Assembly: GCA_947510165.1 (NCBI GenBank)
Contig: CANNSB010000002.1
Coordinates: 123,840-187,839 of the forward strand
Reading direction: 5' to 3'
Length of the DNA stretch: 64,000 bases
Origin: an uncultured Clostridia bacterium
GTDB lineage: Bacteria; Bacillota; Clostridia; Oscillospirales; Ruminococcaceae
A program made the translations under genes and the position numbers. Shown here piece after piece: positions 1-64,000 of this stretch (its first letter is position 1; the number at the start of each line of letters is the position of its first letter). Under the pieces are notes generated by a model that saw nothing but the letters and a program-made list of their open reading frames with translations, had not been told where the DNA came from and did no database searches.

Positions 1-1014
1 AAGGAAAACGATGTATCTGTTTGATATTAATTCTGGTTCTATATATTTTTCAAATAAAATTTTTGATATTTCATAAGTTTTTTTTCCTAGATGAAAACAA
101 TCAATAGAAAGATGAGTTTTATTTTGATGTTTTATATATTTTATATCTAAATTTTTTAATATATTATAAATATTGTCTACCGTAAATGAAAATTTAATAA
201 AATCTTCTTTTCCTTTATAAGTTAGATAGTTTAAACAATTTTCTATAGAAGATAGAATAATATAATTTGGACTGGTTGATCCAAAGATGGACATATTTGA
301 CTTTATTTCATCTCTATTAAATTTTTTAGAATTTATATGTAAAAGAGCACTTCCCGTTAAACAAGGTAAAGTTTTATGTATGCTATCTATAACAATATCT
401 GCTTCAAAATATAGAGGATGAATATTTTTTTCTAAAAAAAACAGGTGAGAACCGTGAGAATTATCTACTATTAATAATTTATTATATTTTTTACAGAGAG
501 ATGATATTTTTTTTATATCTTGCATAACCCCAAAATAGTCTGGCGAGGTTATAAATATGGCAGAAACATCCATGTTTTCTATAATAGTTTTTTCAAGGAT
601 AGAAATATCTACAATCCCACTAACCATAGAGTTGTCAATATATTTTGGATATATCCATATTGTGGAAATATTCAGGATAGCAGATGTGTTTATAAAAGAT
701 GAATGAGAATTTCTCATAGCTATAATTTTTTTTCCAAACTTTAAAGTTGAAAATAGTGCAGTTTGAATAGCAAGTGTTGCACCACAGGCCGAAAAAATTG
801 TAAAATTTGTGTTATATAGATTTGATGCAAAATCCTCAGCACTTTTTATGATGGAAGATGAGCTATATAGACTGTCTGATCCAGAAACTTCTGTTATATC
901 ATATTTAGAAATTTCTGGAGAAGAAGATAAAAATCCTTTATGTCCAGGTGTATGAAATCTAGCGAAGTCTTGCCTTATATAATTGTCTATAAAATTTTTT
1001 ATATATAATTTCAT
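1..1014 (-). CDS. Orn/Lys/Arg decarboxylase family protein (3' part cut off by window edge)
   Basis: PLP-dependent fold-type-I decarboxylase of the Orn/Lys/Arg class, which removes CO2 from a basic amino acid for polyamine synthesis or acid resistance; the substrate cannot be told from sequence. The frame is open for 338 codons from the ATG at 1014 to the window edge, so the C-terminus is missing. Visible motifs: FHTPGHKG near residue 22 (N-terminal hallmark of the family), TSPDYFGV, the VDNSHGSH block and DSIHKTLPCLTGSALLHI, whose Lys is the expected PLP lysine. The upstream signal is weak (AGAAAG). In many Firmicutes such genes (yaaO/speA type) lie before tmk and holB; that part would be outside the window. 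Family assignment is secure, substrate is not. Confidence 0.85.
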   Translation of the reverse strand, partial: MKLYIKNFIDNYIRQDFARFHTPGHKGFLSSSPEISKYDITEVSGSDSLYSSSSIIKSAEDFASNLYNTNFTIFSACGATLAIQTALFSTLKFGKKIIAMRNSHSSFINTSAILNISTIWIYPKYIDNSMVSGIVDISILEKTIIENMDVSAIFITSPDYFGVMQDIKKISSLCKKYNKLLIVDNSHGSHLFFLEKNIHPLYFEADIVIDSIHKTLPCLTGSALLHINSKKFNRDEIKSNMSIFGSTSPNYIILSSIENCLNYLTYKGKEDFIKFSFTVDNIYNILKNLDIKYIKHQNKTHLSIDCFHLGKKTYEISKILFEKYIEPELISNRYIVFL

Positions 1015-1037
1015 TTTAAAAAATCTTTCTAAAAAAT

Positions 1038-1072
1038 ATAGTAGTGTATGATAAACTATCACACACTACTAT
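1038..1072. terminator. Hairpin upstream of the decarboxylase gene
   Basis: A 16-bp stem with one mismatch (arms 1038-1053 and 1057-1072) and a 3-base loop. It lies in the 5' region of the leftward decarboxylase gene and downstream of a doubtful rightward ORF. It could be a terminator for transcription entering from the right, or a leader hairpin or operator for the decarboxylase. No clear T-run follows on either strand. Confidence 0.4.
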
Positions 1073-1131
1073 ATTAGACGTAAATTTTATTATTTACAAT
1101 GGTATAAAGTATAAATATATTAAAAAGAGAA

Positions 1132-1401
1132 TTGTTTAAATCTATATGGATTATATTTTGGATATATTTTATATTTTGTAGTTTGATATTTAAATATAAT
1201 GTTTATAAAGTAGTTTTAAAATATTCAACAATATATCTAATTTTAAAAATAGATGAGGCGATGGAAGTAGATATTTCTACATTCTCTAAAAAGCCAATAG
1301 TTTTGAACATTTTAAATATAAAAAATAATTTAATTAATATGAGTTTAAAAATAATAATGGATGGGTATAAATTTTATTTTATTAAACATTTTTATTTTTA
1401 A
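1132..1401 (+). CDS. Doubtful 89-residue ORF, possible small membrane protein or gene remnant
   Basis: Open frame from a TTG with only a poor AAAGAGA in front. The first 23 residues are hydrophobic (IWIIFWIYFIFCSLIF), the rest is Ile/Lys/Asn-rich without any motif I recognise. It sits in an otherwise gene-free stretch between the decarboxylase and the substrate-binding protein. AT-rich DNA often yields such frames by chance. It could also be a decayed permease gene. I cannot support a function. Confidence 0.2.
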   Translation: MFKSIWIIFWIYFIFCSLIFKYNVYKVVLKYSTIYLILKIDEAMEVDISTFSKKPIVLNILNIKNNLINMSLKIIMDGYKFYFIKHFYF

Positions 1402-1591
1402 ATATATTCTATAAAAGATAAAAACAAATAAGATAAATTTAAATAATTCTCGTATAATATACTAGATTATTTTCATAAGATAGAAGATAGGAGTTTTTAA
1501 GTTTAAAATAAGTTAAAAGAAATAATCTAGTACAGTAATAATTATGTCCTAAAAACAAGTTATTATACAATGTAATAATATGGAAATTAAT
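1402..1591. other. Intergenic stretch with a spaced inverted repeat
   Basis: Contains a perfect 13-bp inverted repeat, TACTAGATTATTT at 1460-1472 and its complement at 1520-1532, with a 47-base spacer, and a TATAAT-like box at 1453-1458 directly before the left arm. No ORF is convincing. It lies just beyond the 3' end of the leftward lipoprotein gene. Confidence 0.4.
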
Positions 1592-2608
1592 TTATTTAAA
1601 ATAATAAAAATCATCTAAAGGTAATTTATTTCCTATTAGATCGGGTGAAAAAGAGTTTACAATAGATAATATATCTATAATGTTAGATTTCATTTTTTCA
1701 GAATGTATATAGATAGAATTATATTTTGGAATTGATAACTTTGCCAAATCAGATGACATTAAACCAATATTTTCAGCGATATTTTGTACATCAGGGGGAT
1801 TTCTTTTAACCATAGAGGTTGATCGATCATATTCAAGTAAAAATTTATCTAAAATGTCCTTTTTATTTTCTATAAAAGATTTGGAAGCAATTAAAACTCC
1901 CATAGCAAGATTTGATTCTGGGTAAATTTTGTTCCATTCCTCAGAAATATTTAAAGATCTAATTAATTTTGGATTATCTTTTAACGTAGAACTAGCAAAA
2001 GGTTCTGGAATAATAGCAATGTCAATTTTTCCATCAGAAATATCTTGTGTAAATTCTAGTATATTTTCAATATAGTTAATTTTAATATCTTTGCCAATAG
2101 TTAGATTATTTTTAATAAATATATGTTCTAATATATATTTTTGTGAAGGATCTTCTATATATGTATTTATAGTTTTTCCTTTAAAAGATTTTATATCTTT
2201 TATATCTATAGATTTATTAATAATAAAAGAAAGAGAACCAGAGGTATTTATACTTATAGCTTTAAAGTTTCCATCTGTTTTATTGTATATATCAGAAGCA
2301 ACAATAGTAGGAACAGCAGCAATGTCTATTTGATTGTTAATAGCTTTTTCAATAATTTTTGTAGTAGAATTTACAACATCGATATTATATTTATTAAGAG
2401 TAGAGTTTTTATTATTTAAGTGGATTAAATATAGAGATGGAATTGTGTAAGAGCCTTTTAGAGTTGATATATTTACAATTTCTTTCTGAGATTGTTGGTT
2501 ATTAATATCTTTATCTTGTTGATTATTTTTATTTGTACAAGAGTTTAGACTAATAATTATAGTTATTAATAATATAACATAGGATAAATTTTTTATATTT
2601 TTTATAAT
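1592..2608 (-). CDS. ABC-type NitT/TauT-like substrate-binding lipoprotein, apparent ATT start
   Basis: 338 codons plus stop. The product reads as a secreted lipoprotein: positively charged N-terminus, hydrophobic stretch, then SLNSC as lipobox near residue 23, followed by an NKNNQQDK linker. The mature part matches periplasmic-binding-like proteins of the NMT1/THI5/NrtA type (TLKGSYTIPSLYLIH, IAAVPTIVASDIYNKT, IPEPFAS, MGVLIASKSF). These bind small ligands such as thiamine precursors, sulfonates or nitrate; the ligand is not predictable. There is no in-frame ATG, GTG or TTG before residue 236: the frame opens after a TGA at 2614-2612, and a GGAG box at 2618-2615 points to ATT at 2608 (6-base spacing) or ATA at 2605. 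The permease and ATPase genes that normally accompany it are absent here. Confidence 0.75.
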   Translation of the reverse strand: MIKNIKNLSYVILLITIIISLNSCTNKNNQQDKDINNQQSQKEIVNISTLKGSYTIPSLYLIHLNNKNSTLNKYNIDVVNSTTKIIEKAINNQIDIAAVPTIVASDIYNKTDGNFKAISINTSGSLSFIINKSIDIKDIKSFKGKTINTYIEDPSQKYILEHIFIKNNLTIGKDIKINYIENILEFTQDISDGKIDIAIIPEPFASSTLKDNPKLIRSLNISEEWNKIYPESNLAMGVLIASKSFIENKKDILDKFLLEYDRSTSMVKRNPPDVQNIAENIGLMSSDLAKLSIPKYNSIYIHSEKMKSNIIDILSIVNSFSPDLIGNKLPLDDFYYFK

Positions 2609-2789
2609 AAGTCACTCCATATCAGTTTTAGTTTATATTTATTTGATAAACATAATAATTCTTTTAAAAAATAAAGTCAATTAAAAATTATATTTTAAAA
2701 AAATATTAAATATAAAAGAAAAAAATTTCACTTAAATATATCAAAATATGATATAATAAATATCAATAATATAGATCTGAGGTACCTAA

Positions 2790-3578
2790 ATGGAAAATAT
2801 TAATATTAATGATAATACAAATGAAATAGAGAGCAAAATTAAAGGTGAATTTGAAAATATAATGGGCAGAAACTCTGTTTTAGAAGCGATAAATAGTGAT
2901 AGAAATATAGATACTGTATTTATTTCAAAATCAGAAAATAAAAAAGGTTTAATAAATAAAATTGTTGCAATTGCTGTTTCAAAAGGAATTGTTGTAAAAA
3001 AAGTTGATGATGGAAAACTAAATAATTTAAGTGATGGGGGAAATCATCAAGGTGTAGTAGCTGTTGTTTGTGCTGCAAAGTATTCTGATTTAGAAGATAT
3101 ACTGCATACTGCAAAAGAGAGAGAAGAACAGCCGCTTATTATTATGTGTGATGAAATAGAAGATCAACATAATCTAGGGGCAATCATAAGAACAGCAGAG
3201 TGTTGTGGTGCACATGGGGTGATTATCCCTAAAAGGAGATCTGCTAGTTTAAGTCCTATTATTTATAAAACTTCTGTTGGTGCTGTTGAGCATATTCATG
3301 TTGTAAGGGTTTCAAATCTTTCTTCTACTATAGAGGTTCTTAAGAAAAGTGGAGTTTGGATATATGGAGCAGACCAAAAGGGAGAGATATATAGCAATGT
3401 TGATTTTAAAGGTGCTATGTGTATTATAATCGGATCAGAAGATAAAGGAATATCAAGAATTGTTTTAGAAAAGTGTGATTTTAAAATATCAATACCTATG
3501 AAGGGCAAAATTCAATCTTTAAACGCATCTGTTGCAGCTGGTGTTTTGATGTGCGATGTAGTTAGACAAAGAGGATAA
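2790..3578 (+). CDS. rlmB: 23S rRNA (guanosine-2'-O)-methyltransferase, TrmH/SpoU family
   Basis: 262 residues, normal length for RlmB. It uses S-adenosylmethionine to 2'-O-methylate a guanosine of 23S rRNA. Visible features: N-terminal substrate-binding part starting GRNSVLEAI, then the SPOUT knot domain with DEIEDQHNLGAIIRTAECCGA (motif 1), IIIGSEDKGIS (motif 2) and IPMKGKIQSLNASVAAGVLM (motif 3). Start ATG is preceded by GAGGT. A TATAAT box lies near 2750-2755. The next gene follows in the same direction after about 58 bases, so the two are probably co-transcribed. Related TrmH-group enzymes modify other sites, but the N-terminal domain favours RlmB. Confidence 0.9.
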   Translation: MENININDNTNEIESKIKGEFENIMGRNSVLEAINSDRNIDTVFISKSENKKGLINKIVAIAVSKGIVVKKVDDGKLNNLSDGGNHQGVVAVVCAAKYSDLEDILHTAKEREEQPLIIMCDEIEDQHNLGAIIRTAECCGAHGVIIPKRRSASLSPIIYKTSVGAVEHIHVVRVSNLSSTIEVLKKSGVWIYGADQKGEIYSNVDFKGAMCIIIGSEDKGISRIVLEKCDFKISIPMKGKIQSLNASVAAGVLMCDVVRQRG

Positions 3579-3636
3579 AAGATATATAATAAATAATATT
3601 GTGTTTATAATTTAATTTTGATTTTGGAGCATAACG

Positions 3637-5769
3637 ATGAATAAATTAGACCAAAAATTTTCTGTTGATAAAATATTAGAAGATCTTGATATAGAAAAAT
3701 CAACTATTAATATTAGCGATGAAGATTTAGATAAGATAGTTGATGATGCTTTGATTGATGATAAATTTGATGATTATACCAATGAATATGAAGAAGATAT
3801 AGAACAGATAGACAAAAAAAACGATCAAGAAAAAGAAATTATTCCACCATCTTTTAATACAAAAAAAATATCTAAACAAGGTTTAAAAGAATTTAAAAAT
3901 AGATATCTTAATTTTAAAAGTTTAAATAATATTAGAAAAGAAAAAACAGATCAAATTGTGTCTATTTTTAAAAGAGAATATCTTGATAAAGACATAGAAG
4001 GAGAATTAAAGTCTTCTTATAAATTAGATGATAAAACAGACCAAAATCTAGAGGTTGAAGAAACTAAAATGGATATAAAAGATAATATAAAAGATCTTTT
4101 AAACAATTTATATTTTAGGGGGATATCATTAGGTATAATTTTCATACTATCTACTTATTATGGTTTTACAAAATATATTTCTTTTTTAGCTATTCCAAAT
4201 CAATTAAGAGTAGAAACTAATCCCAGTATATTTTTAGGGGTTCAATTATTTTTTTTAATAGCAAGTATTATAATATCATATACAACAATATTTGAAGGTG
4301 TAGTTGCATTAATAAAGATAAGACCGGATAGAGATACAAGTGTAGCAATAGCAACTATTGGATCACTTATACAAAATATATTTCTTATATCAAGTCCATC
4401 ATCTATACAGAATATAGATATTCATTTATATTCATCTATAGCAATAGGCATAATTCTTTTTAATGTTATAGGAAAGATATTTATAGTTAAAAGAACTAGA
4501 TTAAATTATAATTTTTTATTAAAAAATAAAGATAAAAAGGCTTTAGATATAAATTTAGACGAAAATCTTTCATCTGATTTGACAAAAGGGGTTATATCAA
4601 AAAATCCTATATTAGGATATACAAAAAATGTATTAAACAATGAATTGTTTATAGAAAAGTCATTTGGGTATGATATTTTAGATTATTTTATGAAATATAT
4701 AACACCAATATCTCTTTTAATCTCACTTGTAATAGGAATTATTACATATTTTATAACACTTAATGCATTTTTATCCATAAGTATTTTGACAGGACTTTTG
4801 TGTATGTGTTCTCCTTTTTGTCTAATATTTTCTTTACATCTACCATTTTATCAAACTATGAAAAAGGTAAATAAAGAAGGGGTTGCGATATTAAATATAT
4901 CTGATATACAAGACTATGGAGAGATAAATAGTGTTGCAGTTGACGCATGTGATATATTTCCAGAAAAAAGCATAACTCTTGTAGGGATAGACACATTTTG
5001 TGGACAGAGAATAGATGAATCTATAATATATGCTACTAGTGTTTTACACCATGTAAAAAGCATTTTTTCTCATGTTTTTATGGATGTTATTTTAAATAGA
5101 AAAGATATATTAAAACAGGTTACATCTTTTGTTTATGAAGAGGGTTTAGGTATTTCTTCATGGGTTGAAAATAAAAGAATCCTTATAGGAACAAGACAAT
5201 TTTTATTGAATTATGGGATAGATGTTCCTATAAAAAAATATGAAGAAAAATTTACAGATAAAAATATAACAGTTTTATATTTATCTAATTGTGGAGAACT
5301 TTCTTCTGCATTTGTTCTTAAAGTTGATGGAGATAGCAATGTTTTACAAAGTTTGATAGATTTACAATATAGTAAAGTTTGCATGGTTGTTAAAACTGTA
5401 GATCCTTTTATTACAAGGGATATTATTGCAAATATTTTTTCTATAAATAGTGAGATTATAAAAGTTATTCCTATAGAAATCCACGATAAATTTGATGATA
5501 TGGTTAAAGAGGTTGATGATGGATATGGAAATGTTTTATGTAAAGGGAATATTTATTCTTTAGTTGAAACTATTGTTAGTTTAAAAAGAATGAAATTAAC
5601 TTTTGTTATGAATATAATAGTTATGCTGACATCTATTATTGTAGGTTGTGTCCTTATATTATTATTTGGACTTTTATCTATAACAAGTCAAATATCTATT
5701 CCTATTTTTTTGATTTATCAACTTTTATGTGTATTTACAACCTATATAATAGGATATTCAAGATTGTGA
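3637..5769 (+). CDS. P-type-ATPase-like membrane protein lacking catalytic motifs
   Basis: 710 residues. Residues 1-155 are acidic and probably cytosolic; then membrane pairs near 160-225, 240-290, 350-405, and two final helices near 655-705, the layout of P1B-type ATPases. The membrane motif resembles a CPC signature but reads CSPFC at 391-395. Where the phosphorylation loop DKTGTLT belongs, the protein has D436 followed by ACDIFP; the hinge GDGIND position reads VDDGYGN. So the fold appears kept while ATP-driven transport is unlikely. It follows rlmB and is followed two bases later by a GNAT gene, so it sits in an operon. Function unknown: it might bind metals or regulate. Membrane boundaries are by eye. 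Confidence 0.7.
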   Translation: MNKLDQKFSVDKILEDLDIEKSTINISDEDLDKIVDDALIDDKFDDYTNEYEEDIEQIDKKNDQEKEIIPPSFNTKKISKQGLKEFKNRYLNFKSLNNIRKEKTDQIVSIFKREYLDKDIEGELKSSYKLDDKTDQNLEVEETKMDIKDNIKDLLNNLYFRGISLGIIFILSTYYGFTKYISFLAIPNQLRVETNPSIFLGVQLFFLIASIIISYTTIFEGVVALIKIRPDRDTSVAIATIGSLIQNIFLISSPSSIQNIDIHLYSSIAIGIILFNVIGKIFIVKRTRLNYNFLLKNKDKKALDINLDENLSSDLTKGVISKNPILGYTKNVLNNELFIEKSFGYDILDYFMKYITPISLLISLVIGIITYFITLNAFLSISILTGLLCMCSPFCLIFSLHLPFYQTMKKVNKEGVAILNISDIQDYGEINSVAVDACDIFPEKSITLVGIDTFCGQRIDESIIYATSVLHHVKSIFSHVFMDVILNRKDILKQVTSFVYEEGLGISSWVENKRILIGTRQFLLNYGIDVPIKKYEEKFTDKNITVLYLSNCGELSSAFVLKVDGDSNVLQSLIDLQYSKVCMVVKTVDPFITRDIIANIFSINSEIIKVIPIEIHDKFDDMVKEVDDGYGNVLCKGNIYSLVETIVSLKRMKLTFVMNIIVMLTSIIVGCVLILLFGLLSITSQISIPIFLIYQLLCVFTTYIIGYSRL

Positions 5770-5771
5770 TA

Positions 5772-6296
5772 ATGGAAACTGATAGATTATATTTAAGAGA
5801 ATTAACACTAGCAGATTTTAATGATCTTTGTAAAATGTTACAGGATAAAGAAGTTATGTATGCTTATGAACATTCGTTTAGTGATACAGAAGTTATGAAT
5901 TGGTTAAATGTACAGATTAGACGATATAAAAAAAATGGAATAGGATTATGGGGAGTTATACATAAGGAAACATCTGTAATGATAGGACAATGTGGATTGA
6001 CTATTCAAGAATGTTTTGGAAAAAAAGTCGTAGAAATAGGATATATTTATCAAAAAGAATATTGGAATAAAGGATATGCAACTGAAACTGCAAAAGCTTG
6101 TAAACGATATGCTTTTGAAATATTAAAATTAAAAGAAGTCTACTCTATAATTAGAGATAATAATATATCATCTCAAAAGGTTGCCGAGAAAAATGGAATG
6201 AATATTGTAGGAGATTTTCTTAAACATTATTATCAAATTGATATGCGACATTTAGTATATAGTGTTAAAAATAATATAAAAAGCGGTCCTAAATAG
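5772..6296 (+). CDS. GNAT-family N-acetyltransferase, RimJ/RimL-like
   Basis: 174 residues from ATG at 5772, two bases after the preceding stop; there is no good Shine-Dalgarno, so translation is probably coupled. METDRLYLRELTLAD at the start, VMIGQCGLTIQE in the middle, the acetyl-CoA loop YWNKGYATETAKA and the terminal SSQKVAEKNGMNIVGDF are typical of the Acetyltransf_3 / RimJ-RimL group, which acetylates protein N-termini or small amines. A longer frame reading back to 5646 would overlap the previous gene and adds no conserved sequence, so it was not used. The substrate is unknown. Confidence 0.85.
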   Translation: METDRLYLRELTLADFNDLCKMLQDKEVMYAYEHSFSDTEVMNWLNVQIRRYKKNGIGLWGVIHKETSVMIGQCGLTIQECFGKKVVEIGYIYQKEYWNKGYATETAKACKRYAFEILKLKEVYSIIRDNNISSQKVAEKNGMNIVGDFLKHYYQIDMRHLVYSVKNNIKSGPK

Positions 6297-6308
6297 GGGC
6301 TGCTTTTT
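6278..6308 (+). terminator. Intrinsic terminator after the GNAT gene
   Basis: Stem AAAAAGCGGTCCT / AGGGGCTGCTTTTT with a short A-rich loop; the stop codon TAG of the GNAT gene lies inside it. The right arm ends in a T-run. Confidence 0.8.
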
Positions 6309-6319
6309 ATATTATCTGA

Positions 6320-6348
6320 TTGTTAAAATAAAAAATATAAGTTATAAT
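6320..6348 (+). promoter_or_regulatory. Sigma-A promoter of rnhA
   Basis: TTGTTA (6320-6325) and TATAAT (6343-6348) separated by 17 bases, immediately before the GGGG Shine-Dalgarno of rnhA. Confidence 0.65.
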
Positions 6349-6372
6349 ATAAATATTAAAGGGGTTTATATT

Positions 6373-6810
6373 ATGAAAAAAGTTTTAATATTCACAGATG
6401 GGGCGTGTAAAGGAAATCCAGGAGCAGGAGGATGGGGAACAATTTTAAGAAGTGGTGGTGTTGAAAAAGAAATTTCTGGGGGAGAAAGAGAAACTACAAA
6501 CAATCGTATGGAGATGACAGCGGTTATAAAAGGTTTGGAAAAACTTAAAGTTAGGTGTAAAGTTTTTATATATAGTGATAGTAAATATATTGTTGATGCT
6601 ATAAATAAAGGATGGGCTTTAAAATGGAAAGAAAATAATTGGTATAGAAATAAAAAAGATAAAGCATTAAATATAGATTTATGGGAAAGATTATTATTAA
6701 AATTAGAAGATCATGAATGTGAAATAGGTTGGGTCAAGGGGCATTCTGGACATAAAGAAAATGAAAGATGTGACCGACTTGCGGTGATGGAAGCTGAAAA
6801 ATATTTATAA
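6373..6810 (+). CDS. rnhA: Ribonuclease HI
   Basis: 145 residues, close to the usual length of bacterial RNase HI, which cuts the RNA strand of RNA-DNA hybrids. The four acidic catalytic residues are visible: D9 in FTDGACKGNPGAGGW, E47 in TNNRMEMTA, D69 in YSDSKYI, and D134 in ENERCDRLA, along with the VKGHSGHKEN loop that carries the conserved His. Start ATG has a GGGG ribosome site and its own promoter; it appears to be a single-gene unit. Confidence 0.95.
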   Translation: MKKVLIFTDGACKGNPGAGGWGTILRSGGVEKEISGGERETTNNRMEMTAVIKGLEKLKVRCKVFIYSDSKYIVDAINKGWALKWKENNWYRNKKDKALNIDLWERLLLKLEDHECEIGWVKGHSGHKENERCDRLAVMEAEKYL

Positions 6811-6821
6811 AAATAAAAAAA

Positions 6822-6879
6822 TATACTTAAAGGGTATATATTTCCTGTTGTATTATATACTTAAATAGTATATAATACA
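6822..6879 (+). promoter_or_regulatory. Tandem palindromic operator before iscS
   Basis: Two near-identical 17-bp palindromic sites, TATACTTAAAGGGTATA (6822-6838) and TATACTTAAATAGTATA (6856-6872), start 34 bases apart, about three helical turns. The second is the core of a larger perfect repeat with 13-bp arms (6849-6861 and 6867-6879) that includes a TATAAT box. The position before an Fe-S assembly operon suggests an Rrf2/IscR-type repressor site; that is an inference. Confidence 0.5.
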
Positions 6880-6942
6880 GATGTAGAGAAAATAACTCTT
6901 AATATTTCGAGTTTAGTTATAATTAAAAAGGAATTGATATAT

Positions 6943-8106
6943 ATGGAGAAGTTTGTTTATTTAGATAATGCAGCGACAACAAAAATCTCAGAAGAGGTTC
7001 TAAAAGAAATGCTTCCATTTTTGCAAGGGTCATATGGAAATGCAAGCACTATATATAGTATAGGTCGTGTTTCACGTTCTGCTATAGAAAAATCAAGAAA
7101 ACAAGTAGCAGCGGCTATCGGATGTTTACCACAAGAAGTTTTTTTTACATCAGGTGGGACAGAATCGGACAACTGGGCTATACAAGGAACAGCAAGAAGA
7201 CTTGCTAGAAAAGGTAAAAATCATATAATAACAACAAATATAGAACATCATGCAGTTTTACATACATGTGAAATGTTGGAAAAACAAGGATTTGAAGTTA
7301 CATATCTTAAAGTTGATTCAGATGGATTTGTGTCTGCAAAGCAGGTTGAAGAAGCAATAAAAGAAACAACCTGTTTAGTTACAATTATGTATGCAAACAA
7401 TGAAATTGGAACAATTCAACCAATAAAAGATATCGGTAAAATTTGCAGAGATAAAGGTGTATGGTTCCACACAGATGCTGTACAAGCTTTGTCAAATGTT
7501 GATATAAATGTTGTTGAACAAAATATAGATTTAATGTCAATTTCATCCCATAAGATTCATGGACCAAAGGGAGTTGGTGTACTCTATATAAAAAGAGGAA
7601 TTGTATTAGACAATATTATAACTGGTGGTGGACAAGAGAGGGCTAAAAGATCTGGAACTGAAAATGTTTATGGAATAGTTGGGTTTGGTTATGCAATAGA
7701 AGAAGCTATGAGAGATATGAAGGAAAAAATTAAAAATATTACTAATTTGAAAAATCATCTTATAGAATCTGTTCTCAAAATTCCTTTTAGCTCTATAAAT
7801 GGTTCGTTAAAAAATAGACTTTGTTTTAATATAAATTTTTCTTTTGGTTCAATAGAAGGAGAATCTCTTCTTCTTATGCTAGATCTTAAAGGAATTTGTG
7901 CTTCATCAGGATCAGCGTGTACATCTGGATCTTTAGATCCATCACATGTTTTGCTGGCTTTAGGAAAAACTCATGAAGTTGCACATGGATCTTTGCGAAT
8001 ATCTTTAGGAAAATATACAACAAGGGAAGATATAGATTATTTAATAGAAGTTTTACCTCCAATAGTAGATAGACTTAGGGAAATATCCCCCTTATGGAAA
8101 GACTAG
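6943..8106 (+). CDS. iscS: Cysteine desulfurase, IscS/NifS type
   Basis: 387 residues from ATG at 6943, chosen over an upstream TTG at 6934 because the AAGGA box at 6928-6932 is 10 bases from the ATG but only 1 from the TTG. The enzyme takes sulfur from cysteine with PLP and passes it to a scaffold for Fe-S cluster assembly. Visible: YLDNAATT at the N-terminus, [18 protein letters not shown], the PLP lysine in [10 protein letters not shown], and the active-site loop [19 protein letters not shown] with its persulfide Cys. The iscU gene follows 39 bases later, so the two form a minimal ISC unit; no iscR is seen nearby. NifS and IscS names are interchangeable here. Confidence 0.93.
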
Positions 8107-8145
8107 TTTTAGATAGTTATTATATAATAGAAAGGAATTATTAAT

Positions 8146-8571
8146 ATGTTATATACTGAAAAATTAATGGAACATTTTACAAATCCTAAAAATGTAGGAG
8201 TTATTGAAAATCCAGATGGTTTTGGAGAAGTTGGAAATGCAAAATGTGGAGACATCATGCAGATGTATATTAGTGTTAATGAAAAAGAAGAGATTACAGA
8301 TATAAAATTCAAAACTTTTGGTTGTGGTGCAGCAATAGCAACAAGTTCTGTAGCAACAACAATGGTTAAAGGAAAAACTATAAGAGAAGCTTTAAAAATA
8401 ACCAATAAAGAAGTTATAGAAGCATTAGAAGAAATTCCAGCTGTTAAAGTTCATTGTTCTGTATTAGCCGAACAAGCTTTAAAATCTGCTGTTTCTGATT
8501 ATTATACAAAAAGAGGAATAGATCCAACTCCAATAGTTGGAATTATAGATGAATCTGCTGCACATCACTAA
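8146..8571 (+). CDS. iscU: Fe-S cluster assembly scaffold, IscU/NifU N-domain
   Basis: 141 residues; the whole protein is the IscU/NifU N-terminal domain. Three conserved Cys ligands are visible in GNAKCGDIM, TFGCGAAIATSS and VHCSVLAEQAL. It holds newly built clusters using sulfur from the IscS gene product encoded just upstream. The Shine-Dalgarno is AAAGGA. The C-terminal tail DESAAHH is typical of the clostridial form. The stop codon touches a very long palindromic terminator. Confidence 0.93.
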   Translation: MLYTEKLMEHFTNPKNVGVIENPDGFGEVGNAKCGDIMQMYISVNEKEEITDIKFKTFGCGAAIATSSVATTMVKGKTIREALKITNKEVIEALEEIPAVKVHCSVLAEQALKSAVSDYYTKRGIDPTPIVGIIDESAAHH

Positions 8572-8626
8572 AAAATAAAAAAGACCACATAGTATAATAT
8601 TATACTATGTGGTCTTTTTTATTTTT
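8571..8626. terminator. Bidirectional terminator, 56-bp perfect palindrome
   Basis: Arms 8571-8598 and 8599-8626 are exact complements (28 bp) with no unpaired spacer. It has A-runs on one side and T-runs on the other, so it terminates both iscU and the convergent 51-residue gene; the last codons and stop of the latter lie inside it. Confidence 0.9.
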
Positions 8627-8774
8627 CATTAGAATCAACTTCATTTTTAAGTATTCCTATATTTTCTTGCTGTATATTTTTTGACATTTCATTTTTAAAA
8701 TTATTTGTATTAATAGCAGGGAAATTTAAGGGAATAACATTTTTATTATATTTTATAATTTTATTTTTTTTCAT
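8619..8774 (-). CDS. Unrecognised 51-residue protein
   Basis: A short gene with strong initiation signals: AAAGGAGA before the ATG at 8774. The product, starting MKKNKIIKYNKNVIPLNFPA, is basic at its N-terminus, polar and Asn/Lys/Glu-rich further on, without Cys or a membrane segment. Its stop lies inside the shared terminator with iscU. It is divergent from ypeB, so it may be a spore-associated small protein, but that rests only on position. I do not recognise a family. Confidence 0.6.
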   Translation of the reverse strand: MKKNKIIKYNKNVIPLNFPAINTNNFKNEMSKNIQQENIGILKNEVDSNEK

Positions 8775-8902
8775 ATATTATCTCCTTTTATAAAAAATTA
8801 TATATTTAATATATCCAATTTTAAAAAAGATATATTTTTATTGATAATATAACATTATTTGGATAATAATAAATATATATAAAATTATAGTCGGAGGAAA
8901 AT

Positions 8903-10252
8903 ATGAATATAAAATTATCAACAAGACACTTTATAAGAATATTATCTTTTGCAATAGCTATCACAGTTATTTTATCTAGTTTTGCAGTTGTAAATCATAT
9001 AAAATTTAAAGATGCAGAGATGAAGGTAGAGTATAGCTATTTAAGATCTATAGATAATTTAGCAGATTATATGACTAGCATAGATAAAATATTAACTAAA
9101 TCGATGTATGTGGGAACACCAGAATTGTTAACAAGTTTGAGTACAAATTTATGGAAATCTTCTAGTAATGCAAAGATGAGTCTTTCACAACTTCCGGTAG
9201 AATTTTTAAATCTATCAGAAGTGTATAAATATTTATCCCAAGTTGGGGAATATGCAATATATATATCAAAAAAAGGAACAGATGGATTAGAAATATCAGA
9301 AGAAGAAAGACTTAATATGAAAAGTTTAGCAGAATTGAGTAGGTCGTTAATGGATCAGATTATGATCTTACAGGATGGAATATATACAGGAAGTATATCA
9401 ATAGGAGAGGTTAAATCAGATATAGATAAACAAGATGATAATAGAAATTATTCAGGAATATCTGATAATATATCAGATATTCAAGAAAAATTTAGTTCAT
9501 ATCCAAAATTAATATATGATGGACCATATTCGGATCATATAATGGAAAAATCTCCTGAAAAATTGGTTGGTTTGGAAGAAGTTTCAAGGGAGGAAGCAAA
9601 AAATAAAGCTTCGAAAGTTTCTGGAATAGATACAGCAAGTTTACAGGATGATTATGATGAAGAAGGAAAGATGAGCTCATATAGATTTAAAACAAATGAT
9701 TCCAATATATCTATAACAAAGCAGGGTGGGCTTGTTTCCTATATGGTTAAAAACAGAGATATATCTAGTCAAAGTTTGACAAATGAAAATGGATTAAAGG
9801 TATCTGGACAATATTTAAAAAGCTTAGGGATAAATAATATAGTTCCAACATATCATGAAATAAGAAATAATATTATGACGATCAATTATGCTCATGAAAT
9901 AGAGGGAGTAGTATATTACACAGATCTTATAAAGGTTAGTGTTGCTATGGATAGCGGAGAGATTATGGGGTTTGATGCTAGAGGATATATTGTAAACAAC
10001 AAGGTAAGAGAGTTTGCTCCTCCATCTATATCTAAAGAAAAGGCTATAACTGTTATAAGTCCACTCTTAAAAGTAGAAGATATAAAATTAACAGTTATTC
10101 CTACTAATAATATTCAAGAAGAACTCACATATCAGTTGACCTGTAAAACTGAGGATGATAAACCAATTTTAGTTTATATAAATGCATATAGTGGAAAAGA
10201 AGAAGATATTTTAATATTAATAATAACAGAAGAAGGAATTCTTACTGTTTAA
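8903..10252 (+). CDS. ypeB: Spore germination protein YpeB
   Basis: 449 residues. YpeB is a spore inner-membrane-associated protein needed to place and keep stable the cortex-lytic enzyme SleB. Seen here: a short cytosolic N-terminus and one membrane anchor (ILSFAIAITVILSSFAVV, about residues 13-30), a helical central region, the family hallmark LIYDGPYSDHI near residue 203, and C-terminal PepSY-like repeats (EEAKNKASKVSGI; YLKSLGINNIVPTY; KEKAITVISPLL). The Shine-Dalgarno is GGAGG. The sleB gene that usually precedes it is not here; a 51-residue divergent gene occupies that place, so SleB must be elsewhere or replaced. Confidence 0.9.
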   Translation: MNIKLSTRHFIRILSFAIAITVILSSFAVVNHIKFKDAEMKVEYSYLRSIDNLADYMTSIDKILTKSMYVGTPELLTSLSTNLWKSSSNAKMSLSQLPVEFLNLSEVYKYLSQVGEYAIYISKKGTDGLEISEEERLNMKSLAELSRSLMDQIMILQDGIYTGSISIGEVKSDIDKQDDNRNYSGISDNISDIQEKFSSYPKLIYDGPYSDHIMEKSPEKLVGLEEVSREEAKNKASKVSGIDTASLQDDYDEEGKMSSYRFKTNDSNISITKQGGLVSYMVKNRDISSQSLTNENGLKVSGQYLKSLGINNIVPTYHEIRNNIMTINYAHEIEGVVYYTDLIKVSVAMDSGEIMGFDARGYIVNNKVREFAPPSISKEKAITVISPLLKVEDIKLTVIPTNNIQEELTYQLTCKTEDDKPILVYINAYSGKEEDILILIITEEGILTV

Positions 10253-10302
10253 CTAATAAAAAAGAGAAGAGTTTTATGCTCTTCTCTTTTTTATTAGTTA
10301 AA
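10248..10302. terminator. Bidirectional terminator between ypeB and recG
   Basis: 24-bp perfect arms (10248-10271 and 10279-10302) with a 7-base loop, an A-run/T-run structure that includes the stop codons of both convergent genes. Confidence 0.9.
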
Positions 10303-12336
10303 TATATTTATATCAATCGAGTTAAAAAGAAGTTCTGTGGATTTTTTAAGAGAAGAGTGTTTTGGATCTATCAAATAAGGATCTTTTTTTAAAATTTTAT
10401 TGGCAATAACACTGGTCTCCATAAGAGTTGAAGAGTCTTCAATTAGATTAGATATATTTAAAGAGGGAAGACCATGTTGTCTATTCCCTATAAAATCCCC
10501 AGGACCACGAAGTCTAAGATCTTCTTCTGATATTTTAAAACCATCTATATTTTCTTTTAAAGTTTTAAGCCGCGTTAAAGAGTCTTTGTTTTTAGAGTCG
10601 GATAATAATATACAATAGCTTTGTATATCTCCTCGACCAACCCTGCCTCTAAGCTGATGAAGTTGTGAAAGTCCAAATCTTTCAGCATTTTCAATTATAA
10701 TAATAGTGGCGTTAGGAATGTCTATACCAACTTCTATTACAGTTGTAGCTATTAAAATATGTATTTTATTTTGTTTAAAATCTTGCATAATTTCATCTTT
10801 TTCTAAAGAATGTAATTTCCCGTGGATAGTTTTAATCTTATAATTTTTAAAATAATCTTTAGATAAACTATCATACATATCATCTATATTTGTTGTATTT
10901 GTTTGATTTTCTTGAATAGAAGGACAAACAATATAGACTTGCTGACCCTCATCCATTTTTTCTTTAACAAAATTATACATTCTTTTTTTCTTTTTAGAAG
11001 ATATTAAAAAAGTTTGTGTTTGTTTTCTATTAGATGGCATTGTTTTTATTAGGGATATGTCTAAATCTGTATATAAAGTTAGAGCAAGGGTTCGTGGAAT
11101 AGGAGTGGCAGACATTATAATTGTATGAGGATTAAATCCTTTAGATATAAGTTTTGCCCTTTGAGAAACACCAAATCTATGTTGTTCATCAGTTATAACC
11201 AATCCAAGATTTTTAAAATATATATCAGATTGAATTATTGCATGGGTACCTATAACTATGTCATAACAACCAACAGAAATTTGGTCTTTAAGACGTTGTT
11301 TTTCTTTTTTTTTGATTGAGCTAGTTAGGATAGCAATAGATATTCCAAAAGGTTTAAAAAAATTTGAAAATGTTTTAAAATGTTGTTCTGCCAAAATTTC
11401 TGTAGGAACCATTATGGCTGTTTGATATCTATTTTTTGACATTATATAAGATATAGCAGCCGCCACTAAAGTTTTCCCAGAACCAACATCCCCCTGAATC
11501 ATTCGGTTCATAACATTATTTGAAAGCATATCTGATATACAATCTTCTATAGATTTTTCTTGGTCTTGTGTAGGAAAAAAAGGAAGAGATTTTATAAAAG
11601 GAGAAATATCATGATCTTGTATACTAATTGATGATTTTATTTTTTTATTTATTTTTATAGAATTTATACCAAGTTGTAGAATAAATAATTCTTCAAATAT
11701 TAATCTTTTTTTTGCTTTTTCTAATAAAGTTGAATGTATAGGTAGATGTATATTAGTTATAGCATCTAACTTAGATATAAGATTATATTTTTTTATAATG
11801 TAATCAGGAAGATTTTCTATATCTATATTATTTTCTGATATGTATTCTAAAATAGATTTTATATTATTAAGTATAATATTATTTGTTAATCCTTTTGTTA
11901 ATTTATATCTAGGACTTAGTATATTTTCTTGTGAAGTTGGTATAAAATATGGGGAAGTGATAGAAACTTTTGTTCCTATACGAGAGAATTTGCCGTAAAT
12001 ATAATATTCATTATTTAGTTCTAACTTTTTAGCAGAGAATTTATTATTAAATATATTTATATACAAAAAATCAGCCCCATCGGTTCCGACAAGGCTAAAA
12101 ATAGTTGTTTTGGAATAATATTTAGGGGATAATATTTTTATAATTAAAACTTTTACACATCCCTCAAAATTCTCAGTAATATTAGATATTTTTATACAAT
12201 TTTGATAGTCTATATATGATATGGGAAAAAAATGGATAAGAGAAAAAATATTTGTTATTCCTAATTTGTTATATAGCTGTTTTCTTTTATCACCAATTCC
12301 TGATAAACTTTCTATTAAATTATTTAAGTAGTCCAT
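10294..12336 (-). CDS. recG: ATP-dependent DNA helicase RecG
   Basis: 680 residues, the normal size. RecG reverses stalled replication forks and processes branched recombination intermediates. Visible: N-terminal wedge domain opening (LSGIGDKRKQLYNKLGI), Walker A GDVGSGKTLVAA, motif II as DEQH in ITDEQHRFGVSQR, motif III SATPIPRTLA, IATTVIEVGIDIPNAT and the QLRGRVGRGD block. It is 10 bases downstream of fakA on the same strand, the usual Firmicutes arrangement. No convincing Shine-Dalgarno precedes the ATG, so translation may be coupled to fakA. Confidence 0.95.
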   Translation of the reverse strand: MDYLNNLIESLSGIGDKRKQLYNKLGITNIFSLIHFFPISYIDYQNCIKISNITENFEGCVKVLIIKILSPKYYSKTTIFSLVGTDGADFLYINIFNNKFSAKKLELNNEYYIYGKFSRIGTKVSITSPYFIPTSQENILSPRYKLTKGLTNNIILNNIKSILEYISENNIDIENLPDYIIKKYNLISKLDAITNIHLPIHSTLLEKAKKRLIFEELFILQLGINSIKINKKIKSSISIQDHDISPFIKSLPFFPTQDQEKSIEDCISDMLSNNVMNRMIQGDVGSGKTLVAAAISYIMSKNRYQTAIMVPTEILAEQHFKTFSNFFKPFGISIAILTSSIKKKEKQRLKDQISVGCYDIVIGTHAIIQSDIYFKNLGLVITDEQHRFGVSQRAKLISKGFNPHTIIMSATPIPRTLALTLYTDLDISLIKTMPSNRKQTQTFLISSKKKKRMYNFVKEKMDEGQQVYIVCPSIQENQTNTTNIDDMYDSLSKDYFKNYKIKTIHGKLHSLEKDEIMQDFKQNKIHILIATTVIEVGIDIPNATIIIIENAERFGLSQLHQLRGRVGRGDIQSYCILLSDSKNKDSLTRLKTLKENIDGFKISEEDLRLRGPGDFIGNRQHGLPSLNISNLIEDSSTLMETSVIANKILKKDPYLIDPKHSSLKKSTELLFNSIDINIFN

Positions 12337-12346
12337 AAAAATTAGA

Positions 12347-13993
12347 TTATTCTACAGATACTATATAATAGTATACAGGTTGACCACCATTTATTAGTGT
12401 AATTTCTATGTTTGATGAAAATTTTGATTCTACATTAGAAAAAATTGTTTCTGCTTGTGCGGTGGATATATCAGATCCATATATAATTGTGATATATGAT
12501 GAATCACGGGTTATCATATTTTTAATAAGCTTTATAAGTGCTTTAGAAACATCTTTTTCAACAAATGCAAGTTTTCCATCCTGCATTGCAAGAATTTCGT
12601 TATTTTTTATATTATGCCCATCAAAGTTAGAATCTTTTTCAGCAAATGTGATCTGTCCAGTAGAGATATTTTCAAATGATTTTGTCATATATAAAGTGTT
12701 TTCAGAAAATGATATTTCAGAATTAAAGGTAAGCATAGCAGAAATACCGTGAGGTATATTTTTTGATTGTAAAACACAAACATTTCTATCAGCAAGTTTT
12801 GCGGCTTGTTCTGCTGCCATAAATATATTTTTGTTGTTAGGAAGAACAAATACATTTTGAGCAGGTGTAGAAAGTATAGCGTTTAGTATATCATCTGTAG
12901 AAGGGTTCATAGTTTGTCCGCCGTAGACAATTGTGTCTACGCTAAGGTCTTTAAATATATTTTCGATCCCTCTACCAGAACAGATGGAAACAAAGCCGTA
13001 TTCATTTATAGGAGGTGTAGGAGTATAGACTATATCTTTTATACTATCTTGTTTTGTTTTTATTATTTTTTTATATTGCTCTCTCATATTTTCTATTTTT
13101 ATATCTGTTAAATATCCATATTTTAAAGATTTTTGTAGAGCTTTTCCAGGGTTATCTGTGTGGAGGTGAATTTTTATAAATAATGTATCAGGAACGACAA
13201 CAACACTATCTCCTATTAGATCTAAATATGTTTTAAGAGTGGATATATCTAAATTTTTATTGGTGTCATCTTTATTTATTAAAAATTCTGTACAATAGCT
13301 AAAGTTTATAACCTCTTCTAAACTCTCTATATCTACTATATTTGAGTATGACGATGCTTCTGTAGTTGGGTTTTTATTTATTATATTTTGTGTTTTTATA
13401 TAATAAACCATACCTTCTAGGATGGATATAAATCCAAAAGCACCAGCATCAACAACATCTGCTTTTTGCAGAACAGGAAGCATTTCTTTTGTTTGATTAA
13501 CAAAAATATGTCCTTGTTCTAATATATCTGATAAAAAATCTGTAATATCTTTATATTTTTTTTCTATTTTTTTTGAATATTCACTAATAAGTCTAATAAC
13601 GGTTAAAATTGTTCCTTCTGTTGGATTTGAAACAGATTTATAAGAATATTCAACAGATTTTTCAAAACATAGTATAATATCCGAAATAGATGCAGTTTCT
13701 TTATTTTTAAGAGCTTCATAAAACCCTTTAAATATCAGTGAAAGAATCACACCAGAGTTACCTCTAGCAGACTTAAGCATTTCTATAGATGCTATTTCTA
13801 GAACATGTCCCACAGAGGGAGAAGAAAGGTTAGACATAGGTAGGATAACCGATAGAGCGGTCATAGACATATTTGTACCTGTGTCACCATCTGGAATAGG
13901 AAAAACGTTTAAATCATTTATTTGATCCTTTTGATTAAATATATTATGTGCTCCAGAAATTATAGAATTTTTAAGAGCTGTTCCGTTTATCAA
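12347..13993 (-). CDS. fakA: DAK2-domain fatty-acid kinase subunit FakA (YloV)
   Basis: 548 residues from TTG at 13993 (start MINGTALKNSI). An ATG at 14008 is in frame but has no ribosome site, whereas GGGGG lies 8 bases before the TTG and the family begins at this point. FakA phosphorylates fatty acids held by a FakB DegV-type protein, feeding exogenous fatty acids into phospholipid synthesis. The N-terminal kinase domain shows LNVFPIPDGDTGTNMSMT, ARGNSGVILS and DAGAFGFISILEG; the C-terminal part (FVSICSGRGIENIFKDL, GGQTMNPSTDDIL, VLPNNKNI) is the DegV-like accessory region. The gene precedes recG; the usual yloU/Asp23 gene upstream is missing. Confidence 0.9.
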   Translation of the reverse strand: MINGTALKNSIISGAHNIFNQKDQINDLNVFPIPDGDTGTNMSMTALSVILPMSNLSSPSVGHVLEIASIEMLKSARGNSGVILSLIFKGFYEALKNKETASISDIILCFEKSVEYSYKSVSNPTEGTILTVIRLISEYSKKIEKKYKDITDFLSDILEQGHIFVNQTKEMLPVLQKADVVDAGAFGFISILEGMVYYIKTQNIINKNPTTEASSYSNIVDIESLEEVINFSYCTEFLINKDDTNKNLDISTLKTYLDLIGDSVVVVPDTLFIKIHLHTDNPGKALQKSLKYGYLTDIKIENMREQYKKIIKTKQDSIKDIVYTPTPPINEYGFVSICSGRGIENIFKDLSVDTIVYGGQTMNPSTDDILNAILSTPAQNVFVLPNNKNIFMAAEQAAKLADRNVCVLQSKNIPHGISAMLTFNSEISFSENTLYMTKSFENISTGQITFAEKDSNFDGHNIKNNEILAMQDGKLAFVEKDVSKALIKLIKNMITRDSSYITIIYGSDISTAQAETIFSNVESKFSSNIEITLINGGQPVYYYIVSVE

Positions 13994-14088
13994 AACAAAA
14001 ACCCCCATTATTATTTATTATTCTACGTTAAAATAGTGTACTATATATATTATCATAAAGAGGATAAATATAATACACTATTTTGTAA

Positions 14089-14856
14089 TTATGAAATATT
14101 CAGTCTTTGTATATTTTTTGCTTTTCCAGTATTTTCATCTACATCTATAATAATACTATTTAGCTCTATATCTGATTCTAAAATTTCAAATCTAACAGGA
14201 AGGTGAAATTTCATTTTTTTTATTATATTTTGTGGATTTATACCTAAAGCAGAATATTTAGAACCAACCATACCAATATCAGATATGTAGGCTGTTCCTT
14301 TAGGTAGAATTTTTTCATCTGCTGTTTGAACATGTGTGTGTGTTCCAAAAACACATGAAACTTTTCCGTCTAAATAATGTCCAAAAGCTGCTTTTTCTCC
14401 GGTTGCTTCTGCATGAAAATCTATAATTATAATATTGGTATCTATTTTTTTTAAAATATTATCTATAGTATAAAAAGGACAATTTACATTTTCCATAAAT
14501 GCAGTTCCAAGAATATTTATGACACCAACTTTTATATTTCCAAAATCAATAATAGAAAAACCCTTTCCAGGACAACTTTCAGGATAGTTTGCAGGTCGGA
14601 TAATATTTTGTTGTGTATCTAAAGAGTTATAAATTTCTCTTCTTTTAAAAACATGATTTCCAGTTGTTATGATATCTACACCACTATCAAGGAGATGTTT
14701 CATAGATGAAGGAAGGATTCCATTTCCTACGGATGCATTTTCTCCATTTGCTATAACCATTTTTATATTATGTTTAGATTTTATACCAGGAAGATGATCC
14801 CTTAAAAATTCACACCCTGATTGTGAAACAACATCTCCAATTGCAAGAATTTTCAT
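14089..14856 (-). CDS. ymdB: YmdB-type metallophosphoesterase (TIGR00282)
   Basis: 255 residues, matching the family. In Bacillus subtilis YmdB hydrolyses 2',3'-cyclic nucleotides and influences biofilm and motility programmes. The dinuclear metal site can be traced: D8 in AIGDVVSQSG, E39 and N40 in NGENASVGNG, the TTGNHVFKR motif, DFHAEATGEK and FGTHTHVQTADEK. The ribosome site is AGAGG. It is transcribed leftward between the ATPase gene and fakA with gaps of about 80 bases on both sides. Confidence 0.9.
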   Translation of the reverse strand: MKILAIGDVVSQSGCEFLRDHLPGIKSKHNIKMVIANGENASVGNGILPSSMKHLLDSGVDIITTGNHVFKRREIYNSLDTQQNIIRPANYPESCPGKGFSIIDFGNIKVGVINILGTAFMENVNCPFYTIDNILKKIDTNIIIIDFHAEATGEKAAFGHYLDGKVSCVFGTHTHVQTADEKILPKGTAYISDIGMVGSKYSALGINPQNIIKKMKFHLPVRFEILESDIELNSIIIDVDENTGKAKNIQRLNIS

Positions 14857-14934
14857 TATAAGTCAACCTCTGTTTCTAATTTAACTATAAGTTATATGAT
14901 ATACTATTTTACAATAATATATCCATATTTGCAA

Positions 14935-16050
14935 TTAAATAATAGATAAGTCAAAAGTTCTATTTAAAATATCGTTAGATATCTGGGTTGCCTTTTGTTG
15001 AACTTTTGTAAAATCAATTGCGTTTATATAAAAGTCTTCCATTTTATCATGTATAATTTTTGCAGTTTTTAAAGATGATATAGTTTCTTCTATTAGTGAA
15101 GAGATGGTTTTTCTATTTGATGTTATAATTTTTTTATAATTTTTCAATTTTTCAATATCTGTAAATCGGGTAAAGTTTATACTTCTATAGGGTATAATTG
15201 ATGAAAGATTGTTATATTTGTCTTCTGTCATAAAACCTAGATTTAATGAGGGTATAAATATATGATCTATTTTTTTTATAGGATTTATAGGGGAGTGGCA
15301 GGTGTATATATCAAGATTATTTTTTATTGCATGTTTTCTAATTTCTTTTAATAAAAGGGAACTACAAACTCCTATTTCGTCTTTTATTATATATATATTT
15401 TCTGCTAAATTTTTTGCTGTATTTATATGTGTAACTATTCCTTGTGGGGTTATGGCGGATAATATTCTATTTTTTTCTATAGATAAATTTGTTTTTTTTG
15501 CTTTTCTAAAGTATTTATAAGAAATTGTTTGTGCTAATTTTCTAATTTTTGATAGATTAGTGCATTTTTTTGCAATTTCAATATTATCTGAGTTTAGATT
15601 ATTTATACTAGAAATTAGCTTAGTTGCTCTTATATGATAGTCTTTATTTTCTTTAAATGCTTCTAAAATTTGTTCACTTTGAGATCTTAATTTTTTATTG
15701 TCAAAAAAGTCTAAAAGATTTATTATTGTTTCAAACATACCAGGATATTGGGGTTCCATTGTATGAGGTGGAGTTCCATCTGCTATTGTTATTTTAAATT
15801 TATCAGATATAACCCCATCTAAAGAGGAAGGATCGGAAGAACAAAAGATTCTTTCAATAGAGTTAGATTGTTGAGAAATATCATCAAAAATTTTTTTCAT
15901 CATTGTAGATTTTCCGCTTCCAGGGCCACCTTTTATTATGTAGTTTATCCAATCTTTTTTATAATCTGTTATTTCTGAAAAATAGGACACAAATCCTGTA
16001 TTTGAGCTTACACCTAAAAAAAAGTCTAGATGCTTTGAATGGTTTTCCAT
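14935..16050 (-). CDS. P-loop ATPase of the PRK06851 family
   Basis: 371 residues. The Walker A is clear: KGGPGSGKSTMMKKI near residues 39-53. Further family-like blocks are FCSSDPSSLDGV and DGTPPHTMEPQYPG. The second half is helical with a second nucleotide-binding-like section (IYIIKDEIGVCSSLLL). This conserved uncharacterised family is found largely in spore-forming Firmicutes; the biochemical role is not known to me. A good CGGAGG ribosome site precedes the ATG. It is a separate leftward unit ahead of ymdB. Confidence 0.75.
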   Translation of the reverse strand: MENHSKHLDFFLGVSSNTGFVSYFSEITDYKKDWINYIIKGGPGSGKSTMMKKIFDDISQQSNSIERIFCSSDPSSLDGVISDKFKITIADGTPPHTMEPQYPGMFETIINLLDFFDNKKLRSQSEQILEAFKENKDYHIRATKLISSINNLNSDNIEIAKKCTNLSKIRKLAQTISYKYFRKAKKTNLSIEKNRILSAITPQGIVTHINTAKNLAENIYIIKDEIGVCSSLLLKEIRKHAIKNNLDIYTCHSPINPIKKIDHIFIPSLNLGFMTEDKYNNLSSIIPYRSINFTRFTDIEKLKNYKKIITSNRKTISSLIEETISSLKTAKIIHDKMEDFYINAIDFTKVQQKATQISNDILNRTFDLSII

Positions 16051-16196
16051 TTTGTTACCTCCGAATTATAAATTATGAAAATTAAATATTATATAATATA
16101 TCTATTTAAAATTATATTGGTATATATTATTCATCTTTATTTTATCTTGCTACTATAAGCATTGAAATAAAACATTATTCATCGATATAATTCTTG

Positions 16197-16250
16197 TTGA
16201 CCAATAATACAAAAGTATATTATAATTGTATTAAATTAAAATATACTTTT
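16197..16250 (+). promoter_or_regulatory. Promoter and inverted repeat before pduL
   Basis: TTGACC (16197-16202) and TATAAT (16221-16226) with an 18-base spacer. A perfect inverted repeat, AAAAGTATAT at 16211-16220 and ATATACTTTT at 16241-16250, brackets the -10 box and start site, so a repressor site is likely. Confidence 0.55.
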
Positions 16251-16270
16251 AATATATAGAGGAGTTAATA

Positions 16271-16852
16271 ATGGAAAAAACATTTATTGTAGAAACTTCT
16301 GCGAGACATATACATTTGACAAGAGAGCATGTAGAAATTTTATTTGGCAAAGGATTTTGTTTAACAAATAAAAAAGAACTTTCTCAACCAGGACAGTTTG
16401 CAACAAATGAAAGATTGACTATTGTAGGTAGTAAAGGAGAATTAAAAGGTGTCACTATTTTGGGACCAGAAAGAGGAGATACACAGGTTGAAATTTCTGC
16501 TACAGATGCCCGTAGTATAGGTATAAAAGCACCTATTAGAGAATCTGGGGATGTAGAAGGAAGTGCTGGATGTCGTCTTGTTGGACCAGTTGGTGAGGTT
16601 GAAATATCTCAGGGAGTTATCATTGCAAAGAGACATATTCATCTAAGAAAAAAAGATGCAGAAAATTTTGGCGTTACTGATAAACAGGTTGTTTGGGTTG
16701 AAATAAATACAGATGAAAGAAAAGCTATTTTAGGAGATGTTTTTGTACGCATTTCAGACAAATTTTCTCCAGCTATGCATATAGATACGGATGAGGCAAA
16801 CGCAGTTGGTTTTGGTGGAGATATTTTAGGAAAAATTGTAAAATATAAATAA
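16271..16852 (+). CDS. pduL: Phosphate acyltransferase PduL (phosphotransacetylase)
   Basis: 193 residues made of two PduL domains. The enzyme moves an acetyl or propionyl group between CoA and phosphate; with acetate kinase it gives ATP from acetyl-CoA. Zinc-binding histidine clusters are visible in SARHIHLTREHVE and AKRHIHLRKKDAE; GPERGDTQVEISATDAR and FSPAMHIDTDEANAVG are also conserved. There is no N-terminal encapsulation peptide and no microcompartment gene nearby, so it is probably the housekeeping Pta substitute. It has its own promoter; the next gene is 73 bases downstream. Confidence 0.9.
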   Translation: MEKTFIVETSARHIHLTREHVEILFGKGFCLTNKKELSQPGQFATNERLTIVGSKGELKGVTILGPERGDTQVEISATDARSIGIKAPIRESGDVEGSAGCRLVGPVGEVEISQGVIIAKRHIHLRKKDAENFGVTDKQVVWVEINTDERKAILGDVFVRISDKFSPAMHIDTDEANAVGFGGDILGKIVKYK

Positions 16853-16925
16853 ATGATAAATAATTTTAAATTATATTTTATTTGTGATATAATATAACTT
16901 AAAGTGTAGAATGGAGATGATATAT

Positions 16926-17216
16926 ATGTCTAATAATAGTATGGGATTTTTATATTATAAAGGGAAACCTTTAGTTAAATCAGGGGACACAATTTACTAT
17001 GGTGATATGAGAGATAAATATGTTGTTATGTTAAATATTTTAACTAAGGTGGATGTGGATAGAGAAAAAGTTTTTGGAAATATAAAAATTCAACTTATGA
17101 GCACGGATATTTCGTCAAATCCAAGTGATATTATTATCAAAAAATCAGAAAAAGAAGGGATATATGTATCATTAGATTTAGCTTCTGTTTGGTTGGAGAG
17201 AGCATTATCAGAATAA
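16926..17216 (+). CDS. Small conserved hypothetical protein (96 residues)
   Basis: Start at ATG 16926 because GGAG at 16913-16916 is 9 bases upstream; an ATG at 16911 has no ribosome site. The product starts MSNNSMGFLYYKGKPLVKSGDTIYYGD and ends with DLASVWLERALSE. It is soluble, without Cys, and looks like a small beta-rich cytosolic protein. I know no function. It follows pduL and ends at its own terminator, so it may be read from the pduL promoter or from a weak TATAAT near 16889. Confidence 0.65.
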   Translation: MSNNSMGFLYYKGKPLVKSGDTIYYGDMRDKYVVMLNILTKVDVDREKVFGNIKIQLMSTDISSNPSDIIIKKSEKEGIYVSLDLASVWLERALSE

Positions 17217-17234
17217 AAAATTATGCCTAATATA

Positions 17235-17268
17235 TAAAGAGTTCTTTTGTAAAAAAGAGCTTTTTTTT
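17235..17268 (+). terminator. Terminator after the 96-residue protein gene
   Basis: Hairpin AAAGAGTTCTTTT / AAAAGAGCTTTTT with two G-U pairs, followed by eight T. Confidence 0.75.
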
Positions 17269-17443
17269 ATTTATTAAGATATAGCACAGTTTGTAATTTA
17301 TATTAATATTATGAAATGTAATCAATTTTTGGTAAGCTCCCTAAATAAAAAAAATTTATTGATTAAAATGATAGTTTTTGGATAAAAATAAAGACATAGA
17401 AATCTAAATAATTTTTAAATAAATTAGATAGGGAGTGTCGAGA

Positions 17444-17803
17444 GTGTCTATAAAAAGGGGAGAAATATATTATGCAGACCTAAGCCCTGTTATAGGTTGT
17501 GAACAAGGTGGGATTAGACCTGTGTTAATAGTTCAAAATGATGTTGGAAATAAGTATAGCCCTACAGTTATAGCTGCGGCAATAACAAGCCAGAAAGAAA
17601 AATCTAAACTTCCGACCCATATAGAGATCAATGCACAGAATTGTGGTCTTTCTAAAAGCTCGGTTGTTCTTCTAGAACAGGTAAGGACTATAGATAAAAA
17701 GAGGTTAAAAGAAAAAATGGGAGCATTAGATATGATTGCTATGACAAAAGTAGATAATGCTATTTCTGTAAGTTTTGGCCTTGGAAAAGAGTCTGTAGGC
17801 TAA
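17444..17803 (+). CDS. ndoA: MazF/NdoA endoribonuclease toxin
   Basis: 119 residues. The NdoA (EndoA) family cuts single-stranded RNA at short specific sites. [49 protein letters not shown] and [15 protein letters not shown] follow the Bacillus protein closely, with the conserved Arg in GGIRPVL and the Thr in [11 protein letters not shown] region. Start GTG at 17444 is 8 bases after GGGAG; a GTG at 17435 overlaps that box. No MazE/EndoAI antitoxin frame is found in the 227 bases upstream or downstream, unlike the alr-ndoAI-ndoA arrangement of bacilli. The antitoxin may be elsewhere. Confidence 0.9.
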
Positions 17804-17855
17804 ACTTACAGTACATAGATTCTATAAATTTATTTTTATTGATTTATCTTCCAAT

Positions 17856-17891
17856 ATAATATATTATGTTTTAATAAAGATAATATATTAT
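17856..17891. repeat. Duplicated 12-bp palindrome before coaX
   Basis: ATAATATATTAT, itself a palindrome, occurs at 17856-17867 and 17880-17891, exactly 24 bases apart, just upstream of the coaX ribosome site. In such AT-rich DNA this could be chance. Confidence 0.35.
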
Positions 17892-17918
17892 ATTTTTCTT
17901 AGTATTGAGGAGATATAC

Positions 17919-18689
17919 ATGGTAATTGTTATAGATATTGGGAATACAAATATGGAATTTGGAATTTTTTATAAATGGAAACTTATAAATAATTTTAGGA
18001 TTAAAACCAATAGAGATACAACTTCTGATGAAATAGGAATAATTACAACACAATTTTTATTTATAAATAAGATCCCTATAGAATCGATAAAAGATATAGT
18101 TATAGCTTCTGTAGTTCCCCAAATTAACTATTCTGTGGCGAATGGTATGTTAAAATATTTTAAAAAATCGCCACTTTTTATAGGAGAAGATATAGATATC
18201 ATTATAGAAAATGCATATGAAAATCAAAAAGATGTTGGTTCGGATAGACTTGTAAATAGCTATCAAGCATATGATAGATATAACTGTGGTCTAATAGTTG
18301 TAGATTTTGGAACAGCAACTACCTTTGATGTAGTTAATGATAATGGAAAATATTTAGGAGGCGTTATATATCCAGGGATAAAGATATCACTAGACGCTTT
18401 ATTTCAGAATACTGCAAAATTATCTAGAGTTGAAATCTCAGAACCCAAAAATATTATAGGAACTAATACTATTAGTAGTATGCAATCGGGGATAATATAT
18501 GGGTATGTAGGTGCGGTTAAAAATATTGTTTTAAGTATACAGGATGAGTTTAATTATAAATTAAAAGTTATTGCTACAGGAGGTTTGTCAAAACTTATTG
18601 GAAAATATTATTCTTTTGACAGTATAGATCCTCATTTAACAATAGAGGGGCTTATATCGATATATTTGGACTATATAAATAAAAGGTAG
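17919..18689 (+). CDS. coaX: Type III pantothenate kinase
   Basis: 256 residues, the usual CoaX length. It phosphorylates pantothenate in the first step of CoA synthesis and belongs to the ASKHA fold. Visible: N-terminal phosphate loop VIDIGNTNMEFGIF, GSDRLVNSYQAYDRY, the catalytic VVDFGTATTFDVV and ATGGLSKLI near the C-terminus. GAGGAG precedes the ATG. It ends inside a convergent terminator shared with the DUF378 gene. Confidence 0.93.
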   Translation: MVIVIDIGNTNMEFGIFYKWKLINNFRIKTNRDTTSDEIGIITTQFLFINKIPIESIKDIVIASVVPQINYSVANGMLKYFKKSPLFIGEDIDIIIENAYENQKDVGSDRLVNSYQAYDRYNCGLIVVDFGTATTFDVVNDNGKYLGGVIYPGIKISLDALFQNTAKLSRVEISEPKNIIGTNTISSMQSGIIYGYVGAVKNIVLSIQDEFNYKLKVIATGGLSKLIGKYYSFDSIDPHLTIEGLISIYLDYINKR

Positions 18690-18722
18690 AGGAAATTTCC
18701 TCTACCTTTTATTTATATAGTC
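18669..18722. terminator. Bidirectional terminator between coaX and the DUF378 gene
   Basis: Perfect 25-bp arms (18669-18693 and 18698-18722) around a 4-base loop. The left arm contains the last six codons and stop of coaX; the right arm reaches the DUF378 stop. Confidence 0.88.
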
Positions 18723-18925
18723 TATTCATCAAGTGTAGAATTTTTTTTAAATAGTAGGGAGATACACCAAATACCGGATATTCCAACTAATATAAAAATA
18801 ATACGACTTATTATAGAATCTTGTCCACCAAATAAAGCTCCAACGATATCAAAGTTAAATATACCAATAGAACCCCAGTTTAGAGATCCAATTATAGATA
18901 AAATTAAGGCTAATTTGTCTATCAT
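18722..18925 (-). CDS. DUF378 small membrane protein (YuzA-like)
   Basis: 67 residues from ATG at 18925, which has GGAGG in front; a longer frame to 18988 lacks a ribosome site. Sequence MIDKLALILSIIGSLNWGSIGIFNFDIVGALFGG is the signature of DUF378: a first membrane helix, the NWG turn, then a second helix (IIFILVGISGIWCISLLF). Proteins of this family are short two-helix membrane proteins of unknown role. It is divergent from the NERD gene. Confidence 0.85.
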   Translation of the reverse strand: MIDKLALILSIIGSLNWGSIGIFNFDIVGALFGGQDSIISRIIFILVGISGIWCISLLFKKNSTLDE

Positions 18926-19045
18926 AAAAATCCTCCAATTAAATATTTTATTAAGTTTATTCTTGACAATATTTATTTTTATATTCATATATGATAAAAT
19001 ATATAAATATTTATAAGTAGATTTAAATTTTGGGAGGTGTCAGAT

Positions 19046-19678
19046 ATTTATATATTAATTATTATATTAATTATTTTAATTTTATTATTTTTTATTTTAG
19101 CAAACTATTTTAAAGATAAAAAAATAATGAAAATAGGAGCTAAAGGGGAAAAGATAATAGCAAAAATTTTAAAAAGATATTCTATTATAAGAGGGTATAA
19201 AGTTATAAATGATATATATCTTCCCTTATATGAAGAAACAACCCAGATAGATCATATTTTAATTGGAAATTTTGGCGTATTAGTAGTTGAGACAAAAAAT
19301 CTTCACGGGGAGATATACGGAAATCCATCAGAAAAAAATTGGAGCCAATTTATAGGAACAAAAAAACATAAATTTTATAATCCTATCTTTCAAAACAAAA
19401 CTCATATAGATAATATCCGATATATATTTAATAAAGAAAATATATATAATATTAATATTGATGGAGTTGTTGTTTTTACAGGAAATAAGATTGTCTTAAA
19501 TATCCCTAAAAATAAAATGGTTTATAGATTAAAAGAATTTAAAAAACTATTAAAGAAGGATAGATATGAAAATAATAACGGAGTCGATATACAAAAAATC
19601 TATGATAGCATAATAAAATATAAAGTTACAGACAGTAAAAAGATATCAGCACATAAAAGGAATGTTAACAAAAATTAG
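19046..19678 (+). CDS. NERD-domain membrane-anchored protein, probable ATT start
   Basis: About 210 residues. A first membrane helix is made almost only of Ile/Leu/Phe, then KKIMKIGAKGEKIIAKILKRY begins the nuclease-related NERD domain, with YEETTQIDHILIGNFGVLVVETKNLHGEIYG carrying the restriction-like D-x(n)-E-x-K pattern (QIDHI and VETKN). Known NERD proteins are predicted nucleases; activity is rarely tested. Initiation: the only classical start is GTG at 19037, which lies inside the GGGAGGTG ribosome box; ATT at 19046 is 8 bases after GGAGG and fits better. It is followed 20 bases later by trpS. Confidence 0.75.
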   Translation: MYILIIILIILILLFFILANYFKDKKIMKIGAKGEKIIAKILKRYSIIRGYKVINDIYLPLYEETTQIDHILIGNFGVLVVETKNLHGEIYGNPSEKNWSQFIGTKKHKFYNPIFQNKTHIDNIRYIFNKENIYNINIDGVVVFTGNKIVLNIPKNKMVYRLKEFKKLLKKDRYENNNGVDIQKIYDSIIKYKVTDSKKISAHKRNVNKN

Positions 19679-19698
19679 TTATATATGGAGGATTTTGT

Positions 19699-20694
19699 AT
19701 GGATGATAAAAAAAGAGTATTGAGTGGGATACAGCCTACAGGAATTTTTACTATTGGAAATTATTTTGGAGCTATAAAAAACTGGGTTTCTATGCAAGAT
19801 GAATATCTATGTAATTACATGATAGCAGATATGCATTCTATAACAGTTAAACAGGATCCTGTTGTTTTAAAGAATAATGTTTTATCATCATTGGCCCTTT
19901 CGTTAGCGTGTGGAATTGATATAAAAAAAAGCAATATCTTCATACAAAGTCATATCTCAGAGCATGCAGAACTTTGTTGGGTTTTATCTTCTTTTTCTCA
20001 ATTTGGGGAACTTTCAAGAATGACACAGTTTAAAGATAAAAGCGAAAATAATAAAGAAAATATAAACGCAGCGCTATTTACATATCCGATCTTACAAACT
20101 GCGGATATTCTTTTATATAATGCAAATCTTGTTCCTGTTGGTGCGGATCAAAAACAACATATAGAGCTTTCTAGAAATATAGCCATAAGGTTTAATGGGA
20201 TATATGGAGATATATTTACAATTCCAGAGGCATTTATGAATATAGGTCAGGCTAAAATAATGTCTTTGTCTGACCCTATTAAAAAAATGTCTAAGTCGGA
20301 TAAAAATCAAAATGGTTTTATAGGTATTTTAGAAGAAAAAGATTCTATTATAAAAAAAATCAAAAAATCTGTAACTGATAGTGAGGGAATAGTTTACTTT
20401 GGAGAAGGAAAAGATGGTATAAATAATTTAATTGATATATATTCTTCTATTATGGATAAAACAAGGGAGGATATTCAGCAAGAGTTTGAAGGAAAAGGAT
20501 ATGGAAATTTTAAATTAAAAGTTGGAGAAGTGTTGGCGGATTATCTAGAACCAATTAGAATTAAATATAATTCTCTTATAAATGATAGGAGTTATTTAGA
20601 GGAATGTTATAAAACGGGTGCTTTATATGCTAGAAAAATAGCGACAGAAACATTGAAAAAAATTTATGATAAAGTTGGATTTATAGGTAGATAA
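19699..20694 (+). CDS. trpS: Tryptophan-tRNA ligase
   Basis: 331 residues, class I synthetase of usual length. It charges tRNA-Trp. The N-terminal VLSGIQPTGIFTIGNYFGAI block carries the HIGH equivalent (TIGN), QFKDKSENNKENINAALFTYPILQTADILLY the tryptophan pocket, PVGADQKQHIELSRNIA, and KKMSKSDKNQNG is the KMSKS loop. GGAGG precedes the ATG. No T-box leader fits in the 20-base gap to the NERD gene, so the two are probably co-transcribed. Confidence 0.95.
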   Translation: MDDKKRVLSGIQPTGIFTIGNYFGAIKNWVSMQDEYLCNYMIADMHSITVKQDPVVLKNNVLSSLALSLACGIDIKKSNIFIQSHISEHAELCWVLSSFSQFGELSRMTQFKDKSENNKENINAALFTYPILQTADILLYNANLVPVGADQKQHIELSRNIAIRFNGIYGDIFTIPEAFMNIGQAKIMSLSDPIKKMSKSDKNQNGFIGILEEKDSIIKKIKKSVTDSEGIVYFGEGKDGINNLIDIYSSIMDKTREDIQQEFEGKGYGNFKLKVGEVLADYLEPIRIKYNSLINDRSYLEECYKTGALYARKIATETLKKIYDKVGFIGR

Positions 20695-20704
20695 AATTTT
20701 ATTT

Positions 20705-20743
20705 AATAGAGTGATTTCTATATTATATAGAAATCACTCTATT
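20705..20743 (+). terminator. Strong intrinsic terminator after trpS
   Basis: About 17-bp perfect stem (AATAGAGTGATTTCTAT and its complement) around a short AT loop, followed by a T-run. Confidence 0.9.
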
Positions 20744-20776
20744 TTTATATAATAAAAATGATAGTTGTAATAAAGC

Positions 20777-20808
20777 TTGTTTTATATAAATATATTTATA
20801 TAAAACAA
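20777..20808. promoter_or_regulatory. Perfect 32-bp palindrome directly before spmA
   Basis: TTGTTTTATATAAATA at 20777-20792 is followed without spacer by its exact complement at 20793-20808, ending 6 bases before the AGAGG ribosome box of spmA. Either an operator or a leader hairpin that could affect translation. Confidence 0.5.
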
Positions 20809-20831
20809 AGTTTGAGAGGTTTTAATAAAAT

Positions 20832-21413
20832 ATGATGAAGTGGGTTTTTACAGGTCTTATATTTTTATCCGTTATATTTGGAATTTTGACAGGAAGAGTT
20901 AGAGAAGTTTCGACTGCTGCTATGAAAGAAGGAAGTAATGCAATTAATTTAATAATATCTTTGATGGGTAGTATATGTTTGTGGAGTGGAATAATGAAGA
21001 TAGCGGAGGATTCAAAATTAACAGATAAAGTTAGTAAAATATTATATCCAATAACAAAATTTCTTTTCAAGGGATTGAAAAGAGATTCTAAAGCACTTAA
21101 AACAATATCTATGAATATGACTGCCAATCTTATGGGATTAGGAAATGCAGCAACTCCATTGGGTATAAAAGCTATGAAAGAGCTAGAAGATGAAGAAAAA
21201 TCTTCATCTATAGCTACAAAAAATATGATAACATTTGTAGTTTTAAATACTGCTTCTATACAATTGGTTCCAACAACTATTGCTTTTATTCGACAAAAAT
21301 ATAACGCAATATCTCCTTTAGATATCCTTCCAGCTATTCTAATAACATCTATGATTTCTGTGATATCAGGATTGTTGGTTATTAAAATTTTTTCTTGCTT
21401 TAAATCAAAATAA
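20832..21413 (+). CDS. spmA: Spore maturation protein A
   Basis: 193 residues, polytopic membrane protein. SpmA and SpmB are needed for full dehydration of the spore core. Family traits: MMKWVFTGLIFLSVIFGILTGR at the start, EGSNAINLIISLMGSICLWSGIMKIAEDS, the ANLMGLGNAATPLGIKAM motif and NTASIQLVPTTIAFIRQ. It overlaps in character with nucleoside/gate-domain permeases (Gate domain). The ATG is about 12 bases after AGAGG, a longish spacing. spmB follows 20 bases downstream. Confidence 0.93.
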   Translation: MMKWVFTGLIFLSVIFGILTGRVREVSTAAMKEGSNAINLIISLMGSICLWSGIMKIAEDSKLTDKVSKILYPITKFLFKGLKRDSKALKTISMNMTANLMGLGNAATPLGIKAMKELEDEEKSSSIATKNMITFVVLNTASIQLVPTTIAFIRQKYNAISPLDILPAILITSMISVISGLLVIKIFSCFKSK

Positions 21414-21433
21414 TAAGTAGGTGATTATCTAAT

Positions 21434-21958
21434 ATGTGGACATTTTCCGATTTAATAATACCTCTTATAATATCTGGAATACTTATATATGGATTATATA
21501 GAGGGGTAGATGTTTTTAATATTTTTATAAAAGGTGCAAAACAGGGTATAGGGATATCGCTAAAAATAGTTGGTCCTTTAGTTGCTTTAATAACATCTGT
21601 AGGGATGTTTAAAGCTTCTGGGGGATTGGATGTTATATGTAATGCTCTAGAGCCTATAGGAAAGCTATTATTTTTACCTACAGAGCTGATTCCATTAGCA
21701 ATATTAAGACCTATTTCAGGAAGCGGAGCTTTGGTTATATTTGAAAATATATTAAAAGATTTTGGTCCAGATAGTTTTATAGGTAGGATTGCTAGCGTTA
21801 TGCAGGGATCTACAGAGACAACTTTCTATACAATTGCTGTATATTATGGAGCTACAAAGATTATAAAAACAAGATATACTCTAGTCGCATCTTTAACGGC
21901 TGATATTGTTGGTTTTATAGTTAGTGGAATATCGGTATATTTCCTTTTGGGAATCTAG
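21434..21958 (+). CDS. spmB: Spore maturation protein B
   Basis: 174 residues. Membrane partner of SpmA with the same Gate-type fold: DLIIPLIISGILIYGLYRGVDVFNIFIKGAKQG, LVALITSVGMFKASGG, AILRPISGSGALVIFENI and GSTETTFYTIAVYYGA. Ribosome site AGGTGA. The spmAB pair is conserved in spore formers. A coiled or helical charged protein follows after 134 bases. Confidence 0.93.
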   Translation: MWTFSDLIIPLIISGILIYGLYRGVDVFNIFIKGAKQGIGISLKIVGPLVALITSVGMFKASGGLDVICNALEPIGKLLFLPTELIPLAILRPISGSGALVIFENILKDFGPDSFIGRIASVMQGSTETTFYTIAVYYGATKIIKTRYTLVASLTADIVGFIVSGISVYFLLGI

Positions 21959-22092
21959 TATATATAACTTTTATTGTCAAAAAATATTATATATTGTATA
22001 ATTAAATATATAATTATTAATTTCTTTTTATTATATATTTGTGAAATTTTACACATAATAATAGATATTATTAGATTTAAAATGGGAAGGGA

Positions 22093-23544
22093 ATGAAATT
22101 TTTGAGTCAGGATAATAAAAACAATGATATAGCCAAGGACTTGCAGGATAAAGAAGATCTTCATCTTATGCGTCTTGAAAGAGAGCTACGTATAAAACAG
22201 GCAAAAGAAAAGCTTAGAAGAGAGGTTGAACTTAGAGAGTTTCAAAAAGAGAGGCATGAACAGATAAGACAAGGCTCAATTTCTAGCGGAGGATATCCCT
22301 CTAGCTATAATCTCCCTTCATATGATGGATATACACCAACTAGTGATTCTCAAAGTTTATCTACGGTTTCAAAATATCCTATGGCTATATCAGAGGATGA
22401 ACTTAGAACAAAGATAGAGCTAGAAGTTAGAATGAAATATGAGTCTGAAGAGAGATCAAGAATAGAAATGGAAGAAAGAATTAGAAGAGATGCAGAACAA
22501 AGAGCAAGACAAGAGCTAGAAAGCAAACTTAGAAGAGAAACAGAAGAAAGAATTAGAAGAGAAGCAGAAGAAAGAATTAGAAGAGAGATAGAAGATAAGC
22601 GAAAAAGAGAATCAGAAGAGAGGGCAAAAGCAGAACTAGAGCTTAGGCTTAGAAAAGAAGCAGAAGAAAGAATTAGAAGAGAAACAGAAGAAAAAATAAA
22701 AAAAGAGATGGAAGAGAAGAAAAAAAGAGAGATAGAAGAGAAAAAACGATTAGAATTAGAGCAAAGATTGAGAAAAGAGGCAGAAAGCAAAATTAAGTCT
22801 GAGCTAGAGATAACATTAAAAAAAGAGTTTGAAGAAGAACGAAAGATTGAGATGGAGAGAAGAGAAGAAGAGTTTATAAAAGAGCTTTTTGAATTTGAGG
22901 ATAAAGAAAAATCAAGAATAGAACAGGAAACAAGAGATAAAATAGAGTTAGAATTTAAAGAAAAAGAATCTATTTTAGAAAGTTTTAATAATATTGAAGA
23001 TAATGATAGCAATTCTGAAGGAGATATAATAGATATTATAAAAGATGATTATAAAGAAGATGTAGAAACCTTAAATATTTCATCTAGCTTAGTTAAAACA
23101 GAATCTATAAAAGAAATTGGATTTTTAAAAAGTTTATTTTTATCAAAACCAGAAAGAATGGCAAGAAAAGAACTAATTCGCTTAGAAAAACAATCAAAAG
23201 TCCAACAACATCATATAGAAGAAAAGTTTGAAAATTTAGAAAAAGAGTCAAATGATACAAAAAATATATATGATACAGTAGAATTATTAGATTTTGAAGA
23301 AAAGATTAGGTTAAAAATAGAAGAAGAGATAAAAGGTCGTGAAAAAAATGAATTGAAAAATAATAATATGATTAATTCAGAAAATTCATTAGATAAAAGT
23401 ATAGACCAACCAGATAGTTTTATAAAAAATATAACTGAAGATATAAATCTAGATAATGATAAATCTCATATAGAAAAAGAAGAAAAAAGAAGAAAAGAAC
23501 GTGCAAATAAGAAAGCGAATAGGCAAGCTAAAAGAAAAAAATAA
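22093..23544 (+). CDS. Charged protein with a long ER/K single-alpha-helix segment
   Basis: 483 residues, no recognised domain and no membrane segment. Residues 21-60 are a charged helix, 61-100 a Ser/Gly/Tyr-rich linker, and 101-260 form twenty uninterrupted 8-residue repeats of the type E-x-E-E-[RK]-x-[RK]-[RK] (for example ETEERIRR EAEERIRR). This alternation of acidic and basic blocks is the known signature of single alpha-helices (ER/K helices) stabilised by i to i+4 salt bridges; 160 residues would span about 24 nm. The remainder is acidic and Ile/Asn-rich, ending in a basic tail RANKKANRQAKRKK. ATG at 22093 or TTG at 22102 could start it. It lies behind spmAB; a structural or spacer role in the cell or spore is possible but unproven. 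Confidence 0.75.
   Translation: MKFLSQDNKNNDIAKDLQDKEDLHLMRLERELRIKQAKEKLRREVELREFQKERHEQIRQGSISSGGYPSSYNLPSYDGYTPTSDSQSLSTVSKYPMAISEDELRTKIELEVRMKYESEERSRIEMEERIRRDAEQRARQELESKLRRETEERIRREAEERIRREIEDKRKRESEERAKAELELRLRKEAEERIRRETEEKIKKEMEEKKKREIEEKKRLELEQRLRKEAESKIKSELEITLKKEFEEERKIEMERREEEFIKELFEFEDKEKSRIEQETRDKIELEFKEKESILESFNNIEDNDSNSEGDIIDIIKDDYKEDVETLNISSSLVKTESIKEIGFLKSLFLSKPERMARKELIRLEKQSKVQQHHIEEKFENLEKESNDTKNIYDTVELLDFEEKIRLKIEEEIKGREKNELKNNNMINSENSLDKSIDQPDSFIKNITEDINLDNDKSHIEKEEKRRKERANKKANRQAKRKK
22393..22872 (+). repeat. 24-bp periodic repeat encoding twenty octads
   Basis: The coding sequence has a 24-base period here, corresponding to residues 101-260. Some units are nearly identical at DNA level (GAAGAAAGAATTAGAAGAGA around 22537-22580 and 22665-22690), which points to growth by duplication. 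Confidence 0.8.
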
Positions 23545-23568
23545 AGTAGAAGTTTTCTTCTACTTTAT
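23541..23568. terminator. Bidirectional terminator between the ER/K protein gene and queA
   Basis: 12-bp perfect arms (23541-23552, 23557-23568) with a TTTT loop; it contains the stop codons of both genes. Confidence 0.8.
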
Positions 23569-24588
23569 AAGCATACAATCGCCAAAGCTATAAAACCTAT
23601 ATTTATTTTCTATGGCTGATTTATATGCATTCATTATATTTTCATGGCCTGCAAAAGCAGAAACTAGCATTATAAGACTGCTTTCTGGTAGATGAAAATT
23701 TGTTATAATTCCATCTACCAGTTTAAAATTATATTCCGGATATATAAATATATCCGTTGATCCTTTAAGTTTAGGGTTGTCTATATTTTGTCCAATAGTT
23801 TCTAATGTTCTACAAGAGGTTGTTCCAACTGCTATTATATTTTTTTTATTTTCTTTTGTAAATTTTATTAGATTTAATGTTTCTTTAGATATATTATAAA
23901 ATTCTGAATGCATCTGGTGATCTTCTATTTCTATAGTTTTTACTGGTCTAAACGTTCCAACTCCAACATGAAGAGTTATATAGGCTATATTAACACCTTT
24001 TTTTTCTAGTTTATCAAACACTTCTTTTGTAAAATGCAGCCCTGCTGTTGGAGCTGCCACAGATCCGAGGTGCTTAGAATACAGTGTTTGATATCGGTCA
24101 TCATCTTTAAGAGAATCTTTTATATAAATAGGTAATGGAATTGTTCCTATTTCATCTAAAATGTTAAAAACAGTTTTATTATTTTGGGTAGATAAAGATA
24201 TAATCCTATTTCCATTTTCCAAAATATCCACTATTTTTCCAGACATCGTGTTGTTTTTAAATAATATTATAGTTCCAATCTTTGCTTTTTTACCTGGTTT
24301 TGTTAAAGTTTCCCAGATATTTTCAGAAATTTCTCTTAAAAAAAGGAACTCTATTTTATGAGTTGTGTCTTTTTTATATCCGAATATTCTAGCTTTTAAA
24401 ACTTTTGAGTCGTTTAGTACTAGAAGATCTCCTTTTTCTAAAAAATCTGAAATACATTTAAAGTTATTATGATATATTTTTCCAGAATATTTTTCTAAAA
24501 TCATCAGCTTAGAATTATCACGATTTTGTATGGGAGTTTGTGCGATAAGTTCTTTAGGAAGATAAAAATCAAATAAATTTTTGTTCAT
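23560..24588 (-). CDS. queA: S-adenosylmethionine:tRNA ribosyltransferase-isomerase
   Basis: 342 residues, full length. QueA transfers the ribosyl part of SAM to preQ1 in tRNA wobble position 34, giving epoxyqueuosine. Conserved blocks: FDFYLPKELIAQTPIQNRDNSKLM, LVLNDSKVLKARIFG, SVAAPTAGLHFTKEVFDKL, TLHVGVGTFRPVK, IAVGTTSCRTLET and TNFHLPESSLIMLVSAFAG. Ribosome site AGGTGA. No tgt gene is adjacent in this window, although queA and tgt are often neighbours. Confidence 0.95.
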   Translation of the reverse strand: MNKNLFDFYLPKELIAQTPIQNRDNSKLMILEKYSGKIYHNNFKCISDFLEKGDLLVLNDSKVLKARIFGYKKDTTHKIEFLFLREISENIWETLTKPGKKAKIGTIILFKNNTMSGKIVDILENGNRIISLSTQNNKTVFNILDEIGTIPLPIYIKDSLKDDDRYQTLYSKHLGSVAAPTAGLHFTKEVFDKLEKKGVNIAYITLHVGVGTFRPVKTIEIEDHQMHSEFYNISKETLNLIKFTKENKKNIIAVGTTSCRTLETIGQNIDNPKLKGSTDIFIYPEYNFKLVDGIITNFHLPESSLIMLVSAFAGHENIMNAYKSAIENKYRFYSFGDCMLIK

Positions 24589-24600
24589 TTCTTCACCTGC

Positions 24601-24649
24601 TATAGTATAATATAGTTAAATTGACATTAATTATACTATATTGTATTAT
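24601..24649 (+). promoter_or_regulatory. Sigma-A promoter and inverted repeat before asd
   Basis: TTGACA (24621-24626) and TATTAT (24644-24649) with 17-base spacing. An 11-bp inverted repeat, TATAGTATAAT at 24601-24611 and ATTATACTATA at 24630-24640, brackets the -35 box. The promoter reads toward asd. Confidence 0.6.
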
Positions 24650-24668
24650 ATAATTATAGTCGTTTTAA

Positions 24669-24718
24669 AAGAATATATTAAAAATCCGGTTTTATTACCG
24701 GATTTTTAATATATTCTT
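24669..24718. terminator. 21-bp perfect hairpin in the asd leader
   Basis: Arms 24669-24689 and 24698-24718 are exact complements with an 8-base loop, with CCGG at the loop end of the stem. It lies about 15 bases after the predicted transcription start and 53 before the asd ATG. It resembles a terminator or attenuator but sits between divergent genes, where no gene needs termination. Confidence 0.6.
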
Positions 24719-24771
24719 ACTTATATCAGGCATATATATATCTATTATAAATTAAATTTGGAGGAATATAG

Positions 24772-25854
24772 ATGAAAAAATTTAATGTAGGCATTATAGG
24801 AGCTACTGGTATGGTGGGACAAAGATTTATAAGTCTTTTAGAAAATCATCCTTGGTTTAAAATTTGTTGTTTATCTGCATCAAGTAATTCTGCGGGTAAA
24901 GTATATAAGGATGTTGTTAAAAATAGATGGAATATTGATATTTCTATTGATAAAAGTGTAGAGGATATGGTTGTTTTAGATGCAGTTAAAGATAAGGAAA
25001 AAATAGCGTGTTTATGTGATTTTGTTTTTTGTGCTGTAGATATGCCAAAAGATGATATAATAAAATTAGAAGAGGATTATGCAAAATTAGAGTGTCCTGT
25101 GATATCAAACAATTCTGCAAATAGAGGAGTATCTGATGTTCCTATGATTATACCAGAGGTTAATTCGGATCATATAGATGTTGTAGAGTATCAAAAAAGA
25201 AGATTAGGGACAAAAAAAGGATTTATTGCTGTTAAATCTAACTGTTCTTTACAAAGTTATGTACCTGTTTTAAAAGCACTATCCTCATTTGGTTTAAATT
25301 CCGTGGCTGTTTGCACATATCAGGCGATAAGTGGTGCGGGCAAGACATTTGAAACTTTTCCTGATATAGTTGATAATATTATCCCTTTTATTCCAGGAGA
25401 AGAAGAAAAAAGCGAAAATGAACCCCTGAAAATATTTGGTTATTTAGATAAAGATAAGGGAATAATTATACCTTCTACTAAACCAAATATAACTACACAG
25501 TGTTTACGTGTTCCTGTTTCTGATGGTCATATGGCCGCAGTTTTTGTTAAATTTGATAATAAACCAGATTTGCAACAGGTTAAAAATTTGATTAATAATT
25601 TTGAAAATATTCCAGAAAGTTTAGGGCTTCCTTCGTCTACCTTAAAGCCTTTGTATCTATTGGATGATCCATATAGACCACAGCCAAAGTTAGATAAAAA
25701 TTTTGATTGTGGAATGGGGATAACGATAGGAAGACTTAGAGAAGATACACAATATCATATTAAATTTGTATCACTTTCTCATAACACGGTTAGAGGAGCA
25801 GCAGGTGGTGCTATAATGTTAGCAGAACTGGCTGTTGTAAAAGGTTATATATAA
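24772..25854 (+). CDS. asd: Aspartate-semialdehyde dehydrogenase, archaeal/fungal-type branch
   Basis: 360 residues, longer than the classical bacterial enzyme. It reduces aspartyl phosphate to the semialdehyde for lysine, diaminopimelate, threonine and methionine. NADP loop GIIGATGMVGQRFISLL, catalytic Cys in VKSNCSLQSYVPVLKAL, and SDGHMAAVFVKF plus HNTVRGAAGGAIMLAEL fit the TIGR00978 branch known from archaea, fungi and some Clostridia. First gene of asd-dapA-dapB-nadA. GGAGG precedes the ATG. Confidence 0.93.
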   Translation: MKKFNVGIIGATGMVGQRFISLLENHPWFKICCLSASSNSAGKVYKDVVKNRWNIDISIDKSVEDMVVLDAVKDKEKIACLCDFVFCAVDMPKDDIIKLEEDYAKLECPVISNNSANRGVSDVPMIIPEVNSDHIDVVEYQKRRLGTKKGFIAVKSNCSLQSYVPVLKALSSFGLNSVAVCTYQAISGAGKTFETFPDIVDNIIPFIPGEEEKSENEPLKIFGYLDKDKGIIIPSTKPNITTQCLRVPVSDGHMAAVFVKFDNKPDLQQVKNLINNFENIPESLGLPSSTLKPLYLLDDPYRPQPKLDKNFDCGMGITIGRLREDTQYHIKFVSLSHNTVRGAAGGAIMLAELAVVKGYI

Positions 25855-25882
25855 AATCATAATATAAAGGGGATTATTGAAT

Positions 25883-26767
25883 ATGAGTTATATTTTTAAA
25901 GGTTCTGGAGTTGCAATTGTCACTCCTTTTGATAAAACTAATAGTGTAGACTATAAATCATATGAAAATTTATTAAATTTTCATATTAAAAATTCCACTG
26001 ATGCTATAATAGTTTGTGGAACAACAGGAGAGTCGGCTACACTAGATTTTGATGAAAAGGTAAAATTGATAGACTATACAGTTAGATATATTAATAAGAG
26101 AATACCAGTTATAGCAGGAACAGGAAGTAATAATACAAAACAGTCTATAGAGCTTTCAAAAAAAGCAGAATTATCAGGAGTAGACGGACTATTAGTAGTT
26201 ACCCCTTATTATAATAAGACTTCACAAGATGGACTGGTTAAACATTTTATAAGTATTGCGGATAGTGTAGATATTCCAATAATTTTATATAATGTTCCTT
26301 CTAGAACAGGGATGAATATTGATATAGATAGTTATAAACAACTTTTTTATCATAAAAATATTGTGGCAACTAAAGAAGCTTCAGGAGATATTTCGCATAT
26401 AGCAAAGCTTATTTCTGTTGCTCCAAAAAAATTCTCTGTTTATTCTGGAAATGATGATCAAATTCTTCCTGTTTTATCCTTAGGAGGTAAGGGAGTGATA
26501 TCTGTTTTTGCAAATATTCTGCCAAAAGTTTCTCATGATATATGTTCTTTATTTTTTGAAAAAGACATAGAGAAAAGCAGAGAATTACAATTAGATTATC
26601 TGGAATTAATAGATACTATGTTTATAGACATAAATCCTGTACCCATTAAGATTGCTATGAATTTGATGGGTCTTTCAGTTGGAGAAGTTAGGGCTCCCCT
26701 TTATGAATCTTCTGAGAATATTAAAAATGATATATTAGAATGTATGAAGAGGTATAAAATCGTTTAA
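25883..26767 (+). CDS. dapA: 4-hydroxy-tetrahydrodipicolinate synthase
   Basis: 294 residues from ATG at 25883, 9 bases after AAGGGGA; a TTG at 25877 is too close to that box. DapA condenses pyruvate with aspartate semialdehyde, the committed step to diaminopimelate, lysine and (in spores) dipicolinate. Motifs: GTTGESATLDFDEK, GTGSNNTKQSIELSKKAE, VVTPYYNKTSQDGL with the catalytic Tyr, YNVPSRTGMN, and Schiff-base lysine in VATKEASGDIS. It lies 28 bases after asd. Confidence 0.95.
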   Translation: MSYIFKGSGVAIVTPFDKTNSVDYKSYENLLNFHIKNSTDAIIVCGTTGESATLDFDEKVKLIDYTVRYINKRIPVIAGTGSNNTKQSIELSKKAELSGVDGLLVVTPYYNKTSQDGLVKHFISIADSVDIPIILYNVPSRTGMNIDIDSYKQLFYHKNIVATKEASGDISHIAKLISVAPKKFSVYSGNDDQILPVLSLGGKGVISVFANILPKVSHDICSLFFEKDIEKSRELQLDYLELIDTMFIDINPVPIKIAMNLMGLSVGEVRAPLYESSENIKNDILECMKRYKIV

Positions 26768-26788
26768 AAGAAATTTTGAGGTGATTTT

Positions 26789-27541
26789 TTGACGGATGTA
26801 ATTATTAACGGATGTTGCGGAAAGATGGGAAGAGTTTTATTAGAACTAGGGAAACAACATGATTTTATAAATGTTGTTGGTGGAATTGATCTTAAAGATT
26901 GTTCTGATATAGATGTTCCTGTTTTTTTATCTATAAAAGATGTTAATATAGAATATGATGTTATAATTGATTTTAGCCATCCATTTGGTTTAGATAGCTT
27001 ATTAGATGGATGTGTAGCTATGAAAAAACCAGTAGTTATTGCGACTACTGGGCTTACAGAAGGGCAGATATCTAGGGTAAAAGATTGTTCTAAAATTATA
27101 CCTATATTTTTCACTTTTAATATGAGTCTAGGGATAAATCTACTTTGTAACCTAGTTAAAAAAGCTTCTGCCATCCTTGGGGATGATTTTGATATAGAAA
27201 TTTTAGAAAAACATCATAATCAAAAGGTAGATAACCCCAGTGGAACAGCCCTCATGATAGCCGATTCTATAAATTCACAATTAGATGAAAAATATGAATA
27301 TGTTTTTGGTAGAAACTGTGGGATAAAAAAAAGAAAGAAAAAAGATATTGGTATTCATGCAATTAGAGGTGGCACATATCCAGGGGAACATCAAGTTATT
27401 TTTGCGGGACATGATGAAATTTTATCTATTTCTCATACAGCTATATCAAAGCAAGTTTTTGCAAAAGGCGCATTAAATGCAAGTATATATTTAAATAAAC
27501 AGCATCCTGGAATTTATGATATGAACGATCTTTTAAAATAG
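26789..27541 (+). CDS. dapB: 4-hydroxy-tetrahydrodipicolinate reductase
   Basis: 250 residues from TTG at 26789 with GAGGTGA as ribosome site. DapB reduces the DapA product with NAD(P)H. N-terminal nucleotide motif INGCCGKMGRVLLEL, DFSHPFGLDSLL, ATTGLTEGQ, catalytic ILEKHHNQKVDNPSGTAL and HAIRGGTYPGEHQVIFAGHDE. It is third in the asd-dapA-dapB-nadA set, with 21 bases to dapA. Confidence 0.94.
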   Translation: MTDVIINGCCGKMGRVLLELGKQHDFINVVGGIDLKDCSDIDVPVFLSIKDVNIEYDVIIDFSHPFGLDSLLDGCVAMKKPVVIATTGLTEGQISRVKDCSKIIPIFFTFNMSLGINLLCNLVKKASAILGDDFDIEILEKHHNQKVDNPSGTALMIADSINSQLDEKYEYVFGRNCGIKKRKKKDIGIHAIRGGTYPGEHQVIFAGHDEILSISHTAISKQVFAKGALNASIYLNKQHPGIYDMNDLLK

Positions 27542-27591
27542 AGATATAATTATAAATTAAAATTTTTATTGTTAGAATTTAGAGGTATGAA

Positions 27592-28506
27592 ATGATTAGA
27601 GAAATACAAGATCAAATATTGAAACTAAAAAAGGAAAAAGATATTTTTATCCTTGCACACACATATCAGTCATCAGAAATATTAGAAATTGCTGATGAAA
27701 TAGGGGATTCTTTTCAGCTAAGTCTTAAAGCAACTACGATTCCACATAAAACTGTTTTGATGTGCGGAGTTAGATTTATGGCAGATACTGTTAAAATTCT
27801 TTCACCAGAAAAAAAAGTTATTCTTCCAGTAAGTGAAGCAACCTGTCCGATGGCGGAACAGTTTACAGTAGATAGAGTTTTAAAATATAAAAAGCAAAAT
27901 CCAACACATAAAATTGTTTCTTATATAAATACAACTACAGAATTAAAATCTGTAAGTGATGTTTGTGTAACATCTTCTATAGCCGTCAAAGTTGTTAACG
28001 CTATGGAAGGTGATGATATTCTTTTTATTCCTGACTATAATTTGGGAACATATGTTAAAAAATTTGTAAAAGATAAAAACATTATTTTATGGAGAGGGAT
28101 GTGCCCAATTCACGCTGCAGTCACGGTGGCTGATTGTGAAATAATGAAGAAGAAGTATCCAAATGCAAAAATGATAATGCATCCAGAACTTACACCAGAA
28201 GTTTTAGAATATGCAGATTTTATAGGGTCTACATCTGCCATTATAAAATATTGTATGGAAACAGATGAAGAATGTTTGATAGGGACAGAAAAAAGCGTTG
28301 CAGATTATTTAAAAATGTCTAAACCTGAAGGCAGATTTAGAATATTATCAAAAAAACTTATGTGTCCAAATATGCAGATAACTTCTATTTCGGATATACT
28401 AGACGCTTTAACAGGCGAAGGTGGAGAAGAGATAGTATTAGATGAAGAGCTAAGATTAGCAGCTAAAAAGCCTCTTGATGAGATGATTCGACTAGGTAAT
28501 AGTTAA
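27592..28506 (+). CDS. nadA: Quinolinate synthase A
   Basis: 304 residues. NadA is a 4Fe-4S enzyme that joins iminoaspartate and dihydroxyacetone phosphate to quinolinate for NAD synthesis. Three cluster cysteines are visible in SEATCPMAEQF, WRGMCPIHAAV and KKLMCPNMQITSI; LAHTYQSSEILEIADEIGDS and MHPELTPEVLEYADFIGSTSAIIKY are also typical. nadB and nadC, usual partners, are not in the window, and the gene is linked instead to the dap genes. AGAGGT precedes the ATG. Confidence 0.94.
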   Translation: MIREIQDQILKLKKEKDIFILAHTYQSSEILEIADEIGDSFQLSLKATTIPHKTVLMCGVRFMADTVKILSPEKKVILPVSEATCPMAEQFTVDRVLKYKKQNPTHKIVSYINTTTELKSVSDVCVTSSIAVKVVNAMEGDDILFIPDYNLGTYVKKFVKDKNIILWRGMCPIHAAVTVADCEIMKKKYPNAKMIMHPELTPEVLEYADFIGSTSAIIKYCMETDEECLIGTEKSVADYLKMSKPEGRFRILSKKLMCPNMQITSISDILDALTGEGGEEIVLDEELRLAAKKPLDEMIRLGNS

Positions 28507-28550
28507 TAAAAAAGATTTATGTATTTATTTATACATAAATCTTTTTTATT
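28505..28550. terminator. Bidirectional terminator between nadA and asnB
   Basis: Perfect 20-bp arms (28505-28524 and 28531-28550) with a 6-base loop, overlapping both stop codons. Confidence 0.9.
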
Positions 28551-30370
28551 TATTTAAAAAATTGATTATACCAAATTAAAAATGTATAGATTGTCCAAAT
28601 TTTTCTACTATTATCGTATTTTCCATTTTTATGATTATCGAGAATAGATAATATTATATCTTGATTAAAAAATAATTTACTATTTTCGCTTAAGAACTCT
28701 TTTTTTACAAGATTATAATATTTATCTTCTTTTAGCCAGACACGAATAGGCACAGGAAAACCTAATTTCTTTTTGTCCGCCACTTTTTTGGGAAGGTTTT
28801 TTTCTGCGGCTTTTCTCATAACAAACTTGGTATTTTCGGTGTTAACCCTAAATTTTGTTGGAATTTTGCAAGCAAGTGCCATAATCTCTTTATCTAAAAA
28901 AGGCACTCGAAGTTCTAGAGAGTTTGCCATACTCATTTTATCTGCTTTTAAAAGAATGTCACCTACCATCCATAGATTAAGATCTAGGTATTGCATCTTG
29001 GTGATTGAGTCTTTTTCTTTAACTTCATCGTAAAAAGGTTTAGTTATTTCAGCGTAATTAGGAGCATTTGTTTTTATTTTTAGTATATTTTTTCTTTCTT
29101 TTTCGGAAAAAATATATGCATTTCCTATAAATCTTTCTTCTAAAAGTTTCCCTCGTCTAACAAGAAAGTTTATCCCAAATTTTGGTGGAAATATTGACGC
29201 TATTTTTCCTATTATTCTTCTTAAAAATAGAGGAATCTTATTATATTTTGTAAATTCTATAGGTTCTTTATATATATTATATCCTCCAAAAATTTCATCT
29301 GCTCCCTCTCCAGAAAGAACAACCTTTAGATGATTTGACGCAAGATTGCATACAAAATATAGGGCTACTGCAGCAGGATCGGCCAAGGGTTCGTCCATAT
29401 GATACTGAATTTTAGGAAATTCAGACCAATACTCTTCAGCAGTTATAACTTTAGATATATTTTCTACATTTATATTAGAAGAAAGCTCTTTTGCATAGTC
29501 GATTTCGCTATAATCTTTATTTCCAAACCCAACTGTAAATGTTTTATCAACATCCGCAACACATGCAACATAGCTAGAATCAACCCCACTAGATAGAAAA
29601 GAACCAACTTCTACATCACTTATCTTATGGGCATCTACAGAATTTTTAAATGCTTTATCAATTTTTTCTATCCATTCTTCTTTTGATATAGAATTATCTT
29701 GTTTAAATTCTATACTCCAATATTTTTTTGTTATAATTTTATTATCTTTAAATATAAAATAGTGTGCAGGAGGTAATTTATAAACATTTTTAAAAAATGT
29801 TTCATTAGTAGGAGAATATTGAAATGTTAAATAATTTTCTAAAGCGGTTGTGTTTAAAGATTTTTCAAATTTTGGGTGGTGTAAAAAGCTTTTTATCTCT
29901 GATCCAAATATAAAACAATCATCCATAGTTGCATAATACATAGGTTTTATTCCAAAAAAATCTCTAGCACCAAAAAGTTGTTGAATTTTATTGTCCCAAA
30001 TTATAAAAGAAAACATGCCTCGAAGTTTTAAAAGCATATCGACACCATATTCTTCATAACTATGAAGAAGAATTTCTGAATCGGTATTTGTTTTAAATAT
30101 ATGACCTTTTTTAGTTAATTCAGTTCGTATATCTTTAAAATTATAGATCTCCCCATTAAATATTAATACAAGGGAATTGTCTTCATTAAACATAGGTTGA
30201 CTTCCTTGTTCAATATCTATAATACTTAGGCGTCGAAATCCCATGGCAATATTATCATCAATATATTTTCCGTCAGAATCTGGACCTCTATGTATAATAC
30301 TTTTCATCATATCTTCAAGAACATCTTCTCTATTTTTAGTATATCCTATAAAACCAACATGACCACACAT
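28550..30370 (-). CDS. asnB: Asparagine synthase (glutamine-hydrolysing)
   Basis: 606 residues. The N-terminal class II glutaminase begins MCGHVGFIGYT with catalytic Cys2, followed by HRGPDSDG and NGEIYNF; the synthetase domain has SFLSSGVDSSYVACVAD (pyrophosphate loop), GEGADEIFGGY and KADKMSMANSLELRVPFLD. It makes asparagine from aspartate, glutamine and ATP. GGGAG is the ribosome site. A palindrome covers its promoter region. Some relatives with this architecture modify other substrates (cell wall), so the substrate is likely but not certain. Confidence 0.9.
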   Translation of the reverse strand: MCGHVGFIGYTKNREDVLEDMMKSIIHRGPDSDGKYIDDNIAMGFRRLSIIDIEQGSQPMFNEDNSLVLIFNGEIYNFKDIRTELTKKGHIFKTNTDSEILLHSYEEYGVDMLLKLRGMFSFIIWDNKIQQLFGARDFFGIKPMYYATMDDCFIFGSEIKSFLHHPKFEKSLNTTALENYLTFQYSPTNETFFKNVYKLPPAHYFIFKDNKIITKKYWSIEFKQDNSISKEEWIEKIDKAFKNSVDAHKISDVEVGSFLSSGVDSSYVACVADVDKTFTVGFGNKDYSEIDYAKELSSNINVENISKVITAEEYWSEFPKIQYHMDEPLADPAAVALYFVCNLASNHLKVVLSGEGADEIFGGYNIYKEPIEFTKYNKIPLFLRRIIGKIASIFPPKFGINFLVRRGKLLEERFIGNAYIFSEKERKNILKIKTNAPNYAEITKPFYDEVKEKDSITKMQYLDLNLWMVGDILLKADKMSMANSLELRVPFLDKEIMALACKIPTKFRVNTENTKFVMRKAAEKNLPKKVADKKKLGFPVPIRVWLKEDKYYNLVKKEFLSENSKLFFNQDIILSILDNHKNGKYDNSRKIWTIYTFLIWYNQFFK

Positions 30371-30385
30371 AAAAAAGCTCCCTTC

Positions 30386-30416
30386 ATATAGTATAATTAT
30401 TTAAATTATACTATAT
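30386..30416. promoter_or_regulatory. 13-bp inverted repeat between asnB and the AGCS gene
   Basis: ATATAGTATAATT at 30386-30398 and its complement at 30404-30416, spacer 5 bases, just upstream of the asnB ribosome box. It overlaps a TATACT -10-like box for asnB and is likely an operator. Confidence 0.5.
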
Positions 30417-30514
30417 AATAACAATAATTTATAGATATTATCTAATCTTAATTATATTTAATAAATTTATATCATAAGTATATTAAATATAATTAATTTT
30501 AATAGGTGGTAGTT

Positions 30515-31858
30515 ATGAATGTATTAAAAAATTTTATAGAAATCATATACAAAATTATTTCAGGACCATATATTCTTTTATTTTTATTAATTATAGGAAT
30601 TTATATAACATTTAAAACATCTTTTATACAGATATTTAATCTAGGTGATATATTTAGAGAAACAATAGGAAGTTTTTTTAAAAAATCTATAAAAAAAGAC
30701 AAAATAAATATAACGCCATTTCAGGCAATGAGCACAGCTTTAGGCGGAACAATGGGAGTAGGAAATATTGTAGGAATAGGAACAGCTATGGTTTTAGGAG
30801 GCGTTGGCTCTATATTTTGGATGTGGGTTTCTGCTTTTTTTGGAATGGCTGTAAAATATAGTGAAATAGTCTTATCGGTGGAGTATAGGGAGAAAGGAGA
30901 AGATGGAAAAAATATAGGTGGACCTATGTTTTATCTCGAAAAAGGTTTAGGGATAAAGGTTCTTTCTATAATTTTCTCTATATCTTGTATAATAGCTTCT
31001 TTTGGAATAGGGAATATGACACAGATTAATGCTATATCATTGAGTATAAACGGAACATTTGGAGTTAATAAAATTTTTATTGGAGTATGTGTATCAATTA
31101 TTATAGCTTTTGTTGTAGTAGGTGGAGTTGGTCGAATAGGAAAATTTGCAGAAAAAATTATACCGGCTGTTTCTGGTATGTATATTGTTTTTGCACTATA
31201 TATTATTATTATAAATATACATAATGTTCCTCAAGCATTTATTTCTATTTTTTCATCAGCTTTTTCTCTGAAATCTGCAGTAGGTGGTGTAGCCGGATAT
31301 ACAATATTATCTAGTATAAAATATGGTGTTTCTAGAGGAATTTTTTCAAATGAAGCAGGTCTAGGATCATCACCAATTATACATGGTGCATCGGACACAG
31401 ACGATTCTGTAAAACAAGGATTTTGGGGAATATTTGAAGTTTTTATAGATACTATTGTAGTATGCACAATAACTGCTATAGCGATTATTAGTTCTAGCTC
31501 TTTTATAAATGGAGATGATGGATCCAAATTTACGATAAATGCATTTAAATCTTCTTTAGGAAGTTTTGGAGAATATTTTATTATTTTTTCAATAGTTATA
31601 TTTGCAATATCGTCTATTATTAGTTGGTGTTATTATGGAGAAAGAAGTGTACACTATTTGACAGATAAAAAAATATATATATCTTTTTATAGGATTATAT
31701 TTTTATTTGTAATATTAATAGGTTCTGTAATGAATATATCTATAGTTTGGAAGATATCAGATATATTTAATCTATTTATGATGCTTCCGAATGTTATAGG
31801 AATTGTATTGTTAATAGATAAAATAGTTTATAAAACAAAATTATATAAAGATCGCTAG
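30515..31858 (+). CDS. Alanine/glycine:cation symporter (AGCS family)
   Basis: 447 residues from ATG at 30515, with AGGTGGT as ribosome site; the upstream GTG at 30506 lies in that box. AGCS proteins take up alanine or glycine with sodium or protons. Signature FQAMSTALGGTMGVGNIVGIGTAMVLGG, then about ten membrane helices, GRIGKFAEKIIPAVSGMY, GVSRGIFSNEAGLGSSPIIHGAS and SWCYYGERS. Convergent with the V-ATPase operon; the last three codons sit inside a shared hairpin. Confidence 0.93.
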   Translation: MNVLKNFIEIIYKIISGPYILLFLLIIGIYITFKTSFIQIFNLGDIFRETIGSFFKKSIKKDKINITPFQAMSTALGGTMGVGNIVGIGTAMVLGGVGSIFWMWVSAFFGMAVKYSEIVLSVEYREKGEDGKNIGGPMFYLEKGLGIKVLSIIFSISCIIASFGIGNMTQINAISLSINGTFGVNKIFIGVCVSIIIAFVVVGGVGRIGKFAEKIIPAVSGMYIVFALYIIIINIHNVPQAFISIFSSAFSLKSAVGGVAGYTILSSIKYGVSRGIFSNEAGLGSSPIIHGASDTDDSVKQGFWGIFEVFIDTIVVCTITAIAIISSSSFINGDDGSKFTINAFKSSLGSFGEYFIIFSIVIFAISSIISWCYYGERSVHYLTDKKIYISFYRIIFLFVILIGSVMNISIVWKISDIFNLFMMLPNVIGIVLLIDKIVYKTKLYKDR

Positions 31859-31892
31859 TAAAAACTTTCATAAGTAGTTTTTACTAGCGATC
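31850..31892. terminator. Hairpin joining the ends of the AGCS gene and ntpD
   Basis: Perfect 17-bp arms (31850-31866, 31876-31892) with a 9-base loop. Each arm contains GATCGCTAG read in frame as Asp-Arg-stop for its own gene, so both proteins end in DR. No long T-run follows, so termination strength is uncertain. Confidence 0.7.
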
Positions 31893-32495
31893 TGTTTTAG
31901 ATTTTATAACTTTTAATCTCGAAAATTCTTCCCTGTCTTTTTCTTCTAGATATTCTGAAATGAATTTTATAGTTAATTGTAATTTAGGTATAATTATATT
32001 TTTAAGAGAATTTGCTCTTTTTTTAGTTTTTTTAATAGCATTTGCAAGTTTATATATGCTATTATCAACCTCTGATAAAATAATAGTTAAATCTTTAACT
32101 TTTTGAAAAGAAATATAAGCATGGTCTAATTTAGAATTAGATTGATAATATCCGTATGGTATATCTATATTAGATTTTTGATATTTAATTTCAGGAATTT
32201 CTATACCCATAATACTTCTATAATTTAAAGATATACCTTTTTCTATAGGGATTGTTTTTGATATATTATCACATATACCAAGAGAAATATTTGCATATTG
32301 TAAAGATGTATATGCTTGTTGATAGATAAATTCTATCTCTCCTCTTAGCCCTTTTGCTTTTTTTACAAGCATCATCAACTCTGATGTTAGAACATTTCTT
32401 TTTTTATCTAAAAGGTTATATCCATTTTCAGCAAGGGATAGAGATTTTTTGATATTTATTAAATTTCCTTTTGTAGGGATATTATTTTGGGACAA
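31884..32495 (-). CDS. ntpD: V-type ATPase subunit D
   Basis: 203 residues, TTG start with AAGGGGG 9 bases upstream. Subunit D is the long coiled-coil central stalk of the rotary V/A-ATPase. The N-terminus (PTKGNLINIKKSLSLAENGYNLLDKKRNVLTSEL) and C-terminal helix (ANAIKKTKKRANSLKNIIIPKL) have the family pattern. Last gene of the leftward operon, four bases after ntpB. Confidence 0.92.
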   Translation of the reverse strand: MSQNNIPTKGNLINIKKSLSLAENGYNLLDKKRNVLTSELMMLVKKAKGLRGEIEFIYQQAYTSLQYANISLGICDNISKTIPIEKGISLNYRSIMGIEIPEIKYQKSNIDIPYGYYQSNSKLDHAYISFQKVKDLTIILSEVDNSIYKLANAIKKTKKRANSLKNIIIPKLQLTIKFISEYLEEKDREEFSRLKVIKSKTDR

Positions 32496-32499
32496 TAAA

Positions 32500-33879
32500 T
32501 TAAACCCCCTTTTTATAGTATTTTTCTATAATATCATGATCAATCCTGTCTAAATCTTCTTTAGGAAGTATTGAAAGAAGTTTCCATCCTATCTCTAATG
32601 TTTGTTCTATAGATCTATTTTCAGTATATTTTTGAGATATAAAATTTTGTTCAAAAAGGTTGCCAAATTTCATATATAGTTTATCAGAATCTGAAAGTTC
32701 ATCTTCTCCAATAACAGAAGCTAAAGCAATAACTTCCATAACCTTTGAGTATGATGCAAAAAGTTGATTTGCAAGGTCTGGATGGTCTTCTCTAGTAAAT
32801 CCTTTTCCTATTCCGTCTTTCATAATTCTAGATAAAGATGGAAGGATAGATATAGGGGGATATATTCCTTTTTTATCTAAAGTCCTTTCTAAAACAATCT
32901 GTCCTTCTGTTATATATCCCGTAAGATCGGGTATAGGGTGTGTTATATCATCATTTGGCATAGTAAGTATTGGTATCTGTGTTATAGATCCTGTTCTACC
33001 TTTTATCATTCCTGCTCTTTCGTATATAGAAGCAAGGTCAGAATATAGGTATCCTGGGTATCCTTTTCTTCCAGGAATTTCTCCTTTGGATGAAGAAAAC
33101 TCTCTAACTGCTTCTGCATATGCTGTCATATCAGTTAGTATTACTAGTATATGCATATCTTCTTCAAAAGCAAGATATTCTGCTGCTGTTAAAGCAATTC
33201 TAGGTGTTATAATTCTTTCTATTATAGGATCGTTTGATAAATTTAAAAACATTACAACATTATTTATTACACCGCTATGTTTAAAGCTTTTTATAAAATA
33301 ATCAGAAACATCATTTTTTATTCCCATAGCTGCAAAGATAATACCAAATTCTTGATTATTTTTTTCAGCAATTTTTGCTTGATTAACTATTTGTACAGCA
33401 AGTTTGTTATGGTTCATACCGGATCCAGAAAATATAGGAAGCTTTTGTCCTCTAATAAGTGTTGTAAGTCCATCTATTGCTGATATTCCTGTATTTATAT
33501 AGTCTACAGGATATTTTCTAGACATTGGATTTATTGGATATCCATTTATATCTAATGATTTTTTGAAATTTATATTTCCTAGATTGTCTATTGGTTTTCC
33601 CATTCCATTAAAAATTCTTCCTAATAGCTCTTTAGAAACAGCAAATTCTAAAGGTTTTCCTTTAAATTTTGAATATGTATTTTCTAAAGAAAAATTGTCT
33701 GTTCCTGCAAAAACTTGAATTATAGCTTTATCATTTAAGATTTCTACAACTCGTCCGATTCTGATCTCTCCATCTGGCAGAGTTATTTCTACAACTTCAT
33801 CAAAAGAAACTTTTTTTACATTTTCTATAGAAACAAGAGATCCTTTAATTTCTGAAAATCCTTTATATTCTAAACTCAT
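32500..33879 (-). CDS. ntpB: V-type ATPase subunit B (non-catalytic)
   Basis: 459 residues. Regulatory nucleotide-binding subunit of the A3B3 head. [38 protein letters not shown] (no Walker A lysine motif, as expected for B), [26 protein letters not shown] and [21 protein letters not shown] are characteristic. AGGTGA ribosome site. It is 8 bases after ntpA. Confidence 0.96.
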
Positions 33880-33887
33880 AAAATCAC

Positions 33888-35651
33888 CTATTTATTTGAA
33901 CTTTCTATATTTTTTATCTTTTCATCAATTATACAAGTATAAGATTCAAAAATTTTGTTGGACGCATCATTTTTCATAGAGTATTTCATCTTTATAATCT
34001 CTTCAAATATATTGGTTTTTAATATATATGATATTGGAATAGACTGCTCTATGATTAAACTAAGTTTATCATATAGATATAATATTATCTTCATCATTAT
34101 GACCTGTTTTGATAGAGGGACATATGTATCTATTTTATGGAAAGCGTTCTGTTGTAAAAAACCTAATCTTATAACCTTTGCAACTTCTATTATCAATTTT
34201 TGATCATCAGGGAGCATGTCGGATCCAATGAGTTTAACTATTTCCATTAAAGAATCCTCAGCTATTAAAATATTGTATATATCCTGTCGATATGATAAAA
34301 AATTAGGATCTATATTTTTTATATAATATTCTGATAGATCTTCTATATATTCACTATAACTTGTTATCCAGTTTATAGCGGGATAATGTCTGGAGTATGC
34401 CAGAGATTTATCAAGTGTCCAAAAAGCACGAACAAAACGTTTTGTATTTTGTGTAACAGGTTCAGAAAAATCAGATCCTTGTGGAGAAACAGCACCAATT
34501 ATAGAAACTGATCCCTCTGTATTATTTAGGTTAAGAGTGTATCCTGCTCTTTCGTAGAATTGTGAAATTTTTGATGGAAGATATGCGGGAAACCCTTCTT
34601 CTGCTGGCATCTCTTCAAGTCTACCGGATATCTCTCTTAGTGCTTCTGCCCAACGTGAAGTAGAGTCGGCCATAACGGCTACATGGTATCCCATATCACG
34701 ATAGTATTCTGCTATTGTTAGTCCGGTGTATATAGATGCCTCTCTAGAAGCAACAGGCATATTGGATGTATTTGCTATTAATACAATTCTATTTGACATA
34801 GGTTTTCCGCTTTTTGGATCTATAAGAGAAGAAAATTCTTCTAATACCTGTGTAATTTCATTTCCACGTTCCCCACAACCAATATAAATTATTATGTCAG
34901 CATCCGACCATTTTGCAAGCTGGTGTTGTGTCATAGTTTTACCTGTTCCAAATCCTCCAGGAATAGCAGCAACTCCACCCTTAGCAATAGGAAATAAAGA
35001 ATCTATAATCCTTTGTCCAGTTATAAGGGGGATAGATATTGGAATACGTTTGTTGAAAGGTCTTGCTTTTCTAATAGGCCATTTTTGAAATAGTGGTATA
35101 TTATGGATATTTTTAAATTCATCTTCTATTACAATCACATTTTCTGTAATAAGATAAGAACCATCTTGTTTAATATCAATAATTTTTCCTGAAATTCCAT
35201 TGGGTATCATAAATCTATGTTCTATTATATCTGTTTCAGAACATACTGCAAATATGGCACCAGATGAAACAATATCATTTTTAGCGACTCTAAATATAAT
35301 ATTATAGTATTTCTTATTTTCTTCAAAACTTTGATTAGACCCTGGGATAAGAAAATCTCCATAATTTTGTTTTATAGTTTTTAAAGGCTGTTGTATACCA
35401 TCAAAAATATTTGATAGCAGTCCAGGGGAAAGGGTTACAGAAATTTGATTTCCTGTTCCATAAACTATATCGCCAACCTTCAGACCGGCTGTGTTTTCAT
35501 AAACTTGTATAGTTGCAAAATTTTTGTCTATATTTATAACTTCTCCAATAAGTTTTTTTTCCCCCACATAGACCATTTCTAATATACATAAAGATGAACT
35601 ATTTATAGTTTTTATTATTGGTCCATTTATAGAAAAAATAGAAATTTTCAT
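33888..35651 (-). CDS. ntpA: V-type ATPase subunit A (catalytic)
   Basis: 587 residues from ATG at 35651, 8 bases after AAGGA; an in-frame ATG at 35660 overlaps that box. Catalytic subunit with Walker A in [20 protein letters not shown] near residue 230, Walker B region [37 protein letters not shown] and the non-homologous insert after the N-terminal barrel typical of A subunits ([12 protein letters not shown]). The GFGTGKT loop differs slightly from the common GPFGSGKT. Confidence 0.96.
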
Positions 35652-35665
35652 AAGTTTCATCCTTA

Positions 35666-36256
35666 CTATTTGATATTTAATTCTGGAATATTATTAAATA
35701 AATCTTCTGACATTTGAATATATTTATCAAAAGATTTATTTAAAACTATATTAGAGTTGTGATTCTCTAAAATAAAACCTCCTATTTTTATTCTAGGAGA
35801 TTTATTTATATCTAAACAATTAAAGTTTTTTAAAATTTTTTCTTTAAATAAATTAATCTCTCTTTCGCATACTAGTATAGAAAAAGATTCTATACTAAAT
35901 TTTTTTATAATATTTTGTATATTATTTATAATCAAATCTATATATTCATCTGTTTGTGTAAATAATATTAATTTTTTTTCAATATTTTTATCTATTGTAG
36001 ATTTAATTTCATTTCTTTTTTTTATAATTTTTTGGTTTAAAACATTTTGGATATGAGATAATTCTTGTTTAATTTTTATATTGGATTCTTGTTGATATTT
36101 TTGTTTTAATAAAGTATATTCCATTTCTTGATCTTTTTGATTTTTAGTTAGATTTTGCTTATGAATACTATTTGTTTCATCTATTATTTTCTCTAACTCT
36201 TGATCAACATTATCTAAAACAGATTTTTTAAACTTTTCTAATCTATCATTTAGCAT
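35666..36256 (-). CDS. ntpE: V-type ATPase subunit E (peripheral stalk)
   Basis: 196 residues. Long N-terminal charged helix (DQELEKIIDETNSIHKQNLTKNQKDQEMEYTLLKQ...) then a globular end containing KIGGFILENHNSNIVLNKSFDKYI, the pattern of E subunits that pair with G/H to form the stator. Identified by this pattern and operon place between F and A. Weak AAGAAAG ribosome site. Confidence 0.85.
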   Translation of the reverse strand: MLNDRLEKFKKSVLDNVDQELEKIIDETNSIHKQNLTKNQKDQEMEYTLLKQKYQQESNIKIKQELSHIQNVLNQKIIKKRNEIKSTIDKNIEKKLILFTQTDEYIDLIINNIQNIIKKFSIESFSILVCEREINLFKEKILKNFNCLDINKSPRIKIGGFILENHNSNIVLNKSFDKYIQMSEDLFNNIPELNIK

Positions 36257-36272
36257 AAACTTTCTTCTTTCA

Positions 36273-36581
36273 TTAAATTTTTATCCCAACAGCTTGGTGT
36301 ATATATTCTGATATAGAGTTTGTTATTGAATAGGTTCCATGTCTATCAGGAATTTCTAAAATTAATGGTTTTTTTATAGAAAGACGAAGATTATTTATAA
36401 ATTTTAAAGAATTTTGCACAATCTTTTCAGTAACAAGGATTATGGCGATATCTTGTTGTTTTATAAGAATTTCCATACGTTGTTCAAATAGGTCTTTATC
36501 ATGAATAATTTCGCCTTCTATTCCACCTAATCTCATCCCAACCTTTGTATCTATATTATCGCTTATACAATATATTTTCAT
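36273..36581 (-). CDS. ntpF: V-type ATPase subunit F
   Basis: 102 residues. Small central-stalk subunit binding D. MKIYCISDNIDTKVGMRLGGIEGEI and QQDIAIILVTEKIVQN are typical of F, and EIPDRHG near the C-terminus matches the conserved PxxG-type turn. AAGGAAA ribosome site; between K and E in the operon. Confidence 0.9.
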   Translation of the reverse strand: MKIYCISDNIDTKVGMRLGGIEGEIIHDKDLFEQRMEILIKQQDIAIILVTEKIVQNSLKFINNLRLSIKKPLILEIPDRHGTYSITNSISEYIHQAVGIKI

Positions 36582-36591
36582 AAATATTTCC

Positions 36592-37008
36592 TTAAATTTT
36601 ATTTAATATAAGAATAGATATTAAAAGGCCATATAAAGCAACACCTTCACCAAGAGCTACAAATATTAAAGCTTTACCAAATGATTTAGGATCTTCGCTT
36701 AAAGCCCCAATAGCAGCAGGAGCGGCGGCAGCAACGGCGATTCCAGCACCAATGGTTGAAAAACCGGTAACTAATGCTGCGGCAATATATCCTAGACCAC
36801 TAGCTTCTGAGACTATTGTTGAGGTTGATTCTGCAGAAGCTATAGTTATAAGTGGAACTATTGTAAAAACTATAAATATACCTATAAAAGATGAAATATT
36901 GAATATAAGTCTATTCTTCATTTGTTTTGATGATACAACTTTTTTATATATTGGTATAATTGGTAAAAATAATAGTATAACAGCTATTAAAGGTAGTAAA
37001 AAATACAT
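36592..37008 (-). CDS. ntpK: V-type ATPase subunit K (membrane rotor ring)
   Basis: 138 residues from ATG at 37008, 8 bases after GGGAG; the frame extends to a TTG at 37023 that overlaps this box. Four hydrophobic segments (about 1-20, 36-58, 73-100, 111-136). The second half is the proteolipid hairpin: GLGYIAAALVTGFSTIGAGIAVAAAAPAAIGALSEDP, then E121 in ALGEGVALYG, the ion-carrying carboxylate. Whether Na+ or H+ is coupled cannot be read safely. Confidence 0.92.
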   Translation of the reverse strand: MYFLLPLIAVILLFLPIIPIYKKVVSSKQMKNRLIFNISSFIGIFIVFTIVPLITIASAESTSTIVSEASGLGYIAAALVTGFSTIGAGIAVAAAAPAAIGALSEDPKSFGKALIFVALGEGVALYGLLISILILNKI

Positions 37009-37038
37009 ATAAAAATCTCCCAAATAAAAATTTTTTAA

Positions 37039-38997
37039 TTAAATATTATTAGTTATAGAAAAAGGTTTGTAGGGTTTTCCTTTTCCACTAAAAAATCTGC
37101 TAAATATTTCATAAAATTCTAATCGTAAAACTTGGATACCAACGATTAGTCCTTCCACAGCTATGACAAGAAGATTTCCAATAATTAAAGCAATTGGAGA
37201 AGCTATAGAGTTCATAGATTGTGTAAGAGTAAGAACAACAACCATCATTCCAGCATGGGTAAGAATAAATCCACCAACTCTTAAAAATGACATTGTATTG
37301 GTTATATAGCTGAGAATAATTTCAAAGAGTTCAAATATATTTTCTGTTAAAAATTCTGATAATCTAGATTGTATTTTAAATTTTTTGTGTATAAGAAAAT
37401 ATGCTAAAGGTTCTCTAAATAGTATTGATAATAAAGGGATAGTTATAAAAAATATTATGGAAATATTATTAAATATATTTATATCTAATGTTAAATTTAA
37501 AAAAGCACCAACAAATATAAATATATATAAAATAAATCCTGCACATCCATTAGGTCCGAATACACCTGTTTTAAAATCTTTATTTTTGAGAGAGGTGTAG
37601 ATATTTATTATCATAGAGATCCCTATGATAATTCCACCAGTTATAATTGATATCACTAATATATTATTTGTCATACTATTAGATAGTAGATGTATAGGTT
37701 TAGAATCTAATCCAAAAAGCTGTTTATATATGGGATCAAAAAGCGTTTCTATTCCAAAAACAGACCCATATAAAGTTCCAAAAGCCATGCTAGAAACTCC
37801 GATACGTGTAAAAATTTTTCCTATTTCTATCTGTTTAAATTTTGATAAAAATATTCCTATTATAAATATTATTGCACCTTGTCCCAAATCTCCAAACATC
37901 GCTCCAAACATTAATATATAGGTGATAGCAACAAGGACAGTTGGATCAAATTCATTGTATTTCGGAACACCATACATAGATACAAAAGATTCAAATGGTT
38001 TAAAAATCCTCAAATTTTTAAGTTTAACAGGGGGTGTGATATCGGTAAATTCTTCACATCTTTTAAAAATACAGGATACAGAAGGTATTTTTTTAAAATA
38101 ATTATTAAAAAAACTTTTATTTTTATATGGAAGAAATCCTACTATATAAAAATTATATTTTGAGATACAAACATATTGTTTAAAAGAGTCACATTTTTTT
38201 AAAACTAATAGTTTATTATATATTTGTATTATTTCTGTTTTATATTGATTAGTAATTATTTCTTTTTCTAGTTGGATACCTTTTAATAATGTAGACATAT
38301 TTTCTATTAAAATATTAAGATTTTTTATAGCGTTTTCTGGAAGACCATGTATATAATCAGGAACACGAATTCTTTCAAACAACATAGACTTCATTATATT
38401 ATCTATCCTTTGATATTCTATAATTGGAGTGAAGTATACCCCCCAATAGTATTGACTATCTTTATCAAATGTTGTAAATAGTATTTCTGTTTCATTATGA
38501 TAAGAAAGTTTAGTATAGCTTTCTACAGGAAGTCTACCAAATCTAACTTTGATATTTTTACAAGCAAATATATCATCAAAACTTATATCCAGTGATATAA
38601 GATGATTTATTTGTAGTATCGCTTGTTTGTATTCTTCTATATTATTTATATATTCATCCTGTTTATTTTGAATAGATGAACAAGTTTTTTCTATTATATT
38701 TATAGTTTCGATAGAGTGTTCAAAATCAATATAGTCTATATATAATAAATTAATATTTTTATCCATATTTATATTATTGGATTTTATATTTAAATATTTT
38801 ATACACTTTTCTAATATATTAATATATTTAGTATAAGTTTTAGGGTGATAATTATAGGAGAAGTCTATTATATCGTTGGATTCTGTTTGTAATATTTCTG
38901 GATGAAAAACTCCAGATTTTATACAATTAAATATTGTTTCATCTAAGTTTTCCAAGCTACCTATAATTGTGGCTGTGGTCATTTTTTCAATAGCCAT
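37039..38997 (-). CDS. ntpI: V-type ATPase subunit I (a-type stator)
   Basis: 652 residues. Soluble N-terminal half (MAIEKMTTATIIGSLENLDETI) with long helices, C-terminal half with about eight membrane helices. YGVPKYNEFDPTVLVAITYILMFGAMFGDLGQGAI is the classic stretch of V/A-ATPase subunit I; LRLEFYEIFSRFFSGKGKPYKPF near the end contains the essential Arg region. It forms the ion half-channels with the K ring. GAGG ribosome site. Confidence 0.95.
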   Translation of the reverse strand: MAIEKMTTATIIGSLENLDETIFNCIKSGVFHPEILQTESNDIIDFSYNYHPKTYTKYINILEKCIKYLNIKSNNINMDKNINLLYIDYIDFEHSIETINIIEKTCSSIQNKQDEYINNIEEYKQAILQINHLISLDISFDDIFACKNIKVRFGRLPVESYTKLSYHNETEILFTTFDKDSQYYWGVYFTPIIEYQRIDNIMKSMLFERIRVPDYIHGLPENAIKNLNILIENMSTLLKGIQLEKEIITNQYKTEIIQIYNKLLVLKKCDSFKQYVCISKYNFYIVGFLPYKNKSFFNNYFKKIPSVSCIFKRCEEFTDITPPVKLKNLRIFKPFESFVSMYGVPKYNEFDPTVLVAITYILMFGAMFGDLGQGAIIFIIGIFLSKFKQIEIGKIFTRIGVSSMAFGTLYGSVFGIETLFDPIYKQLFGLDSKPIHLLSNSMTNNILVISIITGGIIIGISMIINIYTSLKNKDFKTGVFGPNGCAGFILYIFIFVGAFLNLTLDINIFNNISIIFFITIPLLSILFREPLAYFLIHKKFKIQSRLSEFLTENIFELFEIILSYITNTMSFLRVGGFILTHAGMMVVVLTLTQSMNSIASPIALIIGNLLVIAVEGLIVGIQVLRLEFYEIFSRFFSGKGKPYKPFSITNNI

Positions 38998-39016
38998 AAA
39001 ACAAACCTCTTTTAAA

Positions 39017-40048
39017 TTAATTGTTTATAATAATATTTTTAATATAGTCTTTATCAGCTTTATATCGTATCCCTTCTATAATATGGATTATATTTTTCAC
39101 CTGTATCTCTGAAAGAATAAAAAAAGAATAAAATATTGTTGCTGGCTTATTTGAAAATTGTATATTTTTAATATTTTTGATATATTTTATAAAGTCAACA
39201 TATATTTCTAAATTATCAGTATCTTTTGAAATATCTTCAGGAATATTTCTTTTATATTTATTTATATAATCAAAAGCAGAACTAGAATGTAACATTTTTT
39301 GAATTTTTTTAATAGAAAAATTATCAGTTATAATTAGTTGAGAAAATATAAAATCATTAGGTTTTTTAAATATTGTTTTAAGTCTGTGAATACGAGATAG
39401 ATTAATAAGTTCTATTTCTATGGATAAAAGATTTATAAGAATTTTTTTGGTTTTACCAATAAATTGTTTAGTAATAATTTGTTCTGTATAGATATATAAA
39501 AAATTTTGAAATATAATTTCTGCATGGGTATAGTCTATTATCCCGTTACTATCTGGAGAACATTTAAGAATTAGAGGTAGATATATAGAATGTTTAAAAA
39601 CATTTATATAATCGTTAAAATTTTTAACTTTTGCAATATCAATTAGATTGAATGATGCATGGTTTATTAAATATTCTGGAAGATTAATTATAAATTTATC
39701 CATGGATAATGTATTAAAGTGCATTATTGATTTTAAGATTTGATCTATTTCTGCACGAATTATAATGTTGTAAAAAAAAGAATGTTTATCTAGTTTATTA
39801 TATTTGTATATTTTAGAATATTTATTAAAAAGATCTCTTGTAAGGATGGATTCTAATTGTGTTCTATGAATATTATTACAGTCTTCCTTTTCTAGTATGG
39901 ATTTATATGATGTATTTTCTTTTAGATATAAAGCAACATCTGATACAGATGATTTTTCTAAAAGAGATGTATAATCTGCTGTTTTTAGTCTATTTGAATG
40001 TATAGACTTTATCTTTGTGTAGATAGCATTGTCTGAAAATTTAGTCAT
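39017..40048 (-). CDS. ntpC: V-type ATPase subunit C (d-type)
   Basis: 343 residues from ATG at 40048; an upstream TTG at 40069 is in frame, but CAGG lies 9 bases before the ATG and ATGACTAA makes an 8-base overlap with the stop of the preceding gene, favouring coupling. Subunit C caps the rotor ring and holds the central stalk. The sequence is mostly helical (DNAIYTKIKSIHSNRLKTADYTSLLEKSSVSDVALYLKENTSY) and divergent, so the call rests on this pattern plus operon position. Confidence 0.85.
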   Translation of the reverse strand: MTKFSDNAIYTKIKSIHSNRLKTADYTSLLEKSSVSDVALYLKENTSYKSILEKEDCNNIHRTQLESILTRDLFNKYSKIYKYNKLDKHSFFYNIIIRAEIDQILKSIMHFNTLSMDKFIINLPEYLINHASFNLIDIAKVKNFNDYINVFKHSIYLPLILKCSPDSNGIIDYTHAEIIFQNFLYIYTEQIITKQFIGKTKKILINLLSIEIELINLSRIHRLKTIFKKPNDFIFSQLIITDNFSIKKIQKMLHSSSAFDYINKYKRNIPEDISKDTDNLEIYVDFIKYIKNIKNIQFSNKPATIFYSFFILSEIQVKNIIHIIEGIRYKADKDYIKNIIINN

Positions 40049-40367
40049 TTTTAAAAACCTGTAGGACAATATTATTATATATTGTTGTTGTCCATTCTTT
40101 TTCTTTGTTTGAAAATAGTAGATTTAATTTATTTATTTTGGTATTAAAATTATCTTCAATAATTTTTGAATTTTTTAATATACTATTATCTTGATCTTTT
40201 TTAATTTTTTCTATATCAGAGTTTAAAAGAAGTTTATATTTTTCTTTTATATTTTTTGATTCTTCTGATGATTTTTTTAGTATATTCTCTTTATTTTTTT
40301 TTTCTTTTTCTATTTTTAGAGTTGCTGATTGGTCTATTTCTATAATTTTTTTTATAATATTATCCAT
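40041..40367 (-). CDS. V-type ATPase subunit G/H (peripheral stalk coiled coil)
   Basis: 108 residues from ATG at 40367 with GAGG 8-9 bases upstream; the frame extends further up but has no ribosome site there. The product is a single charged helix (EIDQSATLKIEKEKKNKENILKKSSEESKNIKEKYK...), as expected for the stalk subunit that pairs with E. First gene of the operon G/H-C-I-K-F-E-A-B-D. Call depends largely on context. Confidence 0.75.
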   Translation of the reverse strand: MDNIIKKIIEIDQSATLKIEKEKKNKENILKKSSEESKNIKEKYKLLLNSDIEKIKKDQDNSILKNSKIIEDNFNTKINKLNLLFSNKEKEWTTTIYNNIVLQVFKND

Positions 40368-40407
40368 ATAAAATACCTCATATTTTTTATAAAAACTAAC
40401 TGAACTT

Positions 40408-40436
40408 ATAATAATATAATCATTATAGTTTTTCAA
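40408..40436 (-). promoter_or_regulatory. Sigma-A promoter of the V-ATPase operon
   Basis: On the minus strand TTGAAA (40436-40431) and TATTAT (40413-40408) are separated by 17 bases, about 40 bases upstream of the first V-ATPase start codon. Confidence 0.6.
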
Positions 40437-40452
40437 TGTAATAAAGTTGTAA

Positions 40453-40503
40453 AAAAATAGTATATACAATATAATTTTTATTTATATTGCATATACTATT
40501 TTT
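40453..40503 (-). terminator. Terminator of nadE
   Basis: About 22-bp stem with one mismatch (left arm 40453-40474, right arm 40482-40503) between the end of nadE and the V-ATPase promoter; A/T runs flank it. Confidence 0.75.
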
Positions 40504-40538
40504 AAAAATTAAAGAGAATTGATTATTTAGATTAGTTA

Positions 40539-42302
40539 TTATTTTATAAATACATCAGGATAATAATCTGATGGGATAAAAATATCATATGTTGAAAGAT
40601 TCATATTAGTTATAATTGATGAATCAGGAACACAACTTCTTTTAAATTGATTTTTAAAAAATCTTTTTATAAATATAGAATATGTTTTTGAAATATATTC
40701 TATAGAATATATTTCTTTAAAAGAATTGTAGGTAGTTTTAATAATATTTTTTTCATCCATATTTTTTATAATAAATAGATATAAAAATATATCATGCAAC
40801 TCGTAGGGACCAATAATATCTTCTGTTTTTTGAGAAATAGATCCATCTTTTTTAGGAGGGAGCAACTCGGGGCTTATTGGAGTTTCTAAAATATTATTTA
40901 ATATGGCAGATGAAGTTATAAAGGTTTTTTGATCTATAAAAATAGATATTAATTTTCTAATCATTGTTTTAGTTAGACATATATTAACGTTGAAATGAGC
41001 CATATGGTCTCCTGTAAAAGTTGAAAATCCAAGGGCTGCTTCTGATAAATTTCCAGTTCCTATGACTATAGCATTTTCCATATTTGATATATCAAAAAGT
41101 ATTTGGCTTCTTTCTCTTGCTTGCGAATTTTCAAAAACAGTGTTTTGGTTATTTATATCATGACCTATATCTATAAGATGTTGTTCTACTGATTTTGATA
41201 TATTTATCTCTCTAAAAGAAACATTAAGACTAGCTGCTAAATTTTTTCCATTGCTAAAAGTTTGTTTTGTTGTTCCAAAACTAGGCATAGATATGCAGAT
41301 TATATTTTTTATAGATATCTTGATATCTATAAATGCTTTTACAGAAACTAAAAGAGCAAGGGTGGAATCTATTCCACCAGAAAGACCAAGAATAACCTTT
41401 GTTATATTTGTTTTTAAAAGTCGACCTTTTAAAGATTCAACTTGAAGATTAAAAACTTCTTTCAAATATTTTGATTCATCTTGATATATATAAGGATATT
41501 TTGGGTTTTCAGATATAATTATATTATCATATATATCTTGATATAATTTATTTATATCTATAATTAAATTATCTTTTTTAGTTTTATCTTCTATGCATAG
41601 CTGTGATTTATTTGATAAAGTTTTACTGAAAGATGATAGAAATAAAATTTCATTACCTTTGATAAAGTTGGCTATATATGATTTATAAATATAAGGATAT
41701 GTTGATTCGCCATATCCTCCATTTGACAATATAATTTGAGAAGATAGTTGTTTAGAAAATTCTTTATAAAAAGTTTTAATTATTAGTTCATCTCCAGCAA
41801 CTATACTATGGGATGAAATAGATATTATGGGGGTATTTTTTTGAATACTAATAGTAGGTATTTTATTATATTTTATATTTTTTATGATATCATTAAATAT
41901 AATAAAATTTGTATCAAATATTTTACATTCTGTATAAATATTATCTGTAATATTTTGTGTAGATATCTTTTGATTATTTATAATAAAAAGATACTGTTTT
42001 AGTTTATTATCTTCAAATATATCTTGTGAAAAAATGATAGTGCAATTTTTCCAAACTATAAAAGATGTTATCTCTTTTAAAGCATCATCTATTATGTTTT
42101 GTATGGTATTATTTTTAATTATATTTCCACAACTATCTCCAGTTAAAAAGTTTGAATTTATTATAAAAATTTGATTTTCATCTGATCTATCTTGCATGGA
42201 TGAGTCTATTATAGATTTTAAACTTTTAGCGGATTTTAAAGGGTTTAACAGTTCTATTTTATTTGAAATAATATTTATTTGGATATTATTTATTTTAAAC
42301 AC
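40539..42302 (-). CDS. nadE: NAD+ synthetase with degenerate N-terminal amidase domain
   Basis: 587 residues. The C-terminal part is a normal NH3-using NAD+ synthetase: pyrophosphate loop LGLSGGIDSTLALLV (SGGIDS at 308-313), ARERSQILFDISN, GTGNLSEAALGFSTFTGDHMAHFNVN and PISPELLPP. The N-terminal ~265 residues align in pattern with the nitrilase-type glutaminase (FLTGDSCG at 52-59; GGYGESTYPYIYKS near 195), but the Glu-Lys-Cys triad is missing: INSNFLTG stands where FPELxLTG is expected and no ICEDxW-like Cys is present. So glutamine use is doubtful. GTG at 42302 is the only classical start but touches the AAGGAG box; ATA at 42293 is 8 bases away. Confidence 0.85.
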   Translation of the reverse strand: MFKINNIQINIISNKIELLNPLKSAKSLKSIIDSSMQDRSDENQIFIINSNFLTGDSCGNIIKNNTIQNIIDDALKEITSFIVWKNCTIIFSQDIFEDNKLKQYLFIINNQKISTQNITDNIYTECKIFDTNFIIFNDIIKNIKYNKIPTISIQKNTPIISISSHSIVAGDELIIKTFYKEFSKQLSSQIILSNGGYGESTYPYIYKSYIANFIKGNEILFLSSFSKTLSNKSQLCIEDKTKKDNLIIDINKLYQDIYDNIIISENPKYPYIYQDESKYLKEVFNLQVESLKGRLLKTNITKVILGLSGGIDSTLALLVSVKAFIDIKISIKNIICISMPSFGTTKQTFSNGKNLAASLNVSFREINISKSVEQHLIDIGHDINNQNTVFENSQARERSQILFDISNMENAIVIGTGNLSEAALGFSTFTGDHMAHFNVNICLTKTMIRKLISIFIDQKTFITSSAILNNILETPISPELLPPKKDGSISQKTEDIIGPYELHDIFLYLFIIKNMDEKNIIKTTYNSFKEIYSIEYISKTYSIFIKRFFKNQFKRSCVPDSSIITNMNLSTYDIFIPSDYYPDVFIK

Positions 42303-42655
42303 TCCTTATTATAAAAAATTTATATTCTGATCTTTTTTCTACAGTTTTTTTGTATTTATTAGTTCATAATTGAAAATAAAATTATATATTAATTTATTAA
42401 TATAAACAACAGGTATTACACATAAGTTACGATAATATTAATAGATGTTTATTTTCAAGTTACACTTTTAAAATTTATTATATTTAATGCACAGTTTTTT
42501 GAGTATTGTTAATAATTTATTAATAATTAGTCTTTTAAAATTCAATAAACTTACGTAATGTTAATTAATAATACAAAAAATATTTACTTTTTGTATTATA
42601 TAGTATATAATAAATATCAGATAGCCTAATAAACATCAATTTGGAGGAAGTTGTT
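42303..42655. other. 353-base intergenic region between nadE and a small gene
   Basis: No ORF is convincing. At the right end it has a promoter, TTTACT (42583-42588) and TATAAT (42606-42611) with 17-base spacing, and a small inverted repeat AATACAAAAA / TTTTTGTATT (42569-42598 region) that covers the -35. The remainder is AT-rich without clear hairpins. Confidence 0.45.
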
Positions 42656-42937
42656 ATGAGTAAGTCAATGTGTTATTTTCAACATAAATGGAAAGTAAAC
42701 ACAAATTTTAAAATTTGCTATGATTTGCTTTCAGACATCAATAAGTATGAGGGCTATGGTCATGTTAAAGAATATGGGATACAGATAAGGCAGGTCATTG
42801 ATGGAGTTTCCGAAAGTTTGTGTATAAATAATATATCAAGTGATAAAAATTTTGTTAAAAATATTATATTAAAGTTTGATAAAGGACAAGTGACAATTTT
42901 AACTGCTATGGATATAATTGAAGAAATTTTATCTTAG
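42656..42937 (+). CDS. Small conserved protein, possibly DUF6514-like (93 residues)
   Basis: Start at ATG 42656 with GGAGG upstream; the frame extends to 42641 inside that box. The product MSKSMCYFQHKWKVNTNFKICYDLLSD... has a central YGIQIRQ strand and the ending DKGQVTILTAMDIIEEILS; the pattern resembles the small clostridial DUF6514 proteins, but this is from memory and uncertain. Function unknown. It has its own sigma-A promoter. Its last 32 bases overlap the end of the convergent DUF4363 gene. Confidence 0.6.
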   Translation: MSKSMCYFQHKWKVNTNFKICYDLLSDINKYEGYGHVKEYGIQIRQVIDGVSESLCINNISSDKNFVKNIILKFDKGQVTILTAMDIIEEILS

Positions 42938-43334
42938 ATAGAGTAAAAACATTTCTTTTTAATATATTAGGTAATGATGGTATTTCGTCTATATACATAT
43001 CATATATTATATTTGATAGTATTTCTGATGTATACATAAACATTTCATAATTATTATTATCTAGATAATAATTAAGCTCTAAAATTTTTTGGTTAACTTC
43101 TTTTATAGATTTTTTTCTAATATACAAAGATAATATTATTTTTTTTTCTTCCCATAATTTGTTTAACGATTGGATAGATTTTTTAGTTTTTTGAATATCT
43201 TCATTATAATTATTAGCAGATTCTTTAAGTATATAAGAAATTTCCTCTGTAGTATTTTTTAAATTTATAATTCCCAATATAGATGAAAAAATTATTAAAA
43301 TAATTATTATAACTATTAAAATTTGTCTAAACAC
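42906..43334 (-). CDS. DUF4363-like membrane-anchored protein
   Basis: 142 residues from GTG at 43334, 7 bases after GGGGGA. One N-terminal membrane helix (ILIVIIIILIIFSSILGI), then a helical extracytoplasmic part with regularly spaced Leu/Ile and a Trp (LNKLWEEKKIILSLYI), and a C-terminal half DNNNYEMFMYTSEILSNIIYDMYIDEIPSLPNIL. Size and layout fit DUF4363, which often lies beside DUF421 genes in spore-forming Clostridia, as here. Function unknown. Confidence 0.65.
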   Translation of the reverse strand: MFRQILIVIIIILIIFSSILGIINLKNTTEEISYILKESANNYNEDIQKTKKSIQSLNKLWEEKKIILSLYIRKKSIKEVNQKILELNYYLDNNNYEMFMYTSEILSNIIYDMYIDEIPSLPNILKRNVFTLSKIKFLQLYP

Positions 43335-43401
43335 GACCAATTCCCCCTATTAATAGTATTTATTGTTAAAAAAAATTCCCAAATATTTTATTTTTATATT
43401 T

Positions 43402-43436
43402 AAAAGGTGAGAGTTCCCAACTTTCACCTTTTTTTG
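43402..43436 (-). terminator. Terminator at the end of the DUF421 gene
   Basis: Hairpin AAAAGGTGA.AGTT / AACT.TCACCTTTT (about 13 bp, one bulge-type mismatch) including the TGA stop of the DUF421 gene; flanking A and T runs would allow action in both directions. Confidence 0.7.
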
Positions 43437-44104
43437 TTATCTTTAGGGACTATAAAATATTTATTGTCTTCCGTTATTGTCATTATAAAAATATCTTTAA
43501 TATTTAAATTTTTTGATTTTAATTTTTTTAAAATCAAATTCTTTGAAATTTTATAAGTTTTTAAAGCTTTTTCCAACAAGATTCCATCGCTTATTATAAT
43601 TTTAGGGATGTATTCTTTCTTTATATCTAATTTTAATTGGTTGGGATTTACAGGTTGTTTTTTTATATCTTGAAAGACGCTTATCTTCCCGTTAGTTTCG
43701 ACAATTGCGTAGTCTACTTCTTGAATGTCGAATATACTATTTCCTCTAAGTGCTTCCATAAGATCATCTATGGATAATCTTAGATCTTTCATTCTTTTTT
43801 GTATTATTCTTCCATCTTTTATAATAACAACAGGAGATCCAGATATAAAACTTCTGAAAGGTTTATATCTAAGAGATAGTTTTGATAAAATAAGCTCAAA
43901 TCCAACTAATGTTAGGATTGGGACAGCGGAAAAAAGTAAAGAGATATCTGGTTCATCTATCGACATTGTTGCTATATTTGATATTAATATTGTTATAGCT
44001 AGTTCTGATGGTTGTAAATCTCCCAGCTGTCTCTTTCCCATAATTCTAATACTAAATATGATTAATGCATATAAAAGTATTGTCCTAAAGAAGATGATTA
44101 ACAT
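43424..44104 (-). CDS. DUF421 (YetF/YrbG-like) membrane protein
   Basis: 226 residues from ATG at 44104, which has AGAGGA 6 bases upstream. Three N-terminal membrane helices, the motif RIMGKRQLGDLQPSELAITILISNIA, then the cytosolic DUF421 domain: GSPVVIIKDGRIIQKRMKDLRLSIDDLMEALRGNSIFDIQEVDYAIVETNGKISVF. In bacilli such proteins are linked to the spore (YetF). It is divergent from the gerK-like operon. Role unknown. Confidence 0.88.
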   Translation of the reverse strand: MLIIFFRTILLYALIIFSIRIMGKRQLGDLQPSELAITILISNIATMSIDEPDISLLFSAVPILTLVGFELILSKLSLRYKPFRSFISGSPVVIIKDGRIIQKRMKDLRLSIDDLMEALRGNSIFDIQEVDYAIVETNGKISVFQDIKKQPVNPNQLKLDIKKEYIPKIIISDGILLEKALKTYKISKNLILKKLKSKNLNIKDIFIMTITEDNKYFIVPKDNKKR

Positions 44105-44218
44105 ATTAAATCCTCTTTTAATATTTATTTTATAATTATTATCTATCATTTGAATTATATTAAACATAGTTGGTAATAATTGTTATATAAATTTACATTA
44201 AAAGTGAAGGAGGATTTT

Positions 44219-45772
44219 ATGATAAAATATATAAAATCCAAAATATCTGCTATTAAAAATTCAAATATTGAAAATATTCAACAAGAAGAAGTTGAAACTC
44301 CTGTAAATCTTAGAAATTGTTTAAAAGACAATATGATCTTGATTAGAGAAAAATTTGATAATTCTGGAGATTTTTTGTCTAGGGAACTAAAGATTTATAA
44401 TAACACGATAAATATAATTGGAATTGAGGGTATGATAAATTTTACCATGTTGTCAGACCTTTTGATGGGTCCACTTATGTCAGCAGATTTTTCTGAAAAC
44501 ACAACTCCAGAAGATATATATAGCTATTTAGAAACAAAAATGATAACTTCTATGGATTTGACAGATGTATATACTACTGATGATATATTTACATTTAGCA
44601 TGTCTGGATTTGTTATTGTACTTATTGATGGAATAGCAAAAGGAGTTTGTTTAGGAGCCCAAGGGTTTAATTTCAGATCTATATCCGAGCCATCTAGTGA
44701 GGTTAATATTCGAGGATCAAGAGAGGGATTTACTGAGCCTTTAAGGATAAATATGACTATGGTTCGTAGGCGTATGAAATCACCTAAGCTAAAATTTGAA
44801 TTATTTAACGTTGGTTCTAAGAGCAAAACTAGTGTTTGTATGATGTATATGACAGATACAGTTTCTAAAAAAATGGTTAGAGAGATTAGACATAAGATAA
44901 GGCATATAGATATTGATGTTGTTCTTGAAAGTGGTTATATACAACCTTTTTTAGAAGGAAAGCCATTTTCTATATTTTCAGAAGTTGGAACAACAGAAAG
45001 ACCAGATACAGTATGTGCAAAGATAAACGAAGGTAGAGTTGCTATATTAGTTGATGGAACTCCCTTTGCTTTAATTGTTCCATATCTATTTTCAGAAAAT
45101 TTTCAGAGTTTTGATGACTATTGTCATAGACCGTATTATACAAGTTTTATGCGTATTATAAAATATATATCTTTTGCATTTACAATATTATTACCTGGTT
45201 TATATGTTGCTATAGGTAGCTTTCATCCAGAACTATTCCCACATTCTATTTTATTTAATATTGCTACTTCTCAAGAAGCAACTCCATTTCCTTTAGTTAT
45301 AGAGGCATTACTCATTCATTTTATATATGAAGTTATGAGAGAGGCAGGTTTAAGACTTCCTAGACCAGTTGGACACGCTGTAAGTATTGTTGGCGCTTTA
45401 GTTATAGGAGATGCAGCGGTTACTGCGGGGCTGATTGGAGCGCCAATGGTTATGGTTGTGGCTGTTACAGCAATTAGCTCTTTTGTTGTTCCTTCTATAT
45501 ATGAGCCTGTATCTATATTGCGGTTTGGATTTATAATTGTAGGTGGTACATTTGGGTTGTATGGAATAGGTATAGCTGTTGCAGGACTTCTTATAAATAT
45601 ATGTTCTTTAAGTGAATATGGGGTTATATATACTGCACCGATATCTCCATTTAGTTTTAAGGCTATGAAGGATGTGTTTATTCGATTTAGTTGGAAAAAT
45701 ATGAATAAAAATGTTAATATAAAAAATTTAACAGGGGTGGATATTCAGAATAGTGGAGGTGAAAGCTCTTAA
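44219..45772 (+). CDS. gerKA: Spore germination receptor subunit A (GerKA-type)
   Basis: 517 residues from ATG at 44219 with AAGGAGG in front. The A subunit of GerA-family nutrient receptors has a large N-terminal cytosolic domain and a C-terminal membrane domain. Seen: GIEGMINFTMLSDLLMGPLMS, FNFRSISEPSSEVNIRGSREGFTEPLRINMTMVRRRM, KINEGRVAILVDGTPFALIVPYLFSENFQS and the membrane part MREAGLRLPRPVGHAVSIVGALVIGDAAVTAGLIGAPMVMVVAVTAISSFVVPS. First of a three-gene operon; stop and next start overlap (TAATG). Confidence 0.95.
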   Translation: MIKYIKSKISAIKNSNIENIQQEEVETPVNLRNCLKDNMILIREKFDNSGDFLSRELKIYNNTINIIGIEGMINFTMLSDLLMGPLMSADFSENTTPEDIYSYLETKMITSMDLTDVYTTDDIFTFSMSGFVIVLIDGIAKGVCLGAQGFNFRSISEPSSEVNIRGSREGFTEPLRINMTMVRRRMKSPKLKFELFNVGSKSKTSVCMMYMTDTVSKKMVREIRHKIRHIDIDVVLESGYIQPFLEGKPFSIFSEVGTTERPDTVCAKINEGRVAILVDGTPFALIVPYLFSENFQSFDDYCHRPYYTSFMRIIKYISFAFTILLPGLYVAIGSFHPELFPHSILFNIATSQEATPFPLVIEALLIHFIYEVMREAGLRLPRPVGHAVSIVGALVIGDAAVTAGLIGAPMVMVVAVTAISSFVVPSIYEPVSILRFGFIIVGGTFGLYGIGIAVAGLLINICSLSEYGVIYTAPISPFSFKAMKDVFIRFSWKNMNKNVNIKNLTGVDIQNSGGESS

Positions 45773-46890
45773 TGTTTGCAAAAATAAGTGGAGCACAGCT
45801 TTTTACAATGTTATATATATCTAGAGTTTTTTCTTCTTTAACATATAATATACACACAGGATCTAAGTTAGATGGGTTGGCTATTCTTGTTGGATCTTTA
45901 ATATCTCTTTTTGTTCAAATTTTGATTGTTATCCCTATCTTCAAATTATATGATCGTATAAAATATGGCAATGTAATAACAGTAGGATATAATTGTTTTG
46001 GTAAAAACGGTATTGTTATAGCTTGGATATATGCTATTTACGCTATATTAGTCGGGATAAATACTATTGTTCAAGCTATGTTTTTTTTAGATAATGCCGT
46101 TTATACAAATGCAAATTCATCCCTTTTAGTTTTAATGTTTATAGGGTTAGTTTTATATGGTGCTATATCTGGGGTTGAGTCTATAGCGCGTGTATCTGCT
46201 ATATTTGGTGTATTTTTTCTTGTTGCCTTTGGATTTATATTTATCGGTTTGATATCTAGTATAGATATTTATAACCTTTCTCCAATATTAGATTATCCTA
46301 TAAAACAGATAGGGATATCTATCTTTGATAATTTAGGAAGAAATACAGAATTAGTTGCTTTTATACTTTTATACCCATATACAAAAGGGGATAAAAAGAA
46401 AACATTTATGTCATATTTGATATTATCTACTATAACTGTACAGATAATAGTGTTTTTAATAACAACAGTTTTGGCGAATTATGCAGGAAGTTTAGTATTT
46501 CCTTTTTACACATTAACTACTATATCATACACATCAATCTTTCAAAGACTTGACTCTTTGCATATGGCGTTGTGGATTGTTTTAGCTTTTATAAAAGCTA
46601 CTATGTATATATTTATTGCTTATAGCTGTATATCTATCTCTTTACCTAAGGTTAAAAAAACTTATATATTTTCTGTTGTTTTTATAGCTATAAGTATAAG
46701 TGTTTATTGGATTCAGTCTAGTTTAGATGCGATAAGATATTTACAAGGATTTATTAATTCTGGTTTTATTGTGTTGATTCTTGTTTTTATTCTTCCATTT
46801 ATCGTTTATATAGTTTATAGATTTAAAAAGGAGAATAGTGTTGATAAAAAAAATATGGTTAATACTGGCTACTCTATTGATACTATCTAG
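45772..46890 (+). CDS. gerKB: Spore germination receptor subunit B (GerKB-type)
   Basis: 372 residues, about ten membrane helices. It is the amino-acid-permease-like part of the receptor and probably holds the germinant site. Starts MFAKISGAQLFTMLYISRVF; ISIFDNLGRNTELVAFILLYPYTKG matches the conserved loop of the GerB family. It overlaps gerKA by one base and gerKC by 53 bases, pointing to tight translational coupling. Confidence 0.93.
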   Translation: MFAKISGAQLFTMLYISRVFSSLTYNIHTGSKLDGLAILVGSLISLFVQILIVIPIFKLYDRIKYGNVITVGYNCFGKNGIVIAWIYAIYAILVGINTIVQAMFFLDNAVYTNANSSLLVLMFIGLVLYGAISGVESIARVSAIFGVFFLVAFGFIFIGLISSIDIYNLSPILDYPIKQIGISIFDNLGRNTELVAFILLYPYTKGDKKKTFMSYLILSTITVQIIVFLITTVLANYAGSLVFPFYTLTTISYTSIFQRLDSLHMALWIVLAFIKATMYIFIAYSCISISLPKVKKTYIFSVVFIAISISVYWIQSSLDAIRYLQGFINSGFIVLILVFILPFIVYIVYRFKKENSVDKKNMVNTGYSIDTI

Positions 46891-48088
46891 TCTTACAGGG
46901 TGTTTAAAAACAATAAATCTTAGTGATAGAGCGATTGTACAGGCTATAGGAATAGATTATGAGGAAGATAAATATAAACTTAGTATACAGATATTTTCCC
47001 CAGAGGGATCTGGAGGACAAACATCAATTGATACTAGTAAACAAAATTCTAAAGTTATTACAACTGAAGGAAAAACTATAGGAGAAGCCATGTCCAAGGC
47101 GGATTTGAAACAAGGAAAGAAGATATTTTATGGTCATAATAGATTAATTATATTAGGAGAAAGCACTGCTGAAAAAGGTTTAGAAAATGTTATAAGTTTT
47201 TTTAATACCGATGCACAATCTAAATCTGATGTTGGGGTGCTTGTTGTTAAGGGAGATGCAGATGAAATATTAAACGCAAAGATTACTCAGGGAATACTTC
47301 CAGCAGAAACGATAGAAAAAATAGTTAGAAATGCGGAGGATACAGGACAATCTTTTCAGGTTAGATTTTATGATGTTGCTAAAAATTATAAAAGTACAAC
47401 AAATTCAGTTAGTATACCTGTAATTAAGCTAGAGGATTCCGAAGGAGATTCAGGAGAGAAAAAAGAAGAAGCTACAGGTGCAGAAAAATCCGAAGGAGAT
47501 TCAGGAGAGAAAAAAGAAGAAGCTACAGGTGCAGAAAAATCCGAAGGAGATTCAAAAGTTATATCTATGGATGGAATAGCTGTTTTTTTAGATGGAAGAT
47601 TAAAGACTTATATAAATCAAGAAAATACAAGGGCTATACAAATTTTATTGCAAAAATTTAAATCTAGTGTAGTTGTTTCAGAATCTGATAGTATTGGGAC
47701 ATCTTCCGTGGAGATTTTTAAGTCTCAAATAAAGATAAATCCCCGTATTAAAGATGGAGCTATGTCTGTAGATATAATTATTAAAACAGATGGAATAGTT
47801 AAAGAAATAATTGTACCTGAAGATAGAGAAGTTTCTGTTTTTGAGTATAAAGATATAGAAGATAGTTTAGAAGAAGTTATAAAAAGTGAAGTTGATAATG
47901 TTTTATATCTAACTTTGAAAGAAAATAATATAGATATTTTTAATTTTATGGATAGAATAAAACAAAAATATCCTTCATATTGGAAGGATAACAGGGATGA
48001 TATTGGAAATATTATTTCAAATCTTGGCTATAACGTTAAGGTTGATGTAAATATAGATAGAACAGGACTTCAGATAAAAGACAAATAG
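46838..48088 (+). CDS. gerKC: Spore germination receptor subunit C, lipoprotein (GerKC-type)
   Basis: 416 residues. Lipoprotein with signal sequence and lipobox LTGC near residue 22, then Ger(x)C domains: SDRAIVQAIGIDYEEDKYKLSIQIFSP, QGKKIFYGHNRLIILGES, KSDVGVLVVKGDADEIL and the C-terminal HAS-barrel-like domain to LQIKDK. GTG at 46838 or TTG at 46841 can serve as start behind AAAGGAGA. A 17-residue unit rich in Ser/Glu/Lys is repeated between the N- and C-terminal domains (encoded at 47438-47554). Ends in a 55-bp palindrome. Confidence 0.93.
   Translation: MLIKKIWLILATLLILSSLTGCLKTINLSDRAIVQAIGIDYEEDKYKLSIQIFSPEGSGGQTSIDTSKQNSKVITTEGKTIGEAMSKADLKQGKKIFYGHNRLIILGESTAEKGLENVISFFNTDAQSKSDVGVLVVKGDADEILNAKITQGILPAETIEKIVRNAEDTGQSFQVRFYDVAKNYKSTTNSVSIPVIKLEDSEGDSGEKKEEATGAEKSEGDSGEKKEEATGAEKSEGDSKVISMDGIAVFLDGRLKTYINQENTRAIQILLQKFKSSVVVSESDSIGTSSVEIFKSQIKINPRIKDGAMSVDIIIKTDGIVKEIIVPEDREVSVFEYKDIEDSLEEVIKSEVDNVLYLTLKENNIDIFNFMDRIKQKYPSYWKDNRDDIGNIISNLGYNVKVDVNIDRTGLQIKDK
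47438..47554 (+). repeat. 51-bp tandem repeat inside gerKC
   Basis: Two identical 51-base units (47438-47488, 47489-47539) followed by 15 bases of a third. They encode SEGDSGEKKEEATGAEK twice and then SEGDS, a flexible charged linker. Exact identity suggests recent or ongoing repeat change without frame loss. Confidence 0.95.
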
Positions 48089-48128
48089 AAAAGGCTCTTT
48101 TAAAGAGCCTTTTCTATTTGTCTTTTAT
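48074..48128. terminator. Bidirectional terminator between gerKC and the glycosyltransferase gene
   Basis: 27-bp perfect arms (48074-48100 and 48102-48128) with a single unpaired central base. It encodes the last five residues and stop of gerKC on one strand and about the last nine residues of the glycosyltransferase on the other. Confidence 0.9.
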
Positions 48129-49269
48129 AAACTTCTATTATTTTATCTGATAGAGTTAATATATCAAAATGTTTTGAATAATTTTTTATTGATTTTTTAA
48201 AATCTTTTTTTTCTTTAGGGGTTTTGTTTTGATAAAATTTAATAATATCATACATTTCTTTAGATGATGTAAAGATAAATCCATTAACATTTTCTATGAC
48301 TTGTCCTTGGTTTTCAACATCAAATATATGTACAACAGGAAGACCACAAACCATGGCTTCTATCATAGAGATAGAATGATTTTCTGATAATGAAGCCGTG
48401 ATATACATATCTGATATTGTATAATAATATACAATATCTTTATTTGGAATAACACCAATACATTTAATTATCGATTCCATCTTCAAAGTTTTTATAAGGG
48501 TTTCAATTAAATCTCTATAGGGTCCATCTCCTATTATTAATAGTTGAACCTTGTCTTCTATAGAAAATTGTTCTCCAAAAAAATTTACTAATGTTTCTAT
48601 ATTTTTTTCTTTTCCTATTCTTCCGCAAAAAACAATTGTTGTTATATCATCTTTGGGGTTATATAAAGATCTGAGATGTTGTAATCTATCTTTATCTAGA
48701 TTACTGTTATCAAAAAGAGCTGTATCAACACAGTTGTTTATTATAGTTACATCTTTTTGTATGTCATATTTTTTAAAAAATGTTTTAACCCTTTGGGAAG
48801 GACCAATAACTTCAGCTGCTTTGTTAGCGATAAATCGTGCGTATTTTAGAGATGTTTTTGTGACAATAGGAATAAGAGGTTTAGGGGCAATATAATGGAC
48901 ATATTCATCCCATATTGTGTGTAATGTATATATTAGTGGCTTTTTTAAAATTTTAGAAATCATAGCTCCAGAAAATCCTATGCTAAATTCAGTGTGAATA
49001 TGAATTATATCAGGATTAAATTTTTTTATAGAGTTTAGACGACCATAACTAATAGGATTGGCTATACCATAATTGTAAAATCTTTTAAACGTTATGCTAG
49101 GACATTTTAATACTCCGTCTTTAATAAACTGTTTTCTTTTATGAGTTCCTGTTGTTATAATTAAAACTTCATGTCCTCTTTTAATAAGACCATCTTTAAG
49201 ATTTTTTACATGAGCAGACACGCCGTTGACATCGGGAGGATAAGTGTCAGTGAATATAGCGATTTTCAT
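48100..49269 (-). CDS. GT4-family glycosyltransferase
   Basis: 389 residues from ATG at 49269 with GAGGAG upstream; an earlier in-frame codon at 49284 lies before that box. GT-B fold: MKIAIFTDTYPPDVNGVSAHVKNLKDGLIKRGHEV and IIHIHTEFSIGFSGAMI in the N-terminal half; nucleotide-sugar half with IVFCGRIGKEKNIETLV, LLIIGDGPYRDLIETLI and SENHSISMIEAMVCGLPVV carrying the E-x7-E motif. The closest known relatives make glucosyl- or diglucosyl-diacylglycerol membrane lipids; the acceptor is inferred only. Confidence 0.85.
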   Translation of the reverse strand: MKIAIFTDTYPPDVNGVSAHVKNLKDGLIKRGHEVLIITTGTHKRKQFIKDGVLKCPSITFKRFYNYGIANPISYGRLNSIKKFNPDIIHIHTEFSIGFSGAMISKILKKPLIYTLHTIWDEYVHYIAPKPLIPIVTKTSLKYARFIANKAAEVIGPSQRVKTFFKKYDIQKDVTIINNCVDTALFDNSNLDKDRLQHLRSLYNPKDDITTIVFCGRIGKEKNIETLVNFFGEQFSIEDKVQLLIIGDGPYRDLIETLIKTLKMESIIKCIGVIPNKDIVYYYTISDMYITASLSENHSISMIEAMVCGLPVVHIFDVENQGQVIENVNGFIFTSSKEMYDIIKFYQNKTPKEKKDFKKSIKNYSKHFDILTLSDKIIEVYKRQIEKAL

Positions 49270-49399
49270 ATTTGTGCTCCTCAAAAAAATTTTCCAAAAT
49301 GGATAATAGCATAATATTATAACGATATTTTATATAGATATTTATACAATATTATACCAATAATATATGTATAAGTAAATATATATTTATAAATTTAAA

Positions 49400-49428
49400 T
49401 TGTATGAAAAAAATGCATATGCTATAAT
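49400..49428 (+). promoter_or_regulatory. Sigma-A promoter of the ligA-gatCAB unit
   Basis: TTGTAT (49400-49405) and TATAAT (49423-49428) with 17-base spacing, 30 bases before the ligA start. Confidence 0.6.
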
Positions 49429-49458
49429 ATATAAAGTTATAATATTAGGAGAATAAAG

Positions 49459-51441
49459 ATGAATCTATTAAATTTAAAAAAGCATTTAAAAGATTTAAAA
49501 GAGAAGATTAGATATCACAGCTATAAATATTATACCGTTGATAATCCTGAATTATCGGATTTTGAATTTGATAATCTTATGATAGAGTTAAAAAAAATAG
49601 AAGAAGACAACCCAAATTTAATAACCGCTGATTCGCCTACGCAAATAGTTGGACATCTTCCTTTAAATAGTTTTAAAAAAGTTTCTCATGATTTTAAGAT
49701 GGATAGTTTACAGGATGTCTTTAGTTATGATGAAATTTATGCATTTGATAAACGTGTTAGAGAAATTGTAGACAATCCAACTTATATTATAGAGCCTAAA
49801 ATTGATGGATTGTCTGTATCTATTAAATATAAAAGAGGACAATATTTTTTTGCCGCCACAAGAGGGGATGGGTTTACAGGAGAAGATGTGACCTTAAATT
49901 TAGCAACTATTAAAAATTTTCCTAAAAAAATAAATTCATCTTTAGAAGAGATAAATATTAGAGGAGAAGTTTTTATTTCTGAAGAAAGTTTTATCGATTT
50001 AAATAAAGATATGTCTGCTAAAGGGAAGCCTATTTTTAAAAATAAAAGAAATGCAGCTGCGGGATCTTTAAGACAGAAAGATCCAAATATAACTAAAAAT
50101 CGTAATTTAAGTGTTTGTATATTTAATCTCCAAAATGATATAGAAAATATTAGTGATCATCATTCTTCTCTAGATTTTTTAAAAAGTCTAGGATTTTTAG
50201 TTTCTTCATATTTTATGATAGGAGAAAACATATCAAAGTCTGTAAAAATTATAGAAGATATTTATATGAATAGAAAAATGTATCCTTTTGATATAGACGG
50301 GGTTGTAATTAAAGTTGATAATTTTGATATCCGAAAAGTTTTAGGAAAAACTAATAAGTTTCCTAAATGGGCAGTTGCTTATAAATATCCAGCAGAAGAA
50401 AAAACTACAAAACTTTTAGATATAGAGCTTAATGTAGGAAGAACAGGAGCTATAACACCAACAGCTATATTTGATAGTATAGATCTTGCTGGAAGTAGTG
50501 TTAGGCGTGCTGTTCTTCATAATCAAGATTTTATAGATCTTCATATGATAAATATTGGAGATATACTAGTTATTAGAAAAGCAGGGGATATCATACCTGA
50601 AGTTGTTAGAAATATTAATAAAAATGATAATAAAGATATTTATAAAATTCCTATGATTTGCCCCGAATGTGGATATACTTGTATTAAGGAAGATGTTTTA
50701 ATAAAATGTGTTAACGAATTTTGCAAAGGTATTTTTAAAAAATCATTGATTCATTTTGTATCAAGAGACGGTATGAATATATCCGGATTTGGAGAAGGTT
50801 TAATAGATAAATTAGTTTCTTTAGATCTGGTTAAAGACCTGTCTGATATATATTATCTAACCGATGATCAACTTTTATCTATTCCTAATATAGAGGAAAA
50901 AAGTTGTTTTAATATAAGAGAAAGCATAGAAAAATCAAAAACACAGGATTTATATAGATTTCTATTTAGTTTGGGAATAAGTCATGTAGGTTTAAATGCA
51001 TCTAAAATAATTTGTAAAAAATTTAATAATATAGATATGTTTTATACTATTAAAGAGGATGATATTTTAGAAATAGATGGTATTGGAACTATTATTGCTA
51101 AAAGTTTTGTAGATTATTTTACTTGTGAAAAAAACATAAATATTGTAAATAAAATTAAATTAGCAGGAGTTAAGTTTATACAAGCTAAAGAAGATAGATT
51201 AGGTTTATTTACAGGGATTTCTTTTGCAGTTACAGGAAAGCTGTTTGGATATACTCGTAAAGAAATTTTCAATGTTATAGAAAATTTAGGAGGAGAATGT
51301 AAAACAACTATTTCTTCTAAAACTAATTATTTATTGACAGGAGATACTACAGGAAGTAAACTTAAAAAAGCACAAAAATTGGGTGTATCTATAATAGATG
51401 AAGCTCAATTTAATGATATGATTAATAATAAAAATAAATGA
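49459..51441 (+). CDS. ligA: NAD+-dependent DNA ligase
   Basis: 660 residues, full length. Joins nicks in replication and repair. Adenylation domain with AMP-accepting lysine in YIIEPKIDGLSVSI (about residue 115) and GDGFTGEDVT; OB fold GRTGAITPTAIFD; four-Cys zinc finger CPECGYTC...CVNEFC; helix-hairpin-helix repeats (LFSLGISHVGLNASKII; ILEIDGIGTIIAKSFVDYF); C-terminal BRCT domain FAVTGKLFGYTRKEIFNVIENLGGE. It leads an operon with gatC, gatA and gatB. Confidence 0.97.
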   Translation: MNLLNLKKHLKDLKEKIRYHSYKYYTVDNPELSDFEFDNLMIELKKIEEDNPNLITADSPTQIVGHLPLNSFKKVSHDFKMDSLQDVFSYDEIYAFDKRVREIVDNPTYIIEPKIDGLSVSIKYKRGQYFFAATRGDGFTGEDVTLNLATIKNFPKKINSSLEEINIRGEVFISEESFIDLNKDMSAKGKPIFKNKRNAAAGSLRQKDPNITKNRNLSVCIFNLQNDIENISDHHSSLDFLKSLGFLVSSYFMIGENISKSVKIIEDIYMNRKMYPFDIDGVVIKVDNFDIRKVLGKTNKFPKWAVAYKYPAEEKTTKLLDIELNVGRTGAITPTAIFDSIDLAGSSVRRAVLHNQDFIDLHMINIGDILVIRKAGDIIPEVVRNINKNDNKDIYKIPMICPECGYTCIKEDVLIKCVNEFCKGIFKKSLIHFVSRDGMNISGFGEGLIDKLVSLDLVKDLSDIYYLTDDQLLSIPNIEEKSCFNIRESIEKSKTQDLYRFLFSLGISHVGLNASKIICKKFNNIDMFYTIKEDDILEIDGIGTIIAKSFVDYFTCEKNINIVNKIKLAGVKFIQAKEDRLGLFTGISFAVTGKLFGYTRKEIFNVIENLGGECKTTISSKTNYLLTGDTTGSKLKKAQKLGVSIIDEAQFNDMINNKNK

Positions 51442-51459
51442 TTTCTAGGAGATGTATTT

Positions 51460-51729
51460 ATGAAATTTGATTTAGAAAATATTGCAAATCTTTCTATGCT
51501 ATATCCTGATGGATTTGATAGAGATAAAATTTTAAAAAAGATGGAATCTATTATTCAAATGGTAGAAGTTCTACCTAGAATTGATATTAAAAATTCTGAT
51601 AGTATTTCTGGAAATGAAGTTATACTTAGAGAAGATATTATAGAGCCTAGTTTGTCTAGAGATGAAGTTTTAAAAAATGCACCATCTGTACAAGGCGGAT
51701 GTATACTTGTTTCAAAAGTTATAGATTAG
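51460..51729 (+). CDS. gatC: Asp-tRNA(Asn)/Glu-tRNA(Gln) amidotransferase subunit C
   Basis: 89 residues. Small GatC subunit that holds GatA and GatB together. N-terminal helix pair (FDLENIANLSMLYPDGFDRDKILKKMESIIQMVEVLPRID) and the extended REDIIEPSLSRDEVLKNAP stretch are typical. AGGAGA ribosome site; 18 bases after ligA. Confidence 0.9.
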   Translation: MKFDLENIANLSMLYPDGFDRDKILKKMESIIQMVEVLPRIDIKNSDSISGNEVILREDIIEPSLSRDEVLKNAPSVQGGCILVSKVID

Positions 51730-51748
51730 ATAGGAGGAGAAGTTTAAG

Positions 51749-53209
51749 GTGGATCTTTTTAAAAAAAGTGGAACAGAATTGAGTTGTATGCTTAGGTCTA
51801 AAGAGTGTAGTGCTAGAGAGATTGTTTCTAGTATTTATACTAGAATAGACAGTGTGGAAGAAAAGTTGGGTAGTTATGTAAGTCTGACTAGGGATATGGC
51901 AGATAAAAAGGCTGATATTGTTGATAAAAAAATTGCAAAAGGAGAAATTATTTCACCTCTTGCTGGAATTCCAGTGGGTGTTAAAGATAATATATTAGTT
52001 AAAGATGTTAAAAATACATGTTCATCAAAAATGTTAGAAAACTTTGTTGCTCCATACAATTCCACCGTTGTTGAAAAGATGTTGGATCAAGATTGTTTAA
52101 TTATAGGGAAGTTGAATATGGATGAATTTGCGATGGGATCATCTACAGAAACTTCATATTTTAAAAATACAAAAAATCCACATAATTTAGATTGTGTTCC
52201 AGGGGGATCATCAGGAGGAAGCGCGGCTTCGGTTGCTGGATATGAAACAACCGTTTCTTTAGGATCGGACACTGGCGGATCGGTAAGACAACCTGCTTCA
52301 TATTGTGGTATTGTCGGGTTAAAACCTACCTACTCTTCCGTATCTAGATATGGACTTGTTTCGTTTGCATCTTCTTTAGATCAGATAGGACCTATGGGTA
52401 GAACTGTAAAAGATGTTCATCTTTTATATTCTACTATATCTGGATATGATAAAAAAGACAGAACAACTGTAGATATTAGTAATATACCTAAAGAGATCTC
52501 TGAACTTAAAAATTTATCTGGAATAAAAGTTGGTATTCCTTCAGAATATTATCTTACAGATAAAAATACAGATGTTATAAAAAGTGTAGAAAATTTCATT
52601 AAATTTTTAGAAAAATCAGGGGCAGAGATAAAAACTGTGAGTCTTCCTAATACAAAATATTCTATACCTGTCTATTATATTCTTTCTTCTGCAGAAGCTT
52701 CATCTAATTTGGCAAGATTTGATGGGGTTAAGTATGGATATAGGGCATCAGATTATACAAATTTTCAAGATATGTATAAAAAAACAAGAACAGAAGGATT
52801 CGGAGAAGAAGTTAAAACTAGAATTATGTTAGGAACATACGTTTTAAGTTCGGGTTATTACGATGAGTATTACAATAGGGCTCAAAGCATGAAAAAAATG
52901 ATGAAACAAGATTTTGATAAAGTTTTTGAAGAGTGCGATATTATAGTTACTCCAACAACAACAACAACAGCCTTTAATTTAGGTGAAAAGATAAATGCTC
53001 ATATGGATATGTATACAAGTGATATATCTACAGCGTCTGCAAATATAACAGGGATACCAGCTATAAGCATACCATGTGGAAGGGATTTAAAAGGTCTTCC
53101 GATAGGTGTTCAGATTATGGGGAAACATTTTTCAGAAAAATTATTATTTGATGTTTCAAATTTTTATGAAAAAAGTATAGATGGATTTGATTTAGAAATT
53201 AAAATATAA
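51749..53209 (+). CDS. gatA: Asp-tRNA(Asn)/Glu-tRNA(Gln) amidotransferase subunit A
   Basis: 486 residues from GTG with GGAGGAG upstream. Amidase-signature enzyme releasing ammonia from glutamine for transamidation of misacylated tRNA. The Ser-cisSer-Lys triad can be placed at K79 (GIPVGVKDNI), S154 (PGGSSGGSAAS) and S178 (GSDTGGSVRQPA). PVYYILSSAEASSNLARFDGVKYG and RIMLGTYVLSSGYYDEYY are conserved. Its presence implies Gln-tRNA and perhaps Asn-tRNA are made indirectly. Confidence 0.97.
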   Translation: MDLFKKSGTELSCMLRSKECSAREIVSSIYTRIDSVEEKLGSYVSLTRDMADKKADIVDKKIAKGEIISPLAGIPVGVKDNILVKDVKNTCSSKMLENFVAPYNSTVVEKMLDQDCLIIGKLNMDEFAMGSSTETSYFKNTKNPHNLDCVPGGSSGGSAASVAGYETTVSLGSDTGGSVRQPASYCGIVGLKPTYSSVSRYGLVSFASSLDQIGPMGRTVKDVHLLYSTISGYDKKDRTTVDISNIPKEISELKNLSGIKVGIPSEYYLTDKNTDVIKSVENFIKFLEKSGAEIKTVSLPNTKYSIPVYYILSSAEASSNLARFDGVKYGYRASDYTNFQDMYKKTRTEGFGEEVKTRIMLGTYVLSSGYYDEYYNRAQSMKKMMKQDFDKVFEECDIIVTPTTTTTAFNLGEKINAHMDMYTSDISTASANITGIPAISIPCGRDLKGLPIGVQIMGKHFSEKLLFDVSNFYEKSIDGFDLEIKI

Positions 53210-53227
53210 ATTTGGGGGTGTATTAGT

Positions 53228-54670
53228 ATGATAGAAAATTATGACATAGTTATAGGTTTAGAGATACATGCGGAGCTTTCTACAAAAACAAAAATATATT
53301 GTGGTTGTAGGAATGAATTTGGATTAGAAGTTAATACAGTTTGTTGTCCAATCTGCCTAGGTATGCCAGGTGCTCTACCATCTTTAAATAAGACTGTTGT
53401 TGATTATGCTATTAAGATGGGTTATGCTTTAAACTGTAGTATAAATAGTGTTTCTAAGCAGGATAGAAAAAACTACTACTATCCAGATTTACCAAAAGCG
53501 TATCAAATTACACAGGATGAAGTTCCTCTTTGTTATGATGGTTATGTTGATATTTCTGTAGGTGGTATACAGAAAAGGATTGGTGTAACCAGAATACATA
53601 TAGAGGAAGACGCAGGAAAACTTATTCATGATGAAAGTTTTTCTGGAACATTAGTTGATTTTAATAGGTGTGGTGTTCCTCTTATTGAAATTGTTTCTGA
53701 GCCAGATATGAGAAGTTCTAAAGAAGCAAAATCTTATCTAGAAACTATAAAGATCATTCTTTCATATATGGGTATATCTGATTGTAAGATGCAAGAAGGC
53801 TCTTTAAGGTGTGATGTAAATGTATCTGTTATGAAAAAGGGTTCTACTGAATATGGAACAAGATGTGAAATGAAAAATATTAGTACATTTAGTGGAGCGG
53901 TCAAAGGGATAGAGTATGAGGCTAGAAGACAGGTTGATATTCTAGAGTCTGGAGGAACTATTATCCAACAAACAAGAAGATGGGATGATGATAAAGGACA
54001 AAACTTTTTATTAAGAGAGAAGAAAAATGCAGATGATTATAGATATTTTAGAGAGCCTGATATAGGAAAAATAGTTATAACAGAAAAAAAATTATTAGAT
54101 ATAAAAGATTCTATACCAGAACTTCCAAATAAAAAAGTTTTAAGATATATTAAAGATTTTAAACTCTCTGAAAAAGATGCAACTTTAATAGTTGAAAGTT
54201 TGGATAGAAGTTTTCTTTTTGAATCTGTTTTAAATATTGGAGATGTAAATCCTAAACTTATTTCTAATTGGATATTAGGTGATATATTAGGGTATCTGAA
54301 CGAGAAGAGCATATTATTAGATCAAACAAAGATAACTCCACGAAAATTATTCGATCTTATAAATGCTATAGAATCTAATATAATTTCTAGTAGTAGTGGA
54401 AAGATTATATTAATAGATATATTTGAAACAGACAAAACAGTAGATGAAATTATATTAGAAAGATCATTAAAACAAAATTCTGATATTGATGACCTTAAAA
54501 ATGTAGTTGTAAATATATTAAAAGTTAATGAAAAATCTGTTATCGATTATAATAATGGAAAAACAAATGCATTGGGTTTTGTTATAGGACAGTGTATGAA
54601 AGAAACAAAAGGAAAAGGAAACCCTGCTGTATTAAAAGAATTGGTTTTAAAACTTATAAAAAAAGACTAG
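53228..54670 (+). CDS. gatB: Asp-tRNA(Asn)/Glu-tRNA(Gln) amidotransferase subunit B
   Basis: 480 residues. GatB phosphorylates the tRNA-bound Glu/Asp and accepts ammonia from GatA. VIGLEIHAELSTKTKIYCGCRNEFG with zinc-type cysteines (CGCRN...CCPICLGMPG), KNYYYPDLPKAYQITQDEVPL, HIEEDAGKLIHD, DFNRCGVPLIEIVSEPD and the C-terminal YqeY-like tail ending NPAVLKELVLKLI. Ends the ligA-gatCAB unit at a strong terminator. Confidence 0.97.
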   Translation: MIENYDIVIGLEIHAELSTKTKIYCGCRNEFGLEVNTVCCPICLGMPGALPSLNKTVVDYAIKMGYALNCSINSVSKQDRKNYYYPDLPKAYQITQDEVPLCYDGYVDISVGGIQKRIGVTRIHIEEDAGKLIHDESFSGTLVDFNRCGVPLIEIVSEPDMRSSKEAKSYLETIKIILSYMGISDCKMQEGSLRCDVNVSVMKKGSTEYGTRCEMKNISTFSGAVKGIEYEARRQVDILESGGTIIQQTRRWDDDKGQNFLLREKKNADDYRYFREPDIGKIVITEKKLLDIKDSIPELPNKKVLRYIKDFKLSEKDATLIVESLDRSFLFESVLNIGDVNPKLISNWILGDILGYLNEKSILLDQTKITPRKLFDLINAIESNIISSSSGKIILIDIFETDKTVDEIILERSLKQNSDIDDLKNVVVNILKVNEKSVIDYNNGKTNALGFVIGQCMKETKGKGNPAVLKELVLKLIKKD

Positions 54671-54690
54671 TATACTAGTCTTTTTTTTTT
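54658..54690 (+). terminator. Terminator after gatB
   Basis: AAAAAAGACTAGTA / TACTAGTCTTTTTT perfect stem, then further T; the gatB stop TAG lies in the left arm. Confidence 0.92.
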
Positions 54691-54747
54691 ATAATTAGAA
54701 TATTATTAAATAGATTTTATTTTTATAATTTTATGGAGATGAACAAG

Positions 54748-55458
54748 ATGAGGAATAGAAATAATAATAATAATAATGAAGAGAGCAATTTTTTTGATTT
54801 AGTTTTTGTGCAATGTTCGGTGGTTGTTTCATTGTTTATAGTTTTAACTTTTATAAATATAATTAATAAAGAGTTTTATAATGATTTAAAAAAAGGTCTT
54901 TCATCAGGTGTAAATAATGATTTTACTTTGGATAAAATTTATAGAAAATTTGCAGATAAAGATAAAGGTGAAGATAGAAATTTATTAGAAGAAAATAATA
55001 ATAAAAAAGAAGATGCAAAAGAGTTACCAGATAATATTCATAAAGAAAAAATAAATTTAGATATAGAAATTGGACCACCTATATCAAAAGGGACTGTTAG
55101 TTCTATATTTGGATTTAGAAATATTAATGGAGAGGAAAATTTTCATACAGGAGTTGACATAGCAGCAGAAAGAGGAACGGATATACTAGGGTCATCAGAA
55201 GGAACAATAGTTGATATTGGAGTTTCAAAAAGTTTAGGAAATTATATTGAAATTGAATCGGTTGGAGGGGCTAAATTTTTATATGCTCATTGTGATGAAA
55301 CTTTTGGAGAAAAAGGAAATATAGTAAAAAAGGGGGAGGTTATTGGAAAAGTTGGTAGTACAGGAGATTCTACAGGAAATCATCTGCATTTTTCTATAAT
55401 AAAAGATGAAAAGTATATAGATCCGTTTCACTATATTGAGAAAGATTTGTATGATTGA
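54748..55458 (+). CDS. SpoIVFA-like membrane protein with M23 (LytM) peptidase domain
   Basis: 236 residues from ATG at 54748, 9 bases after GGAG; two earlier in-frame ATGs overlap that box. N-terminal MRNRNNNNNNEE, one membrane helix (FVQCSVVVSLFIVLTFINII), a charged linker, and a C-terminal M23 domain: SSIFGFRNINGEENFHTGVDIAAERGTDI and HLHFSIIKDEKYIDPFHYI. Zinc ligands H133, D137 and H214 are present. It overlaps by 8 bases an M50 protease gene, the arrangement of spoIVFA-spoIVFB, where SpoIVFA restrains SpoIVFB in the forespore membrane. Alternatively it is a cell-wall endopeptidase. Confidence 0.75.
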   Translation: MRNRNNNNNNEESNFFDLVFVQCSVVVSLFIVLTFINIINKEFYNDLKKGLSSGVNNDFTLDKIYRKFADKDKGEDRNLLEENNNKKEDAKELPDNIHKEKINLDIEIGPPISKGTVSSIFGFRNINGEENFHTGVDIAAERGTDILGSSEGTIVDIGVSKSLGNYIEIESVGGAKFLYAHCDETFGEKGNIVKKGEVIGKVGSTGDSTGNHLHFSIIKDEKYIDPFHYIEKDLYD

Positions 55459-56047
55459 GTTTATTATATTTGGTATAAATATAAAGTTTAAATTTTTATT
55501 TTTTGCAGTAATTTCTTTTTTAGCAATATTGGATAAAACAAATATTTCTATGATAGCTTTATTTAGCAGTCTAATACATGAAATGGGGCATATTATTGCT
55601 AGTTTTATCTGTAAAAAAAAACCAAAAGAGATATCTTTTGAGACATTTGGAATACGTATGTTTCAGCCAGATAAAGTTATACCATATAATCAAGAAATTT
55701 TCATATTATTTTTAGGCCCATTGCTAAATATTATATTATCGTTTATATTTTTATTTTTTTATGAACAAAGTAGCAATTTTTTATTATGGGGATATTCTAA
55801 TCTTATTATAGGAGTTTTTAATCTTCTTCCTATAGGAAGTTTAGATGGTGGAAGAATTTTACATATATTTTTAAAAAAGTTTTTAGATTTAAAAAAATCA
55901 TACTTTATAGGTATGTTATTTTCATTATTATTTTTAGCACCTGTCATATTTATAGGGGTTAAAATAATTTTTGATAGTTATAATTTTAGTTTAATAATAA
56001 CATCAATGTATTTATTTTTAATTATATGTAATAAGGGGAATGATTGA
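55451..56047 (+). CDS. spoIVFB: M50-family intramembrane metalloprotease, SpoIVFB-like
   Basis: 198 residues from ATG at 55451, overlapping the previous stop (ATGATTGA). Zinc motif H43-EMG-H47 in SLIHEMGHIIASFI and the third ligand in NLLPIGSLDGGRIL; five to six membrane helices. In bacilli SpoIVFB cleaves pro-sigma-K to switch on late mother-cell genes. It is shorter than the Bacillus protein (about 288) because the C-terminal CBS-type domain is absent. Other site-2-type proteases of this size exist, so the substrate is inferred from the neighbour. Confidence 0.82.
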   Translation: MIEFIIFGINIKFKFLFFAVISFLAILDKTNISMIALFSSLIHEMGHIIASFICKKKPKEISFETFGIRMFQPDKVIPYNQEIFILFLGPLLNIILSFIFLFFYEQSSNFLLWGYSNLIIGVFNLLPIGSLDGGRILHIFLKKFLDLKKSYFIGMLFSLLFLAPVIFIGVKIIFDSYNFSLIITSMYLFLIICNKGND

Positions 56048-56114
56048 AAAAAGAATTTTATTTTAGTATAATTTTATATAGTATTAAATTGATTTATAGT
56101 ATTGGAGATATATC

Positions 56115-56846
56115 ATGCCTAAATTTTTTATAAATAAAAAATTGATAAGAGATAATATATATGAAATAAATGGTGAGGATGCGCTTCATATAAAAAATTC
56201 TTTAAGAAAAAAGATAGGAGATAGAATAACTTTAAGTGATGGTTGTGGATATGATTACGATTGTATTATAAAAAATATTACCGAATGTATAATTTTATAT
56301 ATACAAAATGCATATATATCTAAAAACGAAGTTAAAAAGGAAATAATATTGTGTCAGGCGTTACCAAAAGGGGATAAATTAGATTTTATTATACAAAAAG
56401 CTGTAGAATTAGGAGTATCTATGGTTGTTCCTTTTATATCAAACAGATGTGTATCTAGACCAAAAAAAGAAACATTATTAAAAAAGAACAACAGATATAA
56501 TAAAATAGCACTAGAAGCAGCAAAACAATCTCTTAGAAGTAAAATACCTATTGTTCATGAAATAGTTTCATTCGAGAAATGCCTTAATATGGTGGATGAA
56601 AAAGATAAGGGGATTATTTTTTATGAAGAAGAAGGTAAAAAGATTTCTTTATTAGAAAAAGAACTATTAAAAGCAGAGCGAATTTTTTTATTTATAGGGA
56701 GTGAAGGTGGGTTTGAAAAACAAGAAATAGAGAGGGCGATTGGAAAAAATTTTAGTATATGCACATTAGGGAATAGAATTTTAAGATGTGAAACAGCATC
56801 TATTACAGCTATATCAGTTTTGATGAATATTATAGGAGAAATTTAA
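56115..56846 (+). CDS. rsmE: 16S rRNA (uridine1498-N3)-methyltransferase
   Basis: 243 residues, SPOUT family. Methylates U1498 of 16S rRNA. N-terminal PUA-like part (MPKFFINKKLIRDNIYEINGEDALHIKNSLRKKIGDRITLSDGCGY), then LCQALPKGDKLDFIIQKAVELGVSMVVPFISNRCVSR, IALEAAKQSLRSKIP, and the SAM knot FIGSEGGFEKQEIERA with LGNRILRCETASITAISVL. TTGGAGA ribosome site. Confidence 0.95.
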   Translation: MPKFFINKKLIRDNIYEINGEDALHIKNSLRKKIGDRITLSDGCGYDYDCIIKNITECIILYIQNAYISKNEVKKEIILCQALPKGDKLDFIIQKAVELGVSMVVPFISNRCVSRPKKETLLKKNNRYNKIALEAAKQSLRSKIPIVHEIVSFEKCLNMVDEKDKGIIFYEEEGKKISLLEKELLKAERIFLFIGSEGGFEKQEIERAIGKNFSICTLGNRILRCETASITAISVLMNIIGEI

Positions 56847-56870
56847 TAAAATATTATCTTAAAGAATTAT
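56837..56870. terminator. Hairpin between rsmE and the sigma-like gene
   Basis: AAATTTAATAAAATAT pairs with ATATTTTATAAATTT (one bulged base, 14-base loop, extending to about 56885). It contains the rsmE stop; the stop of the convergent gene lies in the loop. Confidence 0.5.
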
Positions 56871-57144
56871 ATTTTATAAATTTTTCTATATTTTTTATCC
56901 CTCGTGAAAGATTTCTTGAAACAGTTGATTTATGTACATCTAGCAACTTGGATATTTGAGTTACATTTTTTTGATTATAAAAATATAATATAATAGTTTC
57001 TTTTTGTTTGTTTGAAAGCTCATTAGATATAATTTCTTTTAATATTTTATGAATTTTTGTTATATTTTTTTCATTTGATACATTTTCATCATATGAAGTG
57101 TCTCTTATAAAATCTTGTATTTTATCTAAAGAAACTCTGATCAC
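56854..57144 (-). CDS. Sigma-70 region-4-like HTH protein (96 residues)
   Basis: GTG start at 57144, 8 bases after AGGAGTG. The C-terminal half is a clear sigma region 4 type helix-turn-helix: LSNKQKETIILYFYNQKNVTQISKLLDVHKSTVSRNLSRGIKNIEKFI. The N-terminal half has no region 2, so this is not a complete sigma factor; such small proteins occur in integrative elements and prophages as positive regulators. It overlaps the gene upstream by 23 bases and shares the operator region with the divergent Xre gene. Confidence 0.75.
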   Translation of the reverse strand: MIRVSLDKIQDFIRDTSYDENVSNEKNITKIHKILKEIISNELSNKQKETIILYFYNQKNVTQISKLLDVHKSTVSRNLSRGIKNIEKFIKYNSLR

Positions 57145-57355
57145 TAGTTGTCACACTCCTTTTTGATATGTGTTTATGGTATTTTTCTAGATGTTTTGAT
57201 ATAGATATTAGGTCTGTATATTCATATTTCATTACAGATATTCTTATTTTAATATCATAGTTATCATTTTTAAATTTATTTTTTAATATATTTATTTGAC
57301 TTTTTAATTTTTCTGCAGAAGTTTTGTATTGATAAGAAAGCTGTAAAATAGACAA
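57122..57355 (-). CDS. Small helical protein upstream of the sigma-like gene (77 residues)
   Basis: Starts at TTG 57355 (or ATT 57358) behind AAAGGT with a long spacing. The product, starting MSILQLSYQYKTSAEKLKSQINILKNKF, is a basic two-helix protein with possible coiled-coil pairing and no known motif. It overlaps the sigma-like gene by 23 bases, so both are likely translated together as one regulatory unit. Function unknown; possibly a partner giving the missing N-terminal part of a split sigma-like activator. Confidence 0.55.
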   Translation of the reverse strand: MSILQLSYQYKTSAEKLKSQINILKNKFKNDNYDIKIRISVMKYEYTDLISISKHLEKYHKHISKRSVTTSDQSFFR

Positions 57356-57379
57356 AATTCAACACAACCTTTATAGTTT

Positions 57380-57428
57380 TCTACACGTAATGTGTAATAA
57401 AATCATATTATCACACATTACGTGTAGA
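57380..57428. promoter_or_regulatory. Large palindromic operator between the sigma-like and Xre genes
   Basis: A 16-bp perfect inverted repeat (57380-57395 and 57413-57428) with 17-base spacer. Each arm holds ACACGTAATGTGT, which is itself ACAC-N5-GTGT dyad, so two operator sites lie 30 bases apart, about three turns. This is the typical layout for an Xre/cI-like repressor controlling divergent promoters. Confidence 0.75.
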
Positions 57429-57497
57429 TGTCAACAAAAAAATACAAAATTATTGAAGAATGTAATTAGATATGATATATTGGGAGGTGTTGGGTTC

Positions 57498-57878
57498 GTG
57501 TTAAAAGATAATATAAAAAGACTTAGAAAAGAAAAAAATTTAACTCAAATAGAACTTGCAGAGTATTTAGAGGTTTCGGCAAGTTCTATAGGTATGTATG
57601 AGCAAGGCAGGAGAGAGCCAGATTTTAAAATTTTGAAAAAGATGTCACTTTTTTTTAACGTATCTGTTGATAATCTTATAGATTGTACAAAAATTTCTAC
57701 ATTTAAAAAAGAAGATAGAGATGTAAGTGATTTGATATTTGATATGAATGAATATTTACAAAGACAAAAAGGGCTTATGTTTAACGGACAGATGCTCACA
57801 GATAATGACATAACCATGATAATGGAAGCTTTAAAAGAAGGGCTAAATATTGCTATAGATAAAAATAAAGATAAATAG
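57498..57878 (+). CDS. Xre-family transcriptional repressor
   Basis: 126 residues from GTG at 57498, 8 bases after GGGAGGTG; the frame is open further up to 57390 but that part lies in the operator. N-terminal HTH_3: LKDNIKRLRKEKNLTQIELAEYLEVSASSIGMYEQGRREPDFKILKKMSLFFNVSVDNLI. The C-terminal tail (LTDNDITMIMEALKEGLNIAI) is helical, perhaps for dimerisation. It is followed 11 bases later by an ImmA-like peptidase gene, the same pair as ImmR-ImmA of ICEBs1, where the protease removes the repressor on induction. Confidence 0.88.
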   Translation: MLKDNIKRLRKEKNLTQIELAEYLEVSASSIGMYEQGRREPDFKILKKMSLFFNVSVDNLIDCTKISTFKKEDRDVSDLIFDMNEYLQRQKGLMFNGQMLTDNDITMIMEALKEGLNIAIDKNKDK

Positions 57879-57889
57879 GAGATTATTGA

Positions 57890-58333
57890 ATGAAATGTAT
57901 AGTAGATTATGTTAAAGAAATAAAGAAAAAACATAATTCCAATAATCCTTTTGACATTTGTAAGTTATTAGACATAGAGGTTATATATATAGATCTTCCT
58001 AAAAAAGTTAAAGGTTTTTATGTAAAATTTTTTGATTCACAGTTTATATATATAAATTGTGATATAGAAGATCAGGAAAAAAAATATATTTGTGCACATG
58101 AATTGGGACATGCTCTATTTCATGAAGAGGTTAATAGTATATTTATAAGAGATAAAACTCTTGTAAATAGTGCAAAGTTGGAAAATGAGGCTGATTTATT
58201 TGCGGCATGTCTTTTGTTAAATGATGATATGTTTGATTATGAAAAAACTGGATTTACAACTATAGATCAAATAGCCTTATTCTCTGGAGTTGAAAAAAGA
58301 CTTGTTCAGATGAAGATAGATAGAGCTATGTAA
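57890..58333 (+). CDS. ImmA/IrrE-family metallopeptidase
   Basis: 147 residues. Zinc motif H70-ELG-H74 in KKYICAHELGHALFHEE and the third ligand Glu in LENEADLFAACLLL, typical of ImmA/IrrE (DUF955/COG2856). These enzymes cut Xre-type repressors. TAGGAG ribosome site 8 bases before the ATG. With the Xre gene it forms a two-gene unit; no integrase or conjugation gene follows, so it may be a remnant or a domesticated switch. Confidence 0.9.
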   Translation: MKCIVDYVKEIKKKHNSNNPFDICKLLDIEVIYIDLPKKVKGFYVKFFDSQFIYINCDIEDQEKKYICAHELGHALFHEEVNSIFIRDKTLVNSAKLENEADLFAACLLLNDDMFDYEKTGFTTIDQIALFSGVEKRLVQMKIDRAM

Positions 58334-58383
58334 AAAAATAAAAGATAAAAAATAATTAATTATTTTTTATCTTTTATTTTTTT
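58332..58383. terminator. Bidirectional terminator, 52-bp perfect palindrome
   Basis: Arms 58332-58357 and 58358-58383 are exact complements with no spacer. It holds two bases of the ImmA stop and the whole stop of the convergent TVP38-family gene. Confidence 0.88.
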
Positions 58384-59055
58384 TACAATTGTTTCATAGC
58401 TCATAATTCCTATTAAAGAGGTTATTCCTATAAATAAAAATATAAATATAGCAATAGAGGGGTTTCCACCAACCAGAGTTGCCCCAGCAAATGTGGAGGA
58501 AAGAATAGATGGAATCCTAGCTATATATGATATTATAAAGAATTTTATAGGAGATATGGGAAGGATAGGAATAAAATATATAAGTGTATCTTTTGGAGTT
58601 CCTGGTATTAAAAAAAGCAAAAAAACTATCATTGTAACATTCTTTTGTTTTTTTAAAAATTTAAGTTTTAAAAATTTTGGATGATTGTATATTTTTTTTA
58701 AAATATTATGTCCAAAATGTTTAACTAAATTATAAACAATAATAGTTCCTATAGTTATTCCGATAGAACATATAAGATATCCGTAGATGGATCCATATAA
58801 AACTCCTGCTAAAACTTCTATAGGTTCTCCAGGTATTATAGATATAACAACTTGGATAATTATTATTAATATAAAAATAAGTGTCCCGAATATTCCTTTT
58901 GATTTGATATATTCTGAAAAATTTTTAAATAAATCATTATAATTAATTTTTTGTATAATAGGAATATATTTATATAATAGAAATATAGAAGTTATAATTA
59001 AAATAATAAACCCAATAATAAATATGTATTTTTTCGTATTTTTATTATTTATAAT
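58360..59055 (-). CDS. TVP38/TMEM64 (DedA-like) membrane protein, apparent ATT/ATA start
   Basis: About 231 residues. Membrane helix near the N-terminus (YIFIIGFIILIITSIFLLY), then the SNARE-associated/VTT domain: VISIIPGEPIEVLAGVLYGSIYGYLICSIGITIGTIIVYNLVKHFG and FLLFLIPGTPKDTLIYFIPILPISPIKFFIISYIARIPSILSSTFAGA. Family members are thought to act in lipid movement across membranes. No ATG, GTG or TTG lies in frame before residue 142. The frame opens at TGA 59064-59062, and GAGG (59063-59060) points to ATT at 59055 or ATA at 59052. It follows mtaB closely on the same strand. Confidence 0.85.
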   Translation of the reverse strand: MINNKNTKKYIFIIGFIILIITSIFLLYKYIPIIQKINYNDLFKNFSEYIKSKGIFGTLIFILIIIIQVVISIIPGEPIEVLAGVLYGSIYGYLICSIGITIGTIIVYNLVKHFGHNILKKIYNHPKFLKLKFLKKQKNVTMIVFLLFLIPGTPKDTLIYFIPILPISPIKFFIISYIARIPSILSSTFAGATLVGGNPSIAIFIFLFIGITSLIGIMSYETIVKKIKDKK

Positions 59056-59064
59056 AACACCTCA

Positions 59065-60354
59065 TTAGATAAGATTTCCAAAACATAAATATTCATCGGT
59101 AGAAGAAATTTTAACATCTAAAATTTGTCTAGAAAGATCTTTTGTGGTGTTTATGATAACAGGAGTATAATTTTTTGAATAACCTATTAAAGTGTTTTTA
59201 TCTTTATCAAATTTTTCAAAAAGAACAGATAGTGTTTTACCAATCTGTGATTCTAAAAATATTTTTCTTGATTTATTAGTTGTTTCTATCATTTTTAAGC
59301 ATCTATCGTGTTTTATTTCGGTGGTTAATTGATTATCCATCTTTGCGGCTAGAGTTCCTTCTCTAATAGAGTATGGGAAAACATGGGCTTTTGCAAATAA
59401 AATTTTTTCTGCAAAATGCAAAGATTCTAAAAAATCTGAATGGGTTTCATCGGGAAATCCAACCATAATATCAGTAGTTATAGATGGATTTTCAAAATAT
59501 GTTCTAATATTATATACAACCTCTTCAAATTTTTTTGTATTGTATAGTCTTTTCATATTTTTTAAAGTTTTATCACAACCACTTTGTATTGAAAGATGAA
59601 ATTGGGGACAAAATTTGTTTAATTTTGAAAGTTCTATTATATCATCTTTTGATATAAGATCTGGCTCTATCGATCCTAAACGGATTCTTTTTATATAATC
59701 AATCTCAGAAACTTTTTTTATAATATCTATTAGTTTTAAATTTTGGGTTTGATATAGAGAAAGGTTTATACCTACTAAAACAATCTCTTTAAATCCATTT
59801 TTTCCTAGTGTGGAAATTTCGTCTATTGTATCCTGAGGATTTTTTGATCTTAAAAATCCTCTAGCTTTAGGAATAATACAATAGGTGCAATATTGGTTAC
59901 ATCCATCTTGTATTTTTATAAAAGCACGAGTTTTTTCAGAAAAAGAAGATGTAGACATAGGTTCAAACTCTTCTCCAATTTTGTGTTCATAGATTTCAAA
60001 AATAGGCTGTAGTGTGTTTAAATATTTATTTAGAAGAAAAATGATACCATTTCTATTATATGATCCTGTGATAATATCAGCTTCTTTTATTTCTTTTGCT
60101 TTTTCAGGAAAAGCCTGTGGAAAACATCCAGTAAGAATTGTTATAGAAGATGGATTTTCTCTTTTAAATTTTTTTATAGTTTGTCTAGTTTTTTTATCTC
60201 CTGAAGATGTTACAGTACAAGAGTTTACAACAAATATATCGGGGGATTGATCAGAGCTTACCTTTGTGAAACCATTTTTAATAAATTTTTCTGCTAAAAC
60301 TTCTGTTTCATATTGGTTCACTTTACAACCCAGAGTAAAGAATGCAACTGTCAA
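59065..60354 (-). CDS. mtaB: tRNA t6A37 methylthiotransferase
   Basis: 429 residues from TTG at 60354, 6 bases after AGGTG; an upstream GTG at 60363 lies in that box. MtaB adds a methylthio group to t6A37 in tRNAs reading ANN codons. UPF0004 domain MTVAFFTLGCKVNQYETEV with Cys in TLGCK, VNSCTVT and LTGCFPQ; radical-SAM cluster in IQDGCNQYCTYCIIPKARG; C-terminal TRAM domain (LIGYSKNYTPVIINTTKDLSRQILDVKI). Followed after 9 bases by the TVP38-family gene. Confidence 0.93.
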   Translation of the reverse strand: MTVAFFTLGCKVNQYETEVLAEKFIKNGFTKVSSDQSPDIFVVNSCTVTSSGDKKTRQTIKKFKRENPSSITILTGCFPQAFPEKAKEIKEADIITGSYNRNGIIFLLNKYLNTLQPIFEIYEHKIGEEFEPMSTSSFSEKTRAFIKIQDGCNQYCTYCIIPKARGFLRSKNPQDTIDEISTLGKNGFKEIVLVGINLSLYQTQNLKLIDIIKKVSEIDYIKRIRLGSIEPDLISKDDIIELSKLNKFCPQFHLSIQSGCDKTLKNMKRLYNTKKFEEVVYNIRTYFENPSITTDIMVGFPDETHSDFLESLHFAEKILFAKAHVFPYSIREGTLAAKMDNQLTTEIKHDRCLKMIETTNKSRKIFLESQIGKTLSVLFEKFDKDKNTLIGYSKNYTPVIINTTKDLSRQILDVKISSTDEYLCFGNLI

Positions 60355-60370
60355 AATATTCACCTAACTT

Positions 60371-60410
60371 ATAATATAATCACAATAAATACATATTGTG
60401 ATTATATTAT
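60371..60410. promoter_or_regulatory. Palindrome upstream of mtaB
   Basis: 16-bp perfect arms, 60371-60386 and 60395-60410, spacer 8 bases, immediately upstream of the mtaB ribosome box. Contains TATAAT-like boxes on the minus strand. Possible operator or leader hairpin. Confidence 0.5.
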
Positions 60411-60427
60411 AGTATATCGATATATTA

Positions 60428-60493
60428 TTTACAATTAAATTATTTAGTATTTACAATTAAATTATTGACTATTTGTTTAACTACTGTTATATT
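60428..60493 (+). promoter_or_regulatory. Direct repeat and promoter of the HPr-like gene
   Basis: TTTACAATTAAATTATT occurs twice, at 60428-60444 and 60450-60466, period 22 bases (two helical turns). The second copy runs into TTGACT (60465-60470), which with TATATT (60488-60493) and a 17-base spacer forms a sigma-A promoter. Confidence 0.6.
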
Positions 60494-60534
60494 CTAGATA
60501 TAAATAAAAATGTAAAATACATGGAGGTTTTATT

Positions 60535-60762
60535 ATGAAAAAAGTTAGAATAAAGCTTAGAGCAATAGATGATGTTAAAGTATTTGTAAATAGTGTAGCA
60601 AAATATGATTTTGATGTTGATTTAGTTTCTGGTAGATATGCTATTGATGCAAAATCTATAATGGGAATATTTAGCTTAGACTTGTCTAACGAGATTGAAT
60701 TAGAAGCCCATACAGATGATGATAAAGGATTTCTAGAAGAAATTAAAGATTTTATTGTTTAA
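60535..60762 (+). CDS. HPr-like protein without the phosphorylatable His
   Basis: 75 residues. Alignment by eye with HPr: VAKYDFDVDLVSGRYAIDAKSIMGIFSLDL matches ASKYDADVNL...LKSIMGVMSLG of the PTS phosphocarrier. The active-site GIHARPA segment is replaced by AIDDVK, so there is no His15 and PEP-dependent transfer is excluded. The regulatory Ser is kept as S41 in KSIMG. It may act like Crh, a regulatory HPr, if an HPr kinase is present. GGAGG ribosome site and its own promoter; the dacF-like gene follows after 84 bases. Confidence 0.85.
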   Translation: MKKVRIKLRAIDDVKVFVNSVAKYDFDVDLVSGRYAIDAKSIMGIFSLDLSNEIELEAHTDDDKGFLEEIKDFIV

Positions 60763-60846
60763 TATTAATTAATTATTTTAATATTATATGAATAACCTAC
60801 TATATTTTTTAATATTATAATATTAAGAAATACGGAGGTTATTTTT

Positions 60847-62052
60847 ATGTTTAAAAAAAATAAAATTATATCCAGTATGTCTATTTTTATTATTATTAAT
60901 ATATTATTTTTTAATATTTTAGTATTTGCAGAAGAGGTTGCGGTTTATAAAGATGAAAGCCCTATTTTTAATACTATTGTTGATATAGACAAAAACTTTG
61001 ATATATCCGCAAGTTCAGGGATACTTATTGAACAGTCATCAGGGCAGGTTTTGTATGAAAAAAACCCAGATCAAAAAATGTCTCCTGCATCTATAACAAA
61101 AGTTATGACTTTACTATTAGTAATGGAGGCTTTAGACACTGGAAAGATATCTGAAGATGATATGATAAAAACATCAGAACATGCATCATCTATGGGAGGA
61201 AGCCAGATTTGGTTAGAAGTTGGGGAAGAGATGAGTTTTCACGATATATTAAAAGCTACAATTATTTCTAGTGCCAATGATGCTGCTGTTGCTTTAGCTG
61301 AGCATATTTCTGGAAATGAAGATGAGTTTGTTTCTATGATGAATAGTAGAGCAAAAGAATTAGGAATGTTAAATACTCAGTTTAAAAATGCAACAGGGCT
61401 AGATGAAGAGGGGCATTATAGTACAGCAAGAGATATTAGTATTATGTCTTCTAAACTAATAAATTATGAAGAGATACAAGTATATACTACTAGATGGATG
61501 GATAGCCTTAGAGGAGGAGAAATTTCCCTTGTAAATACAAATAAATTAGTTAGATATTATGATGGAATAACAGGACTTAAAACGGGAACAACAAATGATG
61601 CTGGCAGTTGTCTTACAGCTACGGCTACAAGAGAAAATTTTGGTTTAGTAGCTGTTGTTTTAGGTAGTGCTACATCTAAAGAGAGATTTTCATCTGCTTC
61701 TAGATTACTAGATTATGGATTTAATAATTATGAAATATATGAATTAGATAATATAGATGATTTAGAGGATATAGAAGTTCCCAATGGAATAAAAAATAAT
61801 ATAAAGCCTAATCTAGATATAGTTAAAAAAATAGTTGTTAAAAAAGGAACTAAAAATCTTGTAGAAAAAAGATTCGATATTCAAAATATTATTATGGCGC
61901 CTGTTGAAGATGGTCAGAAGGTTGGAATATTGGAGTTTTATTTAGAAGATAAAAAAATTGGAGAGGTAGATATAAAAGTTAATGAAAAAATTGATAAAAT
62001 AAATATATCAACTTCATTTTGGAAGATGATAAAGTATATATTTTCTATTTAA
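60847..62052 (+). CDS. dacF: D-alanyl-D-alanine carboxypeptidase (DacF-like)
   Basis: 401 residues. Low-molecular-weight penicillin-binding protein that trims stem peptides; in spore formers DacF controls cortex cross-linking. Signal peptide FIIINILFFNILVFAEE, then S11 peptidase motifs S82-I-T-K85 (MSPASITKVMT), S142-A-N144 (IISSANDAA) and K245-T-G (ITGLKTGTTN), and the C-terminal PBP5-type domain. GGAGG ribosome site. The vegetative DacA has the same motifs, so the spore role is inferred from the genomic setting in which it occurs. Confidence 0.92.
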   Translation: MFKKNKIISSMSIFIIINILFFNILVFAEEVAVYKDESPIFNTIVDIDKNFDISASSGILIEQSSGQVLYEKNPDQKMSPASITKVMTLLLVMEALDTGKISEDDMIKTSEHASSMGGSQIWLEVGEEMSFHDILKATIISSANDAAVALAEHISGNEDEFVSMMNSRAKELGMLNTQFKNATGLDEEGHYSTARDISIMSSKLINYEEIQVYTTRWMDSLRGGEISLVNTNKLVRYYDGITGLKTGTTNDAGSCLTATATRENFGLVAVVLGSATSKERFSSASRLLDYGFNNYEIYELDNIDDLEDIEVPNGIKNNIKPNLDIVKKIVVKKGTKNLVEKRFDIQNIIMAPVEDGQKVGILEFYLEDKKIGEVDIKVNEKIDKINISTSFWKMIKYIFSI

Positions 62053-62058
62053 ATTATA

Positions 62059-62095
62059 TTAAATAGAGTTTAAGATATTCTTTTACTCTATTTAA
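62059..62095 (+). terminator. Possible terminator after dacF
   Basis: TTAAATAGAGT (62059-62069) pairs with ACTCTATTTAA (62085-62095), 15-base loop, no T-run beyond the stem, so it may be weak. Confidence 0.45.
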
Positions 62096-62115
62096 TAAAA
62101 AAATTAAAAAAATCA

Positions 62116-62144
62116 TTGACAATTATATAGACAGTTGATATAAT
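62116..62144 (+). promoter_or_regulatory. Consensus promoter of the tRNA cluster
   Basis: TTGACA (62116-62121) and TATAAT (62139-62144) with a 17-base spacer: exact sigma-A consensus, 27 bases before the first tRNA. Confidence 0.85.
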
Positions 62145-62170
62145 ATGTGAAGTAAGTTAATTGTTTGCAT

Positions 62171-62244
62171 GCGGGTGTAATTCAATGGCAGAATTCCAGC
62201 CTTCCAAGCTGGTAGCGTGGGTTCGATTCCCACCACCCGCTCCA
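62171..62244 (+). tRNA. tRNA-Gly (TCC)
   Basis: Cloverleaf GCGGGTG...CACCCGC acceptor, anticodon stem CCAGC/GCTGG with loop CTTCCAA (anticodon TCC), T-loop GGTTCGATTCC, encoded CCA. Confidence 0.95.
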
Positions 62245-62274
62245 TTTTTTAAAAATTTAATATTAAAAATATAT

Positions 62275-62351
62275 GCGCCCATAGCTCAGCTGGATAGAGC
62301 AACTGCCTTCTAAGCAGTAGGTCTCAGGTTCGAATCCTGATGGGCGTACCA
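62275..62351 (+). tRNA. tRNA-Arg (TCT)
   Basis: Acceptor GCGCCCA/TGGGCGT (first pair G-T), anticodon stem ACTGC/GCAGT with loop CTTCTAA (anticodon TCT), T-loop GGTTCGAATCC, encoded CCA. Confidence 0.95.
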
Positions 62352-62359
62352 TTTTTTAT

Positions 62360-62437
62360 GGTGGGTATAGCTCAGTTGGTTAGAGCGCCAGATTGTGGCT
62401 CTGGAGGTCGTGAGTTCGAATCTCATTATCCACCCCA
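62360..62437 (+). tRNA. tRNA-His (GTG)
   Basis: Acceptor GTGGGTA/TATCCAC with the extra G-1 (62360) facing C73, anticodon stem CCAGA/TCTGG with loop TTGTGGC (anticodon GTG), encoded CCA. Lies 8 bases after tRNA-Arg. Confidence 0.95.
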
Positions 62438-62456
62438 TTTATTCCAATTATATTGT

Positions 62457-62532
62457 TGGGGTATAGCCAAGCGGTAAGGCAACGGACTTTGACTCCGTCA
62501 TTCCGATGGTTCGAATCCATCTACCCCAGCCA
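62457..62532 (+). tRNA. tRNA-Gln (TTG)
   Basis: Acceptor TGGGGTA/TACCCCA, anticodon loop TTTGACT (anticodon TTG) on stem CGGAC/(G)TCCG, T-loop GGTTCGAATCC, G73 and encoded CCA. In an organism with GatCAB this tRNA would be charged through Glu-tRNA(Gln). Confidence 0.93.
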
Positions 62533-62839
62533 TTTATAAAAATAATCTGATAATATTATTTTTCAAAGGGTAGTATTATCACATTACTTTTATTAACAAT
62601 TTAGTTTAAACTTTATATTCCTATACCTCACGTATTCGCAATACTGCACTTATTGAACTCTTGGTATGTATTGTCTCTTTTAACAGAGGTTCGCTCGTTA
62701 CAATAAGTTGTAGCTTAATGTAAGTTGTGGCAAAACTAATATGTTTGAGTATTTAAAGTTTATTAAATTTATTCAATTTTAGAAAAGATTTCAAAAAAAT
62801 CAAGAGCCTACAGATGCCACTTGAATCATCTATAAACTC
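62533..62839. other. Gene-free stretch after the tRNA cluster
   Basis: About 300 bases, less AT-rich than surrounding spacers at 62625-62740. Holds a repeated TAAGTTGT (two copies about 17 bases apart near 62704-62730), a TGATAATA/TATTATCA inverted pair near 62548-62582 and a hairpin at 62800-62843 (TCAAGAG/CTCTTGA). No ORF with a start codon and ribosome site is found; the best open frame is 44 codons on the minus strand without a start. Confidence 0.4.
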
Positions 62840-62868
62840 TTGACAGTATATGTAAAACGGGGTATAAT
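62840..62868 (+). promoter_or_regulatory. Consensus sigma-A promoter
   Basis: TTGACA (62840-62845), 17 bases, TATAAT (62863-62868). Together with the tRNA promoter it is the only exact consensus I found in this window, suggesting a highly transcribed product. Confidence 0.8.
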
Positions 62869-62871
62869 TTG

Positions 62872-62985
62872 ACCCGTAAAACAACTCTGATAAGTTTTAT
62901 ATGATGTTGTAGTTAACATCTTGTAAAGCGTATGCCTAATGTTATCTAGATAATAACATTAGGTTATTGGAGTTTTTTATTTGCA
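62872..62985 (+). ncRNA. Candidate small RNA or structured leader
   Basis: Predicted transcript of about 110 bases starting just after the consensus promoter. Features: a stem GATGTT/AACATC around 62903-62920; hairpin A with 11-bp arms CCTAATGTTAT (62935-62945) and ATAACATTAGG (62953-62963); hairpin B, AATAAC/GTTATT (62952-62968), mutually exclusive with A and closely followed by a six-T run (62973-62978). It may be a free small RNA ending there, or an attenuator-type leader of the gene at 63078. It matches no RNA family I can recognise. Confidence 0.5.
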
Positions 62986-63077
62986 AAAAAATAAATCTTT
63001 AAAATTAATATAACATGATTATTAAACTATGTCAATAAAAAATTTTCAAATAAGATTATTAAATGAGGTTTTTATAA

Positions 63078-63884
63078 ATGGATTTAAGTGATATATTAGT
63101 TCTTTTATCTACATCTGTAGCTTTAGGAATAGCAGTAACTCCTTCAGCTATAAATTTATATCATAAATGTAAAAAGTTAAAGATAGTATTATTACCAGAT
63201 TCTGAAATGTTAATAATGTTTCCTTTACAATTAACAATAAATATTCCTTTTTCTATATATTCAAATAAAGATATTATTTTGGAAGATTATAGTATAAAAA
63301 TAATAGAAAAAAATAATAAAAAAAAGTATATAGAATGTAAATCATCAATCTTTATTCCATATTTATCAGAATCAGCAAACTATGGATCCCAAAGTATATC
63401 TCTAAATAAAAATTATACTAAAACTTGTATCCAATTGTGTAAAAAACAATTAAAAAATTTAAATATAAGATATGTAGATAAAGAATTTAAAAGTTATTTA
63501 TCTACATCTATGGCATATAAGTATTTGTCTAAAGAATTAAAAGATTCAAATGAATCTTTTAACAATCAGGATGATGAAAATATCCGTGATAAAATTAAAT
63601 TAGATTTTAAAGATTTTTTTAATAATAGTATGGGTCTAATAAAAGAAGAATTAAAATATAAAATAAAAGAAGGTTTATTTTTAGAATCAGGCAAAGAGTA
63701 TATTATTGAATTTATATTTATATATGATCAGAAAAAAGCATATAAATGCAATTATGAGTTTAATATTAACTCTGATGATTATAATAAATTAATATCAAAT
63801 ATTGATATTAAGGTAGAGAATAATTTATCGGCATGTAATTATTCTTATCCAAGTGTAGAGAAAGATATAAAAAAATATAAATAA
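63078..63884 (+). CDS. Unrecognised membrane-anchored protein (268 residues)
   Basis: Good GAGG ribosome site before the ATG. N-terminus MDLSDILVLLSTSVALGIAVTPSAINLYHK is a membrane helix, then KIVLLPDSEMLIMFPLQLTINIPFSIYSNKDIILEDYSIKII looks like a beta-sandwich-type segment, followed by charged helices (KDSNESFNNQDDENIRDKIKLDFKDFF) and a final beta part (GKEYIIEFIFIYDQKKAYKCNYEFNI). I know no family. It lies behind the tRNA cluster, a common place for acquired genes, and behind a strong promoter with an attenuator-like hairpin pair. Its composition is as AT-rich as its neighbours. Confidence 0.6.
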   Translation: MDLSDILVLLSTSVALGIAVTPSAINLYHKCKKLKIVLLPDSEMLIMFPLQLTINIPFSIYSNKDIILEDYSIKIIEKNNKKKYIECKSSIFIPYLSESANYGSQSISLNKNYTKTCIQLCKKQLKNLNIRYVDKEFKSYLSTSMAYKYLSKELKDSNESFNNQDDENIRDKIKLDFKDFFNNSMGLIKEELKYKIKEGLFLESGKEYIIEFIFIYDQKKAYKCNYEFNINSDDYNKLISNIDIKVENNLSACNYSYPSVEKDIKKYK

Positions 63885-64000
63885 TTATTTAAACCTATAT
63901 GTTTTTATTATATTATTTTACAAATATATTTTTTATCTATATATCTATTTAGTATAACTATATATAAGTATTATTTATTCTTTTTGTATTAGAAGTAAGT

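Follow-up and report, generated by a model that had tools for sequence, protein, structure and literature searches.

Most known damage-inducible sigma-like regulators come from plasmids, prophages and islands. UviA is under SOS control, and the clostridial sigma factors of the UviA/TcdR type are larger proteins than the one considered here, with more sigma regions. Tn916 (orf7-orf8-orf9) and PBSX (Xre/XkdA/Xpf) combine a repressor and a sigma-like activator in one control region. CapP/CapH of CBASS, in which an M78 protease is put to damage-linked use with an Xre partner, controls an anti-phage operon. The ImmR/ImmA pairs of ICEBs1 and TnSmu1, an Xre repressor and an M78 anti-repressor, control an integrative element, and induction of TnSmu1 by mitomycin C has been reported (PMC10233336). 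In Deinococcus, the chromosomal M78 protease IrrE (PprI) is reported to cleave the Xre repressor DdrO (PMC8072749), and the system is described as answering DNA damage (PMC8072749, PMC10904395). UviA/TcdR-type factors are described as products of plasmid, phage or island genes (PMC4885068), Xpf is covered in PMC10141391 and Porf7 in PMC11658703, and SigO-RsoA of B. subtilis is presented as two proteins, of 22.54 and 9.00 kDa, that jointly make one sigma factor (PMC10141391).

The locus described here places an Xre repressor gene (xre) and an M78 protease gene (immA) back to back with two small genes, n77 and sig. By analogy, its putative sensor half resembles ImmR/ImmA and IrrE/DdrO; its output half would be comparable to UviA, Xpf or SigO-RsoA, provided that sig is a sigma factor. 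The locus differs from each in other respects. No integrative element of the ICEBs1 or TnSmu1 kind was seen, the apparent output being the n77-sig pair, and the locus is chromosomal, whereas the Tn916 and PBSX units belong to an ICE and a prophage. DdrO controls many repair genes directly, whereas here a single control region carries the exact operator and the output would be a regulator pair. The M78 protease is shared with CapP/CapH, but no anti-phage operon is adjacent. The likeness to SigO-RsoA lies in there being two proteins, with a joint sigma role only if n77-sig is a sigma factor; the pairs differ, as far as size and predicted shape go, in that neither protein here exceeds roughly 100 aa and the partner is predicted to be a hairpin. 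Titles and abstract openings of open-licence papers held no description of the module.

The four genes and their products

The locus occupies positions 56854-58333 of the window, the 64,000-nucleotide stretch of DNA that was analysed, in a 1.32-Mb genome of 19 contigs (G000; the other two genomes of the genus are G001 and G002). An ORF check of the window placed n77 and sig leftward and xre and immA rightward. The original prediction had described a leftward pair of 77 and 96 residues overlapping by 23 bases, and the ORFs are as described: n77 (57122-57355, minus strand) has a TTG start and a helical predicted product, and sig (56854-57144, minus strand) encodes sigma-70 region 4 only (PF08281). 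The 23-base overlap is peculiar to the window genome; in G002, n77 is 72 aa long and overlaps sig by 8 bases. The rightward genes likewise proved to encode Xre and ImmA, with Pfam matches to HTH_3 (7.8e-17) and Peptidase_M78 (PF06114, 2.2e-17). The listed Xre ORF, of 162 aa, begins within the operator region. The start is likely the GTG at 57498 rather than the listed ATG, giving an xre of 126 aa (57498-57878, plus strand); it is preceded by a likely ribosome-binding site, GGGAGGTG (57482-57489, plus strand), that is kept in all three genomes of the genus. ImmA (57890-58333, plus strand) has 147 aa and an HELGH motif.

The best PDB match of Xre was the ImmR DNA-binding domain of ICEBs1 (7t8i, E 1.1e-16). 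ImmA was the sole M78 match found in the genome, as it was in each genome of the genus, and its profile gave a single PDB match, to 7t5t of CapP/CapH (E 2.1e-6). An HTH_3 repressor gene followed by an M78 gene with HExxH fits the ImmR/ImmA type, and by architecture the locus is a member of the Xre-ImmA proteolytic-switch kind, in which ImmA would cleave Xre. The cut would fall in the C-terminal part of Xre, judging from the protein family and a conserved LMFNG motif found there by alignment.

The sig product matched Sigma70_r4_2 above the Pfam cut-off (E 1.8e-7), and its profile matched region 4 of FliA, WhiG and SigW in the PDB. Sigma families were its best matches in PHROGs, NCBIfam, Pfam and the PDB, PHROGs also giving weak matches to a Q-like antiterminator and to terminase small subunits. 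An AlphaFold model of sig made from two sequences had a pLDDT of 51.7. For n77, Pfam and NCBIfam gave no match, a sigma region-2 match included; AlphaFold, from three near-identical sequences, predicted a two-helix hairpin (mean pLDDT 85). A PDB search with n77 returned only coiled-coil-like matches, and a fold search was uninformative. As regards a split sigma factor, the 96-aa protein has region 4, and the 77-aa protein is a predicted hairpin without a region-2 match; n77 and sig are at most a possible split or two-subunit sigma factor.

Compared with G002, sig, xre and immA are under purifying selection (dN/dS 0.078, 0.065 and 0.067, with 0.173 for rsmE for comparison). The n77 value of 0.62 accompanies a dS that is unusually low (0.107), and three comparisons span 0.35-1.17. 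Between the window and its congeners the synonymous rate of n77 is 0.107-0.136, and that of xre and immA 0.36-0.47, a hint of a further constraint on the DNA of 57122-57355.

Operators and LexA boxes in the control region

The control region holds the predicted 16-bp inverted repeat, which has arms of 24 nt that are 92% complementary, with the outermost 16 perfect. Within it are the two ACAC-N5-GTGT sites that had been noted, spaced 30 bp apart. Putative operator 2, ACACGTAATGTGT (57383-57395, plus strand), lies 3' of the leftward promoter; operator 1 (57413-57425, minus strand) is the identical 13-mer, inverted, in the promoter spacer. The candidate leftward promoter (57434 to 57407, minus strand) is of the sigma-A type, TTGACA-16-GATAAT with a TG before the -10, and has 11 of 12 consensus bases. 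No other match in the region looks more like a promoter, but because the scan overall did no better than shuffles (15 found against a mean of 14.5), its weight comes from comparison. The 221-bp control region has a mean identity of 98% in G001 and G002, where the spacer operator is intact and the downstream operator has its last base changed. Among 15 aligned Xre-ImmA-sig modules, 14 have the operator within the leftward promoter spacer, in the order TTGAC(A/T), 2-3 bases, an ACAC-N5-GTGT-like operator and the -10; in G141 and G015 the operator match is imperfect. The exception, G233, has no operator in the leftward spacer and has sites downstream and in the xre promoter. G086 was kept out of this count because it was found by the search pattern for that very block. 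An additional site is present in the xre promoter of G096, G141, G563, G682, G719 and G750. Repression of the leftward n77-sig pair by Xre is thereby supported comparatively.

The original prediction called for a search for further operator sites. In the whole genome the exact 13-mer occurs twice, both times at this control region; one mismatch adds no site and two mismatches give six, which are taken as noise because a reversed control pattern at equal tolerance gave 10+5. A wide Xre regulon in the window genome was rejected, given the confinement of the exact 13-mer to one control region, and for the same reason the output of Xre-ImmA should be the n77-sig pair. Searching with the operator and -35 pattern alone gave 29 places, 11 of them at Xre modules beside sig, ten of these with ImmA, and 18 away from modules; a reversed control gave 10 (counted by eye). 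Five of the ten ImmA modules were newly assembled in this way, and the sig of one of these five, G035, had been an earlier weak match. A second operator pattern gave six places in 395 genomes, two with Xre and sig (one of them with ImmA), and its reversed control one.

GAAC-N4-GTTC is given as the SOS box of B. subtilis (PMC4234289). Three modules first drew attention to such a LexA box, which then also appeared in all five modules that the operator pattern had added (three exact, two near). With LexA scored as present when TIGR00498 was matched above cut-off, the box was found in the control region of nine of nine LexA-positive module genomes and of none of five LexA-negative ones (Fisher p 5e-4 by genome, 0.008 by genus). 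The box is exact in G015, G009, G563, G035, G682 and G109 (shuffle frequency 0 to 0.008) and matches at 7 of 8 positions in G096, G719 and G750 (0.06-0.09). The exact box of G563 lies in a part that was added when its control region was extended to the reassigned n77 start. G000, G001, G002, G141 and G012 have LexA below cut-off or absent, and no box; G141 and G012 have weaker S24-type matches below the LexA cut-off. Outside these counts are the ImmA modules of G086 and G233 and the Xre-sig module of G371, none with a box in the control region; no box was found in the Xre-only modules of the LexA-positive genomes G531, G492 and G526. The window module has no LexA box nearby, and LexA was found in none of the three genomes of the genus, of which G001 is only 83% complete. 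The locus is thus outside the LexA regulon in the window genus, and because neither box nor LexA is present there, a damage response in the window would be read from relatives and from the protein family.

An exact search of 13 genomes with GAACAWWTGTTC gave 24 distinct sites, against nine for the reversed control. Five are at modules, six stand before recA (L208), dinB (L198, L199, L215) or a radical-SAM repair-like gene (L211, L214), as judged by eye, and 13 are elsewhere, several within coding frames. With sites before recA and dinB and at modules, the GAAC-N4-GTTC box behaves as the local LexA box. Upstream of lexA itself an exact box was present at none of 11 loci and a 7-of-8 box at two. 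In the window genome, two GAACATTTGTTC palindromes lie 45 bp apart in one long coding frame (L203, G000:C3:4224-4280).

An exact box also lies within 310 bp upstream of n77 at 15 of 43 loci (10 of 26 genera), and a one-mismatch box at six. Fourteen of these 15 loci are without ImmA, L140 being the sole ImmA module among them. As a control, exact boxes were found at 3 of 270 other genes of the n77 loci, two of the three encoding S24-type repressors; the resulting Fisher p of 6e-12 overstates the strength of the difference, because loci of one genus are not independent. From these upstream boxes in relatives, the n77-sig pair looks SOS-regulated, and so DNA-damage-inducible, in many members of the order. 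S24-type repressors (family f14) were considered as genes directly opposite n77-sig and rejected: at eight of the nine loci scanned with ARAGORN, n77 has as neighbours tRNA-Thr and tRNA-Tyr genes that point away from it. At L120, L124, L128, L132, L136, L141 and L146 there are exact LexA-type boxes about 460-870 bp upstream of n77, which more likely serve other genes because they are beyond these outward-facing tRNA genes; in L128, L132 and L141 the other gene near the box encodes an S24-type repressor.

Chromosomal setting and distribution

The module is present in all three genomes of the genus. The window and G002 align collinearly from 55000 to 62927 at 91% identity; for G001 only the VTT-mtaB side is confirmed, because its contig ends inside sig. 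Pfam identified M50, M23, rsmE, mtaB, HPr, DacA, gatB and ligA among the neighbours, with VTT below cut-off. The prediction that no integrase, relaxase or phage gene is near agrees with this, the flanking proteins given to Pfam being housekeeping or unmatched. The VTT-domain membrane protein gene (58360-59061, minus strand) is open in all three genomes and likely has a rare start such as ATT or ATA, because its upstream end has no ATG, GTG or TTG. The G002 alignment stops just past a four-tRNA cluster (62171-62532); the unaligned part, 62928-64000, is a possible small island, and an ORF of 268 aa behind the cluster (63078-63884) has no significant Pfam match. Farther off, 46838-48088 encodes what by eye is a spore-germination-type lipoprotein that contains a nearly perfect internal repeat made up of EKSEGDSGEKKEEATGA units.

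The window n77 had no match in 50,697 phage records or among the viral contigs searched, of which profile scans were unproductive. One record filed as an unverified bacteriophage (L220, MT836668.1) matches a Vescimonas n77 and carries n77-sig; its other genes, KdpD/KdpE-like and YitT-like by eye, look bacterial. By eye, prophage-like surroundings were seen at L117 (terminase-like gene) and L129 (lysozyme-like gene), where a sig-less n77-like gene is opposite an Xre/M78-like pair, and at L062, which has a lone sig homologue.

A search for the four-gene module in other genomes, as had been suggested, recovered Xre-ImmA-sig modules in 16 genomes of 12 genera (G000-G002, G096, G141, G012, G015, G009, G563, G035, G682, G719, G750, G109, G086 and G233). 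In the modules of G015, G009, G109 and G086 n77 was not detected, and the module genes of G233 are hidden within longer ORFs of other frames. Among 11 genomes, the G023 and G004 stretches (L068, L069) gave no module match. In other genera, too, there are housekeeping surroundings; a check for restriction of the module to intact mobile elements turned up no such restriction. Its presence in all three genomes of the genus, these surroundings and the lack of a phage match for the window n77 support the prediction of a stand-alone switch, here a chromosomal one. The n77 profile matched in 44 of the 395 genomes of the order, and sig lies directly 3' of n77, mostly overlapping it, at 45 of the 52 loci with an n77 match. 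From the 45 n77 places, all but those of G331, G403 and G336 were fetched. By eye, in the L112/L119/L120/L113 group, n77-sig is directly 5' of uvrC in one genome, 5' of a SpoIIGA-like gene in one, and beside rpoN in two. On the 861-kb replicon of Vescimonas fastidiosa (L153, NZ_AP023416.1) the pair is annotated as a hypothetical protein and a sigma factor; an S24-type repressor is near, with repeated AAGAA-N2-TTGTG-like sites upstream of it.

Domestication of the locus, the other part of that prediction, is one possible reading. The n77-like genes of L117 and L129 in prophage-like surroundings favour it, but loss of LexA together with Xre-ImmA control explains the locus equally well, because n77-sig is a recurrent unit of the order. 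A mobile-element module was rejected on selection, collinearity, housekeeping neighbours and the phage searches, with L117, L129 and L062 as counter-cases, and the surroundings speak against an element immunity region.

Signal, output and meaning of the proposed switch

The locus is probably a chromosomal, vertically kept stress switch in which Xre-ImmA controls the n77-sig operon, with DNA damage the most likely signal. Xre would bind the two operators, the one in the spacer shutting off the operon. Upon a signal, most likely DNA damage, ImmA would cleave Xre, and with Xre removed n77 and sig would be made together. The two may then act jointly on RNA polymerase, as a sigma-region-4-based activator at promoters elsewhere. 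In LexA-bearing relatives the LexA box in the same control region would let two damage-responsive repressors converge; in the window genus, where LexA was not detected, Xre-ImmA would be the remaining control.

The damage signal gains support from the LexA boxes in relatives. The switch might instead work as proposed with another signal, such as zinc release, oxidative stress or a quorum regulator, the boxes of the relatives being a separate layer. The window genus, without LexA and without a box, and a reported zinc activation of IrrE (PMC8072749) speak for such a signal; since the presence of the box coincides with that of LexA in all 14 ImmA modules of tested LexA status, and PprI/IrrE is reported to be activated by ssDNA (PMC10904395), we regard it as rather unlikely. 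On the output side, n77-sig could be another DNA-binding regulator with a region-4 fold, a repressor, an antiterminator or a phage-type late activator. That region 4 alone is present, that n77 shows no similarity to sigma factors and is predicted to form a hairpin, and that PHROGs gives the weak matches noted above would suit it, but the top matches of sig in four databases are sigma families, and we hold this alternative, too, to be somewhat improbable.

Two further explanations were weighed. A prophage or ICE immunity-region remnant, retained by chance, would account for ICEBs1 ImmR as the nearest solved relative of Xre and for the prophage-like surroundings of L117, L129 and L062, but it is very unlikely given the purifying selection, the presence in all genomes of the genus, the housekeeping neighbours and the bacterial look of the only phage record matched. 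Xre/metalloprotease pairs have been described as toxin-antitoxin systems (PMC10538038), and the window pair has a weak NCBIfam similarity, far below cut-off, to the spr1629 repressor/antitoxin model. An M78 toxin and Xre antitoxin to which n77-sig is merely adjacent is nevertheless highly improbable, because in 14 of 15 modules an operator sits within the promoter of n77-sig, which links Xre-ImmA with that leftward operon.

A bolder extension of the proposed stress switch is possible, if doubtful: n77-sig would be a two-part sigma factor forming a second, delayed SOS output arm across the order, with Xre-ImmA as an add-on lock that is the only damage sensor in LexA-less, genome-reduced lineages, where a single sigma pair may govern the entire damage response.

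In sum, what is new here is a LexA box linked to the presence of LexA in module control regions and found upstream of the n77-sig pair. If the proposal is true, the damage response of these Clostridia would have a new layer: a sigma-like pair on the chromosome, controlled by LexA in many genera of a single order and additionally locked by Xre-ImmA in some. The targets of n77-sig would be readable from RNA-seq of a cultured relative. Lineages with LexA and the box, and lineages with neither, would form a natural experiment on an identical output, and what an M78 protease senses would therefore become directly testable.
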